A stretch of 56,566 bases of DNA from Bacteroidota bacterium (lineage in GTDB: Bacteria; Bacteroidota; Ignavibacteria; UBA10030; BY39), in contig JASEGV010000010.1 of NCBI GenBank assembly GCA_030017895.1, positions 1 through 56,566 on the forward strand, in the 5' to 3' direction. The notes under the pieces are model-generated. The model made no database searches. It was not told the DNA's origin and was given only the letters and a program-made list of their open reading frames with translations. A program made the translations under genes and the position numbers. How positions within the stretch are numbered: position 1 is the stretch's first letter; each line of letters starts with the position of its first letter. Positions 1 through 56,566 of the stretch are shown here, in pieces.

Positions 1-33
1 GCATATTCATATTATTTTCTGTTGATTCATTCA

Positions 34-87
34 TTTTCTTAAATATACAAAAAAAGTATTCAATAAGTCAATTTTTGGAACCGCCCT
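34..87. repeat. Left copy of a contig-terminal inverted repeat
   Basis: This 54 bp stretch reappears in reverse complement at 56512-56566. The only difference is one base in an A-run (7 A here, 8 A there). It lies in the non-coding region upstream of the first gene. The 33 bases before it are not repeated at the other end. It may be a dispersed genomic repeat on which the assembly broke, or a fold-back artefact. Confidence 0.85.
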
Positions 88-161
88 TAATAAATTTAAA
101 GAATCAATAAAGCCGATCTTATGACTTAGGTTTATGCGTAATGTGCTTAAGGAGAAATAAA

Positions 162-713
162 ATGAAGAATCAAACTATAATGTTCTTACTTATTCTGATC
201 GTTGTTTTGAGCTGCAAAAATATGACGACTGAACCAACGGAAGTAAACTTGTTAATCAACTCAACATTTGAACTAAATGGTGATTCATCTCTATATGGTT
301 GGATAGTTTCATACCCTTCGGTTGTACAATTCTCGAATGATGTGCCGAGTTATGGTTCCGGTCGCTCTATCATTTTTCAAAGCTGGGGGAAATCGCCTCC
401 GTTAAGTAACTCGATCTTCGCAATGATCCCCGCGCCTGCGGGCACTCATATTTACCGACTTTCCATTTTCGGGAAAAAAAGTGGTGTAGTTGGTGGTTGG
501 GTGTATATTGGCCGCAACCTTAGGTCTGCTGCAACCGCCGAACACTATAGTTCAATATCAGTTGTAGACTCTGTGTGGACTTTCTATTCAAAGATTGACA
601 CACTGACCACTGATGTTAGGGATACCTTGTTCGTCGTAATAACCGGTGGCTCTTCTTGTACCGAATGGGGGTCAACACATTTTAATACTTGTAAGTTTGA
701 AAAATTAAATTAA
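162..713 (+). CDS. Predicted lipoprotein of unknown function
   Basis: A protein of about 183 residues with no recognised family. The start at 162 is chosen because an AAGGAG ribosome site (149-154) sits 7 bases upstream; an ATG at 141 has no such site. The N-terminus is a lipoprotein signal: a hydrophobic run ending in VVLSC, with the lipidated cysteine at residue 18. The rest is rich in beta-type sequence (repeated Trp/Tyr, Ser, Gly), which fits a carbohydrate-binding-like or jelly-roll fold, but this is inference. Its stop codon overlaps the start of the sensor kinase gene (TAATG), so the two are probably co-translated. It may be an outer- or inner-membrane accessory of that kinase. Confidence 0.75.
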   Translation: MKNQTIMFLLILIVVLSCKNMTTEPTEVNLLINSTFELNGDSSLYGWIVSYPSVVQFSNDVPSYGSGRSIIFQSWGKSPPLSNSIFAMIPAPAGTHIYRLSIFGKKSGVVGGWVYIGRNLRSAATAEHYSSISVVDSVWTFYSKIDTLTTDVRDTLFVVITGGSSCTEWGSTHFNTCKFEKLN

Positions 714-2116
714 TGCTAAACAAATCTTATTACAAAACACGAATTATTTTTACGTTCGGCGTCGTTACAATTATTCTTGTAGTTGCAATATCTATTACGA
801 GTTATAATTTTATACGCAACCTTTACCTTGACGAAATATCTTCACACGTAAAAACATCTACTCAAATTATCTCTAATCAGATTGATGAATCGTATTTAGA
901 TATTTTAAGTATCGGCCCACCGACCAAACTAACGCAAGCGTATTTCCAAAATATTTTCAAAAATAATACCGTCAACAAAACTCCATCTGAAATATTTATC
1001 TTCAATAAAAATTTTATGGTTCTTGTCCACTCGGATTTTTCGTTTGTTGAAAATAGAAGCAATCCAAATCTTATCATTTACAAAAAAGATATTGAAGCAC
1101 TTACGGTCAAACAGTCTTTTACATCGATTCCTTTTAAGGGAGACGACGGCAACTGGTATTTGTGGGGATTTTACCGCTTCGATAGAAATTATTTTCTTGC
1201 CGTGAAAGAAAGCGCTGACAAGCTCCAGAAGGTGGAAGATTTTGCAACGCTCTTTTTATACTTTGGATTAATCGCTACAGTTATTACAATTATCGTTAGC
1301 TGGTTAATAGCTAAGTCGATAACAAAGCCGGTTGATAGGCTTATTAAGTTTAGCAACGAAATCGGGAAAGGGAATTTTAACGTCCGTCCTCCGGAAAACA
1401 TGAAGGGCGAAATAGCATTACTTTCGACCGCAATGGAAAAGATGAAAAACAACCTCTTCGAAAATCAGAAAGAGCGGGAAAATATGCTGGCACAAATAGC
1501 ACACGAAATTCGCAACCCACTCGGTGGTATTGAATTATTCGCGAATTTAGTCAAAGAGGATTTAAAAAATGAAAATAAGAATACTGAAAATTTAGATAAA
1601 ATCCTGAAAGAAATAAACGGGCTGAAAACTTTAATCACAGCTTATCTGAATTACAGCAAACCCAAGATCGCAACCCAAGAATTAATCAACCTGCCCGATT
1701 TGATGAATGATATCAATAATGTATTCAAACCGGATTTAGATAAAAAGAAAGTCCGAATAAATTATGACTTACAATCAACGAATGTGTGGTTCGACCCGGA
1801 ACATTTACGCCAAATTTTAATTAACGTTGTTTCAAATAGTCTTCATTCCGTATCGGAGGATGGCTTAATAACAATTACTTCAAACGCGAATCATACAAAT
1901 TGGTGGATATCGGTTTTTGATAATGGACAAGGAATTTCCGAAGAGAATATCGGTTTAATTTTTGAACCATTCTTTACGACGAAGAAAGATGGTACCGGAC
2001 TTGGACTTTCTATCTGTAAAAAACTCGCAAAAGAAAATAATGCGACAATTGAAGCTGTAAACAACAAGGGCAGAGGCTGTACATTTACAATATTTGGAGT
2101 TGATAATAAAAAATAA
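713..2116 (+). CDS. Membrane sensor histidine kinase with HAMP domain
   Basis: A 467-residue two-component sensor. Residues ~12-30 form a first transmembrane helix. Residues ~35-180 are an extracytoplasmic sensor region, and a second helix lies at ~180-200. A HAMP linker follows (KSITKPVDRLIKFSNEIGKG), then HisKA with the phosphoacceptor His264 (AHEIRNPLGG). The ATPase domain has the N-box (NVVSNSLHSV), G1 (DNGQGIS) and G2 (GTGLGLSI). The gene overlaps the upstream lipoprotein by one base. Its likely partner is the NtrC-type regulator starting at 2645. The two would normally be adjacent, but a transposase relic and REP-like palindromes now separate them. The ligand is unknown. Confidence 0.93.
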   Translation: MLNKSYYKTRIIFTFGVVTIILVVAISITSYNFIRNLYLDEISSHVKTSTQIISNQIDESYLDILSIGPPTKLTQAYFQNIFKNNTVNKTPSEIFIFNKNFMVLVHSDFSFVENRSNPNLIIYKKDIEALTVKQSFTSIPFKGDDGNWYLWGFYRFDRNYFLAVKESADKLQKVEDFATLFLYFGLIATVITIIVSWLIAKSITKPVDRLIKFSNEIGKGNFNVRPPENMKGEIALLSTAMEKMKNNLFENQKERENMLAQIAHEIRNPLGGIELFANLVKEDLKNENKNTENLDKILKEINGLKTLITAYLNYSKPKIATQELINLPDLMNDINNVFKPDLDKKKVRINYDLQSTNVWFDPEHLRQILINVVSNSLHSVSEDGLITITSNANHTNWWISVFDNGQGISEENIGLIFEPFFTTKKDGTGLGLSICKKLAKENNATIEAVNNKGRGCTFTIFGVDNKK

Positions 2117-2126
2117 GATAGAATAA

Positions 2127-2450
2127 AAAAATAATAATTGGAAAAACGATCTGTATCAATATATAGGTGGAATAATAAGAAATAATAACCACAAGATGTT
2201 AATTATTAATGGAATGCCAGATCACCTTCATATATTGATCGGTTTGAAACCACATCAGGCACTCTCCGATCTTTTACAAGATATAAAAGGGTCTTCTTCA
2301 AAGTGGATCAATGAAAAAAGATTTGTCAAAGGAAAATTTAGTTGGCAGTCGGGTTATGGTGCATTTTCTTACTCGCATTCTCAATTAACGAGTGTTATTA
2401 GATATATTCAGGATCAAGAAAAATATCTGTTTAGATGGATTGATGAATAA
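2127..2450 (+). pseudogene. Decayed IS200/RAYT-type Y1 transposase
   Basis: The open frame encodes the core of a Y1 (HUH) transposase. It has the metal-binding HxH in PDHLHI, the AFSYSHSQL block, and the catalytic-tyrosine helix YIQDQE. Two defects are visible against the usual ~150-residue family. The first ~25 residues are missing, because the frame is closed by TAA at 2124-2126 and the first ATG is only at 2196. A block of roughly 22 residues between the QE of the tyrosine helix and the C-terminal KYLF is also deleted. The enzyme is therefore probably inactive. REP-like palindromes lie immediately downstream, as is usual for REP-associated tyrosine transposases. Confidence 0.75.
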
Positions 2451-2457
2451 CTATACC

Positions 2458-2471
2458 GTCCCTAAAGGGAC
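2458..2471. repeat. REP-like palindrome 1
   Basis: GTCCCTAAAGGGAC: 5 bp arms with a 4-base loop. First of four related palindromes sharing a TCCC/GGGA core, just downstream of the transposase relic. Confidence 0.6.
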
Positions 2472-2506
2472 TTGTATTAATTTGTTATTTGTGATTTTAT
2501 AAATCT

Positions 2507-2525
2507 TTAATCCCTACGGGATTAA
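2507..2525. repeat. REP-like palindrome 2
   Basis: An 8 bp perfect stem TTAATCCC / GGGATTAA around TAC. Shares the TCCC/GGGA core with its neighbours. Confidence 0.6.
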
Positions 2526-2560
2526 TAATAAAATATATTTGAATTAAGATAAACATTCAG

Positions 2561-2576
2561 TGTCCCGATAGGGACA
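2561..2576. repeat. REP-like palindrome 3
   Basis: TGTCCC GATA GGGACA, a 6 bp stem. Same core as the three neighbouring palindromes. Confidence 0.6.
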
Positions 2577-2611
2577 AAATATTTATAGAAATAAATTTAA
2601 TATCAATGTGA

Positions 2612-2625
2612 GTCCCTTTGGGGAC
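2612..2625. repeat. REP-like palindrome 4
   Basis: GTCCC TTTG GGGAC, a 5 bp stem. It lies 19 bases before the start of the NtrC-type regulator gene, so it is transcribed with it or sits in its promoter. Confidence 0.55.
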
Positions 2626-2644
2626 GATAGAAAATCATAAGATA

Positions 2645-4012
2645 ATGAAGAACGAAGAAATTATAGTTATCGAAGATAATGAAACAATGCGGCTTGGCAT
2701 CGTAGAAAGCTTACGTCGCGAAGGTTATAAAGTCCAGGCATATGCAAATGGTCCTCAAGCGTTAAAAGATTTTCAATTCAAACCAATATCGCTTGCTATC
2801 ATAGATTTGAAGATGGAACCGATGAACGGCATTCAAATACTCGAAAAAATTAAAGAACAGAACCCCGCCACCGAGGTGTTGATGATTTCAGCTTATGGAA
2901 CTGTTGAAGATGCAGTGAAAGCGATACAATTGGGCGCCGCCGATTTTCTTACCAAGCCATTCTCGCCCGATGAATTGCGGATGCGTGTTAAGAAAATTGT
3001 AGAGAAAATACAAAGCGAAAGAAGAATTCAAGAGTTGATCGAGCAAAATCGTTTGCTTAGTGACGAGGCATTTTCGAGTTATGCAGAGATGATTGGGAAT
3101 TCGTTACAGATTAAAAAAGTTTTTACACTTGTTGAACAGGTTGCCAACACAGAAAGCACTGTTTTGATACAAGGTGAAAGCGGAACCGGAAAAGAATTAA
3201 TCGCAAGGGCAATACATCGAAAAAGCAAGCGTGCTGAGAATGCTTTTATAAAAGTAAACTGTGGGGCGTTGAACGAAAATCTTCTCGAGAGCGAATTGTT
3301 TGGACACGAGAAAGGAGCATTCACCGGCGCGATACGACTGAAAAAAGGAAGATTCGAATTAGCTAACAAAGGAACCTTGTTCTTAGATGAAGTGGGCGAT
3401 ATTTCCCAAGCGATGCAAGTGAAGTTGTTACGGGTTTTACAAGAAGGCGAATTTGAACGAGTGGGGGGCGAATCGACTTTAAAAACCGATGTTAGAATTA
3501 TCGCTGCAACAAACCGCGACTTACAAAAATTGATACGCGAAGAAAAGTTTAGAGAAGACTTATATTATAGGTTGAGTATTATTCCAATTAACATTCCGCC
3601 GCTTCGAGAAAGGAGAGAAGATATTCCGCTTCTTGTAGATTATTTTTTAAAAAAACAGGCAGGAATAAATTGTCAAAAGGAAAAACAGATTGAGATTGAT
3701 GGTTTGAAATTGTTAGTCGATTATCTTTGGCCCGGCAATATTCGTGAGTTGGAAAATTTAATAGAAAGATTGACCGTTATTACGATCGGTGATAAAATTG
3801 AATCCAATTTAATTTCGAGCCACCTGAACCAAGGTTTGAACGTAAATACCAGCTATAATAATCTACCACTTGAAAGAGCTGTGGAGTCTCTTGAAAAGAA
3901 TTTAATCGTGCAGGCGTTGAAAAAAGCTAACGGAGTAAAAAACAAAGCAGCTAAATATTTAGGAATACCTACGAGTGTTCTTTATTATAAGATGGAAAAA
4001 TATGATTTATAA
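2645..4012 (+). CDS. NtrC-family sigma-54-dependent response regulator
   Basis: A 455-residue transcription activator. The receiver domain (residues ~5-115) has phosphoacceptor Asp54 (AIIDLKM) and the conserved Lys in LTKPF. The AAA+ sigma-54 domain has Walker A GESGTGKE at 177-184, the GAFTGA loop that contacts sigma-54 at 224-229, Walker B LFLDEV, and the R-finger region. The C-terminus is a Fis-type helix-turn-helix (KNKAAKYLGIPTSVLYYKM). The ATG at 2645 is preferred to a TTG at 2618, because the latter lies inside a REP-like palindrome. It is probably controlled by the kinase at 713-2116, and it overlaps the next gene. Its targets are not shown by the sequence; one sigma-54 promoter is present at 45993. 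Confidence 0.93.
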   Translation: MKNEEIIVIEDNETMRLGIVESLRREGYKVQAYANGPQALKDFQFKPISLAIIDLKMEPMNGIQILEKIKEQNPATEVLMISAYGTVEDAVKAIQLGAADFLTKPFSPDELRMRVKKIVEKIQSERRIQELIEQNRLLSDEAFSSYAEMIGNSLQIKKVFTLVEQVANTESTVLIQGESGTGKELIARAIHRKSKRAENAFIKVNCGALNENLLESELFGHEKGAFTGAIRLKKGRFELANKGTLFLDEVGDISQAMQVKLLRVLQEGEFERVGGESTLKTDVRIIAATNRDLQKLIREEKFREDLYYRLSIIPINIPPLRERREDIPLLVDYFLKKQAGINCQKEKQIEIDGLKLLVDYLWPGNIRELENLIERLTVITIGDKIESNLISSHLNQGLNVNTSYNNLPLERAVESLEKNLIVQALKKANGVKNKAAKYLGIPTSVLYYKMEKYDL

Positions 4013-5006
4013 AAAAATAAAATATCTAAAAGCTGTAACAAGATTCGGTGGTCTTTTATTATTTATATCCATTATTGCTCTACAGAATATTGATGCCCAA
4101 AACCTCAACGATGTTGAAAAAGGATTTGAATCGTTAAAAAGTAATTTAGTAAAAGAAAATTTTATTTTGGATTCCCTAAATCAAAGCTTAGAAGAAAGGG
4201 CAGAATTAATAAATGAAGAAAAAGGTAAGTCGAAACCGGATCAGGATAAAATTTATAAATTAATGGCTGGGTCGGTTACAATCTCTAACTCGATCGAATT
4301 GCAGCAGAAAATTATATCTCAGTTAGAAAAGACTCTTGAAGAAACAAGCCAAAAGTTAGATTATAATTATACAGTACTTATCGACTCTCTCAAAGCATTA
4401 AAACAAACAACTCTGAAGATGTCCGACGTAAGAGATATTGATAGACAAATACTATCTAATATTGAAAAGCGACTCCTGATTACACCAAGAATTAACCAAC
4501 TCTCGTTTATTCCGGAAAAAATACTTGCGATCAACCTAACCAAAACTAAGGATACTGTTCAAAGGAATATTTACGCTGAATATCTAACAAGCGCACTAAA
4601 CGAAGTCAACACCCTGCTAAGCCAAGTGAACGAAACGAGCAGCGAAATAACACAAATAATAGCACTACACACAAAGGCAAATAAATTTTTAGATGAGGTA
4701 GAATTCGAGAACCGGATTAAACCTGTCGGAACATCTTCAACAATGTCTGCTTCGACCGAAGCAAGCATTAGGTTTTCCGACGAGAAAGGTTCAGAGTTTA
4801 GCTCACAGTTGCAGTCTTATGTTTCTTTAAACGACCAGTTAAATTTTCGTCAGTCGCCTTATATTCACACAACAGGTGAAAAGTCTTTAAAATTCAGTAA
4901 CGACCGGGTAAGTTTAAAAGACTATCTGGAATTACTAAAAGAACTAAAAAAGGGGTTGAGTGATTACCGTTCAATTCTTTCTGAAAAACTAAACGCTCGC
5001 CGATGA
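4002..5006 (+). CDS. Exported coiled-coil protein of unknown function
   Basis: About 335 residues. The ATG at 4002 gives a clean signal peptide (basic start, hydrophobic core, AxA-like site near IDAQ). The gene overlaps the regulator's end by 11 bases. The mature part is mostly heptad-like helix (LEKTLEETSQKL, NEVNTLLSQVNETSSEI), so a periplasmic coiled coil is likely. There is no known catalytic motif. The last codons overlap the following barrel gene (ATGA). The close packing suggests it works with the barrel, for example as a spacer or adaptor between the membranes, but that is inference from position only. Confidence 0.7.
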   Translation: MIYKKIKYLKAVTRFGGLLLFISIIALQNIDAQNLNDVEKGFESLKSNLVKENFILDSLNQSLEERAELINEEKGKSKPDQDKIYKLMAGSVTISNSIELQQKIISQLEKTLEETSQKLDYNYTVLIDSLKALKQTTLKMSDVRDIDRQILSNIEKRLLITPRINQLSFIPEKILAINLTKTKDTVQRNIYAEYLTSALNEVNTLLSQVNETSSEITQIIALHTKANKFLDEVEFENRIKPVGTSSTMSASTEASIRFSDEKGSEFSSQLQSYVSLNDQLNFRQSPYIHTTGEKSLKFSNDRVSLKDYLELLKELKKGLSDYRSILSEKLNARR

Positions 5007-6034
5007 AATATTTTTATCCCACTCTCTGTTACTCTTTCTTTTTAATTCTAATCTATTCTAATGCCTCATTTTGTCAGGTTACTTGGAAAACGAGTTTAGA
5101 GACTGGGTATTATAATTCTTCCGGCGACGGATTAACCGGGCAAGAAGATATTCAAATAAAATTAGAAGGTCAGCTTAGATATGATTACGAACGGAAAAAG
5201 CAAAACGCCTCCGCTTATTTAAGAGTGAGACCAGAAATGTTTGGGCTTAAAGACCAATTGAGGTCGATGCGTTTAAAAGCTTTTGGCTCGTATAGTTATG
5301 ACTTTGACAATTTTGTGGGCGGAATAAATATTACGTCTCAAAGGCATCTTTTCTCAGGAAAATATTTAGAAATAAACTATGAATCATTTTTATTGTTAGG
5401 CGATGCTTCGTTCGAATTATTTAATAATACGCCGGCAAATGCAAGCATCGGTTATGCATATCATAGTTTGAGCGCCGAAGAACAAAGTCTCGATTTAATT
5501 TTCTTTGATACAAAACTAAATCAGGCCATCAATTCTTACTTAACAATTGGTTATGGTGGCTACGGCGAAAAATTTCTTGTAGGCAGTCTTACTCGAACCA
5601 ATTATATTTTACAAAAAAACAAGAATTCGGGTTGGAGATTAGGTCCCAAAGTTAATCTGAGTTATATGAGAGATTTCATTTTTAATTTTGAATACCGGTT
5701 TTTACTGCACGGTTCCCAGTTGACAGCATTTCCTTCATTCGAACACTGGCTGCGTGTTGTAACAGGAAAAATCTTTGGTGAGCGATGGTCGGTATTTTTA
5801 CTCACCGACTATTATCTAAGAAAATTCAAAACAAAAGATATTACTTTGACCGAAAACATCTTGCAGTACACTCCAATGAATTTGGAAAATAGAGTTTACG
5901 TTAAACTTGGTTATGAAATAAACCAGTCGACGGAAATATTTTTCAAATCCGGTTACTTCAACGAGAGCCTTTATAAGAATAACTTGTCGATTAAAGGATG
6001 GAATGGGATGATTGGTGTGGAAGTTGGAGGGTAA
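5003..6034 (+). CDS. Predicted outer-membrane beta-barrel protein
   Basis: A 343-residue exported protein with a signal peptide (cleavage near SFCQ). It has many alternating hydrophobic/polar strands rich in Tyr, Phe and Gly, and ends in a strand-like sequence (GWNGMIGVEVGG). This pattern is typical of an outer-membrane barrel. No specific family is recognised. It is translationally coupled to the coiled-coil gene by a 4-base overlap. It is the last gene of the lipoprotein, kinase, regulator, coiled-coil and barrel cluster. It could be the effector or the stimulus-linked partner of that signalling system. Confidence 0.7.
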   Translation: MKYFYPTLCYSFFLILIYSNASFCQVTWKTSLETGYYNSSGDGLTGQEDIQIKLEGQLRYDYERKKQNASAYLRVRPEMFGLKDQLRSMRLKAFGSYSYDFDNFVGGINITSQRHLFSGKYLEINYESFLLLGDASFELFNNTPANASIGYAYHSLSAEEQSLDLIFFDTKLNQAINSYLTIGYGGYGEKFLVGSLTRTNYILQKNKNSGWRLGPKVNLSYMRDFIFNFEYRFLLHGSQLTAFPSFEHWLRVVTGKIFGERWSVFLLTDYYLRKFKTKDITLTENILQYTPMNLENRVYVKLGYEINQSTEIFFKSGYFNESLYKNNLSIKGWNGMIGVEVGG

Positions 6035-6062
6035 AACAGAAATGGGAAGTAGGTGAATGTAA

Positions 6063-6081
6063 GTCGATTTGTTAAATCGAC
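6063..6081. repeat. Palindrome in intergenic region
   Basis: GTCGATTT GTT AAATCGAC, a perfect 8 bp stem just downstream of the barrel gene. There is no T-run after it, so it looks more like a REP-type element than a terminator. Confidence 0.5.
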
Positions 6082-6111
6082 AAACCGTGGTTTAAAATAT
6101 TGAATAATGAA

Positions 6112-6127
6112 TCCGTCAACTGACGGA
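6112..6127. repeat. Palindrome in intergenic region
   Basis: TCCGTCA AC TGACGGA, a perfect 7 bp stem 30 bases after the previous palindrome. No T-run. It may form a REP-type pair with it. Confidence 0.5.
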
Positions 6128-6181
6128 CGAATGATGAACTCTGAATTATGAAGTGGAAGCCCTAATATCTATAAATAATTT

Positions 6182-6210
6182 TTGCCATTCCCGCCTCACT
6201 TCATTATATT
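6182..6210 (+). promoter_or_regulatory. Duplicated helicase promoter, now upstream of the restriction-modification genes
   Basis: TTGCCA-N17-TATATT. The same two hexamers with the same spacing occur at 8184-8212 in front of the helicase, within a copied segment whose other bases have diverged. Both boxes are intact. This copy is therefore the best candidate promoter for the restriction-modification genes. Assignment is by sequence only. Confidence 0.5.
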
Positions 6211-6416
6211 TTAGGTGTAAAAAAATACACGCTTAAAAAATCTGTATTTGGCAATAACCTGCAGCTTGTTAGTAAGAATTTCAGAATCGATTATCAACGC
6301 GAACTTAACATTTCGCAGTATGAAGCCGTTACTTCTGTTAACGGTCCGCACCTTGTTATTGCCGGCGCTGGAACAGGCAAAACACGCATTATTGTATATC
6401 GTGTAACATATCTTGT
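6182..6416 (+). repeat. Partial duplication of the helicase promoter and 5' end (left copy)
   Basis: It aligns without gaps to 8184-8418 (constant offset 2002). I count about 29 mismatches over 233 bases, roughly 88% identity. A 65-base block (6277-6341) is identical to 8279-8343. The two copies flank the restriction-modification gene pair as direct repeats. Confidence 0.9.
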
Positions 6417-6480
6417 AAATATAGATTTATTTTGTTATTCTATAAGTGAAGTGAATTTTAATTTAATCCAGCAACCTTAA
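6217..6480 (+). pseudogene. 5' fragment of a UvrD-like helicase gene
   Basis: This matches the first ~67 codons of the helicase gene at 8219. It includes the Walker A motif GAGTGKT and then runs into unrelated sequence up to TAA at 6478-6480. The start codon position is GTA instead of GTG. No stop interrupts the shared part. Of about 22 changed codons, about 16 are silent. The fragment therefore seems to have diverged while still part of a working gene, for example in a related strain, rather than by free decay. It is unlikely to be translated into anything useful. It accounts for most of the 465-base gap between the barrel and endonuclease genes. Confidence 0.8.
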
Positions 6481-6499
6481 ATTTAAATACGAAAATAAT

Positions 6500-7276
6500 A
6501 TGGGCACAAAGCAGGACGTTCTAACAGAAATTTTCAAAGTGTGTAAACAAAGAAACGATTATGTTTTTGATAATGATTTAGTGAAAAAATATTGCAAAAA
6601 ACATCACTTTGGTAATCCTTTTGATGTTACAAAACTTGATGATACTTCAAAATTTCCTGATATGTTAATTGATGAGGATTATTTTATAATTCATCTTGGG
6701 GGAGGTAAGCATAAATTTATAAAAGGCATAAAGAGTGGTTTTCACAAATTTGAAAATATAGAAGACAATTTTATTTTTGATTGGAAATATAGAAAAAGCC
6801 TACTGAATGAATTCGATTCAAGTGAATCGAATATTCTATCGATTGGAAGCAATCAAAGAATAATCCATGACTTTTTATACGATGATATTGTCGCGGGTCC
6901 AAAAGTTTATAATGCGAGACGAACCAAAATCAGTTTTAAATATAATTTTGGTAAAGAAGAAATCATCGCAACCAATTTACAAATGGAAATTGACTTAACT
7001 TTGGAATTAAATGGTATCATTACGATTTGTGAGGGCAAAAATGGTTTTCCTGAAAACTTTGCGATTTATCAACTATTTCACCCTTTTAAATATTTTAATG
7101 AGTTTAGAAAGCAAGAAAAACTTGATGTAAAATTAATTACTTGTTGTTATGTTTTAAGAAAAAAGGAAGATGGTAAATCTTATATTAGGTTATACAATTA
7201 TACATTCGAAGATGAAACCAATATGAAATCGCTAAAATTATTAAAAAATGCTCAGTATAATCTAATCAAGAGATAG
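6500..7276 (+). CDS. Probable type II restriction endonuclease (PD-(D/E)XK fold)
   Basis: A 258-residue protein just upstream of a DNA methyltransferase, 8 bases apart. A PD-(D/E)XK-like catalytic core is visible: Asp165 (EIDLTLEL) followed by a strand and Glu178-Gly-Lys180 (ICEGKNG). The N-terminal part (residues ~1-60) resembles a small helical DNA-binding region. The cleavage specificity cannot be read from the sequence. The codons are strongly A/T-rich compared with the helicase that follows, which fits acquisition by transfer. Pairing with the next gene makes a restriction enzyme much more likely than another nuclease. The exact family name is not certain. Confidence 0.78.
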   Translation: MGTKQDVLTEIFKVCKQRNDYVFDNDLVKKYCKKHHFGNPFDVTKLDDTSKFPDMLIDEDYFIIHLGGGKHKFIKGIKSGFHKFENIEDNFIFDWKYRKSLLNEFDSSESNILSIGSNQRIIHDFLYDDIVAGPKVYNARRTKISFKYNFGKEEIIATNLQMEIDLTLELNGIITICEGKNGFPENFAIYQLFHPFKYFNEFRKQEKLDVKLITCCYVLRKKEDGKSYIRLYNYTFEDETNMKSLKLLKNAQYNLIKR

Positions 7277-7284
7277 ATATTTTT

Positions 7285-8157
7285 ATGAATAACAATTCTA
7301 ATATAAAACCGTTTTTAGATAATGTATACTTAAAGGACATTGTTAGCTTATTGAAGGAATTGCCTGATAAAAGTATTGACATGGTTCATGGCGATCCAGA
7401 CTACAATGTAGGTATTAAATATGGGGATAAATCCTATACCAAAGGTTTTGATGAATATATAGAATGGTACATTTCGTTGGCAAAGGAATCGCTGAGGGTT
7501 TTAAAAGACGACGGCAATATGTTCTTAATAAATTATCCAAAACAAAATGCATATTTGAGAGTCAAATATCTAGATAAGGCTTGTTATGAGGTTCTAGATT
7601 ATGCGTGGACTTACAACACAAATGTCGGGCATAGCCCCAAGAGATTTACTACCGCCCATCGAAGTATTTTGCATTGTAGAAAAACAAAAAACAATAAATT
7701 CTTTAAAGATAACGTTGCTGTTCCGTATCTCAATCCGACAGATAAACGCATATTAGGTAATATTGCCAATGGTTCGAAGGGAAGGATGCCTTATGACTGG
7801 TTTTACTTTGATTTGGTTAAAAATGTAAGCAAAGAAAAAACTTTTCATGCTTGCCAAATTCCACAAAAATTATCTGAGATGCTTATAAAGTCATGTACGA
7901 TGCCAAATGATGCTGTATTAATTTTATTTGGTGGTAGCGGTTCTGAAATTGAAATATGTAAATTTTTAAATCGAAAATTTATCTCAGCAGAAATTGATAA
8001 GAAATATTATAATATGATTATCGATCGTTTGAACAAAGGCCGAATTGAAGAAAAATACCGCCTTCAGATAAGGAATAATGAGACGAAAGAAACAAAAGGA
8101 CAACTTATACTTTTAGAAAAATCAATTTATAATGTAAAAAGGAAAATAAAGCATTGA
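7285..8157 (+). CDS. DNA methyltransferase, beta-type (N4-cytosine or N6-adenine)
   Basis: A 290-residue amino-methyltransferase. The catalytic motif IV is DPDY (37-40), close to the N-terminus. The AdoMet-binding motif I, FGGSGSE (215-221), is near the C-terminus. This IV-before-I order marks the beta class. DPDY is a variant of the usual (D/S/N)PPY. The enzyme should protect the host at the site cut by the endonuclease encoded immediately upstream. Start ATG at 7285 follows a short AT-rich gap without a strong ribosome site. The pair sits between two copies of the helicase 5' region. Confidence 0.9.
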   Translation: MNNNSNIKPFLDNVYLKDIVSLLKELPDKSIDMVHGDPDYNVGIKYGDKSYTKGFDEYIEWYISLAKESLRVLKDDGNMFLINYPKQNAYLRVKYLDKACYEVLDYAWTYNTNVGHSPKRFTTAHRSILHCRKTKNNKFFKDNVAVPYLNPTDKRILGNIANGSKGRMPYDWFYFDLVKNVSKEKTFHACQIPQKLSEMLIKSCTMPNDAVLILFGGSGSEIEICKFLNRKFISAEIDKKYYNMIIDRLNKGRIEEKYRLQIRNNETKETKGQLILLEKSIYNVKRKIKH

Positions 8158-8183
8158 TTTTTTTTCTCTTTATTTTGATCATT

Positions 8184-8212
8184 TTGCCATTCCCGTCTCA
8201 CTTCCTTATATT
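8184..8212 (+). promoter_or_regulatory. Candidate helicase promoter
   Basis: TTGCCA-N17-TATATT. The -10 box ends only 6 bases before the GTG start at 8219, so a transcript would be nearly leaderless. The same promoter is duplicated at 6182-6210. Sequence-based assignment only. Confidence 0.5.
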
Positions 8213-8418
8213 CAAAGTGTGAAAAAGTACACGCTTAAACAATCTGTCTTCGGCGATAACCTGCGGCTTGTTACAAAAAATTTCAGAATCGATTATCAAC
8301 GCGAACTTAACATTTCGCAGTATGAAGCCGTTACTTCTGTTAATGGTCCGCATCTGGTAATTGCCGGGGCAGGCACGGGGAAAACTCGCACTATTGTATA
8401 TCGGGTTGCATATCTTGT
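8184..8418 (+). repeat. Duplicated helicase promoter and 5' end (right, intact copy)
   Basis: Partner of 6182-6416 in direct orientation, about 88% identical without gaps. This copy continues into the complete N-terminal helicase half. Confidence 0.9.
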
Positions 8419-9223
8419 CGAGTTAGGAGTGAAGCCCCAAAACATTTTACTGCTCACGTTTACACGGAAGGCATCGCAAGAGATGCTTCGCCGCGCTGCG
8501 ATGCTCTTAGATTCTCGCTGCGAAAGTGTTGCCGGCGGAACTTTCCACTCGTTTGCAAACAGTATCTTGCGAAAGTATGCACAACTCATCGACTATGAAT
8601 CGTCCTTCACAATTCTTGACCAAGGTGACGCCGAAGATACCATAAATTTAATCCGTACGCGATTGCGACTCGATACACGCGAAATTCGCTTCCCGAGAAA
8701 AGAAACTTTATACGATATTCACAGCAAGTCTGTAAACACACTAACTCCGATACACGCTATTTTAGCGAAAGAGTATCCGCACTATTTGGAGATCGTAGAA
8801 GAAATACAAAGCTTAAGTTCAAAATACGAGGTTTATAAACAGCAGCACAACCTGATGGACTACGACGACTTACTCGTCAACCTTATTAAGCTTTTCAAAA
8901 AACGAGAAGATATTAGAAATTTAATTTCCACAAAATACAAATACATTATGGTGGATGAATATCAGGATACAAACCGGATTCAAGCTGAGATAATTCGACT
9001 TCTCGCAATGAAGCCGGATGGAACTTACAGCAACGAAAACATATTGGTAGTGGGCGACGATGCACAGTCGATTTATGCGTTTCGCGGTGCAACAATCAGG
9101 AACATACTCGAATTTCCCGAAACATTTCTGAAGTGTAAAATCATAACGCTCGAAGAAAATTACCGCAGCACACAGGCAATTTTAGATGTAGCGAATGAAA
9201 TTTTAAACAGAGCGAAGGAGTGA
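8219..9223 (+). CDS. UvrD/PcrA-like helicase, N-terminal half
   Basis: 334 residues carrying the front half of an SF1A DNA helicase. It has the Q-motif region (ISQYEAV), Walker A GAGTGKT (50-56), motif Ia (LTFTRKASQEM), motif II DEYQD, motif III GDDAQSIYAFRGA, and motif IV EENYRS near the end. It stops at TGA (9221-9223) right after NRAKE, where family members continue into the rest of domain 2. The missing half is encoded at 10029-11036, and the two together give about 669 residues, normal for the family. The start is GTG at 8219, consistent with the duplicated copy. Whether the halves reassemble or the gene is broken cannot be decided from sequence. Confidence 0.9.
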   Translation: MKKYTLKQSVFGDNLRLVTKNFRIDYQRELNISQYEAVTSVNGPHLVIAGAGTGKTRTIVYRVAYLVELGVKPQNILLLTFTRKASQEMLRRAAMLLDSRCESVAGGTFHSFANSILRKYAQLIDYESSFTILDQGDAEDTINLIRTRLRLDTREIRFPRKETLYDIHSKSVNTLTPIHAILAKEYPHYLEIVEEIQSLSSKYEVYKQQHNLMDYDDLLVNLIKLFKKREDIRNLISTKYKYIMVDEYQDTNRIQAEIIRLLAMKPDGTYSNENILVVGDDAQSIYAFRGATIRNILEFPETFLKCKIITLEENYRSTQAILDVANEILNRAKE

Positions 9224-10032
9224 AAACTTTGTTGAGCATAGAGCTACGAGCTTGGAGTGCGCAGAAGTTATTCTCTTGCGCAATCCTGGTGCTTTTGACA
9301 CTTGCGGGTTGCAAACCTGTAAAAGAGGTTGTCGAAGACAGAGTTGAACTACCCCCGCCCCTAAAAACTCTCGAACCGGCAATTACAATTAACATCGCAA
9401 GTATCGACCTGTCGGATTATCCTACAAAAACAGCCAAAAAATCGGTGCAAAATTTAGCGACTGCATTAAAGGCGGCAGAGGTGCAAATCGTTACATTGCA
9501 ATCAGTTACACGCTATCCTGAATTGAAAAACAGAGTCGATTTTATTTTTGAACTGCAAAAGGCAACTGAAATGTTTTTCAAATTTGGCGAAATACAAAAC
9601 TATTCAGGCAGACAAACCGGTAATGCAATATTCAGCATTTATCCGTTCCGAGCTTCTGAAAATTCCGAGTTTAATAATTTTAAATCACTTAGCACTTCTT
9701 TAAATGCAACTATCGATGTAGGGGTTGCAAACTTGCTCGTATCGTCTCTAGCAATACCCGAAAAACTTTCGAGCAACGAGCAAAAATATTTTGTATCAGA
9801 ATTAAATAAAATTCATAGTAACTTTAACTTGCCGCCTTTCATAATTACCGGAAACATAAACAGCATAAACCTCAAATTATTAAACGATGCTGATTACAAT
9901 ATAGACGGATTCGTAGCTCACCGGCAAACTGAAACACTCACACTGTTAGAAACGCATTCTATAGAAACCGAGTTTGGTAAAATAATGATTTGCAAATTCG
10001 GATTATTTAATAAAACAGTTACAACGAAATGA
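9220..10032 (+). CDS. Lipoprotein with degenerate endonuclease/exonuclease/phosphatase-like domain, nested between helicase halves
   Basis: About 270 residues. The first possible start is GTG at 9220, overlapping the stop of the helicase N-half. A TTG at 9229 has better spacing from an AAGGAG site (9215-9220) in that gene's last codons. A signal sequence ends in the lipobox LAGC. The body has the layout of the EEP fold, with strands resembling VTLQSV, GNAIFSIYPF and FIITGNINS. The usual catalytic Glu (LQE) is Ser, and the Asp of GDxN is Asn, so nuclease or phosphatase activity is doubtful. The gene ends in ATGA, shared with the start of the helicase C-half. Confidence 0.75.
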   Translation: MKTLLSIELRAWSAQKLFSCAILVLLTLAGCKPVKEVVEDRVELPPPLKTLEPAITINIASIDLSDYPTKTAKKSVQNLATALKAAEVQIVTLQSVTRYPELKNRVDFIFELQKATEMFFKFGEIQNYSGRQTGNAIFSIYPFRASENSEFNNFKSLSTSLNATIDVGVANLLVSSLAIPEKLSSNEQKYFVSELNKIHSNFNLPPFIITGNINSINLKLLNDADYNIDGFVAHRQTETLTLLETHSIETEFGKIMICKFGLFNKTVTTK

Positions 10033-11036
10033 ATCGGCATAAATACAAAAAAGTTTTATACTCGAAGAAACCAAGCGGATCGATGCCTCAACTTGTAATT
10101 GCCGATAACGAAAACGTTCAATCGAAGTTTGTTGTGCAAAAAATTCTTGAACTGCGAGAGGAAGGAATCCCCCTCGAAGAAATTGCGGTCTTATTTCGTT
10201 CGTCGTATCTCTCTTTCGATTTAGAAATCGAGCTAACCAAAGCGAACATTCCGTTTGTGAAATTCGGCGGTTTTAAATTTATCGAAACAGCACACATAAA
10301 AGATATGATAGCTTATCTTCGTGTTACAGAAAATCCAAAAGATGTAGTTGCCTGGAATCGTATTCTTCTTCTTATAGATGGAATTGGTCCGCGTAATGCT
10401 GAAAAAATTATTGATGGAATCTTGCATCATCAAAGCGACAAATTTTGGGTTGAGTATCATCAATATTCGGATAAGGTTCGCGAGCTGTTCGATTTATTAA
10501 AAACAATCGCTACTGATCTAAATACTCCCTCTGAAAAAGTCGACCGAATACAAGCTTATTACAATGGGATATTCAAAAAAGTGTACGACGACTGGCGGCG
10601 GCGTGAAAAAGATTTGGAAATGTTTTACGCTATTGCCGAGCGCTACAAAAACGTACCATCACTATTAACCGATTTAGCTCTTGAGCCACCCAACGAGAGT
10701 ATATCTGACGTTGTTTCTCCGGGTAAAGAAAACGAACTGCTTACACTTTCAACTATCCATAGCGCTAAAGGATTGGAGTGGAAAGCGGTTTTCATTATTT
10801 ACGCCCTCGACGGACGTTTTCCGAATTCGCGTGCAGTAGATGACCCCGAAGAGTTAGAAGAGGAACGGCGGCTGATGTATGTTGCTTGCACACGTGCGAA
10901 GGAACATTTGTTTATTGCCTATCCTATTAATATCTATGACCGTGATACCGGAACGGTTTTATCCAAGCCATCCCGCTTCTTAGAAGAATTGGGCGAAAAT
11001 TTGCTGGATCAATGGGTAATTACTTCAGAAGAATAA
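10029..11036 (+). CDS. UvrD/PcrA-like helicase, C-terminal half
   Basis: 335 residues that continue the helicase interrupted at 9223. The N-terminal stretch NRHKYKKVLYS matches the position in the family just after motif IV. It then has the 2B region (GIGPRNAEKI, a helix-hairpin-helix-like segment), motif V (STIHSAKGLEW) and motif VI (EEERRLMYVACTRAKEHL). There are no stops or frameshifts. The ATG at 10029 overlaps the lipoprotein's TGA by 4 bases, so translation depends on coupling; no good ribosome site precedes it. Alone it has no Walker A and could not hydrolyse ATP. Confidence 0.9.
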   Translation: MNRHKYKKVLYSKKPSGSMPQLVIADNENVQSKFVVQKILELREEGIPLEEIAVLFRSSYLSFDLEIELTKANIPFVKFGGFKFIETAHIKDMIAYLRVTENPKDVVAWNRILLLIDGIGPRNAEKIIDGILHHQSDKFWVEYHQYSDKVRELFDLLKTIATDLNTPSEKVDRIQAYYNGIFKKVYDDWRRREKDLEMFYAIAERYKNVPSLLTDLALEPPNESISDVVSPGKENELLTLSTIHSAKGLEWKAVFIIYALDGRFPNSRAVDDPEELEEERRLMYVACTRAKEHLFIAYPINIYDRDTGTVLSKPSRFLEELGENLLDQWVITSEE

Positions 11037-11169
11037 GTGGCTTGTTATTATCATTTATTATTGTTAGATTAATACTGGTTTTTGATTGAGAGTGAGCTTC
11101 CATGATTATCGGTTAATGCTTTCGCAAGATTAAAAATAAACAATTAAATTAATTTACAAGGAGATACAA

Positions 11170-11493
11170 ATGAATATTTACGTAGGCAATCTATCAAACG
11201 ATGCCACAGACGATGATTTGCGCAAAGCCTTCGAAGCTTTTGGGCAGGTTTCAACAGCCTCTATAATTAAGGACAAGTTCAGCGGTGAATCAAGAGGATT
11301 CGCATTTGTTGAGATGCCAGAGAAGACTCAAGCACAAGCCGCAATTGAAGGCTTAAACGGCTCGACGCTAAAAAACAGGGCACTAAAAGTAAACGAAGCC
11401 CGTCCACGCGACGACAACCGCAAAGGTGGCGGTGGTGGTGGTAGAGACAGAAGAAGTGGTGGCGGTGGCGGTGGCGGTCGCCGATTCCGATAA
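11170..11493 (+). CDS. Glycine-rich RNA-binding protein (single RRM)
   Basis: A 107-residue protein. Residues ~1-80 form one RRM with RNP2 (IYVGNL) and RNP1 (RGFAFVEM). The tail is rich in Gly, Arg and Asp (GGGGGGRD type). Bacterial proteins of this type bind single-stranded RNA and are often cold-induced. A clear AAGGAG ribosome site lies 6 bases before the start. A 133-base leader without genes precedes it. The following gene is a DEAD-box RNA helicase, a sensible partner in RNA remodelling. Confidence 0.92.
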   Translation: MNIYVGNLSNDATDDDLRKAFEAFGQVSTASIIKDKFSGESRGFAFVEMPEKTQAQAAIEGLNGSTLKNRALKVNEARPRDDNRKGGGGGGRDRRSGGGGGGGRRFR

Positions 11494-11638
11494 TCAAACG
11501 ACACATTATACGATCATTCCGGGCATCAATCCTGCTTTTAGTTAGATGCGCGACTTATCTCTCTGCTTAATCATTCGTTTTGTTGATTTTGCAGAGAAAA
11601 TTTTTCTGTACATTTTTCCTAATTAAGAAAGGACAATT

Positions 11639-12877
11639 ATGAAATCGGAATCTTTTGCACTTAGCAAACCGATGGTGGCGCTTCTCGAAAAAAATGGGAT
11701 CACCATTGCAACTCCAATTCAAAAAGAAATAATTCCAGCAATCATCAGCGGGCGCGATGTTATTGCGCAATCGGAGACAGGCTCTGGAAAAACTCTAAGT
11801 TTTGCTATTCCGCTAATTGAACAGTTAAATCGACGCGATGGACTTCGCGCCTTGATACTTGTTCCAACGCGTGAACTTTGCATGCAAATTGCAGGTGAGT
11901 TCATTAAGTTTTCAGCGGGCAACCATCTTGGCGTCATTCCTGTTTACGGAGGCGTGGCAATCAATAAACAAATCTCTAAAATTAAGACTGCTAACATCAT
12001 AGTTGCGACACCGGGTAGATTGATAGATTTATTAGATCGCCGGGCACTAAAGCTTGACACCATTAAATATCTTGTATTCGATGAAGCTGACCGGATGCTC
12101 GACATGGGCTTCATACCCGATATAGAATATATTGTAAGGCAGATACCTGGCGAACGACAAACGATGTTGTTTAGTGCTACGATATCAAAAGAGATCGAGA
12201 AACTGAGCGCAGCCTATCTTCACAATCCCAAATACGTCCGGCTCGAATCTGTAGTTCAACCTTCGTTTCTTCGTCAAACATACTACCGCACCACAGCCGA
12301 TAAAAAATTGGATTTACTCGTTACATTGTTGAAAAACGATCCCCATATAGCTTTAGTATTTTGCAACAGGAAACACATTACAACAAAGATTGCAAAAAAA
12401 CTTTCAGCGGCGGGCATACAAGCACGATGTTTGCACGGCGATTTGACGCAGCCAAAACGCGACCGCGTAACTAATGAATTCCGACAAAAGAAATTTACAG
12501 TTTTAGTTGCAACCGACGTTGCTTCCCGCGGTCTGCACATCGAGGATATTTCACACGTTTATAATTTTGATATACCAAGGGATGTCGATTCATATACACA
12601 CAGGATCGGGCGAACTGCCCGTGCAGGAAAAAAGGGAGAAGCTATATCTCTCGTTGCAACCGAAGAGGACAAAAAATTCTTCAAGCAAATCCTGTTTAAT
12701 TATCACGGTACCATCACGCTGAAAGAACCAAGCGATATATCTAAAACAAAACGACCAAAGTTACACGAACCATCACCCGAAAAGTTACCCGAAAAATCGC
12801 ACGAAGTCGCACCTAAGAAGAAAAAAAGAGAAGGCAGCGAATGGAAGAAAAAATGGGAACATCTTCTCGGAAGCTAA
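11639..12877 (+). CDS. DEAD-box RNA helicase, RhlE/CsdA-like
   Basis: 412 residues with the full DEAD-box set. It has the Q motif (ATPIQKEIIPAI), motif I (SETGSGKT), PTRELCMQIA, DEAD (FDEADRMLDMGF), SAT, and the helicase-C motifs (VATDVASRGLHIEDISHV, HRIGRTARAGKKGEA). The C-terminal ~45 residues are Lys/Pro-rich and probably help RNA binding. An AAGGAC-type ribosome site precedes the ATG. It would unwind short RNA duplexes, in ribosome assembly or RNA decay. It lies 145 bases after the RRM gene with no visible terminator between, so co-transcription is possible. Confidence 0.93.
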   Translation: MKSESFALSKPMVALLEKNGITIATPIQKEIIPAIISGRDVIAQSETGSGKTLSFAIPLIEQLNRRDGLRALILVPTRELCMQIAGEFIKFSAGNHLGVIPVYGGVAINKQISKIKTANIIVATPGRLIDLLDRRALKLDTIKYLVFDEADRMLDMGFIPDIEYIVRQIPGERQTMLFSATISKEIEKLSAAYLHNPKYVRLESVVQPSFLRQTYYRTTADKKLDLLVTLLKNDPHIALVFCNRKHITTKIAKKLSAAGIQARCLHGDLTQPKRDRVTNEFRQKKFTVLVATDVASRGLHIEDISHVYNFDIPRDVDSYTHRIGRTARAGKKGEAISLVATEEDKKFFKQILFNYHGTITLKEPSDISKTKRPKLHEPSPEKLPEKSHEVAPKKKKREGSEWKKKWEHLLGS

Positions 12878-12955
12878 ATCGCATTAATTGAAATTGTCAA
12901 AATTCGTATCAAATCGAGCATTATTAAAGAAAAAATTAGGAATAAAACTTTTTAC

Positions 12956-12984
12956 TTGACTATTCTTAAATCTTTTTCTATATT
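12956..12984 (+). promoter_or_regulatory. Strong sigma-70-type promoter for the porU region
   Basis: TTGACT (12956-12961), 17 bases, TATATT (12979-12984). The start of transcription would be near 12991, leaving a leader of about 180 bases before porU that contains the inverted repeat at 13020-13118. Confidence 0.6.
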
Positions 12985-13019
12985 CATTTAGAAATTTTGT
13001 GAAATAAAAAGGACTTAAT

Positions 13020-13118
13020 ATATCGTAATATTGTTAAAGGTTTAAAATTATAGTGTTCGTATAGACGACATATTCTATATATTTTTAAAAACAATAACCT
13101 TTAACAGAGTAACGATAT
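13020..13118. promoter_or_regulatory. Long imperfect inverted repeat in the porU leader
   Basis: The arms are 13020-13042 and 13096-13118. Each contains ATATCGT, five non-conserved bases and TGTTAAAGGTT (reverse-complemented on the right). The 53-base loop is AT-rich. It could fold as an RNA stem in the leader or act as a pair of inverted protein-binding sites. No known riboswitch is recognised. Confidence 0.6.
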
Positions 13119-13172
13119 GTTTAATCGTATCAAGCCGAATGTTGAAGGTATAACATTTGGTTTTTTAGTTTT

Positions 13173-16100
13173 ATGAAAAGAAAATATAAAATAAAATTTC
13201 TAATAGGAATTGCACTCGCTGCATTTCATGTGTTTGCTTTTTCGATTTCTGCGGCAGAAAGTAATATCCGTATCGTCCAGTCCGATGCAAGAGGACTTAC
13301 ATTTGAATTTACACCCAATTTTCATCCAATATCAATTGTAGCAGGGGACTCGGAAACTTTCACAAGTATTACTTTCGACGGCGAAGGGACACTCTCAAGT
13401 GCAACTCCCGGCGAACCGTTGCTTAAATTCAGAAATATCCCGCTACGCCTTCCCGGACTTTCCAATCATTCTGTTGAAATATTGGAAACAGATTACGAAA
13501 CTATACCGGACATCCTTCTGGCGCCCGTGCGTAATGTTTACAAAGATGAACAGGGGAATTATTTTTCAAAACTTATAAAAAATTTAACAGCTTATTCTGC
13601 AATAGATTTTTTACCTTCCGAGATCGTGAAGCTAACTGATATCGGCACAACACGCGGTGCGGCTTTAGGGAACATCCACATCTACCCGCTTCAATATAAT
13701 CCAGCTGCAAAACAATTACGAAAATACACACGCCTAAAAATAAAAGTAACTTTTGGCTCATCGGAGTTGGCTGGAATTTCTCAGCCCGAAGATGAGTTGC
13801 TGAACGGCGTTGGTATCAATTACGAAACAGGCAAGCATTGGTACCTCACTCCACCATTCGCCAAGAAGCAAGCACAAACTAACAGCGTATTAGCTAACGG
13901 CACATGGTTTCGGTTTCCAATTAATGAGGATGGAATCTACAAACTGACAGGCACGCAGCTTAAATCAATCGGAGTTCCAGCAAATACAAACCCAAACACA
14001 ATCAAAATTTTTAACAACGGCGGCAGCGAGCCGGCATTCGATCCGCTGGCATTTGTACAAGATGATCTGCTTGAGAATGCTCTCTTCGTTAATGATGTAG
14101 GCACACAAAATAATTTAGATGCTGATGATTACATCTTATTCTACGGAAAAGGAACAACCGGCTGGAAATATAATGCACCAACGAAAACTTTCTCACACTA
14201 TATCAATCGCTTTGCGGTCGAAAATGTTTACTGGCTCACATTCGATGGAGCTGCGAGCAAAAAAATGTTAGAAACGGAATCGCTTAATGCAATTAATTTT
14301 TACCAACCCGTTTCTATACTCGGAAAAACTTTTCGTGAAGATGAAAAGACCAACATTTTAAACTCAGGTATGGAGTGGTTAGGGCAGCAGTTTAGCGTTA
14401 ATGATTCGATAACTTATGTGGTTCCGCTGTCCGGATTAGACACACAAAGTCCGGTTTCGTATAAAATTCGTTTGGCAGCTCGAACTCACAATAGCTGGTC
14501 GTACTTCACTGCATCCGACCGGCAGCAAAATTTAGGCACCGTATCAATTGAAGGTACATACATCGGTAGCTACGGTTCTCCACAAGCAAAGTTTGCTACT
14601 CTAAACCGAACCCTGATGCCCAACATCGGCGATCCACGAAGCGAATTGAAGCTTAAATTTACAAGCGATAACCCTGCCGGTAGCGGGTATTTAGATTGGT
14701 TCGAGATCTTTTATCGACAAAATTTAAATTCACAAAACGATATATTTAATTTCCACACATACGATACAACTGCCGTGGTTAAATATGCGATCGGTGGTTT
14801 CAGCTCGAAAGATATAAAAGTTTTTGATGTATCGGATTTTGCAAATGTAAAAATTATCGCATCACCTTCGATAACACTAAATACTGTTTCGTTTCAAATC
14901 CAAGCACAGTTAGGAACTCCGAAAGAACTATTTGCAATCGGACAAAACGGTTATAAAACTCCCGGTAATTTCGTCAGGATGAACAATCAAAACATTCACG
15001 GCACTGTAACATCGGGTGATTCAATCCCATTTATAATAATTACACACAAAGATTTTAAGAATGCCGCGAACAGATTGAAGAACCACAGAGAAAAACTTGG
15101 CACTGACCGGCTTCAAACATTAGTGGTAGATGTAGAAGAATTGTACAACGAATTCGGCGGCGGACTTTCATCACCGATAGCGATCAGAAATTTCTTGAAG
15201 TATGCATACAATTCTATTCCTGCAAATTCATTGAAATATGTTCTTTTATTTGGCGATGGTGATTTCGACTATAAACGAATTACTACGACCGGTACAAATT
15301 GGATTCCCCCTTGGGAAACACCGGAATCTTATACGGATATTAATTCGTTTGCAACCGAAGATCGCTTTGCCATTTTTGATAACAGGCAGCGGATAGCTTT
15401 TGCAATCGGCAGATTAGCTGTCCGTTCAGCCTCAGAGGCAAATGTTGTAGTAGATAAAATTCTTGAATACGAAAACAACCCGGCATTAGATCCATGGAAG
15501 ATGAGAATTACTTACGTTGCTGATGATGGACCTGCGGGACCGAGTGAAGATGATAGAACAATGCACACAACTCACGCAGAAGCTGTAGCGGCAACGACAC
15601 CAAACTCGATTGAGAAACGGAAAATTTATATCGTCGAATATCCTACGGTTATTACATCTATCGGCCGAAGAAAACCAGTCGCTAATCAGGCAATTGTTTC
15701 TCAAATGAACGCAGGATCGCTGATTGTAAACTTCTCGGGACACGGTAATCCCCGTTTGTGGACTCACGAACAAGTATTTGTAAGAGAGACCGATTTTCCG
15801 CTTCTAAATAATAAAGGAAGATATTTTTATTTAGTTGCGGCGACTTGTAATTTTTCGGAATTCGATGGAGTTGGCGACCAAAGCGGCGGCGAGATTTTGG
15901 TGAATAAACCAAATTCAGGGGCGATTGGAGTTCTCGCAGCAACACGAGCTGTATATGCTTATCCGAACAGAGAATTAAATATCAAATTGTTTGAACAAAC
16001 TTTTAAACTCGATTCATACGGCAATATAATCCCATCGCGGCTCGGCGACGGAATTTTCAGAGCAAAACAAATTCTTCCACGCGACGATAATCATGAAAAG

Positions 16101-17201
16101 TTTTTCTTGTTGGGCGACCCTTCAGTTCGGCTCGCTTTACCAAAAGCTCAAGGCAGCATCGATTCTATCAACAGCCAATTTGCAAATCAACGAATTGATT
16201 TAAACGCTCTGCAAAAAATTACTTTAAAAGGAACAATTCGGGAACCCGGTACTAATCTTCTCTCAAACTTTTCAGGCAAAGCACAAGTTGTGGTTTACGA
16301 TGCTAATAAAAAAATAAATATTCCTGAATGGACAAATTTTAGTTACACAGCTTCGGGGTCAGTTATCTTCCGTGGCGAAAGTTCCATAAACAACGGTAAA
16401 TTTAAAACCGAGTTTATTATTCCGAAAGATATCTCGTACGATACTCTCAACGGAAGAATAACACTTTATTTTTCGAATAATGAAACCGACGGTATGGGTT
16501 ATACTGAAAACTTCAGAATAATCGGAACCGACACAACGGCGGTTACCGATAATGAAGGACCTAAAGTAGATATATTTTTTGATTCAAAATCGTTTAGACC
16601 AGGCGACATCGTTACCGAATCGCCGCTGTTGATTGTTGACTTGCAGGACGAGTCGGGAATTAACGCTTCGGGTTCGGGAATCGGACATCGAATTGAAGCA
16701 TGGTTAAACGATCAATCCGAAAGCACCGATTTAACACCGTTTTACAAAAGCAACCTCGATACTTATCAGGAAGGTGTAGTTGAGTATAAATTCGAAAAAC
16801 TTGCCGCCGGTTCGCACAAAATAAAAATTCGAGCTTGGGATATTTTTAACAACGCATCTTCGGGTGAAACTATTTTCGATGTTCTGGTCGGTCAAGGTTT
16901 AACAATTACCGATTTGTTTAACTACCCAAATCCATTTTCGGAGAGTACTGTATTCACATTTCACCAAAACCAAATTGTCCCGGTTGAAGTTGAGATCAAA
17001 ATTTACTCGATAGCCGGCCGTCTGCTCGAATCTATTAAACGCTCCGGCAGCACTGATAATTTTATACGGATAGATTGGAATGGAAGAGATCGCGACGGCG
17101 ACAAGTTAGCGAACGGAATTTATTTATATAAAGTAATTGTAAAAACACAGGACGGACGTTTTACAAGTGAGTCGATTGGGAAACTTAGCGTTCTTAGATA
17201 A
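13173..17201 (+). CDS. porU: Type IX secretion sortase, C25 (gingipain-like) peptidase
   Basis: 1342 residues. A signal peptide is followed by a gingipain propeptide-like N-domain. The C25 peptidase domain starts around residue ~620; catalytic His857 lies in FSGHG and catalytic Cys892 in AATCNFSE. After this come Ig-like strands and a C-terminal type IX sorting-like domain (YPNPFSESTVFTF, WNGRDRDG, GIYLYKVIV). PorU removes the sorting domain from secreted cargo and attaches the cargo to surface lipopolysaccharide at the cell surface. The identification rests on family, length and the porV gene immediately downstream. No ribosome site is seen before the ATG, as is common in this phylum. Confidence 0.85.
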   Translation: MKRKYKIKFLIGIALAAFHVFAFSISAAESNIRIVQSDARGLTFEFTPNFHPISIVAGDSETFTSITFDGEGTLSSATPGEPLLKFRNIPLRLPGLSNHSVEILETDYETIPDILLAPVRNVYKDEQGNYFSKLIKNLTAYSAIDFLPSEIVKLTDIGTTRGAALGNIHIYPLQYNPAAKQLRKYTRLKIKVTFGSSELAGISQPEDELLNGVGINYETGKHWYLTPPFAKKQAQTNSVLANGTWFRFPINEDGIYKLTGTQLKSIGVPANTNPNTIKIFNNGGSEPAFDPLAFVQDDLLENALFVNDVGTQNNLDADDYILFYGKGTTGWKYNAPTKTFSHYINRFAVENVYWLTFDGAASKKMLETESLNAINFYQPVSILGKTFREDEKTNILNSGMEWLGQQFSVNDSITYVVPLSGLDTQSPVSYKIRLAARTHNSWSYFTASDRQQNLGTVSIEGTYIGSYGSPQAKFATLNRTLMPNIGDPRSELKLKFTSDNPAGSGYLDWFEIFYRQNLNSQNDIFNFHTYDTTAVVKYAIGGFSSKDIKVFDVSDFANVKIIASPSITLNTVSFQIQAQLGTPKELFAIGQNGYKTPGNFVRMNNQNIHGTVTSGDSIPFIIITHKDFKNAANRLKNHREKLGTDRLQTLVVDVEELYNEFGGGLSSPIAIRNFLKYAYNSIPANSLKYVLLFGDGDFDYKRITTTGTNWIPPWETPESYTDINSFATEDRFAIFDNRQRIAFAIGRLAVRSASEANVVVDKILEYENNPALDPWKMRITYVADDGPAGPSEDDRTMHTTHAEAVAATTPNSIEKRKIYIVEYPTVITSIGRRKPVANQAIVSQMNAGSLIVNFSGHGNPRLWTHEQVFVRETDFPLLNNKGRYFYLVAATCNFSEFDGVGDQSGGEILVNKPNSGAIGVLAATRAVYAYPNRELNIKLFEQTFKLDSYGNIIPSRLGDGIFRAKQILPRDDNHEKFFLLGDPSVRLALPKAQGSIDSINSQFANQRIDLNALQKITLKGTIREPGTNLLSNFSGKAQVVVYDANKKINIPEWTNFSYTASGSVIFRGESSINNGKFKTEFIIPKDISYDTLNGRITLYFSNNETDGMGYTENFRIIGTDTTAVTDNEGPKVDIFFDSKSFRPGDIVTESPLLIVDLQDESGINASGSGIGHRIEAWLNDQSESTDLTPFYKSNLDTYQEGVVEYKFEKLAAGSHKIKIRAWDIFNNASSGETIFDVLVGQGLTITDLFNYPNPFSESTVFTFHQNQIVPVEVEIKIYSIAGRLLESIKRSGSTDNFIRIDWNGRDRDGDKLANGIYLYKVIVKTQDGRFTSESIGKLSVLR

Positions 17202-17277
17202 AAAGAAAAATTGCTATTCACAAATAAAGATTTTAAATTTAATTACTAATATGTGTTACATTATTAAAGGAAACATC

Positions 17278-18375
17278 ATGAAATCACAAACAATTAAGTA
17301 TTTATTGGCAGTTGTTGTAGTTGTATTTGGATTGCTGCCAAACACGTCGTATTCACAAGGCGAATCTGCCGTGCCGTTTTTACTAATCGCTCCGAACTCG
17401 CGGGCTAGCGGCTTAGGCGAATCAGGAACAGGTATGGCTGACGATGCCTCGGCAATATTTTGGAACCCCGCTGGGCTTGCCTTTCAAACTGGTCAGGAAC
17501 TGAGTATTACACACGCCAATTGGCTCCCTCAATTTGCAATGTCTGATTTATTTTATGAGTACTTGGGTTATAAAGGTTATTATGAGGAACTTGGTGGAAC
17601 AATCGGTGCTAATATTATTTATTTAAACTTAGGTGAGTTTATTAAAACACTCTCAAGCGGACCTGAAGAAGTGGGACGATTTAAAGCTTATGAATTTGCC
17701 GTAACTGCCGGATACGCAACTAAAATTATGGAAAACTTAGGTGTTGGTGTAAATTTAAGGTTTATCAGAAGCGCCTTGTCGCCCTTCGGTACGGAAGAAG
17801 AAAAAGGAGCAGGTATCGCTAACACAGTAAGTTTCGACATTGCTACAATGTACAAACAGCCGATGATGGATGGTGAATTTTTATCAGAATTAAACATCGG
17901 TTTAAATCTCGCAAACTTAGGTCCTAAAGTTGTTTATATAGATGAAGCTCAAGCCGACCCGCTTCCTACAAACATACGTCTGGGTTTAGGGCTCAACGTT
18001 TATAAATCCGAATTCAACAATATGGTGGCAAACATTGACTTGCAACGAATATTGGTTCGTCGTCATAAGGATGGAACCTCGGATGAATCGTACAAAGCAC
18101 TATTTTCGGCTTGGAGCGATGGAAGCAAACTTCGGAAAGTTACAATCGGCGCCGGCATAGAATATTGGTACGGTGCGCCAAAACTCGTTGCAATACGGTT
18201 TGGATATTTTTATGAAGACCCAAGCTTTGGAAACAGAAAATTCTTAACCTTCGGAGCAGGGATCAGATACGATATCTACGGCTTCGATTTCAGTTACTTA
18301 TCGGCAATGGAAGAAAATCATCCACTGTCTGAAACTTTACGCTTCACTTTAATGATTAATTGGGGCGAAATTTAA
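17278..18375 (+). CDS. porV: Type IX secretion outer-membrane shuttle protein
   Basis: 365 residues. The ATG at 17278 is chosen because AAAGGAAA precedes it and a signal peptide follows directly (cleavage near SYSQ). The start of the mature protein has the PorV/UPF0164 signature (FLLIAPNSRASGLGESGTGMADDASAIFWNPAGLA). The rest has the strand pattern of a 14-strand FadL-like barrel. PorV carries cargo from the Sov translocon to the PorU sortase, and porU is directly upstream. A longer frame reaching back into porU is not needed. Confidence 0.88.
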   Translation: MKSQTIKYLLAVVVVVFGLLPNTSYSQGESAVPFLLIAPNSRASGLGESGTGMADDASAIFWNPAGLAFQTGQELSITHANWLPQFAMSDLFYEYLGYKGYYEELGGTIGANIIYLNLGEFIKTLSSGPEEVGRFKAYEFAVTAGYATKIMENLGVGVNLRFIRSALSPFGTEEEKGAGIANTVSFDIATMYKQPMMDGEFLSELNIGLNLANLGPKVVYIDEAQADPLPTNIRLGLGLNVYKSEFNNMVANIDLQRILVRRHKDGTSDESYKALFSAWSDGSKLRKVTIGAGIEYWYGAPKLVAIRFGYFYEDPSFGNRKFLTFGAGIRYDIYGFDFSYLSAMEENHPLSETLRFTLMINWGEI

Positions 18376-18390
18376 TAATACTTTTTTCTT

Positions 18391-21300
18391 ATGAAGATAA
18401 AACTACTTGCGGCTTTTCTGCTAGCCGGAATTTTTACCGCATATTCTCTATCTCAAATTAATCTTCAATTGGATCATCCCGTAACTCCCGAACGGGATGA
18501 TTCTTTTTTAGAAAGATCAAACTTTAAACAGACAGCGAGTGCCGAGACAATTCGCGTCCTCGCTGTGATGGTAGATTTTGTTGAAGACACTGATGCTCGT
18601 ACTTCGGGCAATGGTAAATTCGATCTCTCGGCGCCTGATTCTATAATCGACTCGCCGCCCCGGAATAAAAATTATTTCGAAAGCCACTTACAATTTTTAG
18701 AAAACTACTGGCTAAAAGTTACCAACGGAAAATTGATTGTTAAAACTACTATTCTCGATAGTGTTTATCACCTTTCACAAAAAATGCAATATTACAGTCC
18801 GCCTAAAAACAGCACTACTTTCTCCGAGATTGGAAGCTTAGTTCACGAAGCTTGGCGATTAATAGATTCAACTACTCCGAACATTGCGTTCGAAAACTTT
18901 GATGCGTTCTGCATTTTCCACGCGGGTGTCGGAAGAGATGTTGACTTAACAAGTGTTTATGGATACGACCCAACACCGTATGATATTCCCTCAATTTATT
19001 TCGGTTTAAAAAACTTGCAGCAGATTTTTGGCAGCAGTTATCAGGGCGTTCTTGTAAAAGGCGGGCAATTTCATATTAAAAACAGTCTTGTCCTTCCTGA
19101 AACAGAAAACCGCCTACTGCCCTCGATTGGGGGAACATCCCTCTTACAACTTAGCATTAACGGATTGCTAGCCGGAACATTTGGCAGTTATTTAGGTTTG
19201 CCCGATTTATTTAATACAAAAACCGGTCGAACTGGTATCGGACGTTTCGGTTTAATGGACGGACAGTCCATGTTTAGTTGGAGCGGATTGTTTCCGCCCG
19301 AACCTTCGGCTTGGGAAAAATATTTTCTCGATAAAAAATTTAAATTAGGCTCCACTCACATTGTAGATGTTCAGCCCGGAGAAAATATATGTGATTTACC
19401 GGCGGTGGGACTTTCTACGATTGATACAATTTACCGTTTACCGATAAATGCTCGTGAGTATTTTTTAATGGAGAATCGAAATCGCGATGCTAATCGGAAC
19501 GGTTCTACAATTACTTTTAATTTTAACGGGCAACAAATACAAAAATATTACCAACGCGATACAACTCGTTATAGTGCTTTCAACCAACGCGATGTGTTTG
19601 GAGTTGTAACTGATATTGATGAGTTCGATTGGAGTTTGCCCGGCGGCGTTACGAAGGATGGGAAATTTTTCGACGGCGGGATTTTGATTTGGCACATTGA
19701 TGAAAATGTGATAGACGCTAACTACGCCTCGAATACCATAAATGCTGATCCGAAAAGGCGCGGCGTTGATTTAGAAGAAGCTGATGGCTCACAAGATTTA
19801 GGGCAGTCGTACGGTATGCTCAATCCCGGTTCAGGAAGTGAAGACGGAACGAGTCTTGATTTTTGGTTCAGCGGTAACTCGGCGCCGGTATATAAAAACA
19901 AATTCTCACAAAATACTCACCCGAATTCGATGAGCTACGATTTTGCAAACAGTTATATTGCTATAAAAGATTTTACAGAACGTTCGCCGCGGATGAGTGC
20001 AAAAGTAATTCTAGGCGACGATGTTGTAAAACCGCTGCCCGGTTATCCGAAGTTTATCGGAGAGAAAGCGAAAAACCTGTCACCTCAAATTATTGATAAT
20101 AGAATATTTATATCAAACGGCGATTCTATATTCGTGTTTTTACCCGATGGAAGAAGTGGAACTACAGATTCAAATGGGTTATTTTCTAGTAATGGCGGTA
20201 ATTATCCTTTAACTTCCGATGGGAATTCGAATTTTATTGGCGTTAAGGATAGTACTTTATTCTCTTTTAAACCCTATGATTCAAATAGCGACAGTATTTT
20301 TGAATCAATAGAGGTTCGGAATACAATACAATTTCCATCCAAAATAACTACATCTCCTATTTTTATACGAACACTCGATTCCGCTTATATTTTTATTGGA
20401 TGTGAGAACGGTTTCATCTACGACACATCAAAAAATGGTTTCAAAGTTAGCAACAATAAGGTTACATCACTATCCGGCTTTTACGCACCCTCTGTTGTTG
20501 TTGACTGGAAAAAGGGAAATACTTTTGACCCAACTTTAATTATTGCTGGAACATCGCGTGATTCTGTCAAAATAACTCAATTTGAAAAAATGTCGGCTTT
20601 ACCATATATATCAAATACTTGGGAAATTGCTACATTAGGAAGATCAGAAACTCAATCTCGATTTTATGCAGTTGTTGATATCGGTGGAAACACACTAATT
20701 TTATTCGATACTGATTTAAATCCTTACAAACAGATAAATAATCTAGACGGGAAAATTTCAGGTACCGCCATCAGTGATTTAAATAATGACGGAAGCCGCG
20801 ATGTCGTTGTATCGGCAGGAAGAAAAATCTATGCCTTCAATCATAATGGTTTTATGCTGGATCATTTCCCAATAACTGTAAGCGATACAGTTACAAGTCC
20901 ACCAATCATTGCCGATGTTGACGGCGATGGAACGTTGGATGTTTTAGTTTCTACAAAGAACAATTTAATTCACGCATATTCAGCAAAAGGAAAATCAATT
21001 TTTGGTTTTCCGATCTCAATCAGTAATGGGGCAACCGCAGTTATGAGTATCGCAGAGGCAACTCAAACACAGCCCGGTATATTAGCCGCTATGTCGAGCG
21101 ATGGCTATCTTTATGCCTGGGAACTGCCAAGTGTAAAATCGGTTACTTGGGGAAATTATCGCGGTAATGTTCAGCACACAGCTTCCGAGAATTCTTCATT
21201 AACTGGTAATCCAATATCCGAATTTTTCCCAACCTCCCGCGCTTACAATTGGCCCAATCCTGTGTATGATGGTAAAACTAACATACGTTTTTATGTCCGC

Positions 21301-21504
21301 GAAAATTCTGTCGCAACAATAAAAATATTCGATATGGCCGGCGACCTTGTTGATGAACTCCGCACAAACGCTACTGGCGGAATTGATAACGAAGTAGAAT
21401 GGAACGCCTCCAAAGTTCAAAGCGGTGTTTACTATGCAAACATCAAGGTTGACGGTTCGGGTAACAGCGGCTCAACAATTATCAAAATTGCTGTCGTGAA
21501 GTGA
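18391..21504 (+). CDS. M6-like secreted pseudoprotease with FG-GAP repeats and type IX sorting domain
   Basis: 1037 residues. A signal peptide is followed by a domain resembling M6 (immune inhibitor A-like) metalloproteases. The zinc-site block before LGLPDLF reads GTFGS at residues 262-266, where the family has HExGH. Both zinc histidines and the catalytic Glu are therefore lost, and the protein is probably not a protease. Residues ~790-870 contain FG-GAP/VCBS-type calcium-binding repeats (DLNNDGSRDVVVS, DVDGDGTLDVLVS). The C-terminus is a type IX sorting domain (NWPNPVYDGKTNIRFYV, MAGDLVDEL). It should be exported by the system whose sortase and shuttle lie just upstream. Confidence 0.85.
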   Translation: MKIKLLAAFLLAGIFTAYSLSQINLQLDHPVTPERDDSFLERSNFKQTASAETIRVLAVMVDFVEDTDARTSGNGKFDLSAPDSIIDSPPRNKNYFESHLQFLENYWLKVTNGKLIVKTTILDSVYHLSQKMQYYSPPKNSTTFSEIGSLVHEAWRLIDSTTPNIAFENFDAFCIFHAGVGRDVDLTSVYGYDPTPYDIPSIYFGLKNLQQIFGSSYQGVLVKGGQFHIKNSLVLPETENRLLPSIGGTSLLQLSINGLLAGTFGSYLGLPDLFNTKTGRTGIGRFGLMDGQSMFSWSGLFPPEPSAWEKYFLDKKFKLGSTHIVDVQPGENICDLPAVGLSTIDTIYRLPINAREYFLMENRNRDANRNGSTITFNFNGQQIQKYYQRDTTRYSAFNQRDVFGVVTDIDEFDWSLPGGVTKDGKFFDGGILIWHIDENVIDANYASNTINADPKRRGVDLEEADGSQDLGQSYGMLNPGSGSEDGTSLDFWFSGNSAPVYKNKFSQNTHPNSMSYDFANSYIAIKDFTERSPRMSAKVILGDDVVKPLPGYPKFIGEKAKNLSPQIIDNRIFISNGDSIFVFLPDGRSGTTDSNGLFSSNGGNYPLTSDGNSNFIGVKDSTLFSFKPYDSNSDSIFESIEVRNTIQFPSKITTSPIFIRTLDSAYIFIGCENGFIYDTSKNGFKVSNNKVTSLSGFYAPSVVVDWKKGNTFDPTLIIAGTSRDSVKITQFEKMSALPYISNTWEIATLGRSETQSRFYAVVDIGGNTLILFDTDLNPYKQINNLDGKISGTAISDLNNDGSRDVVVSAGRKIYAFNHNGFMLDHFPITVSDTVTSPPIIADVDGDGTLDVLVSTKNNLIHAYSAKGKSIFGFPISISNGATAVMSIAEATQTQPGILAAMSSDGYLYAWELPSVKSVTWGNYRGNVQHTASENSSLTGNPISEFFPTSRAYNWPNPVYDGKTNIRFYVRENSVATIKIFDMAGDLVDELRTNATGGIDNEVEWNASKVQSGVYYANIKVDGSGNSGSTIIKIAVVK

Positions 21505-21509
21505 TATGT

Positions 21510-22160
21510 ATGAAATACATTTTAGTGCCATTTTTTTTATTTACTGCAATTTCCTGCCGTGAAATTATTCCTTTCGACGATAGCGACTCAATTACGGGAT
21601 ATCAAATTAATGGCTTGGTTACTAACTCGAGCGGAACGCCACTTGCGGATGTAAGTGTATTTCTTTCGTATGAATATATAAAAATTTCTAATACATCGAT
21701 TGATACGATTGTTGTGGTCGTTGTAAAAGATAGCAGTCTGGTTTCGATTGATGCCCTCTCTGAAAAAAAAACAGTTATCCGAAATTTATTTTATGGATGG
21801 CGGCGCACCGGACCGATATCGAGGTATACCTGGAGCGGTGAAATATCGAACAATGTATCCGTTCCTGCCGGATATTATTTCATTCGATATTCTATTGATA
21901 CAGAAATAAAGAAGGAAGTTCCCATAACTGTTGAACGCACAAAAACTGCTTCAACCGATTCTGTAGGAAAATTCATCATCACAAATATAAATCTTCCTGT
22001 GAATAAAATAATCGACCGTTACGACACATCAGATAGATATTTAGGAACATACGCAGTAACCGAGTGGGTGTTTTTAGAATTATATCACGGAAGCATTTAT
22101 AGACGCGGCAGGGTAGAATTAAAGAAAGATGTTATTACACGCTTATCAATCACAATGTAA
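21510..22160 (+). CDS. Lipoprotein with carboxypeptidase-regulatory-like domain
   Basis: About 216 residues. The ATG at 21510 is preferred; a GTG at 21501 overlaps the previous stop. The lipobox is TAISC with the cysteine at residue 16. The first part of the mature protein (GYQINGLVTNSSGTPLADVSVFLSYE) matches the start of CarboxypepD_reg/Ig-like domains used for surface display or ligand binding. The remainder is not recognised. It lies 5 bases after the pseudoprotease gene and 15 before the TolB-like gene, so all three are probably one transcript. Confidence 0.75.
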   Translation: MKYILVPFFLFTAISCREIIPFDDSDSITGYQINGLVTNSSGTPLADVSVFLSYEYIKISNTSIDTIVVVVVKDSSLVSIDALSEKKTVIRNLFYGWRRTGPISRYTWSGEISNNVSVPAGYYFIRYSIDTEIKKEVPITVERTKTASTDSVGKFIITNINLPVNKIIDRYDTSDRYLGTYAVTEWVFLELYHGSIYRRGRVELKKDVITRLSITM

Positions 22161-22175
22161 TTGAAAATAACTTAG

Positions 22176-25100
22176 ATGAACAAGCACATAAAAATATTTT
22201 TTATTTTCCTTTTAGCAATTTCAAAACTTTTTGCACAGGACGAGCCGCATCATCCCGAACTTGAGTGGCGAACAATTGAGACGGATCATTTTTTCGTTCA
22301 CTATCACGAAGGGGCTGAGCGGACCGCCCAACTCACTGCCAAAATTGCTGAAGAAATTTACGGACCCGTTACTTCGCTCTACAATCACGAACCCGATCAA
22401 AAAGTATCGTGGATAATCAAAGACCACGACGACTACGCAAACGGTGCTGCTTATTTTTACAACAATATGGTTGAAATTTGGGCAACTTCGATGGATTACG
22501 ATTTGCGTGGAACTCATAACTGGCTGCGAAATGTAATAACACACGAGTTTACACACATCATCCAAATTCAAACTTCGATGAAATTTGGCAGGCGAATTCC
22601 GGCTTTTTATTTGCAATGGCTTGGCTACGAAGCCGAGCGGCGTCCCGATGTGCTTTACGGCTATCCGAATGTAATTGCATCGTACCCGATTTCTGGATTT
22701 GTTATCCCCGCATGGTTTGCCGAAGGTGTAGCACAGTTCAACAGAGGCGAGCTGAATTATGATTTCTGGGATTCGCACCGCGATATGATTCTGCGGATGT
22801 ATGCCCTCGATGGAAATATGTTAACCTGGAACGAAATGGCGGTTTTCGGAAAAACAAGTTTGGGTAACGAGTCGTCGTATAACGCCGGTTTTGCTTTTAC
22901 GAATTACATCGCTAACAAATATGGCAGCGATAAACTTGTAGCCATTTCCCGCAATCTTTCTTCCCTCACCGAGTACAGCATCGATGGTGCAATCAAGCGA
23001 GCCATTGGAATTGACGGAAAAGATTTATACAACCAATGGCAATCCGATTTGAAGCGCGATTACTCACGACGTGTTGAACACATCAAGCAAAATCTTATTG
23101 ATGGTGAGATGATTGCAAAAGTTGGCTTTGCAAATTTTTATCCCGCATTTTCACCCGATGGGAAAAAAATAGCTTATGTATCTAATAAAGAAGCCGACTA
23201 CTTTGCCCTTTCGTCGTTGTATCTTTACGACATTGAAACAAAGAAAGAAGAGAAACTGAAGGGCGGAGTTCGGGCTAACTTGAGCTGGTCTTCCGACGGA
23301 AAGAAAATTTTTTATGCAAAGAACACGAGCGACAATAAACACTGGTCGAGTGTTTACGACATTTATGTTTACGATATTGAAAACGAAGAGGAAACACGTA
23401 TTACATCTGGAAAACGGGCAAATGCACCGGCTATCTCACCCGATGGTAAAACAATCGCTTTTGTTTTGAATAGAGATGGAACTACAAATCTGTTTGTAGC
23501 TGATTATGACGAATCACTTCACACGCTCGGAGAATTCAAGCAATTAACGCACTTCACGAACGGTGAGCAGGTTTACAATCCCAAATGGTCGCCCGATGGT
23601 TTACAAATCGTTTTCGATTATTCAATAAATGACGGGCGTGATATTGCTATTATTTCTTCAAATGGGGGCGACATCATATATTTGATAAATGGTAATGAAG
23701 ATGCGCGCAGTGCTGTATTTTCACAAGATGGAAAAAAACTCATTTACACATCCGACGAGAGCGGAATCTCCAATATTTACCATTACGATTTGTTAGCCGG
23801 CACGAAAGAGCAATTAACAAACGTGCTCGGTGGCGCTTTTATGCCAACCGTTAATCAAAACAACGATATAGCATTTGCATCTTATACATCAACCGGATAT
23901 AAAATATCCTTCCTTCAAAATACTAAACCACTTCCATCGGGTAATATTTTTTACGTGAAGGAGTCGGAAGTATTTCGGGAATATTCTTCTCCCATCGCTT
24001 CAACAGAACCCAATCTGCAGTTTGATTGGAAAAAATTAAACACTTATGACGACACGCAGTACACTGAACATCCTACAAGGTCGTATAAAAACATATTTAA
24101 TAGTATGATGATAGTCCCTTTTTTGCGGGTTGATAATTACAATCCAAAAAATAAAGGGATCGACATAGTTAAGCCGGGACTTTACGCCTTCTCGAGTGAT
24201 GTTTTGAACAAGGTTAGCCTTTTTGCCGGTGCGGCTATAAACCGAAAACTTGAGCGGGATTTGTTTTTCATATTTGACTACCGCGGAAAGTTACCCGGAT
24301 TGTTTCAACTCGGAATTGAACCGGCTGCAAGCATCGAAGTTTACAACATTACCCGCAAAGCATCAGCTAAAATTAATCTTCCTTTGGATACTTTTGGCGT
24401 CGGAGTTAATTATAATTTACTCCAAGCCGACCTCGCGCTAAAGCAAAAAATATTTGCAGAAAATATCGACTGGGAATTGCGATTCGCACACAGCCGCTAC
24501 AGCGCCGGTATCGATAATTTTATTTTGCATATCAACGAAACACCGGTCATCATCTCTGGTTCAAACGAACTTTATTTAGTCGGAAACGATTTGAGTTCTA
24601 CAATTACAATCGAAGGTATTAAGCCCTCCACAACACGCAAAATAAATCCAGTTGGTAGAAAAATCCGTTTTCGTTATGACTATGAATTTAACAAGTTCAA
24701 TTCGACCGGTGAGTATGAGGTGAAAGACGGAATGCTCCTTCCAAAATATGATTGGTTCAAGTTTCACAAAGTAGAACTTAACTGGCGTGAACATTTCAAG
24801 CTGCCTCTCTGGAAACATACACTGTCGGCAAACGTTCGAGGTGGTTCAGTTTTAGGCCCCCCTGTCGATAACTTTTTCGATTTCTACATAGGCGGTTTGA
24901 GCGGTATGAAGGGCTATCCGTTTTATTCGTTAGGAGGGAATGAATATTTACACACGAACTTTACTTACCGTTTCCCGATTTTAAAAAAAATTGATTTACG
25001 AATTCTCCATTTTTACTTTGATAAACTTTATGGCTCGTTCTACGGTGATATTGGGAATGCCTGGACAGGTGGAGGTATTAGAGGAATGAAGTTCAAACGA

Positions 25101-25286
25101 GATGTTGGATTTGAGCTAAGGATGGAATCGTTCTCGTGGTATTCCTTCCCTACACGATTGTTCTTTAACGCTTCATACGGACTTGATAAATTCGACAGGA
25201 AAGTGCGCGACGGTAAAGCAACGGTAACTTACGGAAAAGAGTTGCGGATGTATCTTGGTGTTTTGTTCGGTTTTGATCTTGATTAA
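22176..25286 (+). CDS. Metalloprotease-like, TolB-type propeller and outer-membrane barrel fusion
   Basis: 1036 residues. A signal peptide is followed by a peptidase-MA-like domain with the zinc motif H123-E-F-T-H127 and a likely third ligand Glu183 (WFAEGVAQF). Residues ~310-590 carry PD40/TolB propeller repeats (FSPDGKKIAYVS, WSSDGKKIFYA, ISPDGKTIAFV). The last ~350 residues look like an Omp85/surface-antigen-type barrel (GGLSGMKGYPFYSLGG, ending MYLGVLFGFDLD). Proteins of this layout occur in this phylum, but their substrate is not established. Here the catalytic residues are intact, in contrast to the pseudoprotease two genes upstream. Confidence 0.8.
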   Translation: MNKHIKIFFIFLLAISKLFAQDEPHHPELEWRTIETDHFFVHYHEGAERTAQLTAKIAEEIYGPVTSLYNHEPDQKVSWIIKDHDDYANGAAYFYNNMVEIWATSMDYDLRGTHNWLRNVITHEFTHIIQIQTSMKFGRRIPAFYLQWLGYEAERRPDVLYGYPNVIASYPISGFVIPAWFAEGVAQFNRGELNYDFWDSHRDMILRMYALDGNMLTWNEMAVFGKTSLGNESSYNAGFAFTNYIANKYGSDKLVAISRNLSSLTEYSIDGAIKRAIGIDGKDLYNQWQSDLKRDYSRRVEHIKQNLIDGEMIAKVGFANFYPAFSPDGKKIAYVSNKEADYFALSSLYLYDIETKKEEKLKGGVRANLSWSSDGKKIFYAKNTSDNKHWSSVYDIYVYDIENEEETRITSGKRANAPAISPDGKTIAFVLNRDGTTNLFVADYDESLHTLGEFKQLTHFTNGEQVYNPKWSPDGLQIVFDYSINDGRDIAIISSNGGDIIYLINGNEDARSAVFSQDGKKLIYTSDESGISNIYHYDLLAGTKEQLTNVLGGAFMPTVNQNNDIAFASYTSTGYKISFLQNTKPLPSGNIFYVKESEVFREYSSPIASTEPNLQFDWKKLNTYDDTQYTEHPTRSYKNIFNSMMIVPFLRVDNYNPKNKGIDIVKPGLYAFSSDVLNKVSLFAGAAINRKLERDLFFIFDYRGKLPGLFQLGIEPAASIEVYNITRKASAKINLPLDTFGVGVNYNLLQADLALKQKIFAENIDWELRFAHSRYSAGIDNFILHINETPVIISGSNELYLVGNDLSSTITIEGIKPSTTRKINPVGRKIRFRYDYEFNKFNSTGEYEVKDGMLLPKYDWFKFHKVELNWREHFKLPLWKHTLSANVRGGSVLGPPVDNFFDFYIGGLSGMKGYPFYSLGGNEYLHTNFTYRFPILKKIDLRILHFYFDKLYGSFYGDIGNAWTGGGIRGMKFKRDVGFELRMESFSWYSFPTRLFFNASYGLDKFDRKVRDGKATVTYGKELRMYLGVLFGFDLD

Positions 25287-25311
25287 AATAATAATAAAAA
25301 CAGGGAAAAGT

Positions 25312-26247
25312 ATGCGTTTGACATTTTGTATTTTTGCAGTGATTTTAATTTTTAATAATAGTTCTTTTAGTTCGGAGGAGAAATATTTTACAGGAAATCC
25401 GAAGATTGATTTATTCACAGCTCAGCCGACTTTTACACAATCAATTCAAAACGATATTGCCGTAAATAAAAAATCGCCTTTCATTGCCGGCGGGTTATCG
25501 CTTTTAATTCCCGGTGCGGGGCAAATCTACACCGAAAGCTACATAAAAGCGGGAATTTTTTTAGCGGTTGAAGCGGCGGCCTGGATTTACTTTTCAGGCT
25601 ATACCAAAAAAGGAGACGACCAAACAACGTTATTTCAAAATTTTGCCGATGAAAAATTTTCAGTGAAACCAAGTTGGGATATAAACGAACCCGACCGTTA
25701 TCGAACAAGATGGGATGTAATACGATATTATGAGTGGAGCGATATCAATAGAAAAAACATTAATCCAAATTTTGACGATAATAACTTACCAACTTCTGCA
25801 ATAATCACGAGTCCGAACTCAGGATTGCCTCCGTGGGAAAGAGTAAATTGGGACGCACTTAATGCTTTGGAACGTGCAATCGGTAAATGGTATTCACATA
25901 CTTTACCAAAGCATGGGGAACAGCAGTATTATGAATTGATTGGAAAATATCAGCAGTTTAACCAGGGCTGGTTCGATGCGGATAATCCTAATTACACTTA
26001 TGGCTTGCCACTAAGCGAAACATTAAAAAAATATTCTGAGATGCGAGGAATAGCCAACGACTATTATTACAAAGCCAAATCAGCAATGACAGTAGTTGTT
26101 GTTAACCACGTAATAAGTGCCGTCGATGCTTATTTTACTGCTCGTAGTTATAACAAGAATTTAATAGTTGAAGCCCGAATGGAACACCAAGAAACACCAT
26201 TCGGAAAAATTCCGGTCGTCTATGCTACGATTAAGGTAAAGTTTTAA
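25312..26247 (+). CDS. DUF5683-like exported or membrane protein
   Basis: About 311 residues. The ATG at 25312 gives a signal peptide and follows an AGGGAAA site; upstream starts would lie within the previous gene. A hydrophobic pair (SPFIAGGLSLLIPGAGQIYTESYIKAG and the following helix) is typical of DUF5683 proteins of this phylum. A second hydrophobic helix lies near residue 265 (AMTVVVVNHVISAVDAYF). The function of the family is unknown. It follows the protease/barrel gene by 25 bases. Confidence 0.75.
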   Translation: MRLTFCIFAVILIFNNSSFSSEEKYFTGNPKIDLFTAQPTFTQSIQNDIAVNKKSPFIAGGLSLLIPGAGQIYTESYIKAGIFLAVEAAAWIYFSGYTKKGDDQTTLFQNFADEKFSVKPSWDINEPDRYRTRWDVIRYYEWSDINRKNINPNFDDNNLPTSAIITSPNSGLPPWERVNWDALNALERAIGKWYSHTLPKHGEQQYYELIGKYQQFNQGWFDADNPNYTYGLPLSETLKKYSEMRGIANDYYYKAKSAMTVVVVNHVISAVDAYFTARSYNKNLIVEARMEHQETPFGKIPVVYATIKVKF

Positions 26248-26549
26248 ATTTTCATTTTGCATTTTTTACTCTCCAATCGATATTTTGTTTTGAACAGAAT
26301 TGGTTTCACGCAAAGCTCGCGAAGTTCTGAGTTGTATCTGAGACACGAAGCTCGCAAAGGTTTTACTCATTTACTCACATTGCGCCCCCCGCGGATAAAA
26401 TATTTTTGTCTTTGCTTTATTAACTAAAAACACGAAGATGCAGAACATGTAGTATTTAGAATGTCATAAAAAAAATCTAAAATCTAAAATCCGAAATCTA
26501 AAATTCTTTAACTTGTTACTCTCATTTATTTTTGTTTCATTACTACTAA
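26248..26549. other. 302-base intergenic region without a gene
   Basis: No coding frame is supported. It holds short direct repeats of the type AAATCTAAA (26473-26504) and two similar 'cgaagctcgcaaag' phrases near 26305 and 26347. The AT-rich 3' part presumably holds the promoter of the ABC transporter operon, but no convincing pair of boxes was found. Confidence 0.5.
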
Positions 26550-28286
26550 ATGTCACTCATCCGATCATACATAAAACTGAGTCGCAAAGTTAGCTGGGCT
26601 GACATTTTAATACTCATTTCGATTTTAGCGATTTTATACGGCGTTATTCATTTCGGGCAAAACTTCAAAGCAGAATTTAAACCGCTTGCCGAAATCGACT
26701 TGTCGCCGTCAGCTCTGCCGGAATATACTTTCTTTTCCCTTGTTCGCGGCTTTGCCGCTTATGGAATCTCACTAATCTTCACTCTCGTTTATGGATACAT
26801 AGCAGCTTATAACCGTCGGGCCGAAAAAATTATGATTCCTCTGCTCGACATACTTCAAAGTATCCCCGTTCTGGGATTTCTTCCCGGACTTGTAATCGCT
26901 CTCATCGCAGTTTTTCCTCACTCCAACATTGGTCTCGAGCTCGCTGCAATATTAATGATCTTCACAGGACAAGTTTGGAATATGACTTTCAGTTTTTACC
27001 GTTCTCTACAATCGATTCCAAACGAACTCCGTGAAGCCGCAAAAGTTTACCGGCTCAACTGGTGGCTGCGATTTACAAAACTCGAACTTCCTTATTCAAC
27101 AATGGGATTGGTCTGGAATAGTATGATGTCGATGGCAGGCGGCTGGTTCTTTTTAACCATTAGTGAAGCGTTTATTATCGGCGATAAAGATTTCAGGCTT
27201 CCGGGAATCGGCTCGTATATGAGTGCTGCTATTCAGAACGGCAACGTGCCAGCAATGATATACGCTGTAATAGCAATGAGTTTGATGATAATAACTGTCG
27301 ATCAACTTCTCTGGAAGCCGTTAGTGGTTTGGGCGCAGAAATTCAAATTTGAAGAAACCGAATCCGCTGTTACACCCAAATCAAAAGTCCTTGATATATT
27401 AAGAAGCTCGCATATCATATCATTGGTCAGAGAAAAAAATATTTCCCCTATTATCCAATTTTTAAAGCCATTAGCTTCTATTAAACAAAAAAAAGTCAAC
27501 AGTCTGCAAAACCGGGTTAGTGCTTTTCAAAGATTTTTAAAAGCCACCGTCGTTTGGACTTTCAAAATAATTATTTTTCTTGCTGGATTATTCGGTAGTT
27601 ACAAACTTTTCGGATTACTGGTATCAGTTAACGTCGGAGAATGGAAAACAATAGGAATAGATTTATTTTTAACATTCTTCAGAGTTCTGGCGGCAGTCGT
27701 TATCGGTTCATTGTGGACAATTCCTGCCGGCGTTGCGATTGGAATGAATCGGCGATTATCAAAAATATTTCAACCGGTTATACAAGTGGTTGCATCTTTC
27801 CCGGCGCCGATGTTATTCCCGATTGTTTTGCTACTCTTGATGAAATTGGGCGGCAGCATAGAATACGGTTCGATTTTATTAATGATGTTAGGAACGCAGT
27901 GGTATATACTCTTTAATGTAATAGCGGGGGCGATGGCTATACCAAGCGACTTGCGCGAAGCCGCATCGATTAATCGCCTCTCAAAAAAATTGAAATGGAA
28001 ACGGCTGATTTTACCCGGTATTTTTCCAGCGTTGGTTACAGGATGGGTAACCGCAACGGGCGGAGCTTGGAATGCGAGTATTGTTGCCGAGTATGTTCAC
28101 TTTGGCAGCGACATTCTTACTGCAACCGGATTAGGTGCAAAGATAACGCTTGCTACCGACAGCGGCAACTTCGGTGTGCTTGCCGCCAGCGTAATAGCAA
28201 TGTCAACAACCGTGGTTTTAATAAACAGATTCTTTTGGAAAAAACTTTATATTTTAGCTGAAGAAAAATATGGCTTAACAATGTGA
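26550..28286 (+). CDS. ABC transporter permease, two fused inner-membrane domains
   Basis: 578 residues containing two complete BPD_transp_1 permease units in tandem, joined by a Lys-rich linker around residues 265-315. Each has an EAA loop for ATPase contact (ELREAAKVYRLNWWLRFTKL and DLREAASINRLSKKLKWKRL). The sequence resembles the nitrate/sulfonate/bicarbonate (NitT/TauT) class. Usually two copies of a single-unit permease dimerise; here one chain supplies both. No substrate-binding protein is encoded next to it, so the substrate cannot be assigned. The ATPase gene starts 4 bases downstream. Confidence 0.88.
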   Translation: MSLIRSYIKLSRKVSWADILILISILAILYGVIHFGQNFKAEFKPLAEIDLSPSALPEYTFFSLVRGFAAYGISLIFTLVYGYIAAYNRRAEKIMIPLLDILQSIPVLGFLPGLVIALIAVFPHSNIGLELAAILMIFTGQVWNMTFSFYRSLQSIPNELREAAKVYRLNWWLRFTKLELPYSTMGLVWNSMMSMAGGWFFLTISEAFIIGDKDFRLPGIGSYMSAAIQNGNVPAMIYAVIAMSLMIITVDQLLWKPLVVWAQKFKFEETESAVTPKSKVLDILRSSHIISLVREKNISPIIQFLKPLASIKQKKVNSLQNRVSAFQRFLKATVVWTFKIIIFLAGLFGSYKLFGLLVSVNVGEWKTIGIDLFLTFFRVLAAVVIGSLWTIPAGVAIGMNRRLSKIFQPVIQVVASFPAPMLFPIVLLLLMKLGGSIEYGSILLMMLGTQWYILFNVIAGAMAIPSDLREAASINRLSKKLKWKRLILPGIFPALVTGWVTATGGAWNASIVAEYVHFGSDILTATGLGAKITLATDSGNFGVLAASVIAMSTTVVLINRFFWKKLYILAEEKYGLTM

Positions 28287-28290
28287 ATGT

Positions 28291-29598
28291 ATGATAACAA
28301 ACAATCAAATCAATACTATTATTCCGATCTCTGAATTGAAAAATATTTCGGTGCATTTCGATCTGCCTTCGGGAGTAGGGCTTACAGTTCTCCAGGATAT
28401 TTCGATGAATGTGAATAGCGGTGAGATTCTCGCCGTGCTTGGTCCTTCGGGTTGCGGCAAATCAACTTTGATGCGAGTGTTAACAGGACTAATAAGACCG
28501 GCGCACGGCGAAGTTCTTGTTCACGGTGAAGCACTCAATGGAATTCATCCGAGCGCTGCGATTGTTTTCCAAAACTTTGCTCTTTACCCGTGGCTCACAG
28601 TTTCTGAAAATATTGCGATGGGATTAGAATCGGTAAAAGCCAACAAAGAATTGATAATAGAAAGAGTCGCTAAAGTAATTGACATTGTCGGCTTGGAAGG
28701 TTTTGAAGATGTATACCCGAAAGAATTATCCGGCGGTATGAAGCAGCGTGTCGGAATTGCACGCGCACTCGCAGTTCAACCGGAATTGCTTTGTATGGAC
28801 GAGCCGTTCAGCGGACTCGACGTTCTGACTGCCGAGAATCTTCGAGCAGAAGTATTAACCTTATGGCTTGATCATAAAGTTGATATAAGAACAATCTTTT
28901 TTGTTACACATAACATAAGCGAGGCAGTATTTTTGGCAAATAGGATTGTTGTACTCGGCGCCAACCCGGGGAAAGTGAGAGTTATTATTAACAACGATAT
29001 TCCTTATCCGCGTGATTACCGCTCGTCGGATTTTCTCTCGATGGTCGATCGCATACACGAGATTATAACAAGCGCAATCCTTCCTGACGAAGTAGTTACT
29101 ACCGAAACCGGAAAAGCGACTCTTCGTGTTGAAGCTTTGCCCAGCGCTACTGTGGGTGAAACCGTGGGTTTGCTCGAAATCTTAGACGACCACAAAGGTC
29201 AAATAGATATTTTTCAGCTTTCTATGTTAGTCGGGAAGGATTTCGGAAGCGTGATGAATGTTGTTAAAGCAGCAGAGATGCTCGACTTTGTAGATACGCC
29301 ACGTCGAAACGTGATTTTTACAGTTATCGGAAAAACTTTTCTTAAAGCCGACATTAATCAACGGAAGATTATTTTTAAAGAACAAATTTTGAAGCTGCAC
29401 ATTTTTCAGTTGATAACCGATATGCTGAAACACGGCAAGCAAGAAGGATTAGACGAAGACATAGTGCTTGAAACTTTTGCGATGTTGCTGCCCAACGAAG
29501 ATACCGAAAAACAATTCGATACACTCGTTGATTGGGGAAGATACGGCGAGTTAATCGGGCACAATGCCGAAGAAAAGAAAATGTATTTGGAGGAATAG
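28291..29598 (+). CDS. ABC transporter ATPase, NitT/TauT type with C-terminal AAA-associated domain
   Basis: 435 residues. The ATPase core has Walker A GPSGCGKS, the Q-loop, signature LSGGMKQR, Walker B LLCMDEP and the H-loop (FVTHNISEA). The extra ~150 C-terminal residues (from ~270: VGETVGLLEILDDHKGQIDIFQ) resemble the AAA-associated domain found on some transporters of this class, with winged-helix character, probably regulatory. It pairs with the fused permease 4 bases upstream. Threonine dehydratase follows directly behind a GGAGG site in its last codons. Confidence 0.9.
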   Translation: MITNNQINTIIPISELKNISVHFDLPSGVGLTVLQDISMNVNSGEILAVLGPSGCGKSTLMRVLTGLIRPAHGEVLVHGEALNGIHPSAAIVFQNFALYPWLTVSENIAMGLESVKANKELIIERVAKVIDIVGLEGFEDVYPKELSGGMKQRVGIARALAVQPELLCMDEPFSGLDVLTAENLRAEVLTLWLDHKVDIRTIFFVTHNISEAVFLANRIVVLGANPGKVRVIINNDIPYPRDYRSSDFLSMVDRIHEIITSAILPDEVVTTETGKATLRVEALPSATVGETVGLLEILDDHKGQIDIFQLSMLVGKDFGSVMNVVKAAEMLDFVDTPRRNVIFTVIGKTFLKADINQRKIIFKEQILKLHIFQLITDMLKHGKQEGLDEDIVLETFAMLLPNEDTEKQFDTLVDWGRYGELIGHNAEEKKMYLEE

Positions 29599-30549
29599 AT
29601 GATAACTATCGATGATGTTGATAACGCATATTCGATTTTAAAGAATGTTGTTCACAAAACGCCGATTCTAAAATCTAGCACATTCAATAAAATAGTTGGT
29701 GTTGATGCTTACTTTAAAGCCGAAAACTTTCAGAGAATCGGAGCGTTCAAAATTCGGGGCGCTTACAATAAGATTGTATCGCTTTCACAAAAAGAAAGTG
29801 ATGCGGGCATAGTCGCACACTCTTCTGGTAACCACGCACAAGGTGTTGCATTAGCCTGTAAGTTATTGAAAATAAAGGCAGTTGTGGTTATGCCTGTAAA
29901 TTCAGTTCAAAGTAAAATTGAAGCTACAAAATCGTACGGTGCCGATGTGGTTTTCTGCGGTGAAAATACCGACGACCGGCAACGAATGACCGACGAGTTG
30001 ATTTATAAGTTCGGATATACACTCGTTCCACCTTATGATGATGAAAAAATTATTGCTGGACAGGGAACGACAGCGATAGAAATTTTTGATGATTTAAAAG
30101 ATTTAGATTATCTGTTCGTTCCAATTGGAGGTGGTGGCTTGATTTCGGGATGCAGTATTGTGGCAAAGCATTTATCACCCCGCACAAAAGTAATCGGAGT
30201 TGAAACCGAGGGAGCGAATGACTGCTATCAATCGTTCAGAGAGAAGCGACTTATAAAACTCACATCCACAAACACGATTGCAGACGGAATGCGAACTCTG
30301 AGCGTCGGCAAACATAATTTTGAAATTATTATGAAATATGTTGACGATGTAATTACAGTTTCTGATGAAGATGTTATAACGATGATGAAATTTTTCTTTG
30401 AAAGAATGAAAATTGTAGTCGAGCCGACAGGAGCAGTCGCACCGGCGGCAGTGATGAAAAATGTTTTGGGTTTGAAGAATAAGAAAGTTTGTGCAGTAAT
30501 AAGCGGGGGAAATGTGGAAACTGAAATGTTTATTAAGTGGATTACTTGA
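29599..30549 (+). CDS. Threonine/serine dehydratase, short PLP type
   Basis: 316 residues, a fold-type II PLP enzyme. The Schiff-base Lys lies in RIGAFKIRG, the phosphate-binding Gly loop is VPIGGGGLISG, and SSGNHAQGVALA is the substrate Asn region. It has no C-terminal ACT-like regulatory domain, so it resembles the catabolic (TdcB-like) form that converts threonine to 2-oxobutyrate and ammonia, or serine to pyruvate. Serine or threo-3-hydroxyaspartate as main substrate cannot be excluded. A strong GGAGG site lies 5 bases before the ATG. The gene begins directly at the stop of the ABC ATPase and is likely in the same operon. Confidence 0.88.
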   Translation: MITIDDVDNAYSILKNVVHKTPILKSSTFNKIVGVDAYFKAENFQRIGAFKIRGAYNKIVSLSQKESDAGIVAHSSGNHAQGVALACKLLKIKAVVVMPVNSVQSKIEATKSYGADVVFCGENTDDRQRMTDELIYKFGYTLVPPYDDEKIIAGQGTTAIEIFDDLKDLDYLFVPIGGGGLISGCSIVAKHLSPRTKVIGVETEGANDCYQSFREKRLIKLTSTNTIADGMRTLSVGKHNFEIIMKYVDDVITVSDEDVITMMKFFFERMKIVVEPTGAVAPAAVMKNVLGLKNKKVCAVISGGNVETEMFIKWIT

Positions 30550-30558
30550 AAAAAATAT

Positions 30559-30587
30559 TTGTTAAATACAAGAAATCTTGTTATAAT
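30559..30587 (+). promoter_or_regulatory. Promoter with operator-like dyad in its spacer
   Basis: TTGTTA (30559-30564), 17 bases, TATAAT (30582-30587). The spacer contains the palindrome ACAAGA-AA-TCTTGT (30568-30581), placed where a bound repressor would block RNA polymerase. It precedes the three-gene toxin-like operon by 27 bases, which suggests self-regulation as in toxin-antitoxin systems. Confidence 0.6.
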
Positions 30588-30614
30588 TAAACGCAAAGTA
30601 TTGAATGTCCGAAT

Positions 30615-31346
30615 ATGAACAGAAAATATAAAAATCCGCCTATTGTAGAAGCACTATGTGAAATTCAATTTATTTCTGAAAAACCATGGGATTTAACTAT
30701 TCCTGGGCTTTTCTACGAGAAAGTTAAAGAACTGTTCCCAATAAGAGAACAACAATTGGGCATAGGTGTACTATTTAAACCGACTCAAACAGGTATCGAA
30801 CATAAAATTGAACAAGCTCCACCTCGGATGCAATTTTTTAAGACCGATAGAAGTGCACTAATTCAAGTTGCTCCCGATTTACTTGTAATTAACCAATTAA
30901 CACATTATCCGACATGGAGCAAATTCAAACCTACTATTATTGAAAATCTCGATATTTACAACAAAATTGCAAGTCCGAAATCTGTTAAGAGAATTGGATT
31001 AAGATACATAAACAAAATAATTTTTGCAAAAGAATCTATTGAGCTAAGTGAATACTTTGAATTATTTCCTAATGTGCCAAGAGAATTACCACAATCACAA
31101 ACTGATTTTACCATACGACTCGAAATACCATATTTAGAAAATGATAGAATGCTTATAACTCTGGGTAAATCTTATCCCAAAAATAACGAAGGTGTATCTA
31201 TTATTCTTGATCTGTATTATATATCTTTCAATCAAGAAAGTATAAATATAGAAAATTTTAGTAATTGGCTTGAGCATGCGCATGGTTCGATTGAAACAGC
31301 TTTTGAAGCGTGCCTAAAAGACAAAACAAGAATAAGTTTCAACTAA
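30615..31346 (+). CDS. TIGR04255 family protein
   Basis: 243 residues. The N-terminus (KYKNPPIVEALCEIQF) and the middle (RIGLRYINKI) match the TIGR04255 family, whose members are of unknown function and often sit in accessory regions. There is no signal peptide or membrane segment, so it is cytoplasmic. It is the first gene of a compact three-gene unit ending in a PIN-domain toxin, with gaps of 7 and -4 bases. In this position it might act as the antitoxin or regulator, but no DNA-binding motif is obvious. Its low GC content differs from the neighbouring housekeeping genes. Confidence 0.85.
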   Translation: MNRKYKNPPIVEALCEIQFISEKPWDLTIPGLFYEKVKELFPIREQQLGIGVLFKPTQTGIEHKIEQAPPRMQFFKTDRSALIQVAPDLLVINQLTHYPTWSKFKPTIIENLDIYNKIASPKSVKRIGLRYINKIIFAKESIELSEYFELFPNVPRELPQSQTDFTIRLEIPYLENDRMLITLGKSYPKNNEGVSIILDLYYISFNQESINIENFSNWLEHAHGSIETAFEACLKDKTRISFN

Positions 31347-31353
31347 TTAAAGA

Positions 31354-31707
31354 ATGACAGAGTATTTACCATATAATCATTCAATAATTGATAACGTGAA
31401 AAATTTCGATTTTTCACTTATACAACCTTACAATTACAAATGTAAAAAAACCGAAGAAAACTTTTTCGAATGTTATTCCACTACAATAACCCACGATATT
31501 GGATTCAAGCTATTCCAAGAAATTTTTGAATCAAATAATATTTCCATAAATCCTTTAGATATACAATTACAAGAATTGACAGAATTAAGATTGATCATAG
31601 TAAAACTCAATGTTCTGAATGAAGTCTTTGGAATTTTTCAAGGTTTAACCGAAGAACAAAGTCAAACATATGAACAATCCTCTAAAAGAAGACCGTTTTT
31701 TGGATGA
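31354..31707 (+). CDS. Unknown protein, candidate antitoxin partner of the PIN toxin
   Basis: 117 residues, no family recognised. There is no signal peptide. The sequence is acidic and polar, with a central amphipathic helix (QLQELTELRLIIVKLNVL) and a polar, Gln/Arg-rich tail ending in KRRPFFG. It is 7 bases after the TIGR04255 gene and overlaps the toxin gene by 4 bases (ATGA), the arrangement typical of antitoxin-toxin pairs. It does not look like the AbrB, RHH or Phd/YefM antitoxins usually paired with VapC. It may belong with the TIGR04255 protein as a two-part neutraliser. Confidence 0.6.
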   Translation: MTEYLPYNHSIIDNVKNFDFSLIQPYNYKCKKTEENFFECYSTTITHDIGFKLFQEIFESNNISINPLDIQLQELTELRLIIVKLNVLNEVFGIFQGLTEEQSQTYEQSSKRRPFFG

Positions 31708-32105
31708 CGTATGTTCTAGATACAAATATCATTTCTGCGTTACTCAGAGGAAATGCAAATATTAAACAACGCATAGAAAGCATCACAATTACTGGACATA
31801 AAATAGTGATAAATGCAATATGTTACTATGAGGTTAAACGGGGGTTATTAGACGCTAATGCAACAACACAAATTAAGTATTTTGATAAGTTTTGCGAAAC
31901 GTTTGGCCTAACCTTGCTCGATAGGAAACAAATTTTTGAGGAAGCTTCTTATCTTTATGCAAATCTTAAGAAACAAGGTAAATTAATAAATGATGCAGAT
32001 ATTTTAATTGCTTCATCGACAAAGATTGATAAGTGTATCCTTGTAACAAACGATTCAGACTTTCAAAGAGTCGTTGGCTTAAAAGTAGAAAATTGGCTCG
32101 ATTAA
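31704..32105 (+). CDS. VapC-like PIN-domain ribonuclease toxin
   Basis: 133 residues. The PIN active-site acidic residues are present: Asp6 (YVLDTN), Glu in YYEVKRG, Asp in INDADILIA, and Asp in VTNDSDF. VapC toxins cut tRNA or rRNA and are held inactive by a co-expressed antitoxin. The gene overlaps the upstream 117-residue frame by 4 bases, so it is translationally coupled. An operator-like dyad in the promoter at 30559-30587 fits a self-regulated unit. No standard VapB is present. Confidence 0.88.
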   Translation: MTYVLDTNIISALLRGNANIKQRIESITITGHKIVINAICYYEVKRGLLDANATTQIKYFDKFCETFGLTLLDRKQIFEEASYLYANLKKQGKLINDADILIASSTKIDKCILVTNDSDFQRVVGLKVENWLD

Positions 32106-32131
32106 ATTTGGTAAAGAATTTTTTAAACAAT

Positions 32132-33274
32132 TTAAAAATACTTCCTCAAATTAAACTCACTCTCTATTTTCAAATCTACCTCATCGACTAACATTCTCTC
32201 ACCATCAAATTCTCTTAAAGCGACTAATGGGCTTAAATCTCCGACTTCAAAAAGCATCGGTGTGTCAGTCGTGTGCGTATCAACCTGATACGAAATTCCT
32301 AAATCAGCCGGAGTCGTTTGTCCGTTTTGATATCTGATCAGAACATTACGAATTATTAAATCGTAAGCACGTTCGGAGTTACCGGGAAGTTTTTCGTAAA
32401 GCGAAATGTCTGCATTCGTATATGTTCCCGAGACAATAGCATAAAAAGCCGACAGCAATCCCACCGTATTCAACTTCCGTATAAAAAATTTTTCTGGGTC
32501 GCCAATACTATGTCCCGACTCAATTAAAACCGTGCTTGTTCCCCACGTTTGAATGCTATCCCCAAAAGCACGTGGTTCGTAGCCATCGTCGTATCGGGTT
32601 ATTTTTCCGGGAATAATTTCCATCATTTTTTCGGTAAGAAATGCGGCAAGTTTTTTTGCCCGGAGTCGCACCTTGTTATCCGATTTTTCTTCGTCCATCG
32701 CTGGAGCCAAAAAAGCGATTGCCGATATTTCTCTAGTTCCTTTTACAGTACTTAATTCCTGATCGTGCAGATTAAATCCATAATCGGGTTGATACTCATT
32801 CTGAATTTCCTTTAACAATCGTGCTTCGGGAGTTACAAGTGCAACTGCATCGCGATTTATATCGATACACTGAGCTGTTCGCCGCTGATACCGCGCCGCG
32901 CCATCGGGATTGAGCAGTGGTATGAATAACAACGAAAGCTTTGAAAGAAGTTCTTGCACCCCTTGTCTATCCGAAAATTTTGCAAAGTAATTGAATATAT
33001 CTGCAATTGCCATAGTCGCTGTCGATTCATCGCCGTGCATCTGCGACCAGAGTAAAATTTTAATATCTCCACTCCCGACTTTTATCAATCGGATTGGTCT
33101 CCCTTCAAACGATTTTCCGATTTCTTTTAGATCAAAAATTTTCGGAGCTTGCCTGATAATATTATCGGCAACGCTGTTAAAAAACTCGGGAGCAAACATA
33201 CGCGTCTGAAAATCGTTTACAAAATATGAATTGTATGTTGAAAATAATTTTTCTGTTATTTCATTCTGCCACAT
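32132..33274 (-). CDS. M14-family zinc carboxypeptidase
   Basis: About 380 residues. The metal motif HxxE appears as MHGDEST, followed by NPDGAARYQRRT and DINRD (substrate binding), the third ligand His in FNLHDQE, and the catalytic Glu in VLIESGHS. No signal peptide is seen, so it may be cytoplasmic and act on peptides or cell-wall fragments. The ATG at 33274 is preferred to a TTG at 33286. It lies 20 bases after rseP and is probably the last gene of the dxr-rseP transcript. Confidence 0.88.
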   Translation of the reverse strand: MWQNEITEKLFSTYNSYFVNDFQTRMFAPEFFNSVADNIIRQAPKIFDLKEIGKSFEGRPIRLIKVGSGDIKILLWSQMHGDESTATMAIADIFNYFAKFSDRQGVQELLSKLSLLFIPLLNPDGAARYQRRTAQCIDINRDAVALVTPEARLLKEIQNEYQPDYGFNLHDQELSTVKGTREISAIAFLAPAMDEEKSDNKVRLRAKKLAAFLTEKMMEIIPGKITRYDDGYEPRAFGDSIQTWGTSTVLIESGHSIGDPEKFFIRKLNTVGLLSAFYAIVSGTYTNADISLYEKLPGNSERAYDLIIRNVLIRYQNGQTTPADLGISYQVDTHTTDTPMLFEVGDLSPLVALREFDGERMLVDEVDLKIESEFNLRKYF

Positions 33275-33294
33275 CTCAAATCCCAAATTAGAAT

Positions 33295-34611
33295 TTAAAA
33301 GTTTATAATATCGTTATATATCACAAACGCCATGAAAGCTAATAAAATAAAAAATCCGGCTTGTTGAATTATCATTTTTGCTTTTACTGGAACTTCACGT
33401 CTTATCACTGCTTCAATAACCAAAAATACAATATGCCCACCGTCGAGAGCGGGGAACGGGACGATATTAATTATCGCCAAACTCATACTCAACAAAGCCA
33501 TAAACGCAAGAAAACTAATCCAGCCCATTTCTGCCGATTGTGTAGCCATTTGTGCAATTTTAATCGGACCGCCGAATGATTGCGAAAATTTAGTTTTACC
33601 TGTTATCAACTGTTCCATCGAAAAAGCGAACAGCCGCATAGCACTATAAATATTTTGCACGCCTGCGGTTAATGCACCTATGATTGTGTAATCAACATGT
33701 TGCTTCGGTCCTAAATAAATCGTGCCGATTCCAATACCAAGCCGACCCTCTGCGGTTACAGTTGCTGTTCCTGATAAAGTGGAGTCGCCCCGCTTCCAAT
33801 ATATTTGCAATTCTTTATTGGGATTTGTCTCTATAATATTTTTTACTTGCGATGAGTTGTTCACCGTTTGGTTATTCAGCGAAATAAAAATATCGCCACC
33901 TTTAAGCCCTAATGCTTCAGCGGGCTTACCCGGTTCAACTCCGGTTATAATCGCCGCACTCCCTTCAGGAAAAATTCCTAAAGTTTCTTCGTTGAAACTT
34001 TTTATATCTTGCAGCGGAACTACAAACTCGATTCGATTGCCGCTTCGATCGACTTTTAAAGTTACATCTTTCCCTACATTTTCAAGAAAAATCTGTTGGT
34101 TAATTTCGTCCCAGTGTTCAATTTCTTTTCCGTTGACTTGTAGAATTTTATCGCCCCTGTTTATACCTATCTTATCAGAGGCGCTGTTTGGAACTACATA
34201 TCCGACAACATTTGTCTCTTTGATAAATTTTCCCTGATAAAAATTTATCCCCCAGAAAATCACAACCGCGAGCATGATATTCATCAGTACACCGGCGATC
34301 ATAACGAAAAATTTTGCAAGAAACGATTTCGATCGGAATTCCCATTTTTCCGGAGGCTTGTTCACAAACTCGGTATCCATACTCTCGTCGATCATACCCG
34401 CAATTTTTACATACCCGCCAATCGGAATCCACGAAATACAATAATCTGTATCGCCGATCTTTTTGCCGAACGCACGAGGTGGAAATCCGATTGAAAATCT
34501 ATCTACTCGCATCCCGGTTAACTTGGCTGCCAGAAAATGTCCAAGCTCGTGGACTAAAACTAATATTCCTATCGTAATTAAAAAATAAAATAATGTGATA
34601 ATAAATTCCAT
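33295..34611 (-). CDS. rseP: Site-2 zinc metalloprotease RseP
   Basis: 438 residues. The zinc motif HELGH is at 21-25 in the first membrane helix. Two PDZ domains follow (GDKILQVNGKEIEHWDEI; GLKGGDIFISLNNQTV). The second metal-binding motif NIVPFPALDGGH and the last membrane helix are near the C-terminus. RseP cuts anti-sigma factors and signal-peptide remnants inside the membrane. Start ATG at 34611. It is placed directly after dxr (gap 4 bases), an arrangement common in bacteria. Confidence 0.95.
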   Translation of the reverse strand: MEFIITLFYFLITIGILVLVHELGHFLAAKLTGMRVDRFSIGFPPRAFGKKIGDTDYCISWIPIGGYVKIAGMIDESMDTEFVNKPPEKWEFRSKSFLAKFFVMIAGVLMNIMLAVVIFWGINFYQGKFIKETNVVGYVVPNSASDKIGINRGDKILQVNGKEIEHWDEINQQIFLENVGKDVTLKVDRSGNRIEFVVPLQDIKSFNEETLGIFPEGSAAIITGVEPGKPAEALGLKGGDIFISLNNQTVNNSSQVKNIIETNPNKELQIYWKRGDSTLSGTATVTAEGRLGIGIGTIYLGPKQHVDYTIIGALTAGVQNIYSAMRLFAFSMEQLITGKTKFSQSFGGPIKIAQMATQSAEMGWISFLAFMALLSMSLAIINIVPFPALDGGHIVFLVIEAVIRREVPVKAKMIIQQAGFFILLAFMAFVIYNDIINF

Positions 34612-34615
34612 GTAT

Positions 34616-35773
34616 TTACTTTCTGTAACTTGATTTAATAAAATTTCTTGTTGAATTATCTATATGAATTATTTCTTCTATAGTTGGATTTTGTTTCGCT
34701 TCAAATTTTTCTAATGCCATATCTATCAACTTCGGAATTTTGTCGAATGTGATTTTGCTGTTCAGAAACAACTCTACTGCAACTTCGTTCGCTGCATTCA
34801 GAACAACGGAAGCGGTGCCTCCGGCTTCAAGTGCTTGATATGCAAGCGACAGACATTCGAACTTTTCAAAATCAGGTTGACTGAACGTCATCTCGCGAAG
34901 TTCTGAAAAATTTACCCGCGATGAATTGGAAAGCATTCTTTCAGGATAAGTTAGTGCATATTGAATCGGAATCTTCATATCAGGAACACCCAACTGGGCT
35001 TTCACCGATCCATCCACAAACTCGACCATTGAATGAATTATAGATTGCGGATGAATTAGGACTTCAATTTTATTTTGCGGAAGTTTGAAGAGGTAATGAG
35101 CTTCGATTACTTCAAGTCCTTTATTCATCAACGTAGCCGAATCAATCGTGATTTTGCTTCCCATTTTCCAATTCGGGTGATTTAAAGCTTGAGCGACAGT
35201 GATATTAGGAAATTCTTTCTTTTCTAAATGGAGGAACGGACCGCCGGAAGCTGTTAATATGAGTTTGGAAATATTCTTTACATCTTCGCCAACAAGACAT
35301 TGAAGTATGGCGCTGTGCTCGCTGTCGATTGGTATCAATTCGGTTTGATGGTCTGTGAGTAGTTGCGTTATAATTTCACCGGCAACAACCAAAGTTTCCT
35401 TGTTGGCAAGCGCCACTCTTTTGCCCGCTTTGATTGCTTCGATAGTCGGAGTTAAACCAGCAAAGCCCACGAGCGAGTTGATTACGATATCAACATCAAG
35501 GTGCGAGGCAATTTCTTTCAAACCTTCTTCGCCAATAAAAATTTTCAAAGTGCTGCTAAATTTTTGTCGCAATAGTTCCGCTGATTCGTTATCCATTACA
35601 ACTACACCGTCGGGGTTATGCTTCTCGATTTGCTCGGCGAGTTGATTTATACCTTTGTTTGCAGAAAGATATGCAACGCGGAAGTTATCAGGAAATTTTG
35701 AAATCACTTCCAAGCTGTTTTGCCCGATCGAACCGGTCGAACCTAAAATTGATATGTTTTTAATTTTTTCCAA
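34616..35773 (-). CDS. dxr: 1-deoxy-D-xylulose 5-phosphate reductoisomerase
   Basis: About 385 residues catalysing the second step of the MEP isoprenoid pathway (DXP + NADPH to MEP). The NADPH-binding start ILGSTGSIGQNSL is clear. The DXP and metal sites follow (PIDSEHSAILQCL, TASGGPFL, HPNWKMGSKITIDSATLMNKGLE). No ATG is available. TTG at 35773 gives a normal N-terminus (MEKIKNISILG); a TTG at 35800 is the alternative, but it sits at the edge of a hairpin. It is separated from the upstream adenosine deaminase gene by a terminator, so it starts its own transcript. Confidence 0.93.
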   Translation of the reverse strand: MEKIKNISILGSTGSIGQNSLEVISKFPDNFRVAYLSANKGINQLAEQIEKHNPDGVVVMDNESAELLRQKFSSTLKIFIGEEGLKEIASHLDVDIVINSLVGFAGLTPTIEAIKAGKRVALANKETLVVAGEIITQLLTDHQTELIPIDSEHSAILQCLVGEDVKNISKLILTASGGPFLHLEKKEFPNITVAQALNHPNWKMGSKITIDSATLMNKGLEVIEAHYLFKLPQNKIEVLIHPQSIIHSMVEFVDGSVKAQLGVPDMKIPIQYALTYPERMLSNSSRVNFSELREMTFSQPDFEKFECLSLAYQALEAGGTASVVLNAANEVAVELFLNSKITFDKIPKLIDMALEKFEAKQNPTIEEIIHIDNSTRNFIKSSYRK

Positions 35774-35799
35774 ACGATTGAAATAGAGTATAAAAATCA

Positions 35800-35824
35800 A
35801 GCCCCGAATCTATCCTGCGGGGCT
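35800..35824 (-). promoter_or_regulatory. Hairpin just upstream of dxr
   Basis: AGCCCCG / CGGGGCT arms (7 bp) with an 11-base loop. On the minus strand it is followed by TTGATTTTTATAC, a weak T-run. It lies immediately before the possible dxr starts. It may be a second terminator after the adenosine deaminase gene, or a leader element of dxr. Confidence 0.45.
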
Positions 35825-35930
35825 ACAATAACATTTTAAAAAACGTTTTACGTTTTAAAATTACGGAAATATGCCGTTAAAGGCAATTGGCTATCCGCAA
35901 TAGGTAGTTGATTGGGAGAAAGAGTGAAAC

Positions 35931-35967
35931 AAAAAACCCAGATTGTTAAAAAACAAATCGGGGTTTT
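35931..35967 (-). terminator. Rho-independent terminator after the hutH-add transcript
   Basis: On the minus strand an imperfect stem (CCCGATTTG with CAATCTGGG, one bulge) is followed by TTTTTTG. It starts 23 bases after the adenosine deaminase stop. Confidence 0.6.
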
Positions 35968-35989
35968 AAGCACAACATTTTTATTAAAA

Positions 35990-37081
35990 TTATTTTTTCT
36001 TAATGCTGCTTCTCAGCTTCGTAAAGCCCGGCTTAATCTTATTGTAGATAAGATCGATCCGCTGCTTGTAAGGTACGAAAGCACTCTTCATTGCGTTGAT
36101 AGATAGTTTTTCCAAATCATCAAACTCTAAACCGAATACTTCGTTTGCAATTTTATATTCCTTAGTCATTGTAGTATCGCTCATCAGTTTGTCGTCGGTA
36201 TTCAAAGTAACTCTGAATTTGTAGCGGTAGTAAAGTCCGAATGGATGCTCCCCCAAACTTTTTACAGCACCCGTATCGACATTGCTGGTTAAACAAATTT
36301 CGAGTGGAATCCGTTTGTCTAAAACATACTGAGCTAAATATCCCATTTTAATTACGTGTGTCGGGTCATGTTCATCAATTGCGAAATCTTCGATGAGCCG
36401 TGTAGCATGCCCAATTCTATCGGCACCGCACCACTGGATTGCCTGCCAGATAGATTCTTTTCCGAATGCTTCGCCCGCGTGAATTGTGATGTGAAAATTC
36501 TCACGCTGAATATATTGGAAAGCCTCGACATGTTTTTTGGGAGGGAAACCCCCTTCTTCGCCGGCAAGGTCAAAACCTACAACTCCTCGTTCTCTGAAAT
36601 CCACTGCTAACTCAGCCATCTCTTCCGAGAGTTTCATATTTCGCATCGCTGCGATGATTACACCGTAGTCAACATCGAAATCTTTTTTGCCTCTCTCTAA
36701 ACCTTTTAAAACAGCATTTACAATTTCTTCCCAATGTAATCCTTTGTTTGTATGGAAGATTGGGGAGAAGCGGGTTTCAACATACACAACACCATCGTTC
36801 TTCATATCTTCCATCATTTCGTAAGCTACCCGTTCGAGAGCTTCTTCGGTTTGCATAACTCCTGTAGTCTGTTCGAAGCCTTCGAGGTAAAGAGGCAAAC
36901 TTCCCCGTTTGGCACCGCGATGGAACCATTCGGCAAGTTCGCCCGCATCATTCGTTGGAAGCTTTGTGTAACCTTGGTCTTTGGCTAAGTCGATAACTGT
37001 TTGCGGACGTAAGCCGCCGTCGAGGTGGTCGTGCAAAACAGCTTTGGGCATCGCACGGATTATTTTTTCTGTTAATTTCAT
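35990..37081 (-). CDS. add: Adenosine deaminase family protein
   Basis: 363 residues with the amidohydrolase signature of adenosine deaminases: HDHLDGG (metal ligands), TIHAGEAFG (third His and catalytic Glu), GHATRL, and LNTDDKLMS near the C-terminus (metal Asp). It would convert adenosine to inosine and ammonia. Related family members act on adenine or other nucleosides, and the sequence alone does not settle this. It lies 17 bases after hutH on the same strand and is probably co-transcribed, placing two ammonia-releasing enzymes together. Confidence 0.88.
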   Translation of the reverse strand: MKLTEKIIRAMPKAVLHDHLDGGLRPQTVIDLAKDQGYTKLPTNDAGELAEWFHRGAKRGSLPLYLEGFEQTTGVMQTEEALERVAYEMMEDMKNDGVVYVETRFSPIFHTNKGLHWEEIVNAVLKGLERGKKDFDVDYGVIIAAMRNMKLSEEMAELAVDFRERGVVGFDLAGEEGGFPPKKHVEAFQYIQRENFHITIHAGEAFGKESIWQAIQWCGADRIGHATRLIEDFAIDEHDPTHVIKMGYLAQYVLDKRIPLEICLTSNVDTGAVKSLGEHPFGLYYRYKFRVTLNTDDKLMSDTTMTKEYKIANEVFGLEFDDLEKLSINAMKSAFVPYKQRIDLIYNKIKPGFTKLRSSIKKK

Positions 37082-37098
37082 AAATTTATCTTTCTTTT

Positions 37099-38658
37099 TT
37101 ATTTAAATTTTCCAATTGCTTTTTCAGTTGCATTGACAACAGCGCCAGTTGTAATTAAGTTCAACGATTTCAAAATATCGTCGTGTAAAACTCTATCGTC
37201 GGTTAAATGCGAAATATGTTTGCGTATTAATTTGTGAGCCGCGCCGGTTCCTTTGCCAGGCTTCATAGCTTTCGCAGTCGTTACATTTATCGAGGCAAAG
37301 TCTATGGCTTGTGCAGCGACCATCAGTTCGATAGCCAAAACCGCTTGCACATTTTTCAGTATCTGCCATGCTTTAGCGGCACTTATTGATCCCATACTGT
37401 TGTGGTCTTCCTGACTTGCTGAAGTAGGAATAGAATCGACAGAAGCCGGGTGAGCAAGAACTTTGTTTTCGGAGACGAGCGATGCTGCAGTATATTGAGC
37501 TATCATCAAGCCCGAGTTTAATCCACCGCGTGTTGTTAAAAAGCGCGGAAGCCGGCTCAGATTTCCGTTTAACATTCTCTCGATTCTGCGTTCCGAAATA
37601 TTGGCAAACTCGGCAAGTGCAATTCCGGTAAAGTCGAGTGCAAGAGCAAGCGGTTGACCGTGGAAGTTGCCCCCTTCTAAATGTATTTTTTCTTTTAGAA
37701 AAATTATCGGGTTGTCGGTAACCGAATTTATTTCGGTTTCAATTACTTTGTATGCGTAATTAATTGCATCGCGGGAGGCGCCGTGCACCTGAGGGATACA
37801 ACGTAACGAGTAAGCATCTTGAACGCGAGGATCGTCCTTACGATGCGATTCACGAATCTCGCTACCTGCAATAAGTTTGCGTAAATTTGCAGCCGATATT
37901 ATTTGTCCATTGTGCGGTCGCAAATTATGTATCCGCTCGTCGAATGCTGTATCGGTTCCTTTCAATGCTTCAAAGCTCATAGCTGCTGCGATGTCTGCAA
38001 TTTTACAAAGTTGAATTGCTTCGTGAATTATTAACGCTCCGTATCCAGTCATCAGTTGCGTTCCGTTGATAAGGGCTAAACCTTCCTTGGCACTTAAACG
38101 CAGCGGCTCAAGCCCAATCTTTTTTAATGCAATCGACGAGTCCATTAAAACATCTTCGTACAAAACTTTTCCTTTTCCCATCATAGTCAAAACTAAATGC
38201 GAGAGCTGAACGAGGTCGCCGCTGGAACCGACTGATCCCTTTGATGGAATTACAGGAGTAATGCCGGCATTAAAAACTTTTCTAATAAAATCCAAAGTTT
38301 CGTAGCGAATTCCTGAGTAACCTTTTGCAAGTGCATTCAGTCGTAAAATAATCATCGCACGTACAACTTCAAGCGGTAGGGGTTCGCCCACACCGGCGGA
38401 GTGGCTCATAATTAAATTTTCCTGAAGCTGCTCGATGTGTTCGCTGCTAATTGTAACGTTACTGAATTCGCCAAAGCCTGTAGTAACTCCGTAAATAATA
38501 TCTCCGTTTCGCACCCAATCGTCAACCATCTTACGCGATGCCTTAATATTCCTCGCCGCTTCTTTTGTAAAATTAATTTTAATATTGTTAAAATTATTAA
38601 CAGCATCCGCGACATTGGTGATTGTTAGTTTATTTCCGTCCAGTTTTAGTTTTTTCAT
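37099..38658 (-). CDS. hutH: Histidine ammonia-lyase with Ser-Ser-Gly prosthetic-group site
   Basis: 519 residues from ATG 38658; a longer frame back to 38715 is less likely. It has Tyr56 in YGVTTGFG, His86 in MSHSAGVGEPL (the residue favouring histidine or tyrosine), and the MIO-forming loop GSVGSSGDL. The loop is Ser145-Ser146-Gly147, where almost all family members have Ala-Ser-Gly. Other active-site blocks (NGTQLMTGYGAL, VQDAYSLRCIPQVHGA, SASQEDHNSM) are intact. It makes urocanate and ammonia from histidine. hutI, ftcD and a cyclodeaminase gene are nearby on the other strand; urocanase is not in this window. Confidence 0.93.
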   Translation of the reverse strand: MKKLKLDGNKLTITNVADAVNNFNNIKINFTKEAARNIKASRKMVDDWVRNGDIIYGVTTGFGEFSNVTISSEHIEQLQENLIMSHSAGVGEPLPLEVVRAMIILRLNALAKGYSGIRYETLDFIRKVFNAGITPVIPSKGSVGSSGDLVQLSHLVLTMMGKGKVLYEDVLMDSSIALKKIGLEPLRLSAKEGLALINGTQLMTGYGALIIHEAIQLCKIADIAAAMSFEALKGTDTAFDERIHNLRPHNGQIISAANLRKLIAGSEIRESHRKDDPRVQDAYSLRCIPQVHGASRDAINYAYKVIETEINSVTDNPIIFLKEKIHLEGGNFHGQPLALALDFTGIALAEFANISERRIERMLNGNLSRLPRFLTTRGGLNSGLMIAQYTAASLVSENKVLAHPASVDSIPTSASQEDHNSMGSISAAKAWQILKNVQAVLAIELMVAAQAIDFASINVTTAKAMKPGKGTGAAHKLIRKHISHLTDDRVLHDDILKSLNLITTGAVVNATEKAIGKFK

Positions 38659-38741
38659 AGGTTTTTGCGTGGGTAAAATTTCTGTAAATTTATTAAGAAA
38701 AGCATAAAAAAGCAATCGTTTGTAAAATTTTCAAAAAAAAG

Positions 38742-38770
38742 TTGACTTTGATAATCTTTTTCGATAAAAT
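38742..38770 (+). promoter_or_regulatory. Sigma-70-type promoter for the REC-kinase/NtrC pair
   Basis: TTGACT (38742-38747), 17 bases, TAAAAT (38765-38770). The start of translation at 38807 follows a GAAGGAGA ribosome site. The region is shared with the divergent hutH gene. Confidence 0.6.
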
Positions 38771-38806
38771 ACGACATGTTAGACAAACATATAGAAGGAG
38801 ACATAT

Positions 38807-39910
38807 ATGGAAAAAGAGAGTTTTAATCGGATACTTATTGTTGACGACGAGAAACCTTTCCGCTCAATGTTAAAAGACCAACTACAGAGCGCAGGCTTTC
38901 TTATTGATGAAGCATCGAGCGGGGATGAGGCATTGAATATGGTTGCAATAAAAGATTACACGATAATTTTGCTTGATATAAGAATGGAGGAAATGGATGG
39001 ACTCGAAGCATTAAAAACTCTGCGGCGAATAACGCCGAACACCGACATCATTATGGTTACAGCTTTTGCGGATATCCCGAGTGCCGTTGAAAGCATAAAA
39101 TACGGTGCGTGCGATTTCCTCGAAAAACCGATACAGATGGATATGTTGCTCGATAAAATTAAATCATTAACACGGTCGCGCGAAGAAGACAGAAGGTTAC
39201 AAGAAATTCAGATAGATTTTCCGACACTTGTCATGCACAAACTCCGCATTCCACTTGCTGCTGTAAAATCGGCTATTAGTCTTTTAAACAAAGGGCTTGA
39301 TAATATTGTATCTGAAAAGCAACGCGAATTACTAAACCACATCGACCATACATTGATGAAAATAAATGCAACGATAAACGACTTGATTGATTTAGCTCAG
39401 TTAGAAAGCGGCAATGTACAACTCGAGAAGTTGCCCGTAAACCTCGACGAACTCGTGCCTGCCGTTTGCAGTCGAATGGAAGCCGACGCAAAAGCAAAAA
39501 ATATTAATTTCGAACTTTCGATAGATAAAAACGTTCCGACTATTGAAATCGACTCTGAAAAAATTGAGAAAGTTCTAATTAACATTTTAGATAATGCAAT
39601 TAAGTACTCGTCAACGGGTGGAAAAATTTCAATTAGTACTACGGCAATTCATAAAGAACAGGATGGGGCGCTGCGTCAGTTTGTAGAAGTTTCGGTTTCC
39701 GATAACGGTGTTGGTATTCCCGGAAATATGCTTCTACATATTTTTGATAAGTACAAACCGGATACCCCGAATAAAGAAAAAACTACCGGTTTGGGTTTGG
39801 CGCTTTGCAAATTAATCGTTGAGGTGCACGGTGGATATATTTTAGCAGAATCAGAAGCCAGCAAAGGGACAACGGTCCGGTTTGCCGTCCCTGTAGATAC
39901 CGACTTTTAA
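38807..39910 (+). CDS. Cytoplasmic response regulator-histidine kinase hybrid
   Basis: 367 residues. An N-terminal receiver domain has Asp57 (ILLDIRM). A HisKA-like segment follows with His144 (MHKLRIPLAA), then an ATPase domain with N-box (NILDNAIKYSS), G1 (DNGVGIPG) and G2 (TTGLGLALCK). There are no membrane helices or PAS/GAF sensor, so it probably receives phosphate from another kinase through the receiver. A GAAGGAG site precedes the ATG. The next gene is an NtrC-type regulator 25 bases on, the likely output partner. The hutH gene is transcribed away from it. Confidence 0.92.
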   Translation: MEKESFNRILIVDDEKPFRSMLKDQLQSAGFLIDEASSGDEALNMVAIKDYTIILLDIRMEEMDGLEALKTLRRITPNTDIIMVTAFADIPSAVESIKYGACDFLEKPIQMDMLLDKIKSLTRSREEDRRLQEIQIDFPTLVMHKLRIPLAAVKSAISLLNKGLDNIVSEKQRELLNHIDHTLMKINATINDLIDLAQLESGNVQLEKLPVNLDELVPAVCSRMEADAKAKNINFELSIDKNVPTIEIDSEKIEKVLINILDNAIKYSSTGGKISISTTAIHKEQDGALRQFVEVSVSDNGVGIPGNMLLHIFDKYKPDTPNKEKTTGLGLALCKLIVEVHGGYILAESEASKGTTVRFAVPVDTDF

Positions 39911-39935
39911 AATTATTAATGGAGATACTTAATTC

Positions 39936-41303
39936 ATGTTAAAACAGAGTACAAGAATATTGATAGCGGATGATGAAGAAGAATTCCGTTTTATGCTGAA
40001 GGTTTTTTTAGAAAATTCGGGATACGAGATCGAACTAGTATCAGATGGTGTCCAGGCAATAAACATGCTGCAATCAAAAGGATTCGACATTGCACTTTTA
40101 GATATTAAAATGCCGAAAGTCGATGGTGTCGATGTCCTCAAATTTATTAAAGAAAATTTACAGAATATCGATGTTGTTATGCTAACCGGCGTTGGCGATA
40201 TAAGAATAGCTATCGATTGTATGAAGAAGGGCGCTTACGAATTTCTCACTAAACCATATTCAGCAACCGAGTTAGACCGAACAATCAAAAAGATAATTGA
40301 AAAGCAAAAACTTTTACGCGAGAACCAATTAATAAAAGCCGAATTATTGCGTATTGCCGGTTCTACAGAAATTATAGGCAACAGTCCGAATTTTAAAAGG
40401 GTTTTAGATATTGCTTTGAAAATTGCACCCACAGAATCGACCATATTAATTCAAGGCGCAAGCGGAACGGGTAAAGAGTTAGTAGCAAGTTTTATTTATA
40501 AAAACAGCGATCGTGCCGATAAGCCGTTTGTTGCCCTCAATTGTGCTTCAATTCCCGACACACTAATCGAAAGTGAAATGTTTGGTCACGAACGTGGCGC
40601 TTTCACCGATGCCCGTTCAATGAAGCAGGGTTTGGTTGAACTCGCAGGCAACGGAACTTTATTTTTAGATGAAATCGGTGATATAAGCCCGTTAATACAG
40701 CCAAAATTATTAAGGTTTATACAGAGTGGCGAGTTCCGCCGCGTTGGTGGTAATGCGGTACTGAAATCTGATGTGCGAATTATTTCTGCAACAAACAAAG
40801 ATCTAGTTGAAGAAGTAAGACAAGGAAGATTCCGGGAAGATTTGCTTTATAGGATAAATGTTATCACCATCGAGATTCCTACTCTGAAAGAGAGAAAAGA
40901 GGATATACCACTTTTAGTAGAATTTTTCTTAACCAAAAAGCTGAAAATGAAGACCCGCAAACAAATAAGTTCTGCTGCGATGGATGTGCTGAAAAAATAC
41001 GATTGGCCCGGAAATGTACGCGAGCTTGAAAACATGATTGAGCGGGCAGCAATTCTCTCGAGAGATGATTTGATACAGCCTTACGATTTATCGCTTCCGT
41101 TACGGTCATCCAGCCTTCTGCAAAACCTTGAGCAAGGCGGATTGCTCGGCAGCCATGTTCCAATAAAAGATGTAGAAAAAACACACATCGAAAGTGTACT
41201 GAAAAGCTTGAAAAACAATAAAGCTGAAGCCGCTAGAATACTTGGTATTAGTTTAAAAACACTCTATACGAAAATACAGCAGTACCAAATTAAGATGGAG
41301 TAA
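39936..41303 (+). CDS. NtrC-family sigma-54-dependent response regulator (GAFTDA variant)
   Basis: 455 residues. The receiver has Asp56 (ALLDIKM). The AAA+ domain has Walker A GASGTGKE (174-181), the sigma-54 contact loop GAFTDA (221-226, the less common variant of GAFTGA) and Walker B LFLDEI. A Fis-type helix-turn-helix is at the C-terminus (NKAEAARILGISLKTLYTKI). It is 25 bases after the hybrid kinase gene and is likely its partner. With the regulator at 2645 there are two sigma-54 activators in the window; one sigma-54 promoter is visible at 45993. Confidence 0.93.
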   Translation: MLKQSTRILIADDEEEFRFMLKVFLENSGYEIELVSDGVQAINMLQSKGFDIALLDIKMPKVDGVDVLKFIKENLQNIDVVMLTGVGDIRIAIDCMKKGAYEFLTKPYSATELDRTIKKIIEKQKLLRENQLIKAELLRIAGSTEIIGNSPNFKRVLDIALKIAPTESTILIQGASGTGKELVASFIYKNSDRADKPFVALNCASIPDTLIESEMFGHERGAFTDARSMKQGLVELAGNGTLFLDEIGDISPLIQPKLLRFIQSGEFRRVGGNAVLKSDVRIISATNKDLVEEVRQGRFREDLLYRINVITIEIPTLKERKEDIPLLVEFFLTKKLKMKTRKQISSAAMDVLKKYDWPGNVRELENMIERAAILSRDDLIQPYDLSLPLRSSSLLQNLEQGGLLGSHVPIKDVEKTHIESVLKSLKNNKAEAARILGISLKTLYTKIQQYQIKME

Positions 41304-41340
41304 CGTCTATCAGATTTTCGGAAATGCGTTTCTACGGTTC

Positions 41341-41369
41341 TTGCAATTCCACAAAAATTTGATTAAAAT
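41341..41369 (+). promoter_or_regulatory. Candidate promoter for bacterioferritin
   Basis: TTGCAA (41341-41346), 17 bases, TAAAAT (41364-41369), 47 bases before the bfr start. Sequence-based only. Confidence 0.45.
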
Positions 41370-41416
41370 TAAACGTAATTATTTTATTAGCTAACTTTTA
41401 AACAATAGGACTCGCT

Positions 41417-41884
41417 ATGAAGGGAAATAAAGATTTACTCGAAAAATTAAATATGCTTTTAGCAGATGAGCTAACGGCTATTAATCAATACATGGTTCAT
41501 TCGGAGATGTGTAATAACTGGGGTTACGAGAAACTGCACATGCTTTTTGAAAAACAAGCAATCGACGAGATGAAACACGCTGAAAAATTAATCGCAAGAA
41601 TAATCTTTCTTGAAGGAACTCCGGTTGTAAACAAACTCGGACAAATAAAAATCGGAGCCGATGTACCGAAAATGCTCGCAAATGACCTTGCATCAGAATC
41701 AGATGCTGTTAAAATGTACAACGATGTAATTATATTTGCCGGTGAGGTGAAAGATTTTGCAACCCGTGAAATGCTAGAGAATATTTTGTTAGACGAAGAC
41801 CGCCACATCGACAAGATAGAAGAACTGCAAGATCAAATCAGCCAAATGACCGTAGGCATCTTCCTCTCGACTCAGGTTGGGTAA
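41417..41884 (+). CDS. bfr: Bacterioferritin
   Basis: 155 residues, the family's usual length. The di-iron ferroxidase ligands are all visible: Glu18, Glu51, His54, Glu94, Glu127 and His130. Met52 (DEMKHAEK), the haem ligand between subunits, is also present, which separates it from plain ferritins. It would form a 24-subunit iron-storage shell in the cytoplasm. A promoter-like pair lies at 41341-41369. No bacterioferritin-associated ferredoxin is next to it. It stands alone between the two-component pair and a small DNA-binding protein. Confidence 0.95.
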   Translation: MKGNKDLLEKLNMLLADELTAINQYMVHSEMCNNWGYEKLHMLFEKQAIDEMKHAEKLIARIIFLEGTPVVNKLGQIKIGADVPKMLANDLASESDAVKMYNDVIIFAGEVKDFATREMLENILLDEDRHIDKIEELQDQISQMTVGIFLSTQVG

Positions 41885-41956
41885 TTACACAAACATTTAG
41901 ACTTTAATTTCATATTTCATATATTACCGATACAAATAACATAGGAGATGTTGAAG

Positions 41957-42268
41957 ATGATAAAAAAGAAAAAATATGAACGATGGACAAAAGAAGAAAT
42001 TAATCTTCTAAAAAAACATTGTCCTGTAAATGGAGTTGTCTATACTTCAAAACTACTCGGGCGGAGTATAAACACAATCAGGGCGACCGCACACATTCAC
42101 AAGATTCGATGTAAAAATCCGACACCAACGTGGGATCCTAAAAACGTCGAATACCTGATAAAATGGTACGGGAAAATTGATACCGATAAAATCGCCAAGA
42201 AAATCGGTACTACAAAATTAGCCGTCCAGAAGCACGCAAGTAGATTAGAACTTACACGAAAAAGCTAA
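41957..42268 (+). CDS. Small Myb/SANT-like DNA-binding protein
   Basis: About 103 residues, from the ATG at 41957, which has GGAG 9 bases upstream. An ATG at 41948 directly abuts GGAG and is less likely. The sequence contains two similar units: RWTKEEINLLKKHCPVNG-(15)-GRSINTIRATAHIHKI and TWDPKNVEYLIKWYGKID-(3)-AKKIGTTKLAVQKHASRL. Each ends in a recognition-helix-like segment, as in Myb/SANT or bacterial helix-turn-helix repeats. It is strongly basic. The function is unknown; nucleoid or regulatory DNA binding is an inference. Confidence 0.7.
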   Translation: MIKKKKYERWTKEEINLLKKHCPVNGVVYTSKLLGRSINTIRATAHIHKIRCKNPTPTWDPKNVEYLIKWYGKIDTDKIAKKIGTTKLAVQKHASRLELTRKS

Positions 42269-42428
42269 TCATTTCTAATTTCGGAAATTGAACGGTGGGG
42301 CTTTTCGATCGCCTTAAGAACAGGCTCATCTGATTTTTTTATACTTTGTTTGTTGCAGTGTTGGCATTATTTATCACCGTACTAAAAAAATCTTTGCAAA
42401 ATCAACCCTCTTTTCTTATCTTTGCAAT

Positions 42429-43688
42429 GTGAATCTCAAATTAACAAACATAAAACAGCTTGTTACTCTTTCGTCAAACCTGACATCTCCGAACAATAGC
42501 CGATCGCGTCGGGGTGATGAAATGCGAAATTTAGGAATCCTCGAAAACGCCGGTTTGGTAATTGAAACCGGACTTATTTCGCAATTCGGAAAGATGGAGG
42601 ATTTATCTCAAAACTTATCTAACAATTTTATAGAATACGATTGTTCTGAAAAAGTTGTGATGCCCGGTTTCGTCGATTCGCATACTCATCTTGTTTTCGG
42701 CGGCAGCCGCGAGGACGAATTTGCTATGCGCTCAGCCGGTGCAACTTATCAGGAGATTGCTGAAAAAGGAGGGGGCATTTTAAGTTCCGTCAGGAAAACA
42801 CGGGAAGCTTCAAAAAAAGAATTGAAGAAAAAAGCCCGCCGTTATTTAACATCGATGCTAAAACAGGGAACAACCACAGTAGAAATTAAAAGCGGGTATG
42901 GATTGGATTTCGATTCAGAAATCAAGATGTTAGATGTAATCCGCGAACTGCGGCAGGAAGAAATTATATCGATCGTATCTACATTCATTGGTGCCCACGC
43001 CTTTCCGCCCGAATTCAAAAATAATCCGTACGGCTATGTTAATTTGATATGTGATAAAATGATACCCTATATCGGGCAACGCAAACTTGCCGATTTCTGT
43101 GATGTGTTCTGCGAAAAAGGTTACTTCGATGTTGAAACATCTGAAAAAATTTTAACACTCGGAAAACAACACGGGCTGCTTCCAAAAATTCATGCCGAAG
43201 AACTAACCCCATTCGGCGGTGCAGAGTTAGCAGGAAAAATCTGCGCTGTTTCTGCCGATCACCTCGAACACATAACTGATAACGGTATCAACTCTTTAAA
43301 ACAAGGAAACGTAGTTGCAGTACTTTTGCCCGGCGTATCTTTCTTTTTAGATCATCAATACGCACCCGCGCGAAAACTGATTGATAACGGTGTGGTTGTT
43401 GCAATCGCCACCGATTTCAATCCCGGTTCTTGTATGACGTACTCAATGCCCCTGATGATGACTATCGCTTGTACTCACATGAAAATGAGTCCTGAAGAAG
43501 TTATTACTGCATCCACAATAAATGCGGCAGCGGCTTTAAATCTCTCGGATGAAATCGGTAGTATAGATGTAGGCAAACGGGGAGATGTTCTTATTTTGAA
43601 TATTCCAGATTATAAATTTCTTCCTTACCACTTCGGCGAAAATCATATATATCGTGTAATAAAAAATGGTGTCTTTTTAGAATATTAA
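42429..43688 (+). CDS. hutI: Imidazolonepropionase
   Basis: 419 residues from a GTG start. It is an amidohydrolase with the HxH metal motif in DSHTHLVFGGSRE, KSGYGLDFDSEIKML (substrate loop), the third ligand in KIHAEEL, the catalytic His in SADHLEHI, and the metal Asp in ATDFNPGS. It opens imidazolone-5-propionate to formiminoglutamate, step three of histidine breakdown. ftcD follows 15 bases downstream. Confidence 0.95.
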   Translation: MNLKLTNIKQLVTLSSNLTSPNNSRSRRGDEMRNLGILENAGLVIETGLISQFGKMEDLSQNLSNNFIEYDCSEKVVMPGFVDSHTHLVFGGSREDEFAMRSAGATYQEIAEKGGGILSSVRKTREASKKELKKKARRYLTSMLKQGTTTVEIKSGYGLDFDSEIKMLDVIRELRQEEIISIVSTFIGAHAFPPEFKNNPYGYVNLICDKMIPYIGQRKLADFCDVFCEKGYFDVETSEKILTLGKQHGLLPKIHAEELTPFGGAELAGKICAVSADHLEHITDNGINSLKQGNVVAVLLPGVSFFLDHQYAPARKLIDNGVVVAIATDFNPGSCMTYSMPLMMTIACTHMKMSPEEVITASTINAAAALNLSDEIGSIDVGKRGDVLILNIPDYKFLPYHFGENHIYRVIKNGVFLEY

Positions 43689-43703
43689 TCAAAAGGATTT
43701 TTA

Positions 43704-44747
43704 ATGAAACATTTAGTAGAGTGCGTACCAAACTTCAGCGAGGGACAGGATGCGAACATCATAGATGAAATTGCATCGCGAATCGATTCTGTAAAAAATG
43801 TAAAGCTTTTAAGCGTTGAACCGGACAAAGATTATAACCGAACTGTGGTTACATTCGTTGGCGAACCTGAAGCTGTTAAAGAAGCAGCTTTCCGTGCGAC
43901 GAAAGCAGCATCCGAATTAATTGATATGAGAAATCACAAAGGCGAGCATCCGCGCATCGGAGCGGTTGACGTTGTGCCTTTCATTCCTTTGAGCGGCACT
44001 ACAATGGCTGATTGCGTTCGGCTTGCAAATGAGTATGGACAACGGGTTGCTTCTGAACTTGGAATCCCTGTTTTTTTATACGAAGAAGCTGCCATAAAAC
44101 CGGACAGAAAAAACTTAGCAACGATACGGAAAGGTGAATACGAAGGACTTGCAGAGAAATTGAACGACCCGCACTGGATGCCCGATTTTCCGGTTGCCGG
44201 CGCTACACAGTACAACCCAAAATCGGGAGCTACAGTTACCGGCGCCCGCTTTTTCCTGATTGCCTACAATGTAAATTTAAAAACAAACGATAAAACTATT
44301 GCTCACGAAATTGCTTTACGCATACGCGAAAGCGGCAGACCGATGAAAAACGAAAAAGGGGTAGTGGTTAAAGATGAAAACGGAAAAACCTTGAATATTC
44401 CCGGATCGCTTAAATCGGTAAAAGCTATGGGGGTGTTGCTCGAACGTTTCAACATCGCTCAAATATCCATTAATCTGACTAATTTCAATGATACACTACC
44501 GCACGTTGCCTTCGAGGAAGTTAAAAGGGAGGCGCAATCTTTCGGCGTCGAGGTTACCGGATCAGAAATTATCGGACTTGTTCCGAAAGACGCTTTAATA
44601 GCAGCAGGGAAATTTTATTTAGGAGAACAATTAAATAACCTGAATGTTTCGGAAATGGACTTGATATATTTAGCATCTAAGTATTTAGGATTGAGCCAAT
44701 TCGAAACTTTCGACCCCAACAAAAAAATCATCGAGTATATGATATAA
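43704..44747 (+). CDS. ftcD: Glutamate formimidoyltransferase
   Basis: 347 residues. The N-terminal ECVPNFSEG and the HPRIGAVDVVPFIPL block contain the catalytic His of the formiminotransferase domain. It moves the formimino group from formiminoglutamate to tetrahydrofolate. In animals this domain is fused to the cyclodeaminase; here the cyclodeaminase is a separate gene 37 bases downstream. An AAAAGGA site precedes the ATG. Confidence 0.93.
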   Translation: MKHLVECVPNFSEGQDANIIDEIASRIDSVKNVKLLSVEPDKDYNRTVVTFVGEPEAVKEAAFRATKAASELIDMRNHKGEHPRIGAVDVVPFIPLSGTTMADCVRLANEYGQRVASELGIPVFLYEEAAIKPDRKNLATIRKGEYEGLAEKLNDPHWMPDFPVAGATQYNPKSGATVTGARFFLIAYNVNLKTNDKTIAHEIALRIRESGRPMKNEKGVVVKDENGKTLNIPGSLKSVKAMGVLLERFNIAQISINLTNFNDTLPHVAFEEVKREAQSFGVEVTGSEIIGLVPKDALIAAGKFYLGEQLNNLNVSEMDLIYLASKYLGLSQFETFDPNKKIIEYMI

Positions 44748-44784
44748 AAAAAATCCCAAATTCAAAAATCAAAAAAGTTATTAA

Positions 44785-45402
44785 ATGTTGACAAAAAAAA
44801 CTGTAGAAGAATTTCTAAATGAGCTAGCCTCAAACTCGCCTGCACCCGGAGGTGGAAGTGTTGCGGCATTAGCCGGCGCACTCGGTTCGGCACTCACTGC
44901 TATGGTCTGCAACCTAACAATTGGCAAAAAGAAATATGCCGATGTTGAGGAAGAGATAAAAAAGGTTTTAGAAAAAATAGAACCGCTCCTTAAGCAGTTT
45001 ACTGAATTGATTGATAAAGATACGCAAGCTTTCAACAAAGTGATGGAAGCATACAGCTTACCGAAAGAGAGCGATGCACAAAAGGCCATTCGCAGCGCAG
45101 CAATACAATCAGCGACAAAAGAGGCAACGCTTGTACCTCTCGAAGTTATGAAGCACTGCGTCGATGCACTTGCCTTAGCTAAGATAGTTGCAGAAAAAGG
45201 TAACACAAACTCTATCAGCGATGCCGGCGTAGCTGCCTTGATGCTTCAAGCCGCAACCGAAGGTGCCGCTCTGAATGCAAAAATAAATCTTGCCGGTATT
45301 AATGATATTGAATTTGTAGGATGGAAATCGGAAGAAGTAGAATCAGTGTTGAAAACATGTAATAAGTTGAGAAGCGAAATAATGGAGATAGTGAATCAGT
45401 GA
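44785..45402 (+). CDS. fchA: Formimidoyltetrahydrofolate cyclodeaminase
   Basis: 205 residues, an all-helical FTCD_C-type protein (NSPAPGGGSVAALAGALGSALTAMV, KDTQAFNKVMEAY). It turns 5-formimino-tetrahydrofolate into 5,10-methenyl-tetrahydrofolate and ammonia, completing the one-carbon branch of histidine breakdown with FtcD. It is the last gene of the hutI-ftcD-fchA run. The sequence directly after it is the trkH fragment. Confidence 0.9.
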   Translation: MLTKKTVEEFLNELASNSPAPGGGSVAALAGALGSALTAMVCNLTIGKKKYADVEEEIKKVLEKIEPLLKQFTELIDKDTQAFNKVMEAYSLPKESDAQKAIRSAAIQSATKEATLVPLEVMKHCVDALALAKIVAEKGNTNSISDAGVAALMLQAATEGAALNAKINLAGINDIEFVGWKSEEVESVLKTCNKLRSEIMEIVNQ

Positions 45403-45433
45403 AAATCCGTGTACTCCGCATCATCAGTGTGCT

Positions 45434-45770
45434 ATTACACTTTCCAAAACGACCTTGTAAATATCACCATTATCGTAAACAGTTCAAGTCTGCCTAATAA
45501 CATATCGGCTGACAGAACCCATTTAGCTAAATCGGGAATTGAAGAATAGTTTCCCATCGGTCCAACTATATACAAACCGGGACCAACGCCGCCCATGCAA
45601 GCAGCCACACCGTTCAGCCCTGACACAATGTCAACTCATTTAATAACATATATGTGAACCGAACCATGTGAGTAGTCAGATACAAAAAAAGAACGATGTA
45701 ATATCCGAGAGGACTTCCGCTTCCGCAGTTTTCATATTAATATTTTATCTGAATAATCGCATCGCGTAGT
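45434..45770 (-). pseudogene. 3' fragment of a trkH gene (partial duplication)
   Basis: It starts exactly at a trkH stop codon and aligns to 49406-49740 of the intact trkH. The first ~180 bases (the protein C-terminus, GGVGPGL... to RSFWKV) differ at only about 4 positions. Further upstream in the gene the match falls to roughly 70% and contains indels. With the intact gene it brackets the chitinase-like gene as direct repeats. It could be the relic of a third tandem trkH or a duplication made when the chitinase-like gene entered. It explains part of the 662-base gap; the remainder is the chitinase gene's upstream region. Confidence 0.82.
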
Positions 45771-45863
45771 TGCATTTGATGCAAATCATAAATTCCGAAG
45801 TTGTTTGGCACACCTGAAAAATTTCCAATCTTTTAATTTTAAAAAATAAAACTCTCCATTTTG

Positions 45864-45891
45864 CTACAATTATGGTGTTTTGTAATTGTAG
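45864..45891 (+). promoter_or_regulatory. Dyad upstream of the sigma-54 promoter, candidate activator site
   Basis: CTACAATTA-N10-TAATTGTAG, perfect 9 bp arms, about 100 bases upstream of the -24 element at 45993. That is the usual distance for NtrC-type enhancer sites. Two such regulators are encoded in this window. Confidence 0.55.
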
Positions 45892-45992
45892 TTTCTACAA
45901 TGTTCGCGAAATATTTTCCATTTAGATATAAGTATTTATAAAAAATTTTCTGAAATCTGTATAATAACACCATTTTGAAGTTTGATGTGACG

Positions 45993-46007
45993 TGGCACAA
46001 CCATTGC
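45993..46007 (+). promoter_or_regulatory. Sigma-54 (-24/-12) promoter of the chitinase-like gene
   Basis: TGGCACAACCATTGC fits the TGGCAC-N5-TTGC consensus with exact spacing. The ATG at 46065 is 57 bases downstream. No comparable sigma-70 boxes are seen in this stretch. Confidence 0.65.
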
Positions 46008-46064
46008 CGTTTTATTTAAAAAATACTAAATGTCTAAAACAAATAAAAAAGGATTAAGAATTAA

Positions 46065-49000
46065 ATGAAAAACGTTAAAAAATTATGTGCGGTCATAGCA
46101 GTTAGCATGATCTTAATTTGTACTTTTTCACTTGCTATTTATGCTCAAAATTCAAATATATGGGTATCGGGATACGTTGCATCGTGGACACTGCATATGG
46201 GATCGGGAACTGACGGTAATTATGGGAATATGCCATATCAGGCGCTTGACCTTGATGCAATGACGCATGTAATAATGTTCGCTGCGTCGATTCAATCAGA
46301 CGGTAGTATAGTTTATAATAATATGGTTTCTTCACGCCGTAAACCATTTAACGATTATGTACATTTTAAAGGGAAACCAATAATTATGTCGGTAGGTGGA
46401 GCGGGGAATACAGCTTTCGCTTCTGCGATAAGTGCTACATACCGAACCAATCTAGTGAAAAATTTGATGTCGTCAATCAGAACGGAGCAATATGACGGTA
46501 TTGATGTAGATATCGAACCCGTGAACGCTTCCGATACGGCGAATATTAAATTATTCATAAAAGAGTTATACGATTCACTGCAGACTCATCATGCCTATTA
46601 CGATGTATCGAAAAAACCATTATTAACTTGTGCAATTTATAATTATGAAAAAATGTGGGCTGGTTTAAGCCCTTATTTCGACCAGATAAACTTAATGAGC
46701 TACGATTTCTTTGGAACGTGGTTTGGAAAGAGTTGGCATAATAATGCACCGACAAGCGCCCCTACCGATGTCGATATATATAATTCTCCTATGACAACAG
46801 TACAATCGAAAATGCAGCGATATCTTAATGCGGGAATGCCGGCGAGTAAGTTTGGTGTCGGAGTAGATTTTAATGGTTATGTTTGGCAAGGTGGTTTATT
46901 AGCAGATGGTTCAGGGAACGGAATTACTGCCCCTCGCCAGAGATGGTCAACGGCTCCTACAATGGTTGGCGGAAAAGAAACTCAATATTATGCTTTACGA
47001 AAAAAATATATTGATACAGCTGCAACATCATATCATTATGATAATATCTGCAAAGTACCATATATCGGCATAGATAATCCGGGGAATACAAACGATCTTT
47101 ATATCACTTACCAAGATTCTTCAACAGTAACAGAAATTATCAATCTTGCAAGAACGAATAAACTTGGTGGCGTTATTATATGGGAAGTAGGTGGCGGCTA
47201 TCTTGGCACAACCGAATTTCCCGCGGCACAATACCCAACCTTACTCAGAGATCCACTATTGAGAGCTGTTAAACAAGCTGTTGGCGGAACAATAACCTCA
47301 CCATCGGTTACCCTCCCATCAGTTCCAACTCTACAGTCTCCAATTAATGCTTCTACGGCAGTTATTATAAATCCTACACTTCAATGGAACACTAGCGCGG
47401 GCGCAAATACTTATCACATACAAGTAGCCACGTCTTCCTCATTCGTTACTTATATCGCAAATGATTCTCTTCATTCATCGACCTCTAAACAAATAGCGGA
47501 TTTAGAATATCGGTCATCGTATTTCTGGCGTGTGCGTGCCCGTAACAATGTTGGTTACAGCGGTTGGTCTTCAGTTTGGAGTTTTACCACAGACAGTCTT
47601 CAAATTATTTCTGTAGCCGATAATATACTATACGACGATGCCTTAAAATCACCATGGATGAATGCTTCGTGGAGTTCAACAATTGATTTTTCAAATGCTG
47701 AACAAGTTTCGGAGGGGATGTTCGCAATGAAAGCTGTCCAAACAGGTTGGGGTGCGCTGCGATTCAGAAGCGGGTCGTGGAGTGTTCCTGTGCCAGTACA
47801 GTTATCCCAAAACCAGAAATTGCAATTTAAAGTTTTCAGTACTACCAGTGGCTTGTCTTTAAGAGTTAACTTCTCCAACGATGCTGCCCAAACTTTTCCA
47901 GCGCGTATTGTTTCTCCAACAGTCGGTAATTGGGTTGTCGTGTCTATACCTACTGATTCTTTAAATCCGAACAGCCAAGTAGTTCACAATTTAGTGATAC
48001 AAAATAATAGCGGCAATACTGTTACTTTTTATATAGACGCATTAGGTATATCAGCCGCTGAGAGCCCAGCTATTACACTGGCCAAAACTACATTAGTATC
48101 GCCCGTTCATAATTCAATAGAACAACCCACCAGTTTACCTCTGCAGTGGAATGCAGTGCAAAATGCACTACAGTATCAATTACAGGTCGCTAAAGATAGT
48201 ATGTTCACTCTAAAAGTCGTGGATGATTCAGTTATCAGTGCCACAGTATATCAATTATCCGGACTTTTAAGCAACACTACTTATTTTTGGAGAGTCCGGG
48301 CGAAATCTAACACTGCGATAGGACAATATTCAGACGTTTCCAAATTTAAAACTATGTTATTGTACATTCATGTATCCTTAGATAAGAAATCAATTGACTT
48401 TGGAAAGGTTGTAGTCGGAAAATCAAAACGCGACTCTATTCTAGTAACAAACTCTGGAAATATTTTAGCTAATATCTCTCATGTTTTAGTCTCGAGCACG
48501 GAGTACTCAATTACTCCACAAAATTTTGAATTGGCTCCGGGTATTCAGAAAAAAGTTTACGTTACTTTTAGTCCAACTAAGAAAGTAACCGTCAACTCAA
48601 AAGTACTGCTACTTTGCGAAAGTTTAAATTATACTGATACTGTTGCAGTAACCGGCAGAGGAGTAAGTACTCCAAAGATAGTTCTTAATCCCGCTTCAAT
48701 TGCTTTGCCAATCATACCCGAGGGAAGCTCGGTAGTGGATAGCTTCAAGGTGTATAATATAGGTGAAGTTGAAACGAACATCATAAATGTACAATCAACG
48801 AATGCTGATTTTGCAGTATATCCAACTTCTGCAACGATAGCTGCGATGGACAGTCAATATTTCTTCGTAACAATATCTTCGGAAGGCAATGAAAGTAAAG
48901 ATGGCTATATCATACTTCAGAATGACGCCACGATATTAACCGATTCGATGTATGTGAGTGTTCAATCAGCATTGGGTGTTGGCTCAGAGGAATTCCCTAA

Positions 49001-49262
49001 AGAATTTACTCTAAAACAAAATTATCCCAATCCTTTTAATCCCGTAACTACAATTAGTTTCCAGGTTCCAGTTAATCAGTACATGACTCTAAAAGTATAT
49101 GACTTACTCGGACAAGAAATAGCCACGTTAGTGGACGGATTCAAAGCAGCGGGCAGCTATGAAGTTCAATGGAATGCTGACAGCCAGCCCAGCGGTACAT
49201 ACTTCTACAGGCTAACTGCTGGTTCGTTCACATCTGTGAAGAAGCTGCTTCTCTTACGCTAA
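46065..49262 (+). CDS. Secreted GH18 chitinase-like protein with type IX sorting domain
   Basis: 1065 residues. A signal peptide is followed by a GH18 barrel (~30-400) with the catalytic motif DGIDVDIE; the acid is Glu151. Next come two FN3-like domains (~415-510, ~700-790) around a CBM-like segment, then two HYDIN/ASPM-type beta domains (SIDFGKVVVGKSKRDSILV). The C-terminal sorting domain is textbook (NYPNPFNPVTTISFQVP, VYDLLGQEIATLVDG, PSGTYFYRLTAG). It should be exported by the type IX system (porU/porV in this window) and cut beta-1,4-N-acetylglucosamine polymers or related glycans. A sigma-54 promoter lies upstream. Confidence 0.92.
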   Translation: MKNVKKLCAVIAVSMILICTFSLAIYAQNSNIWVSGYVASWTLHMGSGTDGNYGNMPYQALDLDAMTHVIMFAASIQSDGSIVYNNMVSSRRKPFNDYVHFKGKPIIMSVGGAGNTAFASAISATYRTNLVKNLMSSIRTEQYDGIDVDIEPVNASDTANIKLFIKELYDSLQTHHAYYDVSKKPLLTCAIYNYEKMWAGLSPYFDQINLMSYDFFGTWFGKSWHNNAPTSAPTDVDIYNSPMTTVQSKMQRYLNAGMPASKFGVGVDFNGYVWQGGLLADGSGNGITAPRQRWSTAPTMVGGKETQYYALRKKYIDTAATSYHYDNICKVPYIGIDNPGNTNDLYITYQDSSTVTEIINLARTNKLGGVIIWEVGGGYLGTTEFPAAQYPTLLRDPLLRAVKQAVGGTITSPSVTLPSVPTLQSPINASTAVIINPTLQWNTSAGANTYHIQVATSSSFVTYIANDSLHSSTSKQIADLEYRSSYFWRVRARNNVGYSGWSSVWSFTTDSLQIISVADNILYDDALKSPWMNASWSSTIDFSNAEQVSEGMFAMKAVQTGWGALRFRSGSWSVPVPVQLSQNQKLQFKVFSTTSGLSLRVNFSNDAAQTFPARIVSPTVGNWVVVSIPTDSLNPNSQVVHNLVIQNNSGNTVTFYIDALGISAAESPAITLAKTTLVSPVHNSIEQPTSLPLQWNAVQNALQYQLQVAKDSMFTLKVVDDSVISATVYQLSGLLSNTTYFWRVRAKSNTAIGQYSDVSKFKTMLLYIHVSLDKKSIDFGKVVVGKSKRDSILVTNSGNILANISHVLVSSTEYSITPQNFELAPGIQKKVYVTFSPTKKVTVNSKVLLLCESLNYTDTVAVTGRGVSTPKIVLNPASIALPIIPEGSSVVDSFKVYNIGEVETNIINVQSTNADFAVYPTSATIAAMDSQYFFVTISSEGNESKDGYIILQNDATILTDSMYVSVQSALGVGSEEFPKEFTLKQNYPNPFNPVTTISFQVPVNQYMTLKVYDLLGQEIATLVDGFKAAGSYEVQWNADSQPSGTYFYRLTAGSFTSVKKLLLLR

Positions 49263-49277
49263 GGCACGCTTTGCGAA

Positions 49278-49306
49278 ACGTAGAACGTTTCAAAAACGTT
49301 TTACGT
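49278..49306. repeat. Hairpin after the chitinase-like gene
   Basis: Arms ACGTAGAACGTTT and AAACGTTTTACGT (12 of 13 pairs) with a 3-base loop. First of three hairpins in 124 bases between convergent genes. Confidence 0.55.
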
Positions 49307-49312
49307 GAAGTT

Positions 49313-49329
49313 TATCAGAACATCTGATA
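49313..49329. repeat. Second hairpin after the chitinase-like gene
   Basis: TATCAGA ACA TCTGATA, a perfect 7 bp stem without a T-run. Confidence 0.5.
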
Positions 49330-49364
49330 GGCGAGCAAGAGTTCGGAATTTTGATATCTCTGTG

Positions 49365-49401
49365 AAAAAAGCTGGTGCCTGTTTTAGGTACCAGCTTTTT
49401 T
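49365..49401. terminator. Bidirectional rho-independent terminator
   Basis: The stem AAAAAAGCTGGTGCCT / AGGTACCAGCTTTTTT has 15 of 16 pairs and a 5-base loop. The T-runs on both strands let it end both the chitinase-like gene (plus) and the trk genes (minus), which converge here. Confidence 0.88.
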
Positions 49402-49405
49402 ATTT

Positions 49406-50854
49406 TTACACTTTCCAAAACGACCTTGTAAATATCACCATTATCGTAAACAGTTCAAGTCTGCCTAATAACATATCGGCTGACAGAACCCATTTAGTTA
49501 AATCGGGTAATGAAGAATAGTTTCCCATCGGTCCAACTATATTCAAACCGGGACCAACGCCGCCCATGCAAGCAGCCACACCGCTCAATGCTGAAACAAG
49601 GTCAACGCCCGTAATTACAATGATTAGAACTGAAACAACGTAAGTAGTCAGATACAAAACAAAGAACGAAGCAATAACCGAGAGAACTTCAGGTTCGACA
49701 GTACGTTTATTAAATTTAATGGGGACGATTGCGTCTGGATGGAGAATTCGTTTTACTTCGGCAAATGTGTTGCGCAGCAGCAGCAAAATTCTCACGCTTT
49801 TTATGGCGCCTGTAGTTGAGCCGGCGCACCCACCCGGAAACATAACTAATACAATTACTAATTGTGCCGCCGATGCCCAAAGAGCAAAATCGGCATTTGC
49901 AAATCCGGTACAACTCGATGCCGATGTAACATTGAAGAACGAAAACCGGAATGCATCTAAAAAACCGTATCCCGGCTGAGTGAACAAATTTACTAGCGTA
50001 ACAAAAACAACGGCACCGCCTAACCACAAGATATAAAATTTGAATTCGCTGTTTCTAAAATAATTCAACACATCGCCACGCAAAGCAGCGAAGTGCAAGC
50101 TGAAATTGACAGCCGATAGAAACATAAAAATTCCGATTACATAATCGATGTAAGCTGAATTAAAAAAAGCGACGCTTGTATTCTTAGTAGAAAAACCTCC
50201 GGTTGCAACAGTTCCTATTGAATGGCACAAGGCATCGAAGAGGGACATCCCACCAAATAACAAAAGAACGGTTTCAAGAAAGGTTAATAAAACATAAACA
50301 CCCCATAATAAACGGGCGGTCTCGGCTATGCGCGGAGCGAGTTTATCCTTTGTAGGTCCGGCTGCCTCAGCTTTATATAGCTGCATACCGGCTACTCCTA
50401 ACAACGGAAGTATCGCTAACGACAAAACAATAATTCCCATCCCTCCAATCCAATGGGTCATACTTCTCCAAAACAAAACACCGTGCGGAAGTGCTTCGAC
50501 ATCGGTCAATATCGAAGCACCGGTAGTAGTGAAACCAGAAATTGTTTCAAAAAAAGCATCGGTATAATTTGTGATCGAGCCGGAGAGAATAAACGGGAGT
50601 GATCCAAAGAGAGAGATAGCAACCCAGCCGAGCGAAGCTATCATAAAGCCCTCGCGAGGACCGAGTTCTTGTTTGTCGTCCTTGAACAGTCGCCAGGTTA
50701 CAAAACCGATACTTACTGAAATTCCGGAAGAAATCAGCAGAGGAACAATATCATCATCACCATAATAAATTGAGAAGGGAATGCCCAACAGCATAGCAGC
50801 TCCCGAACATCCCACAAGAAAACCCAATACGGATAATATTGCTCTGAAATTCAT
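49406..50854 (-). CDS. trkH: Trk-type K+ channel subunit TrkH, copy 1
   Basis: 482 residues, a multi-helix potassium channel subunit. The four selectivity-filter loops are visible: GFTTTGASI, GTVATGGFSTKN, SSCTGFANAD and MGGVGPGL. It works with the TrkA gate protein encoded upstream in the same run. It is a clear paralogue of the next gene (about the same length, shared WIGGMGIIVLSLAILP and QLYKAEA blocks), probably an old tandem duplication. A 3' fragment of this copy is repeated at 45434-45770. A terminator follows the stop. Confidence 0.93.
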   Translation of the reverse strand: MNFRAILSVLGFLVGCSGAAMLLGIPFSIYYGDDDIVPLLISSGISVSIGFVTWRLFKDDKQELGPREGFMIASLGWVAISLFGSLPFILSGSITNYTDAFFETISGFTTTGASILTDVEALPHGVLFWRSMTHWIGGMGIIVLSLAILPLLGVAGMQLYKAEAAGPTKDKLAPRIAETARLLWGVYVLLTFLETVLLLFGGMSLFDALCHSIGTVATGGFSTKNTSVAFFNSAYIDYVIGIFMFLSAVNFSLHFAALRGDVLNYFRNSEFKFYILWLGGAVVFVTLVNLFTQPGYGFLDAFRFSFFNVTSASSCTGFANADFALWASAAQLVIVLVMFPGGCAGSTTGAIKSVRILLLLRNTFAEVKRILHPDAIVPIKFNKRTVEPEVLSVIASFFVLYLTTYVVSVLIIVITGVDLVSALSGVAACMGGVGPGLNIVGPMGNYSSLPDLTKWVLSADMLLGRLELFTIMVIFTRSFWKV

Positions 50855-50923
50855 TCTATTAAATTAGTTATTGGTTGTGAAGCTAATGAACTAAAACAAG
50901 AAACACGAAACTAATAACCATAA

Positions 50924-52372
50924 TTACGCCCGCCAATAAACACGTGTAAAAATAACTAACACTGTGAAAAGCTCGAGCCTGCCGATTATCATACAAATGC
51001 TTAACACCCATTTCCCGAGAATTGGTATGTGTGCATAATTTGCAACAGGTCCAACCTCGCCAAGACCGGGACCGATGTTCCCTAAACTTGCAATCACCGC
51101 ACCCATTGCGGTAACCTTATCTAAACCTAATGTAGTCATAATTATTGTTCCCACTACAAACGTAACCATAAACAAGACGAAGAAAGCTAATATGTTGCTG
51201 ATTATTTCGGTGGAAACAGCTCTACCGTTGAATCGCACAGGAACAATAGCTTTCGGGTGAAGAAGTTTTCGAAATTCAGCGGCGCCGTTACGGAGTAATA
51301 TAAGTATGCGCATAACTTTTATACCGCCGGCTGTTGAGCCCGCCGAACCTCCAATAAACATCAGTAAGAATAATATAAATTGAATTGCTATGGGCCAATG
51401 AATATAATTGGCTGTTGCAAAACCTGTGGTGGTTAAGATTGATACAACTTGAAAGGAAGCATAGCGGATCGAATCGAATACAGATGAATAATTTCCGTGA
51501 ATGAAAAGAATTGCCGAAGCCAAACCGATTGCTAAAAAAGTTAAAGTCAGATAAAATAGAAACTCGCTGTTTTTGAAATAACTTTTAACATTGCCGTTAA
51601 CAGCTCGGTAGTGAAGAGCAAAGTTGACTCCGGCAGCAAGCATAAAAATTGTAACGACGATATCGATGTATGCGGAATTGTAATGTGCGATGCTTGCATT
51701 CTTTGTTGAGAATCCGCCGGTAGCCATGGTTGTAAATGAGTGTGTTAGGGCATCAAACAAATTCATTCCGCCTATCATCAACAAAAAAACCTGTAAAAAA
51801 GTGAAGAGGATATAAACCGACCACAAAGCTTTTGCAGTTTCGCCGATTCTTGGTTTGAGTTTATCGACCGTAGGACCGGGCGCTTCGGCTTTATAAAGCT
51901 GCATTCCTCCGATTCCTAATATTGGCAAAATGGCTAACGATAAAACAATGATCCCCATACCGCCAATCCATTGAGTCATACTGCGCCAGAAGAGAATACC
52001 GTGCGGATGTTTTTCGATATCTGTCATAATCGAAGCGCCTGTGGTTGTAAAACCGGATGCTGTTTCAAAAAACGCATCGGTAAACGAAGGGATGCTGCCG
52101 TGAATCATGAACGGTAGCGAACCGAACAAGCTCATTGCCACCCATCCGAAAGTTACTATCGCAAAACCATCGCGGACTTTCAAATCGCTTGAATGCTTTC
52201 TAAACAGAAGCCATACAGCGGCGCCCGTAATCAGACAAATCCCCGATGAAATAAGAAAAGCGGGTATATCATCGCCAGAATAATAAAGCGAAAAAGGGAT
52301 GGCAAGAAGCATAAAAACTCCCACAACAAAAACCAAAAATCCTAAAATTGAAATTACACCCTTGAAGTTCAT
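50924..52372 (-). CDS. trkH: Trk-type K+ channel subunit TrkH, copy 2
   Basis: 482 residues with the same layout as copy 1. Filter loops: GFTTTGASI, TMATGGFSTKN, TTTGFATAN and LGNIGPGL. It lies 9 bases after trkA, so these two are the core of the operon; copy 1 follows after a 69-base gap. The two copies differ in the third and fourth filter loops, so they may differ in ion preference or affinity, or may assemble as a mixed dimer. Confidence 0.93.
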   Translation of the reverse strand: MNFKGVISILGFLVFVVGVFMLLAIPFSLYYSGDDIPAFLISSGICLITGAAVWLLFRKHSSDLKVRDGFAIVTFGWVAMSLFGSLPFMIHGSIPSFTDAFFETASGFTTTGASIMTDIEKHPHGILFWRSMTQWIGGMGIIVLSLAILPILGIGGMQLYKAEAPGPTVDKLKPRIGETAKALWSVYILFTFLQVFLLMIGGMNLFDALTHSFTTMATGGFSTKNASIAHYNSAYIDIVVTIFMLAAGVNFALHYRAVNGNVKSYFKNSEFLFYLTLTFLAIGLASAILFIHGNYSSVFDSIRYASFQVVSILTTTGFATANYIHWPIAIQFILFLLMFIGGSAGSTAGGIKVMRILILLRNGAAEFRKLLHPKAIVPVRFNGRAVSTEIISNILAFFVLFMVTFVVGTIIMTTLGLDKVTAMGAVIASLGNIGPGLGEVGPVANYAHIPILGKWVLSICMIIGRLELFTVLVIFTRVYWRA

Positions 52373-52381
52373 AATTAGTTT

Positions 52382-53725
52382 TTATTTGCTGAAAAATTTT
52401 TCTAAATCCGGAATTGAACGCGGCAACGTAAACACTACAACCCTGTCGTTCGGATTTATTTTTGTTGCACCAACCGGTATCAACACATCGTTCTCACGGA
52501 TAACACAACCGACTATTGCACCTTGCGGAAAGTTCACCTCTTTCAAAGTTTTTTTAGTAATGTCGGAACCCTTTTTAGCGAGCAATTCAATTACTTCGGC
52601 GTCAACGCCGTGCAATGTTGCAACAGAAAGAATTTCTCCTTTGCGAATAAATTTTAAAATGATCTGAGCTGCCGAAAGTTTTTTATTCACCGCCACATCA
52701 AGTCCGATTGTTCCAGCTAACGTAACGTAATCGGTGTTTTCAACTAAAGCAATAGTTTTCGAAACTCCTAAATGTTTAGCCATCAAACAGGATATGATAT
52801 TGGTTTCTTCGTCTTCCGACACCGCGATGAAAACATCCATATCCATTATACCTTCCTTAGCTAACAAGTCGATGTCCGAACCTTCGCCTTGTATTACAAG
52901 CGCCTTACGAAGCCGGTCGGCGAGTTCTATCGAACGTTCTTTATTCGATTCAACGATTTTAACATTTATACTGTCTTCTAATGATTCAGCTACTTGGCTA
53001 CCAATTTTTCCGCCACCTAAAATCATCACATTTTTTACTTCTTCGCTTTCTTTGCCGGCAAGCCGAAGCATCTCTTTTACATATTCGGTTTTACACACAG
53101 CAAAAACCTGATCGTTCTTTTTGAACACATCGTCGCCCGTCGGAATGATGGTGCGCGCGCCCCGGCTTATTGCTACTACTCTGAACACAAGCTCCGTGTA
53201 GTCGGATACTATCTCGCGCATCTTCTTATTAATTAACGGACTATTACCATCGAGCCGAAGCCCAATTATCTGAATTCTTCCTTCGCCAAATTCAAGCACA
53301 TCGGTAGCAGTCGAGCGTTTTACAAGTCGCACCACTTCGTCGGCAGTTACAGCTTCGGGATTGATAGTAAGACTGATTCCAAGTTGTTCCGGTTTTATAA
53401 GAGCATCGAGCGAGTTAAATTCGGGGTTGCTAACGCGGGCAATTGTTCGTTTTGTGCCTAATTTATTCGCTATCTGGCAGGCAAGCATATTTATTTCGTC
53501 GTAAGGCGACACGGCTACTAACAAATCGGCATTTTGTGCCCCCGATTGCGAAAGAAGATTTGGACTTATCCCGCTCCCTTCAACAGCCAATACATCTAAA
53601 TTTTCGTTTACTCGCCCCACGCGTTCTTCATCACTATCTATCACTACGATATCGTGATGTTCCTGTGATAGGATTTTGGCAAGATGAAAACCTACCTCGC
53701 CTGCACCAACTATAATTATCTTCAA
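52382..53725 (-). CDS. trkA: TrkA, NAD/ATP-gated regulator of the Trk K+ channel
   Basis: 447 residues with two tandem RCK units. Each has a Rossmann fold (start IIIVGAGEVGFHLAKIL and the second NVMILGGGKIGSQVAESL) followed by a TrkA-C domain. This double form is the standard bacterial TrkA. It binds the cytoplasmic face of TrkH and opens it according to bound nucleotide. It heads a trkA-trkH-trkH run on the minus strand. Confidence 0.95.
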   Translation of the reverse strand: MKIIIVGAGEVGFHLAKILSQEHHDIVVIDSDEERVGRVNENLDVLAVEGSGISPNLLSQSGAQNADLLVAVSPYDEINMLACQIANKLGTKRTIARVSNPEFNSLDALIKPEQLGISLTINPEAVTADEVVRLVKRSTATDVLEFGEGRIQIIGLRLDGNSPLINKKMREIVSDYTELVFRVVAISRGARTIIPTGDDVFKKNDQVFAVCKTEYVKEMLRLAGKESEEVKNVMILGGGKIGSQVAESLEDSINVKIVESNKERSIELADRLRKALVIQGEGSDIDLLAKEGIMDMDVFIAVSEDEETNIISCLMAKHLGVSKTIALVENTDYVTLAGTIGLDVAVNKKLSAAQIILKFIRKGEILSVATLHGVDAEVIELLAKKGSDITKKTLKEVNFPQGAIVGCVIRENDVLIPVGATKINPNDRVVVFTLPRSIPDLEKFFSK

Positions 53726-53980
53726 ATTTTAAAACTTTTCCAATGTTTTACATAAATTTCGCATTCAATTTCCCTAATTTTTTGATAAAACGCAAATTGG
53801 GTGTTTGTATTTTCTTCCCGTTTTCACTAACTTAGTTCAGCTTAAGTGGTCTTAATAAAGAAACGACGAGATTGTAGAAAACGTGTATGAGTATGCTTTC
53901 TTTCCGGTTTTTGGGGGCGAGGTGGAGTTTTGATGAGTGCATCGGAGGTCTGAAGCTGATTCGAACAATTGGAAAATAAA

Positions 53981-54322
53981 TTATTTTACAGTTATCCAAA
54001 CATAAGTTGTTATTTCAATCTCCGAGATAATTGGTTGCACTTTAACGAGTGGTTTGGGATTTTCGAACCCATACACTAACCGAGGTTCTACGAAATCTTT
54101 TCTCTTAGGATTGTACATCGGCATATTTTTATCAACGGTAGTATCGCCGGGGATGATTTTGATGTAATATTTCATTCCGTCTTCTGTGTATTCAGTAACA
54201 AAATTTTCACAACCGTCATCGAGTAAAGATTGCGATAGTTGTAGATCATCCTGTCCGGTCGCTATAAAATTCATGAATAGAAGACAAAAAATATAGATGC
54301 AAAATAATCTTATACAATTCAT
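53981..54322 (-). CDS. Small secreted protein of unknown function
   Basis: 113 residues with an N-terminal signal peptide (cleavage near ATGQ). The mature ~90 residues have no recognised domain. A proline-rich middle is followed by an end of alternating strands (IISEIEITTYVWITVK). It lies 39 bases after the macrodomain gene, so it could be in the same transcript. No ribosome site is obvious. The 255 bases between it and trkA hold no gene that can be supported. Confidence 0.6.
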   Translation of the reverse strand: MNCIRLFCIYIFCLLFMNFIATGQDDLQLSQSLLDDGCENFVTEYTEDGMKYYIKIIPGDTTVDKNMPMYNPKRKDFVEPRLVYGFENPKPLVKVQPIISEIEITTYVWITVK

Positions 54323-54361
54323 AGTGATACCTCTTTTTTGTTTCTATAAAATATATTTCAT

Positions 54362-54901
54362 TTAATGTCGTTTCGATGAGAATTGTAATTTCAATTCATC
54401 GTTGAAGGAGTCGAAATCTGGCTTATCGAATAATACGAAACGAACCAGATTCACATTTTGTGAATTTTGGAGAAACTCGATTGCTTCAAGCAGCATGACA
54501 TTGGCGCATTGGAAAATCGAAAAACCACCCACGCCTGTTCCGATTGCGGGGAAACTTATCGAGTGAATTTCTTTCAATTCAGCCAATTTTAAGGAATTTT
54601 GAGTAACAAGTTTTAATATATCTGCATTGGTGTTCAAATCCTGCCCCATCCCAGCTGCGTGTATAACATATTTAGCTTTTAATTTTCCTCCGTTTGTAAT
54701 AACTGCTTGTCCGATTTCGATGGGACCTTGTGCTATTGCTTCAGTTTCAATTTCTTGTCCACCTTTGCGTTTGATAGCGCCCGCAACACCTGCACCCATC
54801 CACAAAAAATTGTTAGCTGCATTTACGATGGCTTCGGTATCTTGTTCGGTTATGTCGCCTTGTAATATTTCTAACGTGTGTTTAGCAATATTTACTTTCA
54901 T
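54362..54901 (-). CDS. Macrodomain protein (ADP-ribose binding or hydrolysing)
   Basis: 179 residues, a stand-alone macrodomain. The ADP-ribose pocket motifs are visible: GDITEQDTEAIVNAANNFLWMGAGVAGAI, then GQAVITNGGKLKAKYVIHA and FPAIGTGVGGFS. Proteins of this type remove ADP-ribose or O-acetyl-ADP-ribose groups. Its ATG overlaps the stop of the upstream sensor kinase (ATGA), so the two are translationally coupled. This pairing suggests a signalling role, which is inference. Confidence 0.92.
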   Translation of the reverse strand: MKVNIAKHTLEILQGDITEQDTEAIVNAANNFLWMGAGVAGAIKRKGGQEIETEAIAQGPIEIGQAVITNGGKLKAKYVIHAAGMGQDLNTNADILKLVTQNSLKLAELKEIHSISFPAIGTGVGGFSIFQCANVMLLEAIEFLQNSQNVNLVRFVLFDKPDFDSFNDELKLQFSSKRH

Positions 54902-56511
54902 ACAATTGGTAGTTTAATTTTTAAAGTAGTTCCTTTTCCAGCTTCGCTATCGATCTCGATTGTACCGTGATGATCTTCGATAATTTTTTTTACGATTGCC
55001 ATACCGAGTCCGGTGCCGTGTTTTTTTCCATAAGTGAAGAACGGTTCAAAGATTTTAGATTTTACTTCTTCGGTCATACCGGTGCCTGTATCGGTAAATG
55101 CCATTGTTAAAAAAGAGTTTTCTTTACAAACAGTAATCGTAAAATTTCCGCCATCCTTCATAGCATCGGCGGCGTTACCTGCCAGATTATAAATTACCCG
55201 CATCATCTTATCGGGGTCTAATTTGACTATACCGTCAAAGTTAATTTTTTTAGTAATCGATATTTTCCGTTTTGTAAAATCTTTCTCGAAGAAGGTTATA
55301 ACTTCGTTAATAAATTGTTCAACATTAGTGGCTTCAAAGTTTGTGGCGCTAACACCTCGTGAGAAGTCGAGAATTTCCTGTGTCATTTTAACGAAGCGAT
55401 CAATTTGGCGAACAATTTCGTCTGTCATTTTCGCAGCTTCCTCGTTTCCTACTTTGTTTTTTAGAAGCTGAGTATAGAGCCGCATTGTAGCCATCGGATT
55501 TTTTATGTCGTGGATAATAGTGTTCGCCATTCTTCCTACAGTGGAGAGCCGCTCGCTTTGAACCATCTGCTGAGCCATATTTGTATTTTCAATTGCCAGT
55601 GAGGCATGAATCGAAAAAGCATTGATATAATCTTCGTCTTCTTCGGTAAAGTTACCTATCTTTTTATTTAAAAGCTGGAACACTCCCAATATTTTTCCAT
55701 TTTTGTTTTTCAGCGGCATACACAAAATTGATTTTGTTGTGTATCCTGTTTGCTTATCGATCTCAGGATTAAACCTTTTATCTTTATATGCATCTGAGAT
55801 ATTAATAGTCGTGCCGGTTTCTGTAACTCTGCCCGCAATTCCGGAATTAATCGGCAAACGTATCTCCGCCAATTCGTCTCCCTGAAAAACTTTCGACCAA
55901 AGTTCTTGTTTGGTTTCATCAATCAGGAAAACCGTTCCTCTGTCTGCATTAGTAGCATTGACAGCATTAGATAATATTATAGGAAGCAGCCGGTCAAGTT
56001 CTAATGTTGAATTGACAAGCTTTGCAGCTTCGAGAAGTTGGTGGAATTTATCGATCTTGTTTTTGGCAACTTCAATATAGCTGTCAAAATTTCTAATAAA
56101 TGTTTCGTTAATTGATCGTAAGCGAAGTGACAGAGTCAGTAAAAGATTATGGGCAGCCTGTGGCGAGGAACTGATAATTTTATTAAAATCGTCCCGGTGC
56201 AGAAGGAAAAGTTTTGATCCGGTTAACGACGTTGCTGTAGCTGAACGAGGAAGTCCATCAATTAATTCTAATTCACCGAAGAAATCACCCGGATGAAAAA
56301 TTCCGATTGCAGGTTCAAGTGCGTGTGTGGTTATTTTTGTAATTTTAATAGTTCCATCAACTATTAAATATAAAAAGCTATCCGCGCTGTTTTCGTTAAA
56401 AATAAGTTCTCCAGCTGAGTAATCTTTTTCTTGAACAGTTTCAACAAATTTTGATATCAGGTCTTCAGAAACATTATTGAAAAGTGTAATATTTTTAAGA
56501 ATTTTTATTTT
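54898..56511 (-). CDS. cNMP-binding / GAF sensor histidine kinase, N-terminus incomplete
   Basis: A soluble kinase of about 537 visible residues. It has a cyclic-nucleotide-type domain (~5-125; FFGELELIDGLPRSATATS is the phosphate-binding cassette), a helical linker, a GAF domain (~165-310), HisKA with the His in TIIHDIKNPMATMRL, and an ATPase domain (NLAGNAADAM, DTGTGMTEE, GTGLGMAIVKK). The frame is open from 56532 down, but contains no ATG, GTG or TTG before 55872, which is inside the GAF domain. The true start must therefore be missing; the 54 bp contig-end repeat begins just where it should be. A gene start at 55872 would wrongly remove about 210 residues. Confidence 0.85.
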   Translation of the reverse strand, partial: KIKILKNITLFNNVSEDLISKFVETVQEKDYSAGELIFNENSADSFLYLIVDGTIKITKITTHALEPAIGIFHPGDFFGELELIDGLPRSATATSLTGSKLFLLHRDDFNKIISSSPQAAHNLLLTLSLRLRSINETFIRNFDSYIEVAKNKIDKFHQLLEAAKLVNSTLELDRLLPIILSNAVNATNADRGTVFLIDETKQELWSKVFQGDELAEIRLPINSGIAGRVTETGTTINISDAYKDKRFNPEIDKQTGYTTKSILCMPLKNKNGKILGVFQLLNKKIGNFTEEDEDYINAFSIHASLAIENTNMAQQMVQSERLSTVGRMANTIIHDIKNPMATMRLYTQLLKNKVGNEEAAKMTDEIVRQIDRFVKMTQEILDFSRGVSATNFEATNVEQFINEVITFFEKDFTKRKISITKKINFDGIVKLDPDKMMRVIYNLAGNAADAMKDGGNFTITVCKENSFLTMAFTDTGTGMTEEVKSKIFEPFFTYGKKHGTGLGMAIVKKIIEDHHGTIEIDSEAGKGTTLKIKLPIV

Positions 56512-56566
56512 AGGGCGGTTCCAAAAATTGACTTATTGAATACTTTTTTTTGTATATTTAAGAAAA
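56512..56566. repeat. Right copy of the contig-terminal inverted repeat
   Basis: Reverse complement of 34-87 with one extra A in a homopolymer. It replaces the expected start of the kinase gene, suggesting a fold-back or chimeric contig end, or a true repeat at which the contig stopped. Confidence 0.85.

Follow-up and report, generated by a model that had tools for sequence, protein, structure and literature searches.

In omega-epsilon-zeta systems the genes follow the order regulator, antitoxin and toxin, and omega is a small ribbon-helix-helix repressor. A tripartite precedent with exchangeable antitoxins is offered by the TAC modules (PMC5105189, PMC6377645, PMC11618068), in which antitoxins from unrelated families are protected by a SecB-like chaperone by way of a C-terminal extension that is transferable (PMC5105189, PMC6377645). 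One of them, CmdTAC, has a role in phage defence, and its CmdC frees the toxin when a phage capsid protein competes for CmdC (PMC11618068). In addition, HEPN-T proteins (PF05168) have been reported to cluster with restriction-modification operons (Anantharaman et al. 2013, PMC3710099). The cassette described here comes closest to TAC modules such as HigBA-SecB(TA) of M. tuberculosis and CmdTAC, which it resembles in its three genes, its shared third protein and its matched exchangeable pair, but the shared protein, a member of the TIGR04255 family, whose function is not known, is about 245 aa long, did not have SecB among its listed fold matches here and comes first in the gene order. It is also like VapBC in having a VapC-like PIN protein with its acidic residues and a small gene that overlaps it upstream, and differs from VapBC in lacking a canonical VapB DNA-binding domain and in carrying an extra conserved first gene.

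The cassette lies in a stretch of 56,566 nt from a Bacteroidota bacterium (hereafter, the window), and its features are listed in Table 1. As the sequence-only reading had noted, the genes are packed, with a gap of 7 nt between the first and the second and an overlap of 4 nt between the second and the third, all three ORFs being on the same strand. None of the three proteins matched PADLOC-DB up to an E value of 1.

Table 1. Features of the TIGR04255 cassette and its surroundings (positions in the window).
Feature	Position	Strand	Remarks
Left flank, threonine dehydratase-like	29599..30549	+	named by eye from sequence
Sigma-70-like promoter TTGTTA-N17-TATAAT	30559..30587	+	10/12 consensus positions
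Perfect 6+2+6 dyad ACAAGA-AA-TCTTGT, in promoter spacer	30568..30581		at chance
TIGR04255 family protein, first gene	30615..31346	+	243 aa; constant partner in the cassettes
Middle protein, proposed antitoxin	31354..31707	+	117 aa; C-terminal end RRPFF
Proposed PIN-binding tail of middle protein, residues 66-117	31549..31704	+	by analogy with PIN-B
PIN-domain (VapC-like) ribonuclease, proposed toxin	31704..32105	+	133 aa
Right flank, M14 carboxypeptidase-like	32132..33286	-	named by eye from sequence

The first protein is a full-length member of NCBIfam TIGR04255 (sporadTIGR04255; 145.6 bits, cut-off 30, E 2.2e-42), the match spanning 239 residues and profile positions 1-251 of 252, and it belongs to no Pfam family. 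The third matched the PIN family (PF01850, 47.1 bits; cut-off 23.6), its nearest solved structures were VapC toxins (for example 6nkl, E 1e-8), and the acidic residues D6, E43, D97 and D99 were invariant in an alignment of four sequences (the window's and three relatives), so that both fold and conserved acidic residues are those of a VapC-like PIN protein. With the model for tRNA(fMet)-specific VapC (NF047863) it scored 67.1 bits, below the cut-off of 140. The 117-aa protein between them reached no family threshold in Pfam, NCBIfam, PADLOC or PHROGs, its best domain match (AF2212-like, E 0.044) being below the cut-off, and none of the known VapB DNA-binding domains (RHH, AbrB, Phd, HTH) was found in it with Pfam and NCBIfam, which bears out the earlier remark that no standard VapB is present. 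Its AlphaFold2 model was poor (pLDDT 51), with a helical C-terminal half and a low-confidence N-terminal half that is probably flexible.

To find out how this arrangement is distributed, a conserved neighbourhood was searched for, as had been proposed. TIGR04255 has a sporadic distribution, being present in 24 of the 395 genomes examined in the phylum, and a scan of 84,980 species, with one genome each, yielded 80 relatives with 30-62% identity in hosts that belong to many bacterial phyla and to the methanogenic archaea. The next gene was codirectional in 72 of the 77 complete loci, and in 69 it lay within -20 to +20 nt; a third gene was present in 65 and within 20 nt in 57. The more distant relatives from the phylum sample displayed the same layout, and a 4-nt overlap was common among them. 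The window's own trio was carried by two Nitrospirota (L041 and L044), one Spirochaetota (L042) and one Chloroflexota (L043), with middle proteins of 118-122 aa and PIN proteins of 133-135 aa. Since the same proteins recur in this layout in other phyla, the three-gene arrangement goes beyond chance. The description of the locus as a toxin-like operon is also supported. The genome itself harbors a second cassette (L005, G000:C21:11985-12713), in which a TIGR04255 paralog of 35% identity precedes genes for a protein of 158 aa and a HEPN-like protein of 126 aa. In L042, the PIN gene (L042:4970-5371) was split into two ORFs, with TIGR04255 and the middle gene undamaged, which is what one would expect if the harm comes from the PIN protein.

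The third gene was not the same throughout. It encoded HEPN proteins (about 36 loci), PIN proteins of three kinds, DUF7689, MazF/PemK, a zeta toxin or unnamed families, those of HEPN, PIN, PemK and zeta being toxin families already known, and Pfam confirmed HEPN (PF05168), PIN, DUF7689 (135 bits) and PemK/MazF (50 bits), as well as the zeta toxin (PF06414) that ends the cassette of a Vibrio plasmid. When middle and third proteins of the 77 loci were clustered by BLAST, the clusters coincided: HEPN with 42 and 36 members, respectively, PIN-B with 10 and 7, DUF7689 with 7 and 6, and the window's class, which we call PIN-A, with 5 and 5. Thus, as in type II systems, a small gene just upstream of the toxin is inherited with it, as seen in the 4-nt overlap and the matched clusters, and, as in TAC modules, one protein is common to unrelated toxin-antitoxin families (PIN, HEPN, DUF7689, PemK and zeta). 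In a maximum-likelihood tree of TIGR04255, PIN-A formed a single clade (96/89) within a mainly HEPN group, and the class changed 8 times along the tree, compared with 26.7 in shuffles. Therefore, the toxin-antitoxin pair has been exchanged on a constant TIGR04255, and only rarely. Considering that TIGR04255 stays the same while antitoxin and toxin are swapped as a pair, it is probably a third partner that controls the toxin. The conserved neighbourhood with a small partner and a toxin thus provides the function hint that had been expected for this family, of which, like DUF7689, we found no mention by name in the open-access literature searched (other literature may differ). The HEPN class of these cassettes matches PF05168, lies partly inside restriction operons and appears to have D at the motif histidine, as reported for several HEPN-T proteins (PMC3710099). 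However, that work deals mainly with nucleotidyltransferase partners and does not contain the term TIGR04255, and in the present cassettes HEPN comes after TIGR04255 and a partner of another kind.

The sequence-only reading had left open whether the antitoxin was the 117-aa protein, TIGR04255 or both. The middle gene is the likely antitoxin because the pairs switch together and because the tail of the PIN-B middle proteins also ends ordinary antitoxins. These proteins are 71-84 aa long and share a tail of the form SILELxGLGKEVWxGIDAxxYIDxLRNEWD, which was likewise found at the end of two-gene antitoxins directly upstream of a PIN gene with no TIGR04255 nearby (L157, L158, L160 and L162). One of these pairs (L157) shares its genome with the TIGR04255 cassette L069, and the N-termini, examined by eye, were ribbon-helix-helix-like in L162 and another domain in L158 and L160. 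The simplest reading of these sequences is that the PIN-B tail neutralises PIN and that, in the cassettes, a head linked to TIGR04255 has taken over from the usual N-terminal domain. In PIN-B, then, the exchanged part would be the N-terminal head of the antitoxin, in contrast to the chaperone-addiction (ChAD) extension of TAC, which is C-terminal. Of the two candidates, the middle protein is thus the favoured one, and TIGR04255 is most likely a third partner rather than the antitoxin. For the window's protein, close relatives (33-36% identical) were found only between TIGR04255 and PIN in L041-L044, with an invariant KRRPxF C-terminal end and with residues 66-117 as the best-conserved part of the alignments. 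Since searches of 247 genomes and of plasmids recovered this tail from TIGR04255 cassettes alone, the antitoxin role of the 117-aa protein is borrowed from PIN-B, and we infer it from that class. In plasmids, searches with the PIN-B and MazF tails found nothing.

We also looked for a docking motif common to the middle proteins. An EM search over 20 class representatives gave a score barely above the best shuffle and driven by within-class pairs; a scan of the PIN-A alignment ranked an S-T-x-V-T segment first with a combined Z of 2.6, about that of the best of some 110 alignment windows by chance; and a fixed pattern was present in 3 of 64 proteins (0.5 expected), belonging to two classes only. 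These candidates were rejected. In L119, TIGR04255 carries a 120-aa extension and is followed by no separate middle gene. This extension, which had no detectable similarity to any middle protein, may represent a fusion of TIGR04255 with a middle protein, the sole hint of contact among the three proteins.

The AlphaFold2 model of TIGR04255 (pLDDT 90.5, pTM 0.86) depicted an alpha/beta protein with two halves in which strands and helices succeed one another in much the same way, and no internal repeat was detected in the sequence (hhalign probability 0.3%). A clear known fold was rejected, as the PDB searches gave only middling scores. The best Foldseek matches were S-adenosylmethionine decarboxylase (E 6e-4) and the TATA-binding protein, TBP (E 1.6e-3, probability 0.98, TM 0.30), with TM values of about 0.3, and the best in VIA-align were guanidino kinases (Z 9.1, rmsd 4.2, 185 residues aligned), TBP ranking lower (Z 6.4, rmsd 6.0, 160 aligned). 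The best viral match was an unnamed protein (E 1.7e-8). On the basis of this model, the matches do not indicate a function. SecB was absent among the PDB matches listed, which does not by itself exclude a likeness to SecB, and for this reason a chaperone role for TIGR04255 would rest on analogy.

Three other explanations were considered for these results. That the locus is a VapBC pair of the ordinary kind, which an unrelated gene happens to precede, is hardly credible: relatives of the PIN protein were indeed seen in ordinary two-gene pairs that lack TIGR04255 (L126-L130), but the trio is conserved in three other phyla and 69 of the 77 TIGR04255 genes have a similar partner, and we dropped this reading on account of that conservation. 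It is unlikely, albeit worth weighing, that TIGR04255 is a trans-acting transcriptional autoregulator, comparable to omega in omega-epsilon-zeta, of a toxin-antitoxin pair in which the antitoxin no longer has a DNA-binding domain of its own. The gene order is the same and one relative ends in a zeta toxin, in most of the middle proteins scanned no DNA-binding domain could be recognised, and the TIGR04255 model weakly resembles TBP. However, TIGR04255 is a 245-aa alpha/beta protein with no recognised DNA-binding domain, the TBP match is under the level that the tool treats as telling, and an Acinetobacter middle protein already has a helix-turn-helix, yet TIGR04255 is kept. The upstream sequences also speak against it. 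The promoter and the perfect dyad within its spacer are present as first described, the promoter ranking first among 5 promoter-like sites of the region, a number not above that of shuffles (8.7 +/- 3.2), but when the 65-nt segment was dinucleotide-shuffled, 24.5% of the shuffles contained a dyad of equal quality, and dyads were not enriched in the 100 nt upstream of the relatives (14 of 76, compared with 17.0 in shuffles). Because the dyad is not above chance either locally or in relatives, the case made for an autoregulated operator loses its support, and no conserved operator dyad was found at the promoter among the 76 relatives checked.

The third explanation is drawn from the genomic contexts. 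In a sister genome (G001), the flanking genes, 90% (left) and 89% (right) identical at the DNA level, stand side by side with an unrelated spacer of about 230 nt and no cassette between them, and this empty site identifies the cassette as accessory. Among the 85 codirectional ORFs that flank the relatives, the commonest Pfam families were, in raw counts, ResIII (9) and N6_N4_Mtase (8), and PADLOC called type III and type II methyltransferases most often. Some cassettes were within type III or type I restriction-modification operons, flanked by methylase and restriction genes (for example L049, L059, L061, L099 and L119): going by gene names assigned by eye, L049 and L061 have the order methylase, cassette and Res, and type I genes flank both sides of L099. 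Moreover, TIGR04255 adjoins the CI repressor in the temperate Pseudomonas phage VW-6S (L040), and in a viral contig (L124) TIGR04255 and two small genes precede a portal-like gene. These restriction and phage contexts would fit a TIGR04255 that acts as an infection sensor (in abortive infection or as a restriction guard) and holds a preformed antitoxin-toxin complex, with phage or a failure of restriction as the trigger and antitoxin stability being secondary, and in PrrC there is a precedent for a restriction system that holds an RNase (PMC3710099). We regard this as rather improbable in that form, since most cassettes, including that of the window, are not beside restriction genes and no known sensor domain was found, although such a role is largely compatible with the explanation that we prefer.

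That explanation, to which we give an even chance, is a tripartite toxin-antitoxin (or abortive-infection) cassette made up of a PIN toxin, a 117-aa antitoxin and TIGR04255 as the third partner. It is built on what the sequences display, namely the gene order, the exchangeable middle and toxin pairs, the antitoxin-like tail of one PIN class, the empty site and the contexts. The PIN protein would be an RNase toxin whose active site is blocked by the C-terminal tail of the 117-aa protein, and the N-terminal part of the latter would take the place of the DNA-binding or dimerisation domain of ordinary VapB proteins and dock on TIGR04255. As a shared third partner and not a toxin-specific antitoxin, TIGR04255 would stabilise or load the antitoxin and would probably sense the trigger, much like the SecB-like chaperones of TAC modules, so that loss of its contact with the antitoxin would release the toxin. 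In this way, what annotation pipelines call a "TIGR04255 family protein" acquires a function that can be put to the test: in bacteria and archaea, and on plasmids and in phages, it would be the unvarying member that accompanies toxin-antitoxin pairs which are themselves exchangeable. Somewhat more tentatively, TIGR04255 could define a new and widespread class of tripartite toxin-antitoxin or anti-phage systems, with a non-SecB control of swappable pairs (PIN, HEPN, MazF, zeta, DUF7689 and several undescribed toxin families) through binding of the antitoxin head, many of them restriction guards. If the role proposed for TIGR04255 is right, there would be a second, SecB-independent route to three-part toxin control, toxin guards would be nested inside restriction-modification operons, and the unnamed third-gene families would be candidate new toxins.

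Several further families were observed along with these cassettes. DUF7689 (PF24738) occupied the toxin position in L080, L091, L095 and L099-L101, and its conserved Cys and His suggest, as a guess from the motif, a papain-like hydrolase. In L163, a protein with a PIN-B-like antitoxin tail was followed by a minimal nucleotidyltransferase-like gene in place of PIN. The Acinetobacter and Robbsia plasmids (L038 and L039) carried a middle protein with a helix-turn-helix and an unnamed third gene of about 270-285 aa. An unnamed family with L-E-Q-G-D-I-x-x-x-C-P close to its start and a length of about 180-200 aa was encoded after the TIGR04255 cassette genes in L056, L059, L065 and L119, and perhaps in L011 and L013, and its gene directly preceded a type III Res-like gene in L059 and L119. 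Finally, the third genes of L002, L010, L020 and L021 encoded a candidate new toxin family, as yet unnamed and about 120-180 aa long, in which the motif H-x-N-I-x-G/N-W-P is conserved and often accompanied by W-D-x-Y-G-A.
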